Source: a virus
Length of the DNA stretch: 27,980 nt
IMG/VR virus record: IMGVR_UViG_3300003690_000127
Span: 1-27,980 of that record
Reading direction: 5' to 3' (one strand)
The notes beneath the pieces are model-generated. The model did not search any database, was not told where the DNA came from, and saw nothing but the letters and a program-made list of their open reading frames with translations. The translations under genes and the position numbers were made by a program. Positions 1-27,980 of the stretch are shown here, in pieces (positions within the stretch are counted from its first letter, which is position 1; every line of letters starts with the position of its first letter).

Positions 1-2
1 CC

Positions 3-353
3 ATGCGATCCATTGGAATGTTCCACACAATGGGCTTCAGGGACATTCACCTCTTTGGCTTTGATTGCTGCCGGGAAGAACCTACCAAGGAAGAGATGAC
101 AGAGACAGTGGGAGATATCGAAGGAGGGGAGACACCCAAACCTAAATACATACAGGTTAATGTGAAAGAGAAGATGTACTGGACAACAGGAGAGTTACTG
201 GCAATGGCACAAGACTGCGAGAAGGTATTTGGAGATCCAACTTTGGATGGAATACTTTCGTTTCATGGGGAGGATACAATGGTAGCAGACCTATGGAAAA
301 TAAAAGAGCAACAGGAAGTTAGACCAGTATTCAGAAATTACTATGACAAGTAG
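3..353 (+). CDS. DUF115/MptE-like protein, C-terminal portion (probably 5'-truncated by window edge)
   Basis: The readable part has 116 residues and runs into the left window edge. The first ATG at base 3 may be internal, because proteins of this type are usually longer. The segment GFRDIHLFGFDCC (residues 11-23) resembles the Rossmann-like core of DUF115 (6-hydroxymethylpterin diphosphokinase MptE-like) proteins found in phages and in surface-glycan loci. The later part (YWTTGELLAMAQDCEK, SFHGEDTMVADLW) fits the C-terminal half of phage members. Its last 11 bases overlap the start of the methyltransferase at 343, so the two are probably co-translated. The family assignment is by eye. A specific reaction (pterin, glycan or other) cannot be claimed. 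Confidence 0.55.
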   Translation: MRSIGMFHTMGFRDIHLFGFDCCREEPTKEEMTETVGDIEGGETPKPKYIQVNVKEKMYWTTGELLAMAQDCEKVFGDPTLDGILSFHGEDTMVADLWKIKEQQEVRPVFRNYYDK

Positions 354-1029
354 AGATATTTCTCCGGGGGAACACTTCAATCGGGATACTCCCTCTCCCA
401 AGTATACTTCCCTATTGGAAGAATATAAGGTTATGCACAGTTATTCCGATAGGATGTTCAATGGGAGAAGCCTGTTAAAATTTGTGGATATTATCAAGGC
501 TTATCTGGAGAAGAATAAGTGTCAGTCTGTCTTGGATTACGGCTGTGGGAAGGGAGCCTTATATACCGAAGACTTTCATACCATCACAAATGAAATAAAT
601 AAACCTCTTCCTGAATATTGGGATATGGATTTATGTGCTTTGTATGATCCTGCTTATGAAGATCATGCAACATTGCCCAAGGAAAAGTTTGATGCAGTCA
701 TTTGCACAGATGTTCTGGAACATATACCAGAAGCCGATCTGGGGTGGGTACTCCGGGAGATGTATTCCAAGGCAGATAAGATGGTGTTTCTTAACGTCGC
801 TTGTTTCCCGGCTCTGAAGAAACTAAAGGATGGATCTAATGCCCACGTCTCTATCTTTTCTACGGAAGACTGGATACAGTTTGTGGCTTCGGAGAGTGTC
901 CTGTTCAAGGATCTGAAGATATATTTATTTGCGGACAATATAGATCAGGAAGATGGGGAGTTTACTGTACGAGGTTTCAAAATAGAAAGTAAACCGCACG
1001 TAACAGAATTACAAGGAGAACCTAAATAA
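343..1029 (+). CDS. Class I SAM-dependent methyltransferase
   Basis: The 228-residue protein has a Rossmann methyltransferase core. Motif I (glycine-rich SAM loop) is DYGCGKG at residues 65-71, an acidic strand-2 region is near YDPAY (101-105), and the post-I segment FDAVICTDVLEHIPE is at 116-130. The VLEHIP signature is typical of the Methyltransf_11/23-like branch that modifies small molecules, lipids, glycans or nucleotides. No DNA-methylase motif such as DPPY is visible, so restriction-type DNA methylation is unlikely. It overlaps the upstream DUF115-like gene by 11 bases and its stop shares a TAATG with the holin at 1029. The substrate is unknown. The neighbour suggests modification of a glycan or virion component, which is inference. 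Confidence 0.8.
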   Translation: MTSRDISPGEHFNRDTPSPKYTSLLEEYKVMHSYSDRMFNGRSLLKFVDIIKAYLEKNKCQSVLDYGCGKGALYTEDFHTITNEINKPLPEYWDMDLCALYDPAYEDHATLPKEKFDAVICTDVLEHIPEADLGWVLREMYSKADKMVFLNVACFPALKKLKDGSNAHVSIFSTEDWIQFVASESVLFKDLKIYLFADNIDQEDGEFTVRGFKIESKPHVTELQGEPK

Positions 1030-1433
1030 TGTTTGGAATCGTAGAATCAATCGTGGGAGTGGCAGGAAAGGTTCTTGACAAGTTTGTGGAAGACAAGGAT
1101 CTGAGGACCAAGCTTGAGGCTGAGTTTAAAACAGGACTACTTGCTCTGGACTTGGCTCAAGCACAAACGAACCTAGAGCAAGCGAAACATCCATCCATAT
1201 TCGTCGCTGGAGCTAGGCCCAGCATCATGTGGATATGTGCGTTTGCTCTGGCTTGGCAGTTCATTGGCGCTCCCATTGCAGCCTGGGTTGTGGTGATGTG
1301 GTATCCCACAGTTACTTTGCCAGTTCTGGAAACTGGAGAGCTTACTGGGTTAGTGCTTGCCCTGCTTGGTCTGGGTACAATGCGTACCGCCGAGAAGTGG
1401 AAGGGAGTTTCCAGAGACAACATGAAGAATTGA
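1029..1433 (+). CDS. Holin, GTA-type 3TM family
   Basis: The 134-residue protein has an amphipathic N-terminal region (about 1-55), then a conserved RPSIMWICAFALAWQF segment (63-78) that starts a hydrophobic stretch to about residue 92. A second hydrophobic segment, LTGLVLALLGLGTMRTAEK, is at about 105-123. This RPxxxW plus GLGTxRTxEK layout is that of the 3TM holins of gene transfer agents and many alphaproteobacterial and marine phages (GTA_holin_3TM). Holins form inner-membrane lesions that time lysis and release endolysin. It starts at a TAATG overlap with the methyltransferase stop, so the two are translationally coupled. It lies on the opposite strand from the endolysin cassette at 5243-6195, which carries another small TM protein that could also be a holin. 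Confidence 0.85.
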   Translation: MFGIVESIVGVAGKVLDKFVEDKDLRTKLEAEFKTGLLALDLAQAQTNLEQAKHPSIFVAGARPSIMWICAFALAWQFIGAPIAAWVVVMWYPTVTLPVLETGELTGLVLALLGLGTMRTAEKWKGVSRDNMKN

Positions 1434-1440
1434 GCATTCA

Positions 1441-2325
1441 ATGAGACATCTCCTATCTATAGAAGAGTATGATAAGGACAGTCTGACTACCTTGTTTAAT
1501 CTTGCTCAACATTATCAGAATGGTGGTCCTAATCGACAGTTGTTCTTTAATAGAGGTAAACCTACCAAGCTACTGGCTAATCTTTTCTACGAGCCGTCCA
1601 CCAGAACAAGCTCAAGCTTCTTTGCTGCCATGAAAAGATTAGGCTATGATGTTCTGCCAATTAATGGGGTACAATATTCCAGTGTCACCAAGGGAGAAAC
1701 CTTGGAAGACACGGTGCGAACTCTGGGATGTTATGTTGATGTCATAGCTCTGAGACATCCCGAGGTAGGGTCATCCCAGAGAGCTGCCCAGGTATCTACT
1801 GTTCCAATTATCAATGCAGGAGACGGGATAGGAGAACATCCTACCCAGACTCTCACCGATCTGTACACGATCTGGAAGAAGTTTGGCCGGATAGATAATC
1901 TTACTATAACTATGATGGGTGATCTGAAGAACGGTCGAACCGTACACAGTTTACTGAATATTCTAAGGCTCTTCAATGTTAAGATACAACTGGTCAGTCC
2001 TGACAATCTTGTAGCTCCCTTCCAGTATGCTCATGGGGTGAACATATATGCTTCAGGATATCTGACAAAGTTTGTTACAGGACAATCGGATGTTCTGTAC
2101 ATGACCAGAGTTCAGGAAGAAAGAGGTTCGATGGGTGAGTACGAATTGACTGAGAGAGACGTGGCTAACCTGAAGGATGATATGATTGTCCTCCATCCCT
2201 TCCCTCGTAATAAAGAAATACCTGTCTGGTTTGATAAAGATCCCAGAGCCTACTACTTCCGACAAATAGAAAATGGATTGTATGTCAGGATGGCCATACT
2301 CAGCGAGGTATTAAACAATGAATGA
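1441..2325 (+). CDS. pyrB: Aspartate carbamoyltransferase catalytic subunit (viral PyrB)
   Basis: This enzyme joins carbamoyl phosphate and L-aspartate to give N-carbamoyl-L-aspartate, the committed step of pyrimidine synthesis. The 294 residues cover both domains (E. coli PyrB has about 310). The carbamoyl-phosphate loop STRT is at 53-56 within FYEPSTRT. The 80s-loop lysine is K83 in KGETL. Further catalytic positions are R104-H-P, H132-P-T-Q135, R165 in DLKNGRTVHS, R222-V-Q224 and HPFPR at 251-255. The C-terminus carries DPRAYYFRQIENGLYVRM. All catalytic positions I can align by eye are kept. Variants are S57 after STRT (usually R), F61-region SFF for the usual SFE, and F253 for the usual Leu of HPLP. 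No pyrI regulatory gene is nearby, so it is probably an unregulated trimer. It lies between holin and terS and overlaps terS by 8 bases. Confidence 0.95.
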   Translation: MRHLLSIEEYDKDSLTTLFNLAQHYQNGGPNRQLFFNRGKPTKLLANLFYEPSTRTSSSFFAAMKRLGYDVLPINGVQYSSVTKGETLEDTVRTLGCYVDVIALRHPEVGSSQRAAQVSTVPIINAGDGIGEHPTQTLTDLYTIWKKFGRIDNLTITMMGDLKNGRTVHSLLNILRLFNVKIQLVSPDNLVAPFQYAHGVNIYASGYLTKFVTGQSDVLYMTRVQEERGSMGEYELTERDVANLKDDMIVLHPFPRNKEIPVWFDKDPRAYYFRQIENGLYVRMAILSEVLNNE

Positions 2326-2827
2326 AAAACAGGAAAGATTCTCACAAGCATATGTGCTTCATCGTAATGCCACAGAGGCGGCAAGAGCTGCTGGCTATGC
2401 ACGTAACTCTGCCCATAACCAGGGCTATCGCCTCTTACAGCTTCAGGAGGTGAAGGATCGTGTCATTGAGCTTGAACAGGAGCTGGAAACGGATGTCAAT
2501 GTTATTGAAGAGATAGAGAAGCAATATGAGTTCGCCAAGAATAACGGACACACCAACAGCGCCATCAAAGCATTGGAGCTTCTCTCCAGAGTGAGGGGAG
2601 CAAGTTCAAACAGCAATATCAGGATGGATGGAGAAACACTGGAGACAGCCATTGTGGGATGTCTCAATGTATTGGGAGAAGAGAAAGTTGTTCAGCTTTT
2701 ATCAAAGTGTGAGTTCAGTGATGGAATATTTGAAGAGATTCGTGAAGAGAATGCAGAAGAATCGGCTGGAGGAGGTGAAGAGGGGGATGTATTGGTAGAA
2801 GAGGGTGAATCCCCCACTATTGCGTGA
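2318..2827 (+). CDS. terS: Terminase small subunit (TerS)
   Basis: The 169-residue protein opens with MNEKQERFSQAYVLHRNATE followed by AARAAGYARNSAHNQGYRLL. This is the N-terminal helix-turn-helix signature of phage small terminases (KQxxFxxxYxxxxNATxAAxxAGY, Terminase_2/P27-like). A helical oligomerisation region with ELEQELETDVNVIEEIEK follows at about 48-65, and the tail from about 145 is rich in Glu and Gly. TerS recognises viral DNA and hands it to the large terminase ATPase during packaging. The start overlaps the pyrB stop by 8 bases (ATGAATGA region), which implies coupled translation. It is the last rightward gene before the convergent terminator region. The large subunit is not in the window. 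Confidence 0.85.
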   Translation: MNEKQERFSQAYVLHRNATEAARAAGYARNSAHNQGYRLLQLQEVKDRVIELEQELETDVNVIEEIEKQYEFAKNNGHTNSAIKALELLSRVRGASSNSNIRMDGETLETAIVGCLNVLGEEKVVQLLSKCEFSDGIFEEIREENAEESAGGGEEGDVLVEEGESPTIA

Positions 2828-2851
2828 AAAAGACGCCCCAGAATGAGGCGT
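2827..2851 (-). terminator. Rho-independent terminator for the leftward late transcript
   Basis: Read on the minus strand, bases 2851 to 2833 form a compact hairpin, ACGCCTCA-TTC-TGGGGCGT. It has eight pairs (one T-G wobble) and a 3-base loop, followed directly by CTTTTT (2832-2827). This is the classical intrinsic terminator layout. It sits just past the terS stop and downstream of the last leftward gene (Nfu-like). No T-run follows the hairpin on the plus strand, so it mainly serves leftward transcription. Confidence 0.75.
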
Positions 2852-2903
2852 GAGAGGTCTTGCAGGATGTCTCTGGTAGGGTAACCCCAGAAAAGACCTA
2901 GTT

Positions 2904-2936
2904 GCTCTGTATGGCTCTTAAAACGCCATACAGAGC
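2904..2936. terminator. Perfect 12-bp inverted repeat at the convergent junction (probable bidirectional terminator)
   Basis: The arms GCTCTGTATGGC (2904-2915) and GCCATACAGAGC (2925-2936) are perfectly complementary across a 9-base loop. The hairpin starts 2 bases past the Nfu-like stop. T-runs are weak on both sides (ATTT on the plus strand), so termination efficiency is uncertain. Between it and the terminator at 2827-2851 lies a further imperfect hairpin with arms AGGTCT (2855-2860) and AGACCT (2894-2899). The 111-base gap is therefore almost wholly structured, with no open frame I can support. Confidence 0.6.
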
Positions 2937-2938
2937 AT

Positions 2939-3229
2939 TTAGTAATATGGGTCTACTATTTCCCCTTCTTCATGGCTTACACTGGTAACATCCCCTGGAA
3001 AGAAGTTCATGAGTGTGTTTTCCACCCCGATCTTGAGGGTGAAGATGCTGGCTGAACATCCAGCACATGATCCACTCAGCTTGACATGCACGTTGCCTGT
3101 CTCTGTGTCATAATTCAATAGCTCTATGGTTCCCCCATGCATTGCAATCATGGGTCCAATGTGGTCTGTCAAGACACCGTCTATATCTTCACTGGTAGTT
3201 ACCAAAACAAATAACAATTCCCAAAGCAA
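2939..3229 (-). CDS. NifU C-terminal-domain (Nfu-type) Fe-S scaffold protein
   Basis: The 96-residue reading is essentially a single Nfu domain. A helix leads in with SEDIDGVLTDHIGPMIAMHGG (13-33), then strands, then the cluster-ligand loop SGSCAGCSASIFTLKIGVEN (52-71). The CxxC is at C55/C58, followed by the family's conserved TLxxxIEN pattern. Nfu proteins bind a bridging [4Fe-4S] cluster between two subunits and pass it to apo-proteins. The start is unclear. A stop lies immediately upstream of the TTG at 3229, so that is the earliest possible start. Other options are TTGs at 3205 and 3172, with no ATG before the core and no clear ribosome site. The reading overlaps the 27-aa peptide at 3189-3272, so coupled re-initiation is likely. 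It is the last gene of the leftward late block. Confidence 0.85.
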   Translation of the reverse strand: MLWELLFVLVTTSEDIDGVLTDHIGPMIAMHGGTIELLNYDTETGNVHVKLSGSCAGCSASIFTLKIGVENTLMNFFPGDVTSVSHEEGEIVDPYY

Positions 3230-3272
3230 TCACACCAAAAAGAACATATGCCAGAGCTTCATAGTTGATCAT
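3189..3272 (-). CDS. 27-residue single-pass membrane peptide
   Basis: An ATG at 3272 shares its A with the TAA of the upstream Gly/Ala-rich gene (TAATG). It opens a 27-codon frame ending in TGA at 3189. The product begins MINYEALAYV and is then almost entirely one hydrophobic segment, LFGVIALGIVICFG, before ending NYQ, consistent with one transmembrane helix. The start/stop overlap matches that of most genes in this block, and the frame fills what would otherwise be a gap before the Nfu-like gene. Function is unknown. It could be a small lysis or membrane accessory peptide, or a leader that couples translation into the non-ATG start of nfu. It may be missed by length-limited annotation. Confidence 0.5.
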   Translation of the reverse strand: MINYEALAYVLFGVIALGIVICFGNYQ

Positions 3273-4201
3273 TAGAAAAGTTTACCCAGCCAATCCCAAA
3301 TTTTAGTACCTTCTGATTCAGTGTCCCCCTTACTTCCTGAACCCACACCCATCAAAGCTGTGAGAGGTGTCCAGGGTATCGAGATTGGATCGTCAAGAGT
3401 CTCCAGAATTGACGGTCCCCCGATTGCAGACATTATTCTGGCTTTCTGTGAATCCGACCCCCTCCCAGGATCTTCTGATTTTTCTTCCTTGTCCCTCTGT
3501 TTCTGCATATAGGAAGCAGCAATAGCAGCCGCTGCGATCCAGGCGGCCATAGCAGCACCACCAGCACCAGCGGCACCAGCACCAGCACTACCGGCACCAG
3601 CACCACCAGCAGCACCAGTGGCTCCAGCACCAGCAGCACCGGCACCACCCATATATCCAAGTCCTTGTGACCCAGCAGCAGTAGCTCCAGTTCCAGTTGC
3701 AGTTGTAGATCCAGCGGCCATAGTGCCGTAAGCCGTTGTAGGAGCTGTGCCGGTGGCCATTGCTGGCGGATACGCAGAGCCGTAAGTGGCTTGGCCACCG
3801 GCCATTCCTTGCACGGGATACCCACCACTGTAAGCAGCAGTACTACCAGTACCAGAAGTAGATGTTCCAGAAGACGCACTCTCACTTGCCCCTTCTCCCC
3901 TATATTTGTTATATAAATCCCAAATCTCAAGGGGACTTAATCCTCCCCCTCCTCCTTCTTGCTGTTGCTGCTGTTGTGGTGGAGGATAAGGATCTATTTC
4001 CCTTCGATATATTGGTTCATCCTTCTTTTTCTTTTCACGATTCGATACTATAGATACTAGAGTTGGAAGCATTGCCAAGAAATTAGAATCTATTTTTTCA
4101 GAAGGAATACTAGCATCCCCCCTAGAAAGAGCTAATGTCTCGCCCTCCTTTTCACCATAGACACCTCTCTCCAAATCTTTTATATATTCAGCTAATGCCA
4201 T
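3272..4201 (-). CDS. Gly/Ala-rich low-complexity virion-associated protein (unknown function)
   Basis: The 309-residue protein has a charged N-terminal third (about 1-70), then YPPP, a run of six Gln, a Glu and five Gly (about 72-87). A Ser/Thr/Gly/Ala/Tyr-rich stretch follows to about 175, then a long Gly/Ala block (about 178-222) that leads into a hydrophobic segment (AAMAAWIAAAAIAASYMQ). The acidic/basic C-terminal tail ends DWLGKLF. The GA-rich hydrophobic centre could insert into a membrane or form a glycine-zipper helix bundle, as in some ejection proteins, but I recognise no family. A good ribosome site AAAGGA (4211-4216) lies 9 bases before the ATG. Its stop overlaps the next start (TAATG at 3272). 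Confidence 0.7.
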   Translation of the reverse strand: MALAEYIKDLERGVYGEKEGETLALSRGDASIPSEKIDSNFLAMLPTLVSIVSNREKKKKDEPIYRREIDPYPPPQQQQQQEGGGGGLSPLEIWDLYNKYRGEGASESASSGTSTSGTGSTAAYSGGYPVQGMAGGQATYGSAYPPAMATGTAPTTAYGTMAAGSTTATGTGATAAGSQGLGYMGGAGAAGAGATGAAGGAGAGSAGAGAAGAGGAAMAAWIAAAAIAASYMQKQRDKEEKSEDPGRGSDSQKARIMSAIGGPSILETLDDPISIPWTPLTALMGVGSGSKGDTESEGTKIWDWLGKLF

Positions 4202-4210
4202 TACCTATAT

Positions 4211-4216
4211 TCCTTT
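4211..4216 (-). promoter_or_regulatory. Shine-Dalgarno AAAGGA for the Gly/Ala-rich gene
   Basis: On the minus strand AAAGGA lies just after the stop of the 4217-5230 gene and 9 bases before the ATG at 4201. It supports that start in a block where most starts rely on stop/start overlap. Confidence 0.55.
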
Positions 4217-5230
4217 TTAATCGTTAATTGGTTTTCTCTTTGGCCTTGGTATAGAAGTCAACCCTGACTCCTCCTCTCTCAGTCTTCGATTCAAGGCGTG
4301 CATAGCATCTTGCATACTGGAATGTTCATAAGGATCAGGATATTTTGCCAGCCCTCTCTTTTCCTGCCCACGGACGAAAGATGTGGAGCGATCCGTAAGT
4401 TCCTCTGGTTCTGGAATTTCCCAGCGTGTTCCTCTAAATTTTTCCCTTCGTCTAACAGCCAAAGCTTGTTGAAAAAGTTCACCCCTGTCTATACTTGATA
4501 TGTCATCGTCAAGTTCGAGAGATCTATTTAAATGCACATCTCCTATATGACCCAATTCGTGTACGAGAGTAGCTAAACCTCCTTCTATATTAGGTTTATA
4601 AAAAACCGGATCATCAGCATACCATACAAAAGGTTTTTTATTTTTGATAAGATCCATTACTCCAGAAATATCATAAGGTTTCTGACTTTCACTAAATGCT
4701 ATTGTATGTCTATATCTATCAGGCTCTTCAATATCCTCTATAAGATTTTTTGGATATGCCATACCAGCCACATTCCATCCTCTAGCCTTTAAAATTTTTG
4801 CTATACCTTCCCCACCACCAATAATATCAAACCCCAACTGAGCCATTGGATTATCTTTGAGGTACGGTTCTAGCTCCTTCAATAAAGCTAGACTACGTGT
4901 CTGATCAAAACTGGCCTCATCATAATCAGAATAGATAGCATCTTTACCAGAGGATCGTTTGAGCGATTTATCAATATATTTTTGTCTTAGTCTTTCAAAG
5001 GATTGTTCGTATGATGGTTTCTTTTTTTGAGGAACAAAAATAGGTTTCTCAGTCACCACCACAGGATCAGGTTTCCAAGGCGATTTTTCCATTATACGTT
5101 CAAGTTCTTTTTCAAGAGCACCCTTGGAATAATGGTAAGGTTTTTTTGTAACTCTGGATGGCTTCCTTCGAGGAGGAAATCTCTCAGCTATTGTTGGTTT
5201 TCTCTTGGGTGCGGGAGGATTTTTTGCCAT
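4217..5230 (-). CDS. HELGH zinc-metallopeptidase-like protein with basic Pro/Lys tails
   Basis: The 337-residue protein carries VHELGHIGDVH at about 223-233. This is a canonical HExxH zinc site (H224, E225, H228) inside a predicted helix, preceded by the hydrophobic run GGLATL as in gluzincin/metzincin-type proteases. The third ligand cannot be fixed by eye. Both ends carry the same basic motif: PAPKRKPT at 7-14 and PRPKRKPI near the C-terminus. The N-terminal 90 residues are strongly basic. It lies 12 bases after the spanin-like gene at the end of the late block. Possible roles are virion maturation, an injected protease or an accessory lysis enzyme. The sequence supports only a probable zinc-dependent peptidase fold. 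Confidence 0.65.
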   Translation of the reverse strand: MAKNPPAPKRKPTIAERFPPRRKPSRVTKKPYHYSKGALEKELERIMEKSPWKPDPVVVTEKPIFVPQKKKPSYEQSFERLRQKYIDKSLKRSSGKDAIYSDYDEASFDQTRSLALLKELEPYLKDNPMAQLGFDIIGGGEGIAKILKARGWNVAGMAYPKNLIEDIEEPDRYRHTIAFSESQKPYDISGVMDLIKNKKPFVWYADDPVFYKPNIEGGLATLVHELGHIGDVHLNRSLELDDDISSIDRGELFQQALAVRRREKFRGTRWEIPEPEELTDRSTSFVRGQEKRGLAKYPDPYEHSSMQDAMHALNRRLREEESGLTSIPRPKRKPIND

Positions 5231-5242
5231 ATCTACATGCCC

Positions 5243-5563
5243 TTACTGATAATTGTATCCTGAAGGAACTTCAGCCTTACCCTGAAGAAGTTTAAAGATC
5301 TGACTATGCTGCGCCATAATCTCTTTTGATTTATCCTTGCCTTCCTTTATATCTTCCTTGATAGATTGCAGTTCTTTCATTACGAGAGCTAAATCAAACT
5401 TCATTTTAACCTGAGTTTCTACAACAGATTTCTGAGATTCTTCCTGATAGAATTCATATACCGTTTCAACCTTGCTGTCAAGTTTGGATACATACCATAT
5501 TAATCCTATAGCCTGTAGAATTACAGCAAATATTAAAGCATAGTTTAATGTTACACCTTTCAT
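5243..5563 (-). CDS. Spanin-like membrane coiled-coil protein (putative i-spanin)
   Basis: The 106-residue protein has one N-terminal hydrophobic segment, LIFAVILQAIGLIWYV (about 10-25), followed by a long charged helical region with heptad character (SKLDSKVETVYEF to about 95). This anchor-plus-coiled-coil build, the size and the position straight after an endolysin match inner-membrane spanins (Rz-like), which disrupt the outer membrane in the last lysis step. No separate or embedded o-spanin lipoprotein (lipobox) is visible, so it may act alone or the partner may be elsewhere. The endolysin stop and this ATG are adjacent (TAAATG at 5563). A second holin or a structural coiled coil cannot be excluded. 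Confidence 0.55.
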   Translation of the reverse strand: MKGVTLNYALIFAVILQAIGLIWYVSKLDSKVETVYEFYQEESQKSVVETQVKMKFDLALVMKELQSIKEDIKEGKDKSKEIMAQHSQIFKLLQGKAEVPSGYNYQ

Positions 5564-5947
5564 TTACTTATAACTCCATATCCACGGTCGAGGATGTTTG
5601 TCACTATCTTCCATCATGTCCAGATGCAGAAAGCGCCTCTTGAAGTTCCCTCTCTGGGACACGCCAATTCCCCTAATGCCGTGGATCACAGCCAGACGTA
5701 GTAATCTATAGGCTTCTGCTCCTCCTATGACCACATCAACAGCCTTGCCGTAGGTATGAGCAGAGTCGGGAGACCCACCTATTGTAACATTATAAGATAC
5801 ATCTCTATACCCAGAAGAGATTATCATAGGCTTACCATAGTCTTCCCGAAGCCTGTTCAGCTTCTTCATGAAATTCTTATCCATGTGGCAATCTCCAGTA
5901 CCACCACAACGCAACTCATTCTCAGTAAAGTACTTCCAGTCAGACAT
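5564..5947 (-). CDS. Endolysin, M15-type peptidoglycan peptidase
   Basis: The 127-residue protein is a single Peptidase_M15-type domain (VanY/Ply-like). It begins with the typical FTENELRCGGTG segment, has ISSGYRD at 43-49 and the zinc motif SAHTYGKAVDV (62-72; ligands H64 and D71). HLDM at 108-111 supplies the third ligand, H108. Enzymes of this family cut peptide cross-bridges of peptidoglycan. No signal peptide or cell-wall-binding domain is present, so export depends on a holin. It stands between a small N-terminal-TM protein (5953-6195) and a spanin-like protein (5243-5563), completing a compact lysis cassette. Cys14 and Cys20 sit near the N-terminus, as in many phage relatives. Confidence 0.9.
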   Translation of the reverse strand: MSDWKYFTENELRCGGTGDCHMDKNFMKKLNRLREDYGKPMIISSGYRDVSYNVTIGGSPDSAHTYGKAVDVVIGGAEAYRLLRLAVIHGIRGIGVSQRGNFKRRFLHLDMMEDSDKHPRPWIWSYK

Positions 5948-5952
5948 CTAAC

Positions 5953-6195
5953 TTATTTCCTCATTAGTAGTGCATCAAGCTTTTCTTCCAGCTTGTCGAA
6001 CCTGTCCATTATCTTTCTAAGATCCCGCTCCACATCAGCCTTGGTAGCATAGGTCTTGGCAAACTCTTCTCTGGTATCTGTTACTCTTTTGCGAAGCTCC
6101 GTTACTTGATTATTCACTCCCCTGATCCACCAAATGAAAGAACCACAAGCCAAGCTCAGTATGGCATTCCAAATCATTGTTGTATCTGCTGGCAT
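5953..6195 (-). CDS. Small TM plus coiled-coil protein of the lysis cassette (putative holin)
   Basis: The 80-residue protein has one hydrophobic N-terminal segment (MIWNAILSLACGSFIWWIRG, about 7-26). A charged coiled coil with EFAKTYATKADVERDLRKIM and EEKLDALL follows, ending basic. This layout is shared by many small phage lysis proteins annotated as holin or i-spanin. Its ATG overlaps the stop of the 1403-aa virion protein (TAATG at 6195), and it directly precedes the endolysin with a 5-base gap, which favours a holin role. The 3TM holin at 1029 is a competing candidate, so this protein may instead be an antiholin or second spanin-like component. Confidence 0.55.
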   Translation of the reverse strand: MPADTTMIWNAILSLACGSFIWWIRGVNNQVTELRKRVTDTREEFAKTYATKADVERDLRKIMDRFDKLEEKLDALLMRK

Positions 6196-9100
6196 TATTC
6201 CTCTTCCTCAATATGCAATAAAGGTAAATTTCTAAAGTGAGTATCAATATAATTTCTTAATTGTTCTATAACCTCCCGTGGAATATCCTGTTCTCTGACT
6301 TTATAATTTGCTTCAAAATTGTTAGATATCTCAGGAGGGATAAACATTCCAACTCTATCCTCTAACACACTATCTACAATAGCCATACCAAAGTTTGGAT
6401 CTATTTTTTTCATACCTTCATGGCTCAGAATTTCATGAATTTGGGGTAGTCCCACAGTTCTTTTCACAACCCTACCACCAACTACTTCCTGATAACTAAA
6501 CTTACTGGCTTTCTGAAGACCAATAGCCAATTTCTGTTGTTCCCTGAAAGATCTTATTATAATATCATCAACTTTTTCATAGAATTCGTTAAGCCTTGCT
6601 GGATTATTCCAGTCATAGCCAGCAGCTCCCTTTCCAACCTCACCTCTAAGAAGCTGTGTAAGTTCTTTATTTATTCTATTTATCTCACCACCCGTTTTGG
6701 CCACAGCAAATTGCAAAGACCTATTATAATCATAGGTACGCATACCAATACCATAATGACGCATCTTCCTTTGTTCTGGATCATCTGGAAATCCAGACCT
6801 AGTTCTTCCAATGGAAGGTTCACCACCGGCACGTTCCGTATGAATTCTTGAGCTTTCAATAGCATCCAAGTGTTGTCGAATGGCAGTTGCCGATCCCGGC
6901 TCAAATGTCTCATAGATCAAACCCGGTTTAGAACCCCCCACAAATGGAACATCTTCAAACGGAACGCCAAATATTTCTTCTACCCATCCCACATGAGGAT
7001 CTTTTCCCCTCTTGCCTGTGGCGTACTCAAATATTCCTTGAGTTACCAATGATGGAGTAAGAATAGGCTTTGCAACAACACCCATCTCTTCAATAAATTG
7101 TAAAGCTTGATCCTTGGCCTGATCCCATGTTATTTTTCCCTGTCCTGCCTTTATTAATGGTAATATGCCATGATTCAGAAAAGAGTAAACCATCTGTTTA
7201 GTAGCATCAATAGGATCATTTCGACTTATATCAACATAGGGAACTTGAATATGATTCCTATCTTTAGGATTTTTCTGGGCAGGACCAGTATATAATTTTT
7301 GAGTATGTTTAGCATATATTGGAGCACTTTCTTCCATAAAGTCTTCATCGTCTGCGGTAATTCCATTTCGTATCCTGCTCTGCAAATACAATGCATCCCC
7401 TGCCAATGCAGCTCCTACCACTCCTCCCAGACGTTCAGCACCTATACGCATCAACTGTAGATTTCCAGTTGTTACACCTTGCCAACTATCAGTTATTGCA
7501 TATTTCAGGGCATTCTTGCTAACTCTGATACTCTCAGTCAGGAAAGAAGGGAAGGCTGTCATAGGCAGCGTTCTTCTGGCAATTTTTATGGACATTGGAA
7601 TACGACCATAGGTGGGAAGAGTATCCTTGACTCTCTCGGCAGCAAATGATTTAAGTTCAGCTTCCGGCATCTTGGGAAATGCTTTTCGATATCTGGCTAA
7701 TTCTGCATAGTAATTATAAGCTTTGAAAATTCCATCTTCTGCTCTGTATGCTCTTCCAATACCTCTATACTTCTTTCCCAACCATTTTGTCATACCCTTG
7801 CCGCCTTCCTCAGAAAGACTAGACAAGTTATTAAAAGCACGTAGAAAATATTCTTGGTTAACACCACTATCTAGCAATCCAAGTGCTTGCAGTTCTTCAT
7901 ACTCCTTCATATTTATCTTGACTCTGTTTCCATAAAGTTTAACAAGATCACCCATACGAGGATTCTTTCCTAGCATTGCTCCCACCACACGCCCAGCACC
8001 CCTAAGATGGGTATGAGTTCTAAGACCTAGCGGAAGAAAATTTCCATTGGCCATAGAAAAAAGGAAATTTCCCTGTATGTTAATTAGATGTGTAGGATGA
8101 GACATAATTGTCTTCATACCGGCAGCAACAGCGTTTGCACGATATATATGCCCCCACACCCCTTTAGGATTTTCTCCCTCTTTCATAACTCTTGTGAGAG
8201 TCTTCTGGAAAGATGGTGTTGTCAAGATATTTGCCAGGGGATTTGACCCAACACTTTTCAAATAGTTATTTGCTATATCTGATAATTTTCCAGTAAATTC
8301 AAAGGGAGTATCTTTACCAGCTTTCGGAATATAAAATAAATTCTTTCCATAGGGAGATTCCGCAATGGTCTTTATACTATTTGCAAATTCATTTTCAGCC
8401 AAGACCCTGGCCTGTTTACGTATTGTTGATCTGAACCTCTGGGCTGGATCAGAAACCTCTCTGTAGAGAGCTTTTAAATCTTCCGGTATGGCTTTTCTTC
8501 TTGTTAGAATTTTACCTAGTTGATGGCCCTTCACAACATTGGAAGCACCGGGAACCATCATCTCAAGAAAATCCATCTCTCCTTCTTTTATATTATTTAT
8601 AAACTCTCTCAATCTTACATTAATTTCATGATTACTTAGATCCTTACCCCGACTATCCTTGACATTAGCCTTATACCATTTACGTGCAGAATTAAGAGCT
8701 TCCATTGCCTCCACATCAGTGGCACGGGGTTTTCCCGTAGCTTTCGCATCTTTATTTAAAATTCTCTTGATAGATTTAAGCCATGCAGGATTAGAAAACA
8801 GTTCGTAGTCTGTGGAAATATAAAATCCTAGGTTATTATCCAGTCTTCCTACCAGATCCTTTCCCGGTATTCCCTCCTTTATGACCTCCTTTATGATAAG
8901 ACGGGTATAGTCATCCACCATGCCACGCATGTTAACAATTTGTTCTTGTACTTCCGTTGGAAGCTTGGCCATGGCCTGTGCTTGAGATTCTTCAGCTCTG
9001 GTCTTGACATCCCCTGGAGTTCTGTGTTTCCACAGATTACGAGCTGTCTCTCCTTTTCGACCAGACATACTAAACCTGACTTTTCTAAAAGCCTTCAGCT

Positions 9101-10406
9101 CTGTCTTTTCTTTGGCAGTTCTCTGAGCCGGTTTCTTCTTTAAAATATTTTGTATTCTTTTAGGAAAGGCACCTCCCTCAGTCCCTAGAGATCTTCCCAA
9201 GGCTGTATTCAGTATGGCAATTTCATCATCAGTAAAATTTTTCAGTTTCTTTTTGAAAGTCTTTTCCAAAGAACGAATAAAAAGATTGGATTGATTCTTC
9301 AGTTTAGCTTCTGCCTCAGTTGACCGGCCACTCTTTCTTTCATAAGCTCTGAAAGTTAGACGATCCAGACCTTGGCGAGAGCCAGCCCACTTTCCAAAAA
9401 GACCACCCTCTTTACCAACCTTGGGATCTCCCAGAATTTTAACAGGTTGCTCCATTCTGACCCTGTGTTCATAATCTCCAGCAGGTCCACGCACTACCTG
9501 GGTTTCCACAATACCGCCTGTATCGTCCTGGGGAGCTTTTAATATGTTATCTTCCTTGGCCTTTACCTTTCCCCTTATACCTTTAAATCCTGCTATAGCC
9601 CCCTGAACCAGACCTTCAGTTGCCAGTCCCAGACCAGCCGCCTCAACAGCTTTCTTGAGAAGTTTCAATGCAGAAGAATCATTCTCGTCTATTGCAAGTA
9701 TTTCCAGAGGTGCCGCTGTCTCAGGAAATTGGGTCACCAAAAACTTAGCCAGATTTTCATTTTTGTCCGATAAGAGAAGATCAGCAGCTACAAAACCGGA
9801 AGTTCTTCTAGTTACACCACCAAGCCTTGGCAATAGAAGACCAATCGCTCTGGTTGCTCCAGCCGTTCCCAGACCTAGAGATGCTATAAGTCCAGTTACT
9901 TCTTCAGCCGTTGTGGTTGCCGGATCAAATGTCTGTTTCAGAGTATCCCAAGTATCACGGGTATATTTATTTTTAGATAAATAATCATCAAAGTCTTGCA
10001 TCTCATCTGAAATTGTTTTCTCAAGTTCTGGCGCAACTGACTCTAAAGCCATACCTCCCAACTGAATAATACCCTTACCAGCACCTCCCAGACCAGCCTG
10101 GATAGCTTTGCTGGGAAACTTCAATATGGACTGGAATGTACTCTCTTCCGTCTCTCTGAGATGTGCTGGCATGTACTTGTGTGCACTGGCAAGTGGAATA
10201 CCCTCATACATCTCCCTCATCTCAAAATATTTTTTCTCTGCTGCAAGAGCTTTATCTACAGCTTCATTCCACTCATCTTCTTCAACATCATGTACCTTCT
10301 CTAAATACTCAGCCATCTGCTCTGGAAGCAACTTTCCATGAGCAAGCTGAGTATTCACATCTTTCGATATGTCAGTAAATCTTCCGGTATCGTAGTTGAG
10401 AGTCAT
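6195..10406 (-). CDS. Large internal-virion / DNA-ejection-like protein (1403 aa)
   Basis: This is the largest gene in the window. It starts MTLNYDTGRFTDISKDVNTQ and has a charged helical N-terminus, then two Gly-rich hydrophobic stretches (about 95-125 and 180-200). Long basic helical regions follow, with a region of many His/Gly/aromatics (HPTHLINIQGNFLFSMANGN) near 770-790 and an acidic tail ending LLHIEEEE. I see no catalytic lysozyme or transglycosylase motif. Size, composition, the neighbouring 668-aa Gly-rich protein and the position just before the lysis cassette match inner-core ejection proteins of T7-like and marine podoviruses, which enter the cell envelope during DNA delivery. 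The part from about 770 to 980 recalls 'large polyvalent protein' domains, which is a weak impression. Its stop overlaps the next start (TAATG). Confidence 0.6.
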   Translation of the reverse strand: MTLNYDTGRFTDISKDVNTQLAHGKLLPEQMAEYLEKVHDVEEDEWNEAVDKALAAEKKYFEMREMYEGIPLASAHKYMPAHLRETEESTFQSILKFPSKAIQAGLGGAGKGIIQLGGMALESVAPELEKTISDEMQDFDDYLSKNKYTRDTWDTLKQTFDPATTTAEEVTGLIASLGLGTAGATRAIGLLLPRLGGVTRRTSGFVAADLLLSDKNENLAKFLVTQFPETAAPLEILAIDENDSSALKLLKKAVEAAGLGLATEGLVQGAIAGFKGIRGKVKAKEDNILKAPQDDTGGIVETQVVRGPAGDYEHRVRMEQPVKILGDPKVGKEGGLFGKWAGSRQGLDRLTFRAYERKSGRSTEAEAKLKNQSNLFIRSLEKTFKKKLKNFTDDEIAILNTALGRSLGTEGGAFPKRIQNILKKKPAQRTAKEKTELKAFRKVRFSMSGRKGETARNLWKHRTPGDVKTRAEESQAQAMAKLPTEVQEQIVNMRGMVDDYTRLIIKEVIKEGIPGKDLVGRLDNNLGFYISTDYELFSNPAWLKSIKRILNKDAKATGKPRATDVEAMEALNSARKWYKANVKDSRGKDLSNHEINVRLREFINNIKEGEMDFLEMMVPGASNVVKGHQLGKILTRRKAIPEDLKALYREVSDPAQRFRSTIRKQARVLAENEFANSIKTIAESPYGKNLFYIPKAGKDTPFEFTGKLSDIANNYLKSVGSNPLANILTTPSFQKTLTRVMKEGENPKGVWGHIYRANAVAAGMKTIMSHPTHLINIQGNFLFSMANGNFLPLGLRTHTHLRGAGRVVGAMLGKNPRMGDLVKLYGNRVKINMKEYEELQALGLLDSGVNQEYFLRAFNNLSSLSEEGGKGMTKWLGKKYRGIGRAYRAEDGIFKAYNYYAELARYRKAFPKMPEAELKSFAAERVKDTLPTYGRIPMSIKIARRTLPMTAFPSFLTESIRVSKNALKYAITDSWQGVTTGNLQLMRIGAERLGGVVGAALAGDALYLQSRIRNGITADDEDFMEESAPIYAKHTQKLYTGPAQKNPKDRNHIQVPYVDISRNDPIDATKQMVYSFLNHGILPLIKAGQGKITWDQAKDQALQFIEEMGVVAKPILTPSLVTQGIFEYATGKRGKDPHVGWVEEIFGVPFEDVPFVGGSKPGLIYETFEPGSATAIRQHLDAIESSRIHTERAGGEPSIGRTRSGFPDDPEQRKMRHYGIGMRTYDYNRSLQFAVAKTGGEINRINKELTQLLRGEVGKGAAGYDWNNPARLNEFYEKVDDIIIRSFREQQKLAIGLQKASKFSYQEVVGGRVVKRTVGLPQIHEILSHEGMKKIDPNFGMAIVDSVLEDRVGMFIPPEISNNFEANYKVREQDIPREVIEQLRNYIDTHFRNLPLLHIEEEE

Positions 10407-10420
10407 TTAAGACAGTTCCG

Positions 10421-12427
10421 TTATTGTGTTGTGGGGATTCGTGTTGGACTTGTAGAAACTGCTGGTGTTCCTACTGTGGACAAAGTAGGTGGTGTTCTAG
10501 AAGATTGTGTCTGCATAGCCGCTAGATTTTGAGTTATCTTCCCCTCATCTTGAAGATCAGCTTTGGCTTTACCAACTGCTTCAAGTTCGTCATCACCCTC
10601 TGCCAGATATTTAGCCGTCCTGTTTTCCAGCAATCCAATTATTCTTGTAAATTCTTTCATAGATTTACTGTCAACTTTGGCGTCCTTCTTTCCTTGCCAT
10701 TTACCATCTATCCATATAAGATTTGTACCAGCAAGCATATTTGCATGATCCCGCATACTGTTATACATTGTTGCCGAATATTTACCTATCTTTGATCTAT
10801 TTTTCAATTGCTGAACCATGAGTGCCTTCTTGACATCCATTTGAGATTCAAGCTCTTTCAGATCCAGAGCCATTTCCTGCTCTCTCTCTTTTTGAGTCAA
10901 AGCTTTTGATGCCGCCAGACGCTCCTTTAAAGGACCAGCCACAGGTATATTCCCACCTATAGATTCTCCTGTAGCACCTAGAAAATCTGCCAACGGACCA
11001 AGAAACGGATCTCTCTGACGAGCAATCCTATACTTTTCTCTTACATCTCTCTCTTTCTTGAAATGGTCGGTAAGCGTCTCAAGAAGAGAGGATAACCCCA
11101 CTCTTGAAGTACCACTACCACTACCACCTACCCACGGTTTCATTGTATAGTGAGGTAAGGTTGATTTTGGGCTACTAGATCTAGGCGGCACCGGCATTCC
11201 GGCTATATGACTACCCACTCTACCGGCACGTTGTCTTGCAACTAATCCACCTTCAGCCAGTGAATAGTTCCTTCCTGGTGGTCCGAACTGCCCTGTGCCA
11301 GCAGCAACTCCACTGCCGACACTGCCGCCACCACCAAAGGCGCCGGGATTACCCAGATATGCTGATCCCAGTTGCACACCAGCACCCAGAAGTTGCTGCC
11401 CAAAACTTGGACCCTTCGGCCCTCTCGTTATCGACTCCTGATTTGCCAAAAAACCTGTGGGCATACCATAGACAAGACCAGAGTATTTTTGTAGTTGTTG
11501 TTCAGGGAATTGCTTCCTTTCTGCATATCTACGATAAAGATCATCAAGTTGTGATTGTTCAAATTGTCGCTTCTGTTCACCCACCTGTGTTCCCAGACCA
11601 AGTTCTGAAACCTGAGTGCCATATATGTCTTTTCCTATACCCCGCACATCACCAGCACCAGTTCTTTGCCGGGTTCTCTGTTCCGCCAATCGTTGTTGAG
11701 CATCTTGCCATGCTCTTTCAGATCCCCTAGTTTGAATAGCAGCCAGATTTTCCAGATGACCTTTTTCACGTTCCGCTGCCTGTACACCCATTCGAGATCC
11801 CAGACCTGACATTCCACCAGCCCCAACACCCTTTGCCTCAAAACCAGCCGTGCCAACATCGAAAGCTTTTTGAGCTTGCTTCCTTTCCAGATCAGTCACA
11901 GCTTGTTGATAGGGACTCATCAAACCTTGAATTTCCCCTGCTGTGGGCGCTGCCGCCGCTCCCCTATAACCTGCCAAAGCTTCTTCAAGATAGGGTTCTT
12001 GAGTTCCCATTAACGAAAGCAAACCTTCCTGGGCAGCCTTTTGTTCAGCACTTATGGGAGCAATTCGTTCTCCTGGATACTCTTCATATCCTGCCTCTTC
12101 CTGTTCTTCCATACGTGTTCTGGCACGTCCAAGAATATCCTGGACATAAGGTTTAAGTGCTTCAGGAATATCAGCCTTGGTATATTTTTCGGTTTCTGGC
12201 CTATCTCCCCCACCAAAGTACTGGGGAAGTTCAGTAATCTCATTGATAGTTCCAGCACCGCCCAAAGATTTAAGAACCTTGGCCTCAAAAGAATTAATAT
12301 GTGCCAGCTCCACATCATCATGATTACCATATCCAGCAATATCCTTGTACAGTTCCTTAAATAACTGTACCTTTTCCTTGGCAGAATAGGTATCAATAAT
12401 AAATTTAAAATTAGATTTTAGAGTCAT
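10421..12427 (-). CDS. Internal virion / ejection-type structural protein (668 aa)
   Basis: The N-terminus (MTLKSNFKFIIDTY) is helical and charged. From about residue 110 the protein is rich in Gln, Glu, Ala and Gly, with long helices such as SPYQQAVTDLERKQAQKAFD and RGSERAWQDAQQRLAEQRTR. A segment LYRRYAERKQFPEQQLQKYS leading into SGLVYGMPTG follows, a pattern I associate with DNA-transfer/ejection proteins of podoviruses. Next come a Gly-rich stretch with FGGGGSVGSG, a Pro/Ser linker (PVPPRSSSPKS) and a charged helical C-terminal third. It lies 14 bases upstream of the 1403-aa gene and 1 base after the GNAT-like gene (TGATATG). It is probably partner to the 1403-aa protein in the ejection core; this is inference from composition and order. 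Confidence 0.55.
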   Translation of the reverse strand: MTLKSNFKFIIDTYSAKEKVQLFKELYKDIAGYGNHDDVELAHINSFEAKVLKSLGGAGTINEITELPQYFGGGDRPETEKYTKADIPEALKPYVQDILGRARTRMEEQEEAGYEEYPGERIAPISAEQKAAQEGLLSLMGTQEPYLEEALAGYRGAAAAPTAGEIQGLMSPYQQAVTDLERKQAQKAFDVGTAGFEAKGVGAGGMSGLGSRMGVQAAEREKGHLENLAAIQTRGSERAWQDAQQRLAEQRTRQRTGAGDVRGIGKDIYGTQVSELGLGTQVGEQKRQFEQSQLDDLYRRYAERKQFPEQQLQKYSGLVYGMPTGFLANQESITRGPKGPSFGQQLLGAGVQLGSAYLGNPGAFGGGGSVGSGVAAGTGQFGPPGRNYSLAEGGLVARQRAGRVGSHIAGMPVPPRSSSPKSTLPHYTMKPWVGGSGSGTSRVGLSSLLETLTDHFKKERDVREKYRIARQRDPFLGPLADFLGATGESIGGNIPVAGPLKERLAASKALTQKEREQEMALDLKELESQMDVKKALMVQQLKNRSKIGKYSATMYNSMRDHANMLAGTNLIWIDGKWQGKKDAKVDSKSMKEFTRIIGLLENRTAKYLAEGDDELEAVGKAKADLQDEGKITQNLAAMQTQSSRTPPTLSTVGTPAVSTSPTRIPTTQ

Positions 12428-12428
12428 A

Positions 12429-12860
12429 TCAATTCACTTCCCTTGTTAAGACAGTACAATATTTTTCAAAGCCTTCTTTTGGTAGCACCCTGGCCCAACC
12501 ATCTCTGGCCAAGATCTCAAATCTTTCGACATTATTAGCTCTGGCAAACCTGATCAATTCAGAATCTTCATCCCAACAGTATTTAAGCCATTTATCCATT
12601 GTGTTTTTCTTGGAAGACCCTAGAACTACTCTAAGTCTTCTTTCTCTGGGATAGTCCACAAATTCTGTTGTTGCCGCAAGCATAATACCATCCTCTTTAT
12701 TACCTACCACCCACAAATCCATCTGACCACCACGCAACCACCCTTCCACATCTTCTATCGTAAACTCTCCCAGATTTCGGTCAACCGATAACTGAAGAAG
12801 ATCTTTAACATGGGGCCAGACAATATCAACTGCATTTGTTTCTATTCTTATTAAAGTCAT
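12429..12860 (-). CDS. GNAT-like (acetyltransferase-fold) phage protein
   Basis: The 143-residue protein follows the pattern of small GNAT-like proteins beside internal-virion genes in T7-like and marine phages. It has an N-terminal helical part with TIEDVEGWLRGGQMDLWVVG (about 34-53), a central strand with TTEFVDYPRERRLRVVLGSS, and a C-terminal RFARANNVERFEILARDGWA segment followed by LPKEGFEKYCTVLTREV. The second half fits the GNAT strand-helix pair (the GRxGWxRxLxxxGF-like end). The acetyl-CoA loop is not clearly canonical, so catalysis is uncertain and a virion or assembly role is possible. It starts adjacent to the stop of the Pro-rich gene (TAGATG). Confidence 0.6.
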   Translation of the reverse strand: MTLIRIETNAVDIVWPHVKDLLQLSVDRNLGEFTIEDVEGWLRGGQMDLWVVGNKEDGIMLAATTEFVDYPRERRLRVVLGSSKKNTMDKWLKYCWDEDSELIRFARANNVERFEILARDGWARVLPKEGFEKYCTVLTREVN

Positions 12861-13631
12861 CTACGCCTTATCTAGGAGCGAACGAAGTGAGGCCAGACCA
12901 TCAATTTCCTTGGGTTGTTTATCATTTCCCGTGGCCTCACGCCTAACATTTTTAACGGTCTCGTCCAGAATATCAGCACCTTCATCTGCATTTCCATTTC
13001 CAAGAAGAGACACAGCATCGGCTGGCCAAACATATTCCTTGGGACTAACTGCCAGAGTACCTACTTTTTTATTATCTTCATTGATTGGCATATATACATT
13101 ATCTTCCATTCCATGACCATCCCCCGGAACCCTTCCTGAGAACTTACCACCAACAGCCAACTCTATCAGACCACCTCTTGCTGCTTCCAGTTGAATATCA
13201 ACTTCCGGTCCAAATCTTGAAGGTTCCATCTCTCCAATAACATCTCTGTATGTTGGCTCTTCCATAGGTAATGGAACCTCACTGGGAATCTCCGATCCTA
13301 TGCCAAGTTTTTCACCTATGTTGGTGGGCTGTGAAGCCAACCATCTGGCCATTACCACCTGCATTGCAATCGTTGGTTCTGGCATGGTAAATAAAGTTTG
13401 ATGCACAGTGGGCTGTTGCTGCATTGGAGGTGGACCCATAGGAGGTGCAGGAGTAGGACTCATTGGCGGTCCTGGCATTCCCGGAGGCGGTCCTGCTGGT
13501 CCTGGAGGGGGCATGGGCATACCTCCTGCCTGGGTCGCACCCATAGGAGCCTGTCCCATATACCGCATATCATCTCTGGGTGTCTCAGTCTCGACCGTCT
13601 CTTGAAATTCAAGTAAATCTTGTAAAGCCAT
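12861..13631 (-). CDS. Proline-rich structural protein with phage 'EYVWPADAVSLLGNGN' domain
   Basis: The 256-residue protein has a short acidic N-terminus and then a Pro/Gly/Met-rich, collagen-like region (about 30-75, with PPPGPAGPPPG and similar repeats). The C-terminal half carries GKFSGRVPGDGHGMEDNVYM and then AVSPKEYVWPADAVSLLGNG. The latter recalls a motif common in marine phage virion proteins (xGxGDGxxDxIpaxI...LSdGEfVvpadvVsxLGNG), here with SPKEYV for the usual SDGEFV. The role is unknown, possibly a small structural or tail-associated protein. It starts with a TAATG overlap at 13631. The flexible Pro-rich stretch may act as a linker. Confidence 0.6.
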   Translation of the reverse strand: MALQDLLEFQETVETETPRDDMRYMGQAPMGATQAGGMPMPPPGPAGPPPGMPGPPMSPTPAPPMGPPPMQQQPTVHQTLFTMPEPTIAMQVVMARWLASQPTNIGEKLGIGSEIPSEVPLPMEEPTYRDVIGEMEPSRFGPEVDIQLEAARGGLIELAVGGKFSGRVPGDGHGMEDNVYMPINEDNKKVGTLAVSPKEYVWPADAVSLLGNGNADEGADILDETVKNVRREATGNDKQPKEIDGLASLRSLLDKA

Positions 13632-13834
13632 TATTTTAATCTTCCATAATTAGATTGAGGAGAAGTTTGCTCTGCGATAAAGTTACTACTATTATACCCT
13701 ATCTTCTTCATTTTCGCAAATTGTTGTTTTTCATCCAGCCTTCTACGAGAAGGATCAACAGCTTGTCCAGTATTGTAGTTACCTTGGAGTGTGCTTTCAT
13801 TGACCAATTTGAAATGCTCTGCAATTGTTGTCAT
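13631..13834 (-). CDS. Small hypothetical structural-region protein (67 aa)
   Basis: The frame remains open to 13852, but the start is best placed at the ATG at 13834, whose A is shared with the TAA of the upstream gene (TAATG). This gives a product beginning MTTIAEHFKLVNESTLQGNY. The protein is polar and mixed-charge, with DPSRRRLDEKQQFAKMKKIG in the middle and a Ser/Asn/Gln-rich C-terminus. There is no hydrophobic segment and no recognised motif. Both ends overlap their neighbours by TAATG, which supports it as a real co-translated gene between the nozzle region and the Pro-rich gene. Function is unknown. Confidence 0.65.
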   Translation of the reverse strand: MTTIAEHFKLVNESTLQGNYNTGQAVDPSRRRLDEKQQFAKMKKIGYNSSNFIAEQTSPQSNYGRLK

Positions 13835-14109
13835 TAGAAAAAATCCTTCCAAGATGTTTCTGAACCTAGACTTACATATCCCCTGAACTTACCAGCACTG
13901 GCAGCGTATGCTATGTCACCCTTCCTGGGTCTACCTATACTTCCCACTGTCACAACCGTATAAATATTTGTAGTCGGGGCTGAATCTATTTCTCCGTCTC
14001 TGATTGCAAGTTCAGTGGCTAGTAAAGCTCCCCATTGTTGTATCTCTTCATACATCGCTCTTATATTATCAGTAGGCATATTAATAGGTAAGACAGGGTA
14101 CTGTGCCAT
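13834..14109 (-). CDS. Small hypothetical virion-region protein (91 aa)
   Basis: The product starts MAQYPVLPINMPTDNIRAMY and has a short helix (EEIQQWGALLATELAIRDGE, about 21-40). A β-rich C-terminal half follows, with VTVGSIGRPRKGDIAYAASA and GYVSLGSETSWKDFF, suggesting a small β-sandwich or barrel. It directly follows the nozzle-like gene with a TAATG overlap at 14109 and couples by TAATG into the next. This position suits a small tail or fibre-attachment component. I do not recognise a family. Confidence 0.65.
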   Translation of the reverse strand: MAQYPVLPINMPTDNIRAMYEEIQQWGALLATELAIRDGEIDSAPTTNIYTVVTVGSIGRPRKGDIAYAASAGKFRGYVSLGSETSWKDFF

Positions 14110-16289
14110 TAGCGTCCTCCATCAGCTTGGAGAGCTAATCTGATTGATCCCCAACGCCAACTGGAATTATTGGATGCACACGAAACTCTAATCTTTGCTT
14201 GTCTACCCCTAGACCTGAAGTCCACCTTCTGGGTAGCTCCGGTAATATCAAATTCCTTGGTAATGCTTTCCAAACTCTCAGGAAATTGTTTGGTTATAAC
14301 TTTCATTTTGATTTTACCAGTACTGATATCATAATCAGGAATAACCCTGTCCATGAACATAAGCGCATTACCATCCGCAATATCGAAATCAGCAGATTCT
14401 ACATATGATATTAAGGTCTCATCTCCACTTCCAGTGAAAACTTCTTCAGGTTCATTATTATAAATATTATTTCCAGAGGCCGTTACACCAGTTGTGATTG
14501 TATTACCAAATACTTCCATGTCGTTGAATGTCGTAAATAATGTCTCTCCATATACCCAGTACCCATCATCTGGAGAGAAAATAACATAACTATCACATTC
14601 CGTACTATCCGAGGAGGGATACAACCATATTATTTCCCTGAACTCTGAATTGATTCCAGCAAATACTTTATCATAATAGGAAGCGTTTATTCTATTGAAT
14701 ATATATCTACGAACTGTGCAATTCAGGGTCTTTACTTGACCAGCATTGGAATAGAAATTATCATATCCCATCCAGTATGTGACACCATTATAGTCAATAC
14801 CTGCATGAGGACCAATCAATCCACAGTTGGTACCTAGCTGTTGAAATTTAAATGTGAAAGGAGGACCAGCAAATGACATCAACCACAAAGCATTATCAGT
14901 CCATATATTAATGGCATTTCTTCCTCGTACACCACCTACAATTTTAGTACCATCTGTCAACACTACTTCCCCGGATGTTGTACTCAGGGAGGGAACCCAG
15001 TTAGTTCTGTCATCCTGATCAGACCAGCGAACCAGCATTGGATTGAATGTTCCACTCACCGTGGCATCCGCTGCATATTCATTAGCACCCAAGGCAATCA
15101 GATGTCGATCATTGGGAGATACAATAATTGAGTTAACACTGATTGGAGATGTAGCAATAGATGTCGCTCTGCTGGGAGTTACAGAAGCATCTGTATCAAA
15201 ATAAAATATATTACTTCCTCTCCGATTGGCTATTACATCCTCACCCCAGTTATCCAGGCTCCACTGTCCAATTTCAATTACCAGACCTGATGCACTTGCA
15301 GAGGCAGGTTCATCCCAAGCCCTGTAGGGAGAGCCTATACTTCCTGCTACTTGAGGATAGATCCTGGCAGTCATTGCCAAATTGGATGTGGCACTCTCGT
15401 CGGCTGATGCAGCCGTATTAACACTCACAATAATCTGTGTGCTATTAATAGATACAATGGTAAATTCTGGTCCTCCCACATCGACAGATCCTACTGAAGA
15501 TTGACTGAGAATAAGATTACCTCCCACAGTGACTGGATGAGCAGCCGCACTCACAGGTATAAATATTACAGTATCACTGGCAACTCCATTATGAGCAGCA
15601 GCACAAGAGACAGTCACCAGTGTATTACCTATGTTTGTAGTTATCTTGCTAATACCTACCGAAGTGGGATCAGCAGCATTATATGCAGCAGCCGTGTAGC
15701 CCACTCCAGCAGCAGCCACTGAACTACCCGTGGGAATATAGTAATTGAATGTGGCCGATCCAGCATCACTCTCAGTTGAGTCAGCATTGGCACTCACACT
15801 GATTGTAAAGACAGCTCCACTCACAACGGAAGTAATAGGATAAACATTCCCACTCAGACTTACATTACTGCTTCCAATTGCTGCAACAAGGGAAGTAAAG
15901 TAGACATAATCTCCCACAGCCCGGTCGTGAGCAGCATCAGAACAACATACTCTGGTACTCCCAGAAGAAGTTCCAAAACAATTGGCTAATGTCACAGCAG
16001 TTGTTATTGGTGTTATATCATATATCCGATCTCCATCATGTTCATATAGTTTATCAGGAGTACCAAAGATTGCCCTGGATTTAGAATCTATACCTGTCCA
16101 ACTAATCAAATCTCTACCAGATCCATCAAAGACAGTGCTGGTTCTCACCTCATAGCCACGCATATTTTCAGGACGACCAGCACGGAACCGTACACGATTA
16201 CCGTCATACCAGCGGCCCTCTTCCGCATATTGCGTAGTTTCTCTATTGAAACCTTGCTGGAAATCGAATTTTTTTAGTTCTGCTGCCAT
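14109..16289 (-). CDS. Tail nozzle/stabilisation-like structural protein (P22 gp10-like layout)
   Basis: The 726-residue protein begins MAAELKKFDFQQGFNRETTQ, then YDGNRVRFRAGRPENMRGYE, the short leader typical of the tail 'needle-plug/nozzle' proteins of P22-like and marine podoviruses. Residues about 95-330 form an inserted Ser/Thr/Ala/Val-rich β region. WSLDNWGEDVIANRRGSNIF, DRTNWVPSLS, a GVRGRNAINIWTDNALW segment and a GLIGPHAGIDYNGVTYWMGY segment then resemble propeller blades. The end has IRVSCASNNSSWRWGSIRLA. I therefore infer a role in the lower tail tube, plugging DNA after packaging. The homology is by layout and short motifs only. It lies 1 base after the collar fibre gene. Confidence 0.65.
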   Translation of the reverse strand: MAAELKKFDFQQGFNRETTQYAEEGRWYDGNRVRFRAGRPENMRGYEVRTSTVFDGSGRDLISWTGIDSKSRAIFGTPDKLYEHDGDRIYDITPITTAVTLANCFGTSSGSTRVCCSDAAHDRAVGDYVYFTSLVAAIGSSNVSLSGNVYPITSVVSGAVFTISVSANADSTESDAGSATFNYYIPTGSSVAAAGVGYTAAAYNAADPTSVGISKITTNIGNTLVTVSCAAAHNGVASDTVIFIPVSAAAHPVTVGGNLILSQSSVGSVDVGGPEFTIVSINSTQIIVSVNTAASADESATSNLAMTARIYPQVAGSIGSPYRAWDEPASASASGLVIEIGQWSLDNWGEDVIANRRGSNIFYFDTDASVTPSRATSIATSPISVNSIIVSPNDRHLIALGANEYAADATVSGTFNPMLVRWSDQDDRTNWVPSLSTTSGEVVLTDGTKIVGGVRGRNAINIWTDNALWLMSFAGPPFTFKFQQLGTNCGLIGPHAGIDYNGVTYWMGYDNFYSNAGQVKTLNCTVRRYIFNRINASYYDKVFAGINSEFREIIWLYPSSDSTECDSYVIFSPDDGYWVYGETLFTTFNDMEVFGNTITTGVTASGNNIYNNEPEEVFTGSGDETLISYVESADFDIADGNALMFMDRVIPDYDISTGKIKMKVITKQFPESLESITKEFDITGATQKVDFRSRGRQAKIRVSCASNNSSWRWGSIRLALQADGGR

Positions 16290-16290
16290 A

Positions 16291-17382
16291 TCATGTCTTG
16301 ATAATAAAGTTCAGAATCATTGAAGGAGGTATATTGGTATGTCCTCCATCTCCACCAGTAGAACCTGTATTAGATGAAGAAGTATTATACCAAAGACTAC
16401 CACCACCTTCATTTCCTCCAGCTCCAGTAGCTTTCAGAGTATATGAATGAGTATGAGCAGGAATATTTGATACACTTAATGTAACAATTTGATCACCACC
16501 AGTATTACCTATAGTTGTTCCTGAAATCATACCAGCAGTTGTTGAAGTAAGAATAGGAGAAGTTTTTGAAGCATTCCAGCCAGCTATGAAACGTCCTCGT
16601 AAATCGGGAACATTGAATGTACTCGATCCATTTCCATCACCATATAGAGAAGACACAACAGCAAATAATGCAGAATATGTAGTTCGATTTACTGCCGTTC
16701 CATCACATAGTAAGAATCCAGTTGGAGCGGCAGTAACACCATAAGGAACAATAACACCAGGAGGTAGGAGTCCAGAAATATTAACACCATCTCCATAGAA
16801 TGCAGAGGCACATACCTTACTACTTACATGTACATCACCTTTGAATGTACCATTACCTAATACAGTTACAGTCGATTGAAAGTTTGCCGCACCAGATACA
16901 GTCACAGTTGACTCAAAAGTCGCCGCACCCTCCACTGTTATAGCCGATCCGAAAGTAGCAGGAGCAACATTATAAACCGAAGTTCCATTTGTGATTACAA
17001 AAGTATTTGAACTGGGAGGAATAGTTACTCCAGTATTACCGGCAACTCGTAAGATAACAGCATCGCCGGAAGCATTATTTGATACGGAATTACGAACTAC
17101 ATATGATTTGGAGTTATTGGGAATAAGGACAAATATAGATGTATGTGCTCCACCAACAGAACCAGTAAGCTCCAGTATGGCAGATCGAGCCTGATCACCG
17201 GAACCCTGGTTATTGGTCAGAGTAACACTGACAGTACTGCCAATAGATAGGGTCGCATAGCCAGCTACCGCATCATCTACAAGACTGATAACCCCATCGT
17301 TAAGAACCTGTCCCCACGTATTAGGATTATCTCCATCACCTTGCTTGGTCAGACGAAGATTACTTGTGTATGTTGACGCCAT
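16291..17382 (-). CDS. Tail fibre with phage tail-collar domain
   Basis: The 363-residue protein starts with a conserved fibre leader (YTSNLRLTKQGDGDNPNTWG). A β-rich region leads to short repeat blocks (VEGAATFESTVTVSGAANFQ) and the VCASAFYGDG module (about 190-199) that is also in the 21151-23445 fibre. At about 207-270 lies a Tail Collar domain: PTGFLLCDGTAVNRTTYSAL, then YGDGNGSSTFNVPDLRGRF with the diagnostic TFxVPDLRGRF. The C-terminus (IPAHTHSYTL, GGHTNIPPSMILNFIIK) is the usual collar-domain tip with its His cluster. It likely forms a trimeric host-contact fibre. Its start overlaps the preceding secreted protein gene by 23 bases. Confidence 0.85.
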   Translation of the reverse strand: MASTYTSNLRLTKQGDGDNPNTWGQVLNDGVISLVDDAVAGYATLSIGSTVSVTLTNNQGSGDQARSAILELTGSVGGAHTSIFVLIPNNSKSYVVRNSVSNNASGDAVILRVAGNTGVTIPPSSNTFVITNGTSVYNVAPATFGSAITVEGAATFESTVTVSGAANFQSTVTVLGNGTFKGDVHVSSKVCASAFYGDGVNISGLLPPGVIVPYGVTAAPTGFLLCDGTAVNRTTYSALFAVVSSLYGDGNGSSTFNVPDLRGRFIAGWNASKTSPILTSTTAGMISGTTIGNTGGDQIVTLSVSNIPAHTHSYTLKATGAGGNEGGGSLWYNTSSSNTGSTGGDGGHTNIPPSMILNFIIKT

Positions 17383-17737
17383 TTACTTTTCTCCCAATAT
17401 TCCCTTTGAAGTCTGTATTCTCTTTCTCATCTTCTTCTATTAGAGGAGTTCCAGCTTGTCCCATAAAATATATACATGCTATACCGCTTGCATTTTCTAC
17501 GGTGATACTCCAGAAACCATTCTCTCCCATCGATAGCGTTAAGATATTATTCTGATCTATAATTCCCATAAAAACTTTTGTTTCATCTTTCTGTGCTTCT
17601 CTTAGTTTTTCCGCCACTCCACAATAAGTACTGACTACTTCAGGAGTCTGTTTTAATGGCACCCCTTCTTCTTGTGCGTAAGCATTCCCAGTTAAGAGAG
17701 AGACTCCCAGAATTGCACAAAGAAATTTAAAGAGCAT
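17360..17737 (-). CDS. Secreted/periplasmic small protein with signal peptide
   Basis: The 125-residue protein begins with a clear Sec signal peptide (MLFKFLCAILGVSLLTGNAYA, residues 1-21). The cleavage site AYA before Gln is ideal for signal peptidase I and there is no lipobox. The mature part has two Cys (in TYCGVAEKLR and GIACIYFMG), mixed polarity, a β-rich centre and a basic C-terminal tail. It sits between a tail-assembly-like gene and the collar fibre and overlaps the fibre start by 23 bases. Its ATG shares a TAATG with the upstream stop. Possible roles are superinfection exclusion, periplasmic protection of the host or an envelope-acting lysis factor. No family was recognised. Confidence 0.7.
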   Translation of the reverse strand: MLFKFLCAILGVSLLTGNAYAQEEGVPLKQTPEVVSTYCGVAEKLREAQKDETKVFMGIIDQNNILTLSMGENGFWSITVENASGIACIYFMGQAGTPLIEEDEKENTDFKGNIGRKVNGVNIHK

Positions 17738-18324
17738 TATTCCTCCAATTCCGGCCAGTCATATAGTATGCCAGACTTTGTTTGTGATCTGTCTTCATTA
17801 GTAATATACTTTACAAATAATGCAACCATCTCTTCTGTTGTCATGGCTCCATCAATAACTGCCTTCATAGCATCTCCCTGAACTCTGATAGCATCTCTCC
17901 AAGATTGAATATGCACAGGTATCTCCACAGACTTATCAACCTTCCTGATATACATCCAGTCAGTCTGAGTCAATAACGAACCTTGTTGTGAATTCACAAC
18001 TTCTTTCAGAGAAGATTTAACTCCCTTAATTGTATGTTGCTTTCCATCTCCATCCAAGACCGGATTACCATCCTCATCCATTTCATTAACATCATCCAGA
18101 GACTTGGCTGTCTTGTTGATAGTACCGTCAGCATTCTGTGACCATATATAGAATCGTGAATCCGGGGGATTCTCCAGTACAATTTCCACGATACCCATTA
18201 AAGCTTTATAGTCTGCATCCCAGATATGCCAATTACCCGGCTGTTGAGTACGGTTCTCATCTCTCCACGCTTTGCCGGGCCGGATTGTCTGGCCTGTGGG
18301 TTCATGTTTAAATATACTCGCCAT
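17737..18324 (-). CDS. Tail-fibre assembly / chaperone-like protein
   Basis: The 195-residue protein starts MASIFKHEPTGQTIRPGKAW. Its C-terminal half has LLTQTDWMYIRKVDKSVEIP followed by VHIQSWRDAIRVQGDAMKAV. This resembles the LxxTDWxxxR...xxYRxxLRxI end of phage tail-fibre assembly chaperones (DUF4376/TAC-like). A charged middle (DDVNEMDEDGNPVLDGDGKQ) lies before that. It stands 5 bases downstream of the LamG/SPRY receptor-binding gene, a common place for a fibre-folding chaperone. Its stop overlaps the secreted protein's start (TAATG at 17737). The assignment rests on the short C-terminal pattern and on context. Confidence 0.55.
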   Translation of the reverse strand: MASIFKHEPTGQTIRPGKAWRDENRTQQPGNWHIWDADYKALMGIVEIVLENPPDSRFYIWSQNADGTINKTAKSLDDVNEMDEDGNPVLDGDGKQHTIKGVKSSLKEVVNSQQGSLLTQTDWMYIRKVDKSVEIPVHIQSWRDAIRVQGDAMKAVIDGAMTTEEMVALFVKYITNEDRSQTKSGILYDWPELEE

Positions 18325-18329
18325 TTATC

Positions 18330-21140
18330 TTACCTCGCATTTGCGGTTTTGAAGGGTGTTTCGGCACAAGCCCAGAAAATTAGTGTATGTCCATCTCCAT
18401 TCAAATTAGTATCCGAACCACGAATTTTAAATCCATTAGATAACAGGTCAACCTCTCTGGGAGAACCTGTCACCTCTGCATCGTTGGTATTCGGTTCAAG
18501 AGCTAAATCCGCTACATTATAAGGGCTACGTTGATCATCTAAAATATTCCAGTCATCCGCATTACTAACACTCTTCCAAAGCAGAAAGGAGGGACGAAAT
18601 CCACACCAGACAAACGGACCATCTGCATTACCATTACCAACATAAGATGCAATTTTACTGAAGCCCTCTACTTCAGCAAAAACATAGGCAATCATAGCTT
18701 CATCCGGTCCATTAACTCCGTGACTTGTACCAACTGTAAAGACCGAGGAAGTAGGTGCAGTATCATTAAACAATGCTGAATTAGGCGAAGGTACGGTAGA
18801 ACTAAACCTAAGTTCTTGAGTAGCTCCTAATGATTGATGATAAATTACCCATCCATCTGCTTCATTTCTATTTTTAATTATCATTAAATCAGGAACTACT
18901 CCAAGTCCATGACTTTCAGTTTTTATACTTCCGGTTCCATCATAAGAAACAATATCAAAGGCTGGAGTTGTACTTTCTTTCCATAACCATGCAACATAAG
19001 TTCTGCCTGATGAGTTAATACCACCTCCTGTTCCTAATGTATAACCATCACTATCGAAGCTCTGAACTTTATCTGTATCTGTTTCTTCTGCAGCAGTGCC
19101 ATCAGTATAAAGATATTTATCTACTCCTCGAACAGAATCTACAACATCAAAGCTATCTGAATTAGAACGACTCTTATCAATCAGCAAATTCGGCTGAAAA
19201 CCAATACCCGTTCGAGCTAATGATTCTCCTGTACCCGTATAAATATCAACATTAAAATAATCACTCGGATTGGCTATGGTTGGAGACGAAAAATTAGAAG
19301 TCGATAATCCTTTAAAATCGGAAGTAGGTGTCCCTGCAAAATTATCCTCATTAAAAGTTGCAGTAATTGCATTACTATAAGTTGCATATGGACCAAGAAG
19401 AAATAATAGATTATCATTTTGAGGAGATAAGCCAGCCGTTGCGGCATCGTACATAGAAGAACCATCATCGAAGAACTGAATCTCATCGTCATCAGCATTA
19501 TATTCAACACGAATAACGGAGGAGCCAAGATCACCACTCCCAGTTTCAACAGTTGTGTTTGATCCACCAGTTCTCTTCTCTATATTTCCAGTATCAACAT
19601 TAACGCAATACCATACACCTGTTCCAACATCGACGCCACTTGCCGCTACTGCATCACCGATACCAATATAAGCACCTGTTGATCCAGCAGTACGTACAGC
19701 TTCAAAGACCCACTTACCAGTAGGTGGGATACTAATAGTTGATCCTACCCATCGGAAGTTTGTTGAACCGGGAGTTGCAACTAAATTACCATCCGACAAA
19801 ACCATTGATGGTGTCATGCCGAGTGGATTTAAAGTACTCACATTATTAGTTGGCGAATCCGTCATCTGATCGGCTGCTGCCAGACCACTGCTGAAAAAGT
19901 TATTTCCTAATGTACTATTATCAACCCAGTTAACTGCTTCGGCATCAGCAGAAGTATCACCTTGTGCAAATACTATTCTGACTGTGTTAGTGCTAGTCTG
20001 TGACCAAGTATGAACAGTAGATCCATTTCTTTCTATCTTGAGTGTACCTGACGATCTTGAAATGTTCCATACATCACCATTTGCAATCGTAGTTGAATCG
20101 ACTACCGTTGCACCACCATATTTAATATCGTTGTTGGCAGTAACAGATGAGGCTTGGATATACCAGCTATCCGTCATGCTTGCCATTCCGCCAATGCTAT
20201 TGGAGTCGTCAAATGTGCCGTCTTCTCCAGTCTCGTAGACACCAATAACCCAGTTAGCCTTATCCTTGTACTGCCACTGAAGCTCGAAATCCCCGGCGAA
20301 TGTATCGTCGGATTTGATTGCCTTGTTATCCGTGTCTGCTTCTAAGCGACCATCAGAGAAGGTGTAACTTCCGGTTGCCCCACCCCACTGTGAAGATGCG
20401 TAAGAATTAACCTGATCACCGGAAGTTCTTGCATCCTTTCCTAAAAAGGTACTATCAGAAAAATCTAACAAGAATCCATTAGATCCAAATGTTAAATCCG
20501 AAGGATCTATCGGAACCCACTGTCCGGTTGTTGAATTGGTTTCACCAAATGAAGAAGATGTCAAAGAAGTACCATCAATAAAAACTACCTGAGTTAAATA
20601 GCCATCCATGAAGGTCGCTCCAGCAGCAGTCGCTGCGATCCCAAACTTTGAAGGGGTAGACCCAGTGATGCTATCCTGACCCGAGCTTGGCTGAGTATCG
20701 GTATCAAAAGCCGTTACCTCACTCCCATTAATCCAGAGCCGTAGTCTGTCTCCCGCAGTGCTATCTGCACTATCCCATACTACTACGAGTTGTTGCCAAG
20801 CCGACGGATCACGGAACACTTGAGTCGTTATAAGCCTTCCTACTATTGACCCCCCTGCCGCTTGGATCTGAACGTCCAGTTTATTATCTGACTGGAGTGT
20901 TATAGTATCATTCCCATATGGAGAATCCGTGAGTTGGCAATCGTAAAGAACTTGAGCAGACCCCAGATTACAACGCTTAAACCAGATAGCGAGCGACCAA
21001 GCATCACGGCTGTCTCCTGCCCCCGATGGCCTCCAATATAAATAAGCCGAGTCGTTATCATTGAACCGACACGACTCATCTATATCATACCCAGTCGGTT
21101 GACCTCCAGCACCCATCAAAAGATTATTTTGAAAAACCAC
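18330..21140 (-). CDS. Receptor-binding-type protein: LamG-like + SPRY-like + DUF7483-like C-terminus
   Basis: The 936-residue virion protein has several carbohydrate- or ligand-binding-like modules. Residues about 45-200 look like a concanavalin/LamG jelly roll (WSLAIWFKR, QQLVVVWDSADS, LRLWINGSEVTAFD, YLTQVVFIDGTSL). Residues about 475-600 look SPRY-like (GKWVFEAVRTAGSTGAYIGI, GVWYCVNVDTG, VRVEYNADDDEIQFFDDG-type strand). From about 725 a segment FDIVSYDGTGSIKTESHGLG, VPDLMIIKNRN, WCGFRPSFLLWKS and SNGFKIRGSDTNLNGDG follows, the pattern of DUF7483-type C-termini I know from marine phages. The start is GTG, supported by AGGAA 7 bases upstream (21148-21152). It is probably the main host-recognition protein. 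Confidence 0.75.
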   Translation of the reverse strand: MVFQNNLLMGAGGQPTGYDIDESCRFNDNDSAYLYWRPSGAGDSRDAWSLAIWFKRCNLGSAQVLYDCQLTDSPYGNDTITLQSDNKLDVQIQAAGGSIVGRLITTQVFRDPSAWQQLVVVWDSADSTAGDRLRLWINGSEVTAFDTDTQPSSGQDSITGSTPSKFGIAATAAGATFMDGYLTQVVFIDGTSLTSSSFGETNSTTGQWVPIDPSDLTFGSNGFLLDFSDSTFLGKDARTSGDQVNSYASSQWGGATGSYTFSDGRLEADTDNKAIKSDDTFAGDFELQWQYKDKANWVIGVYETGEDGTFDDSNSIGGMASMTDSWYIQASSVTANNDIKYGGATVVDSTTIANGDVWNISRSSGTLKIERNGSTVHTWSQTSTNTVRIVFAQGDTSADAEAVNWVDNSTLGNNFFSSGLAAADQMTDSPTNNVSTLNPLGMTPSMVLSDGNLVATPGSTNFRWVGSTISIPPTGKWVFEAVRTAGSTGAYIGIGDAVAASGVDVGTGVWYCVNVDTGNIEKRTGGSNTTVETGSGDLGSSVIRVEYNADDDEIQFFDDGSSMYDAATAGLSPQNDNLLFLLGPYATYSNAITATFNEDNFAGTPTSDFKGLSTSNFSSPTIANPSDYFNVDIYTGTGESLARTGIGFQPNLLIDKSRSNSDSFDVVDSVRGVDKYLYTDGTAAEETDTDKVQSFDSDGYTLGTGGGINSSGRTYVAWLWKESTTPAFDIVSYDGTGSIKTESHGLGVVPDLMIIKNRNEADGWVIYHQSLGATQELRFSSTVPSPNSALFNDTAPTSSVFTVGTSHGVNGPDEAMIAYVFAEVEGFSKIASYVGNGNADGPFVWCGFRPSFLLWKSVSNADDWNILDDQRSPYNVADLALEPNTNDAEVTGSPREVDLLSNGFKIRGSDTNLNGDGHTLIFWACAETPFKTANAR

Positions 21141-21147
21141 TTATCAG

Positions 21148-21152
21148 TTCCT
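21148..21152 (-). promoter_or_regulatory. Shine-Dalgarno AGGAA supporting a GTG start
   Basis: The AGGAA overlaps the TAG stop of the fibre gene and lies 7 bases before the GTG at 21140. It makes that non-ATG start more likely than the next ATG (at 21116). Confidence 0.5.
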
Positions 21153-23445
21153 AACTATAAGCCTGTGTCATTACAGCTTGAATATTCTCTGCTGAATCAT
21201 CACTGGATACAGACAGTACAATATAATCTATTCGATCCACAGCCCCATTGGATGTTGTAAATGTGGGAGCCGTACCATCGATGAAATTCCAGCAAGCATT
21301 ATAAGCTACCGTACCACTACCACCAGACTGATAAAGGAATATACTTCCTGTCTGACCTTGAACTGCATTGATTGGTCGAGCCAGAGTATGTGCAGCAGTC
21401 ACGGTTGTAATCCAATTCTGAGCCGTAGCAAAATTCAGAGATACAGAAGCTACTCCATCAATTGCCGTGGTTGCTACAGCAGCCGCTGCTGACTTGCCAA
21501 CCTTGAGATTACCTTCCAGAGAAGTATTACCACTAACTCTGACAGTTCCCAGAAAGCCTGAATTCCCCGTGATAGTTACAGTACTAATAAGATTGGTTGC
21601 ACCCCCAACACTCAGAGTAGAAGCCAGACTGACAGCTCCTGCAATGGTTACTGTGGATGCCAAGTTAACCGCACCTCCAACACTCAGAGTAGAAGCTAGG
21701 CTGACGGCACCTGTAACACTTAGAGTTCCACCTATAGAAGTGTTACCACCTATGGCTACATTACCACTGACAGAGACATCATCTTTAAACGTACCGGCAC
21801 CCACCACTGTTACTGTAGATGCAAATACAGCAGCTCCTCCTACAGAAGCTGTACTTTGTAGATGAGCCGCACCTACCACTGTTACAGTACTAGCAAACGT
21901 AGCAGCTCCTCCCACAGAAGCTGTACTTTGTAAATGAGCCGCTCCAACTACTGTTACTGTAGATGCAAACGTCGCAGCTCCTCCCACAGAAGCCGTGCTT
22001 TGCAGATGAGCTGCTCCAACTACTGTTACTGTCGATCCAAAGTTAGCAGCACCTCCAACAGTCACAGTACTTTTAAGATGTGTAGCTCCAGCCAAGGTAG
22101 TAATACCAACTACATGAAGTGTTCCACCAATTGTAACATTACTAACCGATATATTACCACCCACGGCAGCACTAACACCTGTGAGATTAGTTCCATCTCC
22201 ATAGAATGCCGAGGCACAGACCTTTGCATTAGCTGCCTGTACATTAGCTCCTGCTATTGTAACAGTGCCTCCGATATTGACATTACCACTAACAGAGACA
22301 TCATCCTTGAATGTTCCTGCGCCTACAACTGTGACGGTGCTGCCAAATTGTGCAGCTCCTGCCACTGTAACAGTACTCAGTAAATTAGTTGCACCTCCAA
22401 CGCTGAGAGTAGAAGCTAGGCTTACTGCTCCTGTAACACTGAGTGTCCCTCCTATGGAAGTATTACCCCCTATAGCTACATTACCGCTAACCGATACATC
22501 ATCTTTGAATGTTCCAGCACCTACTACCGTAACTGTAGATACTAATTGAGTTGCACCAACAACTGATAGTATCCCACCTACATGAATATAACCAGATACG
22601 GAAACATTATCAACAATACCCACAGAAGCTTCCACACCTGTAAGATTTGAACCATCTCCGTAGAAAGCAGAAGCGCATACTCTGGCATTGGCAGCTTGTA
22701 CATTAGCTCCCACGATAGTTACTGTCCCACCAACTACCAGACCACCGCTTACAGAGACATCCCCATCGAAAGTAGCATTTCCAACTGCCATTAAAGTGCC
22801 ACCTATACATGCAGAGGTAGCTACATCCAGACGACCACTGACCGACACATCATTCTTGAACTCTGTCTTGGATGTGAATGTACCTGCTCCGGCTACTGCC
22901 AGAGTACCTCCCACAGATACATTACTTTTTAGTACGGCAGCTCCGACTACAGTGACAGTGCTGGCAAACGTGGCAGCTCCACCTACTGAAGCCGTACTTT
23001 GCAGATGAGCGGCACCAACTACGGTAACCGTGCTACCAAAGTTAGCCGCACCACCTACTGTGACTGTACTCTTGAGATGCGTGGCCCCGGCTAATGTGGC
23101 AACACCAGCTACATGTAAAGTCCCACCAATCGTTACATTACTCACAGAGATGTTACCTGCAATCGTGGCAGTCACCCCGGTAATATTCGAGCCGTCTCCG
23201 TAGAATGCACTGGCACATACCTTGTCATCCACATGGAGGTTACCATCCAGAGAAACCGCCCCTGATACTGCAAACGTACCGGCAACCTTCACTGCATTCG
23301 TAGCTAGTTGCAGAGCGGTATTAGTACCGTCTCCACTTTGCACATTCTTCAGAGAAGTATCAACACCAGTATTGGTGGTGGATGAGCTTACAAGAATAAC
23401 CTGCTTGTAAGTCTCTGATATTAGCTTACCTGTTAGGTCTGTCAT
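21151..23445 (-). CDS. Repeat-built tail fibre (β-helical), 764 aa
   Basis: The start is taken as the ATG at 23445, which overlaps the upstream TGA (ATGA); a TTG at 23457 in the same frame is less likely. After a short N-terminal cap, residues about 60-640 are made of Val/Gly/Ser/Thr/Ala-rich 12-residue rungs, for example VGGAATFASTVT and VVGAAHLQSTAS, often paired as 24-residue units. Three VCASAFYGDGxN(I/L)TGV insertions punctuate the shaft at regular places. The C-terminal about 115 residues (QNWITTVTAAHTLARPINAV onward) are non-repetitive and probably form the tip. The pattern predicts a long trimeric β-helix or β-prism fibre. The adjacent zinc-ribbon gene overlaps by ATGA. The same YGDG module occurs in the collar fibre at 16291-17382. 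Confidence 0.8.
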   Translation of the reverse strand: MTDLTGKLISETYKQVILVSSSTTNTGVDTSLKNVQSGDGTNTALQLATNAVKVAGTFAVSGAVSLDGNLHVDDKVCASAFYGDGSNITGVTATIAGNISVSNVTIGGTLHVAGVATLAGATHLKSTVTVGGAANFGSTVTVVGAAHLQSTASVGGAATFASTVTVVGAAVLKSNVSVGGTLAVAGAGTFTSKTEFKNDVSVSGRLDVATSACIGGTLMAVGNATFDGDVSVSGGLVVGGTVTIVGANVQAANARVCASAFYGDGSNLTGVEASVGIVDNVSVSGYIHVGGILSVVGATQLVSTVTVVGAGTFKDDVSVSGNVAIGGNTSIGGTLSVTGAVSLASTLSVGGATNLLSTVTVAGAAQFGSTVTVVGAGTFKDDVSVSGNVNIGGTVTIAGANVQAANAKVCASAFYGDGTNLTGVSAAVGGNISVSNVTIGGTLHVVGITTLAGATHLKSTVTVGGAANFGSTVTVVGAAHLQSTASVGGAATFASTVTVVGAAHLQSTASVGGAATFASTVTVVGAAHLQSTASVGGAAVFASTVTVVGAGTFKDDVSVSGNVAIGGNTSIGGTLSVTGAVSLASTLSVGGAVNLASTVTIAGAVSLASTLSVGGATNLISTVTITGNSGFLGTVRVSGNTSLEGNLKVGKSAAAAVATTAIDGVASVSLNFATAQNWITTVTAAHTLARPINAVQGQTGSIFLYQSGGSGTVAYNACWNFIDGTAPTFTTSNGAVDRIDYIVLSVSSDDSAENIQAVMTQAYS
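21600..23110. repeat. Degenerate in-frame repeats (36/72-base rungs, 720- and 999-base segmental copies) within the fibre gene
   Basis: A 72-base unit beginning GCAGCTCCTCC (plus strand) recurs at 21830, 21902 and 21974, exactly 72 bases apart. Larger blocks recur as well. The segment with AGTAGAAGCTAGG at 21688 returns at 22408, 720 bases away (240 codons). The segment with GCAGATGAGC at 22002 returns at 23001, 999 bases away (333 codons). Every spacing is a multiple of three, and the encoded residues are nearly identical while third positions differ, so these are protein-driven repeats. Confidence 0.8.
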
Positions 23446-23768
23446 ATTGTGTTCCAACTTCTGTTTGCATCATCCCATTTGGTTGTATGCTTTGTTTCCG
23501 CCAAGGTTGTTGGATTAATACTTATCCATGTTGCAACCTGATCCCACTTGACTCCTCTACCACCCAGATGATCTGACCTGGGATTATTGATGGCCGGATC
23601 GTCTCGTACATCCGGTATCTTATTTAGAGGACTATTCTTCAGGTCGTACTGACCTTCAAAGTCTTGCGGACAGACCAGCATACCATAACTATTCATACGC
23701 ATTACCCTGTGTGGATATACAAACCCACACGTATCACACACAGCTATGGCATTTCTATTACTTGCCAC
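23442..23768 (-). CDS. Zinc-ribbon-like small structural-region protein
   Basis: The 108-residue protein has an N-terminal AVCDTCGFVYPHRVM (residues 9-23) and MLVCPQDFEGQYDLKN (30-45). This resembles the rubredoxin-knuckle protein CxxCG...GlxVCxxCfD found near tail genes of many phages. Three Cys (C11, C14, C33) are present. The position normally holding the fourth Cys is Asp36, so metal binding would need Asp36 or His20, or is weakened. A conserved tail follows (LNKIPDVRDDPAINNPRSD). The start is GTG at 23768, overlapping the upstream stop by 11 bases. The end overlaps the fibre start by ATGA. It may bridge or fold fibre components, but its function is not known. Confidence 0.6.
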   Translation of the reverse strand: MASNRNAIAVCDTCGFVYPHRVMRMNSYGMLVCPQDFEGQYDLKNSPLNKIPDVRDDPAINNPRSDHLGGRGVKWDQVATWISINPTTLAETKHTTKWDDANRSWNTI

Positions 23769-24234
23769 GTTTCATCGCCTTTCCATATCCACGCTGGGCT
23801 GCACCAACTCCTTTGGGTTTACCTACACGACCACCCTTCTTCATTGGCCTTAGACCACTTTTAAACATTTTTAGTAATTTAGGATCTGTAGTAAGATCTT
23901 CTGCTTGAATATTTTTAAGAACATCCTCCTCTTCCTGTATAGCTTTAGGAAACTTTTTTTTCAGTTCTCCAACTTGTTTCATTCTAGCACGGTTTTTTGA
24001 TCTTTTTTTCAGCATTCTCTCCGTTGCTTCTTTTAGTTCTTTTGTAGTATAACCAGTTGGTGTGTTTACTATATCTTTGGCTTGCTTTGAACTAACTTTG
24101 GGTATATTTGTTTTACCCCGCACAGCAGTTTGACTGGCTTTTTTAAAGCCATGTTGTATCAAAAATTTAGCAACAGATGGAGGTGCTAATTTAATTACAC
24201 CTTGTATTATTATAGGTATTAAAGATACTGCCAT
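23758..24234 (-). CDS. KGG-tagged basic protein A (158 aa)
   Basis: The N-terminus is hydrophobic (MAVSLIPIIIQGVIKLAPPS), consistent with one membrane-associated helix. The middle is a highly charged helical region (KKRSKNRARMKQVGELKKKF, then an acidic QEEEDVLKN segment). The C-terminus is KKGGRVGKPKGVGAAQRGYG then KAMKRGK. This last segment is almost identical, in DNA as well as protein, to the C-terminus of the next gene upstream (24234-24731). The function is unknown. The basic Gly-rich tail could bind DNA or serve as a capsid-targeting or processing tag. It starts with a TAATG overlap at 24234. Confidence 0.65.
   Translation of the reverse strand: MAVSLIPIIIQGVIKLAPPSVAKFLIQHGFKKASQTAVRGKTNIPKVSSKQAKDIVNTPTGYTTKELKEATERMLKKRSKNRARMKQVGELKKKFPKAIQEEEDVLKNIQAEDLTTDPKLLKMFKSGLRPMKKGGRVGKPKGVGAAQRGYGKAMKRGK
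23770..23845. repeat. 76-base near-identical duplication, copy A
   Basis: This copy matches 24237-24312 at 73 of 76 positions (differences T/C, T/C and T/C, counted by eye). It encodes the C-terminal tag of the 23758-24234 gene. The low divergence points to recent duplication or gene conversion between the two tags, while the rest of the two genes is unlike. Confidence 0.85.
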
Positions 24235-24731
24235 TATTTCATCGCCTTTCCATATCCACGCTGGGCCGCACCAACTCCTTTGGGTCTACCTACACGACCA
24301 CCCCTCTTCATTTTTCTAGGACCACTTCGCAAAGCTTTTCGTAATTTTTCTTTCGCAACCTCTTCTTTTCCACTCCCCTTTCTAACTAATTTGGAAGCAG
24401 TCAATCCTGCGATACTTTCCTTCTGTAACTGAGTTTCCAAAAATCCTGCTCCAACAGCCTCATCAATACTATCCTTAACATCTCTTATATATTGTTTATT
24501 AAATTCTTTATTAAAGGCATCTCCTGCATGTTTGCCACCTAGAGCCTCTTTAGCCGCTATTTTTACTCTAGTTGCGTTTAAAGTAGCTCTTTCACGTTCA
24601 CCCTTGGAAGCATCTCCAACTACCTTTATAATGGGATTTTTACTGATTGGTCCAACTTCTTTATTAAGCATTTTAAGTAATCGTTTACCAACAGTATAAA
24701 CTTCATCGCCTATTTTTAAATACATGGGCAT
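24234..24731 (-). CDS. KGG-tagged basic protein B (165 aa)
   Basis: The product starts MPMYLKIGDEVYTVGKRLLK and continues with charged helices (ASKGERERATLNATRVKIAA, AFNKEFNKQYIRDVKDSIDE). It ends KMKRGGRVGRPKGVGAAQRG then YGKAMK, the same tag as the 23758-24234 protein. There is no hydrophobic N-terminus, unlike its neighbour, so only the tag is shared. The ATG follows the adaptor gene's TAA directly (TAAATG), and its stop overlaps the next start (TAATG). It may be a minor virion or head-completion protein judged by its place next to the head-tail adaptor; this is inference. Confidence 0.65.
   Translation of the reverse strand: MPMYLKIGDEVYTVGKRLLKMLNKEVGPISKNPIIKVVGDASKGERERATLNATRVKIAAKEALGGKHAGDAFNKEFNKQYIRDVKDSIDEAVGAGFLETQLQKESIAGLTASKLVRKGSGKEEVAKEKLRKALRSGPRKMKRGGRVGRPKGVGAAQRGYGKAMK
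24237..24312. repeat. 76-base near-identical duplication, copy B
   Basis: Partner of 23770-23845. It encodes the C-terminal tag of the 24234-24731 gene in the same register. Confidence 0.85.
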
Positions 24732-25406
24732 TTAGATATATCCTAATCTGGGTACAACATGCATGGAAGCTCTTTCTCGATCTTCCTGCATAGCTCTGAA
24801 CAATATTTCTTCATAATTAGTTTTCAACATCGCTATCCTTTCAGGAGGAACACCAGGACGCTTCATTGACATATAATAAGATAGACCACAAGTCAGAGGT
24901 GGAAGGAATCTCTTAGGCATATTCGCATTCTGTTCAGCAGATTTATCTACATCCATTAACTCACTAATAATTTCCATCTTGAGAACATCTGTGGAGTTCT
25001 CAGGAATAGGCCAGACAGACATGGTAGGATTATCCATGCCTCTCCGAATAGAGTATTGCATGGGCCGACCCGTCTGAGTTTTATTTGGAATAAGAAGATA
25101 TTCCTCTGGAGATATACGAGTAAGTTGTATGTCTGTGTCATCTCGACCCAGAACAACTTCCAGAGCATCCACAGTTGAGGAGTCCAGACTATAGGCAGTA
25201 ACACTGGCAGCCACAGTTACACTGGAAACAGAAGTACTCCACAGAAGAACACCTCTGTTTTGCCAGTCCTTGAGCATGAGATTAATTGAGCGTCTGGCAG
25301 AAGCAGGTTCGTGACCTAGAGTATCTTCCCCTCCAATCATTTCCGTTGCTTCTTGTATAACCTCATCTATATCAAGATTAAAATTATATGTGGACGAAAC
25401 CGCCAT
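24732..25406 (-). CDS. Head-tail adaptor (podovirus gp4-like / tail tube A-like)
   Basis: The 224-residue protein begins with MAVSSTYNFNLDIDEVIQEA, then GHEPASARRSINLMLKDWQN and RGVLLW. This is the N-terminal signature of the adaptor family in marine and P22-like podoviruses (IxxALxxIGG...ARxxLNxxLxxWqxrGxxLW). A β segment follows (SSVTVAASVTAYSLDSSTVD, then VEVVL-like strands), then PEEYLLIPNKTQTGRPMQYS, WPIPENS and PLTCGLSYYMSMKRPGVPPE. Adaptors ring the portal and seat the nozzle. The start shares TAATG with the Cys-rich peptide's stop. Portal and capsid genes are probably upstream, outside the window. Confidence 0.75.
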   Translation of the reverse strand: MAVSSTYNFNLDIDEVIQEATEMIGGEDTLGHEPASARRSINLMLKDWQNRGVLLWSTSVSSVTVAASVTAYSLDSSTVDALEVVLGRDDTDIQLTRISPEEYLLIPNKTQTGRPMQYSIRRGMDNPTMSVWPIPENSTDVLKMEIISELMDVDKSAEQNANMPKRFLPPLTCGLSYYMSMKRPGVPPERIAMLKTNYEEILFRAMQEDRERASMHVVPRLGYI

Positions 25407-25525
25407 TACTCTTTACCAGTTCCCTGTTCTGGAGTTTTGCAAGAACAATCTATGCACTTACAATTATCACAATTTGTAGAATCACAGTGGCAATCATGAC
25501 CACAAACACACAATAGATTTTTCAT
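25406..25525 (-). CDS. Metallothionein-like Cys-rich peptide (39 aa)
   Basis: The product starts MKNLLCVCGHDCHCD and ends CKTPEQGTGKE. Nine of 39 residues are Cys, at 6, 8, 12, 14, 19, 22, 24, 27 and 29, in the pattern CxC-x3-CxC-x4-C-x2-CxC-x2-CxC. His10 and His13 lie near the first cluster. Such dense CxC spacing with no hydrophobic core is the hallmark of metallothioneins, which bind Zn(II), Cu(I) or Cd(II) thiolate clusters. Both ends share TAATG overlaps (25525 and 25406) with the adjoining genes, so a chance frame is unlikely. It lies next to the head-tail adaptor, an unexpected place. Alternatives are a small zinc-binding assembly factor or a disulfide-rich peptide. Metal binding is inferred from composition only. 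Confidence 0.65.
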   Translation of the reverse strand: MKNLLCVCGHDCHCDSTNCDNCKCIDCSCKTPEQGTGKE

Positions 25526-25686
25526 TATCGACCTACTTTCTTCTGAGCTTTTTGATGAGCATTCTTTAAAGTATCTCCTATTTTCATACGCTCACGCATA
25601 TATGACATATGTTTTGATGTATGTTTCTGGGAATGCTGTCTCAGAGCACTTCTCTGTCTTAATGTTAATGGTTTCATCTTAGCCAT
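25525..25686 (-). CDS. Small basic protein, 'TxRQxxxLxxHSxxHTxKHM' family (53 aa)
   Basis: The preferred start is the ATG at 25686 (MAKMKPLTLRQRSALRQHSQ), because the longer frame to 25767 would overlap the upstream gene by 68 bases. The product has LTLRQRSALRQHSQKHTSKH, then MSYMRERM and GDTLKNAHQKAQKKVG. This combination resembles a small conserved protein I associate with marine phages and some large environmental viruses. It is Lys/Arg/His-rich and helical, which suggests nucleic acid contact. Function is unknown. Its stop overlaps the Cys-rich peptide's start (TAATG at 25525). Confidence 0.65.
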   Translation of the reverse strand: MAKMKPLTLRQRSALRQHSQKHTSKHMSYMRERMKIGDTLKNAHQKAQKKVGR

Positions 25687-25699
25687 ACCAAGTGCTCGA

Positions 25700-26884
25700 T
25701 TAGCCCCCACGTAACTCCGCACGATGTCCACGTAAGGCAGCACGTTTACGAGTCTTGGGAGTAGCACGTCCTTTAGGTTTGGCTTTCTTCATACTCCTTC
25801 CAATTTGACCACCTTTCTTATCGTGTGTTACACCTCCTTGATCTCTATCTTTATCTGGAAAATCTATGGGCCTAGATTTAAATTCAACTTCTCCAAGAAA
25901 AGGAATATCTATCTTCCGAATGCCACCTTCCCAAAATCCAAGTTCTCCTTTTTCATCTCTCCCTTTAATAACTTTTGTTCCAGGAGCAGCATGTCCAAGC
26001 AAACCTCTACCAGAAAGTGTTTCTGGACGAGGATCTTTTTTATCAATATATTTTTGTTTTCGCTTTTTATCCTCTGGAGGTTTCTTGCTCTTTATTTTGG
26101 TAGTATATTTAGTTCCTTTCCAGTAGAACTCACCCGTATCTGGTTCTCCTGCCTTCATAGCCTTTGCTCTTTCCGTGGCATAGGCTGCATCAAATGAACC
26201 AGAATTATATCTTGTTATTCCATTAGCTACAGCACCACGGGGAAGAACTGTCTTCAGTTTAGCCGCCTTTACTATAGGTCTTTTATCTGATTCTGTTGCA
26301 GCAGATCCATTAGTCTTTGCTGGTTTTTTATCTTTCAGTAATGCCTGTTCCCGTGTTAGACTCAGACCGGGCAAAGCCTTCCGTTTAGCTCTCTCCTCTG
26401 CTCGCCTTGCAGCAGCAAAATCAGGCTTTCCCTTTCCAGTACTTAACCAAGCATAAAATCCACCAATTGTTGCAAAACCGGCAGCAGCTGCCATTGTTGC
26501 CTTCTTTTTCGGTGACACACCATTCCACCATTTCCTCGTTCCTCCCTTGGCAAAAGCTTCAAATGCCTTTGCTTGGGCCTCGGATGTGATAGGTACTCCA
26601 GATTGCTGACTAAGATCTCGCAATCTGTCTGCTTGCGCTTTCGCCTCTGGTGATAATGTCTTAGTAGGCTTACCAGAAGGAGATTTCCTTGGTTTAGGTG
26701 GATATAATTTTTCTGCTTGATCTTGTGTTAGGCGCCGTCTTCGAGCAGGTCTATCCAGAACTTCCTGTTTTGTTGCCTTTCTAGCACCACCTTTCCTTAA
26801 TGCCTCCGCTGCTTTTTCACCAGCTTCAATAAGTACTTTCTTATTATTCTTCACTATCCAATAGAAAACGGTTGCTGCTGCCAT
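25700..26884 (-). CDS. Basic Lys-rich hypothetical protein with one membrane-type segment (394 aa)
   Basis: The product begins MAAATVFYWIVKNNKKVLIE and has a strongly basic, Pro-rich region (about 40-75). A hydrophobic segment ATMAAAAGFATIGGFYAWLS lies at about 130-149. After about 225 there is SGSFDAAYATERAKAMKAGE then GEFYWKGTKYTTK, a short module I associate with marine phage proteins. The C-terminus has DKKGGQIGRSMKKAKPKGRA and then TRKRAALRGHRAELRGG, akin to the KKGG tags of the two smaller proteins downstream. Its function is unknown. Possibilities are a membrane-linked assembly factor or a DNA-binding head component. It follows the 26888-27544 gene after 3 bases. Confidence 0.6.
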   Translation of the reverse strand: MAAATVFYWIVKNNKKVLIEAGEKAAEALRKGGARKATKQEVLDRPARRRRLTQDQAEKLYPPKPRKSPSGKPTKTLSPEAKAQADRLRDLSQQSGVPITSEAQAKAFEAFAKGGTRKWWNGVSPKKKATMAAAAGFATIGGFYAWLSTGKGKPDFAAARRAEERAKRKALPGLSLTREQALLKDKKPAKTNGSAATESDKRPIVKAAKLKTVLPRGAVANGITRYNSGSFDAAYATERAKAMKAGEPDTGEFYWKGTKYTTKIKSKKPPEDKKRKQKYIDKKDPRPETLSGRGLLGHAAPGTKVIKGRDEKGELGFWEGGIRKIDIPFLGEVEFKSRPIDFPDKDRDQGGVTHDKKGGQIGRSMKKAKPKGRATPKTRKRAALRGHRAELRGG

Positions 26885-26887
26885 GAG

Positions 26888-27544
26888 TTAATCCTCCACC
26901 TTGAAAGATTTGCCTTGCTGGTAATCTTCATCTACAACAACATCCTGGGGCGGACCCTTCACATCCGGCCCTTTTCTGGCAGCACCGTAACCCTGCCCCG
27001 TGGGGCGTCCCACCAGATTATCAAGATTATGTGGCCGTTTAATTAATGTATGTGGTCCGTGCATTTCAATCTCCTTAGGTTTACGCTTCTTTACAGTACT
27101 TTTCTTGACTTGTCCGCCCTTTTTTCTTTGAGCAACAGCACCTAACGCACCGCCAGCAGCACCAGCTCCTGCATATTTAGCTGCCTTAGTAAGCCATTTC
27201 TTTACTTTTAATGGTAACATTCCAGGAATAAGAGCCGTACCACCTTCTACAACTGCATGTGTGGCAGCATCCTGTAGAAAATTACCAAATCTATCTATCT
27301 TTCCTTGGCGTTGCTGGGCTGTTTCTGGTTTATATTCACTTACTATTTTTCGATCCCAAGGACTAGGTTTTTTGCCCCTTTGTTCAGCTTTTTTAATGGC
27401 ACTTCTAGCCCTGTGATAACCTTCTCGCTGTGCTCCTGCCCCTGGCCGATATCTTTTCCAAGTTTCATACCTTTTTTTATCCCTTCCTGGAAATAAAGGT
27501 TTAGAAACTCTAGGCTTTTTCTTGGGGCGAGGCGGATTAGCCAT
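26888..27544 (-). CDS. Basic Pro/Lys-tagged hypothetical protein (218 aa)
   Basis: The N-terminus, MANPPRPKKKPRVSKPLFPG then RDKKRYE, resembles that of the HELGH protein at 4217-5230 (PPAPKRKP...FPPR). A charged region follows to about 90. A weak hydrophobic, Ala/Gly-rich segment (AAKYAGAGAAGGALGAVAQR) precedes KKGGQVKKSTVKKRKPKEI, and near the C-terminus VGRPTGQGYGAARKG is reminiscent of the GRPKGVGAAQRG tag in proteins downstream. The end is acidic (VVVDEDYQQGKSFKVED). The start overlaps the stop of the 48-aa membrane protein by 8 bases. The role is unknown. Confidence 0.6.
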   Translation of the reverse strand: MANPPRPKKKPRVSKPLFPGRDKKRYETWKRYRPGAGAQREGYHRARSAIKKAEQRGKKPSPWDRKIVSEYKPETAQQRQGKIDRFGNFLQDAATHAVVEGGTALIPGMLPLKVKKWLTKAAKYAGAGAAGGALGAVAQRKKGGQVKKSTVKKRKPKEIEMHGPHTLIKRPHNLDNLVGRPTGQGYGAARKGPDVKGPPQDVVVDEDYQQGKSFKVED

Positions 27545-27683
27545 TTTTCTTCATTTTCTTCCAAATTATGTAACCGGCAGCACACACTACAACTATGCCC
27601 ACAACTATTCCTATCCAATGGTCCATAATACCACCTCCCATTTCAGGTAATTTATCTACGACCTCAACAACTTTATTTTCCAT
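27537..27683 (-). CDS. 48-residue single-pass membrane protein
   Basis: An ATG at 27683 directly follows the previous gene's TAA (TAAATG), with a strong AGGAGAT ribosome site 5 bases upstream (27689-27695). The product begins MENKVVEVVDKLPEMGGGIM. A single transmembrane helix (WIGIVVGIVVVCAAGYIIWK) follows, then a basic end, KMKKNG. The charge layout predicts N-out/C-in insertion. Its stop overlaps the next ATG by 8 bases (ATGGCTAA). Size and build suit a small holin-like or membrane-anchored assembly peptide, but function is unknown. Confidence 0.65.
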   Translation of the reverse strand: MENKVVEVVDKLPEMGGGIMDHWIGIVVGIVVVCAAGYIIWKKMKKNG

Positions 27684-27899
27684 TTAAGATCTCCTTTTCC
27701 TGCTCATCTTTTTGAGTGTCTTGGCTAAGTTAGCCTGTCTTCGTGTTCGAGGGTTACTGCTCTTGGAAGCTTTATTTAATTGAGCCGCTGTTATTTTCTT
27801 TCCAGGCTTCACTCCCAGTTTCTTTCGTAAAGCTCCAGGTCGCTTGATAGCTCCTTGAATCCACTTCTTACTACTCTTACGTTTCTTGGGTGCTTTCAT
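27684..27899 (-). CDS. Small basic protein, 'KWIQGAIKRPGALRKKLGVK' family (71 aa)
   Basis: The start is taken at the ATG at 27899 (MKAPKKRKSSKKW), preceded by AAGAGAT; the frame is open to 27932 but lacks a ribosome site there. The core KWIQGAIKRPGALRKKLGVK then GKKITAAQLNKASKSSNPRT is a pattern I associate with short basic proteins in marine phages and some large DNA viruses. About a third of its residues are Lys or Arg, so nucleic acid binding is plausible. Function is not established. It is the first complete leftward gene in the window. Confidence 0.7.
   Translation of the reverse strand: MKAPKKRKSSKKWIQGAIKRPGALRKKLGVKPGKKITAAQLNKASKSSNPRTRRQANLAKTLKKMSRKRRS
27689..27695 (-). promoter_or_regulatory. 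Strong Shine-Dalgarno AGGAGAT for the 48-aa membrane protein
   Basis: AGGAGAT (minus strand) lies 5 bases before the ATG at 27683 and inside the end of the previous gene. It is one of the best ribosome sites in the window and is the main support for this short gene. Confidence 0.65.
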
Positions 27900-27924
27900 A
27901 ATCTCTTGTCCCACACTGGCTCGA

Positions 27925-27980
27925 TTAATCATAGAGAGAAGCTACAAGCTTATTACCGTCTGCATGATTAATCTTACCCC
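27925..27980 (-). CDS. C-terminal end of an upstream gene (partial)
   Basis: From the right window edge one leftward frame is open for 17 codons, reading GKINHADGNKLVASLYD before TAA at 27925. It ends 25 bases before the next gene's ATG and its ribosome site, which is the expected spacing for a preceding gene. Too little is present to name a product. Confidence 0.35.
   Translation of the reverse strand, partial: GKINHADGNKLVASLYD

Follow-up and report, generated by a model that had tools for sequence, protein, structure and literature searches.

An ORF directly ahead of the head-tail adaptor gene in this phage DNA is probably a genuine translated gene for a very small metallothionein-like protein that would act as a cytoplasmic zinc or copper buffer during infection. 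The evidence comes from the ORF and the geometry of its coupling to both neighbours, its conservation under purifying selection, a ligand set with Cys/His exchange, and restriction to phages within the searches made. From it we infer metal binding by the peptide of the window (the whole stretch of 27,980 nucleotides analysed here), together with its stoichiometry, cytoplasmic location, timing and buffering.

The Cys-rich ORF and its relatives at the adaptor junction

The product of the Cys-rich ORF (Table 1), MKNLLCVCGHDCHCDSTNCDNCKCIDCSCKTPEQGTGKE, begins with an ATG codon and contains four CxC and two CxxC motifs and no aromatic residues. Cys accounts for 0.41% of the residues of the neighbouring proteins (32 of 7804), a frequency at which the binomial probability of at least 9 Cys in 38 residues is ~5e-14. 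A comparable ORF appeared in 0 of 300 order-1 random windows and in 1 of 300 order-2 random windows. By eye, the 39-aa peptide has no recognisable signal sequence. AlphaFold produced low-confidence models (pLDDT 57 and 65), as expected if the fold depends on metal, and the best Foldseek match had E=8.5; neither is informative about a zinc-finger-containing fold.

Both ends of the ORF overlap a neighbouring gene. The downstream overlap reads ..GKE-TAATG-GCG, with the ATG serving as the adaptor start, and the upstream overlap reads ..VGR-TAATG-AAA. The small basic partner encoded upstream has the sequence features KPLTLRQ..HSQKHTSKHMSYM..KKVGR, which take the form KPLTLRQ..HSxKHTSKHM..KKVGR in the window lineage. 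For this 'HTxKHM' gene, the start positions of homologues favour the internal ATG (25683; MAKMKPLTL..) over the GTG at 25767 as the more probable start codon. The same basic gene and Cys-rich ORF are joined by an ATGA overlap in L089 and L093, loci in which no adaptor match was found; on the sequence comparison, the two genes are a conserved pair. The initial annotation had described nine Cys in 39 residues with repeated CxC, TAATG at both ends and a position just ahead of the head-tail adaptor, and all of this stands, the downstream gene matching the adaptor family above its cut-off.

Table 1. Positions of features in the window and the basis of each assignment
Feature	Position	Strand	Basis
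Metallothionein-like ORF, 39 aa with 11 putative ligands (9 Cys, 2 His)	25406..25525	(-)	ORF reading, alignments
TAATG overlap of Cys-rich ORF stop and adaptor start, translational coupling	25404..25408	(-)	Sequence; same overlap in relatives
TAATG overlap of upstream basic ORF stop and Cys-rich ORF start	25523..25527	(-)	Sequence; kept in relatives
Head-tail adaptor, SU10_adaptor (PF24175)	24732..25406	(-)	Pfam 34.5 bits, cut-off 27
Small basic His/Met-rich protein, directly upstream partner	25525..25683	(-)	phrog_31838, E=4e-4; longest ORF to 25767
108-aa protein with CDTCGF..CPQDF, possible zinc site	23442-23768		Weak treble-clef match, E=0.17
Long repeat protein, STVTVVGAAHLQS / TASVGGAA-type units, probably fibre	21151-23457		
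Resembles phage-encoded aspartate carbamoyltransferase	1441-2325		By eye

With the adaptor as bait we recovered 80 IMG/VR loci, the 15 closest of which (L002-L016) have adaptors 86-97% identical. The initial annotation had named the lack of a shared Cys pattern here in related genomes as grounds for refutation; the result goes in its favour, since a Cys-rich ORF with 5-10 Cys lies directly before the adaptor in all 15. The TAATG overlaps are intact at both ends in 14 of the 15, the exception being L007. These closest relatives encode forms of 28-33 aa with 8-10 Cys, a form of 19 aa with 5 Cys, or the L007 fusion. The junction series is extended by L022 and L044 and by three loci that pattern scans brought in (L108, L110 and L113). 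L002 and L005 are one five-residue repeat unit apart, a difference by which two ligands are lost. The minimal version of 19 aa and 5 Cys, for example MVDKYCSRCKCKKCKCGKK, has TAATG at both ends in L010, L012, L014, L015, L032, L037 and L039. At L007:3861-4001 a deletion appears to have joined the beginning of the basic gene upstream with a peptide of 5 Cys, and L084 may resemble this fusion.

Among seven distinct 33-aa alleles pN/pS is 0.147, 13 of the 21 variable sites fall at codon position 3, and 6 of the 10 invariant Cys codons vary between TGT and TGC. The Cys-rich ORF is under purifying selection, and the sequence evidence identifies it as a real, conserved phage gene. More distant adaptor relatives have other genes or nothing in its slot, and no convincing family member was found in 16 other adaptor-relative records of up to 56 kb (0/16); since relatives of ~56 kb lack it, the gene is accessory. 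In the L051-L058 group, two more short ORFs rich in Cys but different in pattern (L240:1504-1767, L051:3641-3799) lie upstream of the adaptor.

The gene for the 108-aa protein with the possible zinc site lies ~1.6 kb downstream of the Cys-rich ORF, and its relatives are found near 11 family loci; the protein is a possible metal client.

Ligand columns, genomic contexts and database searches

DNA-pattern scans of IMG/VR viral contigs, together with a pseudoazurin bait, yielded at least 117 distinct family sequences on contigs as long as 244 kb. The ligand columns run in the order C, C, [H/C], C, H, C, C, C, C, C, [C/H], and alignments A2 and A3 conform to the signature C-x(1,2)-C-x-[HC]-x-C-H-C-x(3,4)-C-x(n)-C-x(1-5)-C-x2-C-x-[CH]. 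In A3 (33 members) the eleven columns hold Cys or His except for one Asp (L169) and the shortened L002, which is without two ligands, and Cys outside these columns amounts to 6 of 1096 residues. In A4 (36 members) all eleven ligands are retained and Cys elsewhere is 0 of 1324. Each search pattern preset some core positions; the same Cys/His rule nevertheless governs the columns that a pattern left free and the members recovered by way of the adaptor and pseudoazurin.

The sole columns in which His and Cys swap are ligand 3 (in A3, 20 His and 12 Cys) and ligand 11 (4 His and 29 Cys), and an invariant His sits between two Cys of the set. Exchange at exactly two columns fits putative metal ligands and not partners in disulfides, and it is the strongest argument from sequence for metal coordination. 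The metallothionein-like character proposed at the outset is borne out by the Cys-rich composition and the eleven conserved Cys/His columns. Ligand number varies, the 28-aa form having 9 ligands and the 19-aa form 5 Cys. An NDV motif, included in the pattern of a later scan and absent from the patterns of the earlier searches in which it was first found, lies between ligands 8 and 9, and many members end in a DIPxSFT-type tail.

Family members occupy the head-tail adaptor junction (the window lineage), the T4-type regA/gp62/gp43 module, positions beside lysozyme and positions downstream of pseudoazurin. The neighbours among at least 86 pattern-found loci include a lysozyme cluster (33; named from PF00959 in L149, the cluster representative itself having no Pfam match), HSP20 (22), a gp43-like DNA polymerase (21), RegA (PF01818; 19), the clamp loader gp62 (PF16790; 14), an Fe-S carrier (PF01521; 12) and pseudoazurin (1). 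A search for the T4 capsid family PF07068 gave no match anywhere, the controls included, and its result was set aside. Fe-S carriers near members are encoded at L149:5108-5389 (PF01521) and L136:6863-7177 (also NifU-like, PF01106) and in the cluster represented by L283. In another phage contig, a ring-hydroxylating oxygenase alpha-subunit domain (PF00848; L106:1706-2815) is encoded upstream of a family member.

A family member lies just downstream in 20 of 80 phage pseudoazurin loci, with 67-118 nt between the pseudoazurin stop and the member start (15 gaps measured) and with clear Shine-Dalgarno sites. The upstream gene encodes a pseudoazurin-like blue copper protein (PF00127; L147:7609-8037, L163, L164, L167, L175, L228 and others), and for these cupredoxins the NCBIfam pseudoazurin model scores best, just under its cut-off. 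In the reciprocal test, pseudoazurin was upstream in 1 of the 65 pattern-found loci with enough upstream sequence, among the matches listed. Because this reverse association is weak, a shared insertion hotspot accounts for the link as well as a copper pathway does, and the link may reflect such a hotspot only. A copper-specific function, suggested by the pseudoazurin neighbours, was accordingly not adopted as the main claim.

No member tested had a convincing sequence match in Pfam, NCBIfam, PHROG or PDB. One pattern, from a set that is not exhaustive, had 35 matching stretches in viral contigs vs 1, a spurious one, across genomes of 84,980 bacterial and archaeal species; the single bacterial match, in Pelomonas (L152), was rejected as a long unrelated ORF. 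A search of 398 genomes of one phylum gave no convincing family member, and three weak matches there were rejected as fragments or frames without the family pattern. Judged from these non-exhaustive pattern scans, the family appears to be phage-restricted within the searches made. When 50,697 phage records were queried by tblastn with member sequences (one query being a self-composed consensus-like sequence), the matches were only weak or due to chance, and no cultured phage among these records had a clear intact copy.

An unannotated Cys-rich frame with the family core is present at positions 29083-29160 of the Pelagibacter (SAR11) isolate phage HTVC023P (MN698239.1) and at L129:5084-5161. 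The HTVC023P frame encodes CFECHHDCHCDKICPKCSCYTC, and the adaptor of this phage is 36.7% identical to the window adaptor. Unlike the window ORF, the frame follows gp44, is missing the last ligand and has no clear canonical start codon outside gp44; its tblastn match has an E of only 0.3. The initial annotation had judged the gene short enough for standard callers to miss, which fits both its absence from every family library and the unannotated HTVC023P frame. A search of the open literature, subscription literature not being covered, found no paper on phage-encoded metallothioneins.

Proposed function and rival explanations

The eleven Cys/His side chains would wrap a single cluster of ~4 Zn(II) or of more Cu(I); the ligand count predicts an M4 cluster in the 11-ligand form and perhaps an M3 cluster in the 9-ligand one, and the sequence does not discriminate between zinc and copper. 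Since it has no recognisable signal sequence, the peptide probably acts in the host cytoplasm during infection. There its roles would be to take up zinc or copper present in surplus or freed as the phage takes over the cell, to curb mismetallation and thiol damage, and to keep a store of exchangeable metal on which metalloproteins of phage and host could draw. Its synthesis would be coupled translationally to that of the upstream basic protein and the downstream adaptor, and for this reason is probably late. A cytoplasmic buffer is the best single explanation because it accommodates the metallothionein-like composition, the missing signal sequence and the replication and late module neighbours.

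A metallothionein would not usually show so rigid a ligand set and NDV motif, which makes a structural, zinc-finger-like zinc microprotein the main rival. Such a protein would hold fixed metals and bind a host or phage partner (e.g. RNA polymerase, RNA or a replication protein) with no buffering; the DIPxSFT-type tail of many members could be a docking motif, and the T4-type members are placed in a replication module. We nevertheless consider this unlikely, as Cys makes up about 1/5 to 1/3 of the residues, far above a zinc finger, the number of ligands differs between the 28-aa, 9-ligand and 19-aa, 5-Cys forms, and zinc-finger families and solved structures gave no match. A role in the virion, either carrying metal or helping head and tail to join, would suit the window lineage, where the ORF is coupled to the adaptor and the small basic gene, and loading of virion proteins or carriage in the particle had been among the initial suggestions. 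These suggestions lose ground because the family occurs in several places besides the adaptor junction: most members found lie away from it (T4 replication module, lysozyme, pseudoazurin, Fe-S carrier), and at the junction itself many adaptor relatives carry a different gene or no gene. This spread of genomic contexts favours intracellular buffering and leaves a virion role quite improbable.

The high Cys content would also be compatible with a thiol or redox buffer that works through disulfides and not metals, but the swap between Cys and His at 2 of the 11 positions and the invariant His between two Cys suit metal coordination, and we give this reading even less credence than a virion role. 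The ORF is short and annotated in no library, as a chance frame without a product would be; such a frame is contradicted by the conservation results (purifying selection, conserved coupling, at least 117 distinct family members), as well as by the Shine-Dalgarno sites of other members and the chance tests, and is scarcely credible.

With metal buffering as the preferred reading, the family's spread among uncultivated phages suggests metal management inside infected cells. A broader proposal, which we hold only tentatively, is that uncultivated phages of several lineages, T4-type included, carry a phage-specific metallothionein, in some genomes directly after pseudoazurin or near an Fe-S carrier gene, and may thereby take charge of zinc and copper in the cells they infect, which would be a previously undescribed form of phage metal takeover. 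If metal is bound, infection would directly and testably affect trace-metal handling in infected cells. The family is absent from Pfam, NCBIfam and PHROGs yet present in several phage lineages, and its simple signature makes it recognisable.

Comparison with known metallothioneins

The window peptide has the sequence traits of the metallothionein class: it is small and very Cys-rich, with CxC and CxxC motifs and no aromatics, and its putative Cys/His ligand positions are conserved across homologues in the 33- and 36-member alignments. Short fungal copper metallothioneins and the mycobacterial MymT, which bind copper, resemble the phage family as short chains with repeated CxC; their spacing differs, and the invariant central His is a feature of the phage family. 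The ligand spacing of SmtA, a cyanobacterial metallothionein, also differs from that of the phage family. Metallothio_5 (PF02067) gave one weak match, to the L136 type (E=0.011, 16.3 bits against a curated cut-off of 25 bits), which likely reflects composition. Like SmtA and BmtA (Metallothio_Pro, PDB 1JJD), the phage proteins are small, Cys-rich and prokaryotic, with CxC/CxxC and His ligands; unlike them they are phage-encoded, show no sequence or profile match to them and are mostly 28-61 aa long, vs 56 aa for SmtA/BmtA. The core of SmtA is Zn4Cys9His2, and the 9 Cys and 2 His of the window peptide equal this ligand count (PMC10119931).
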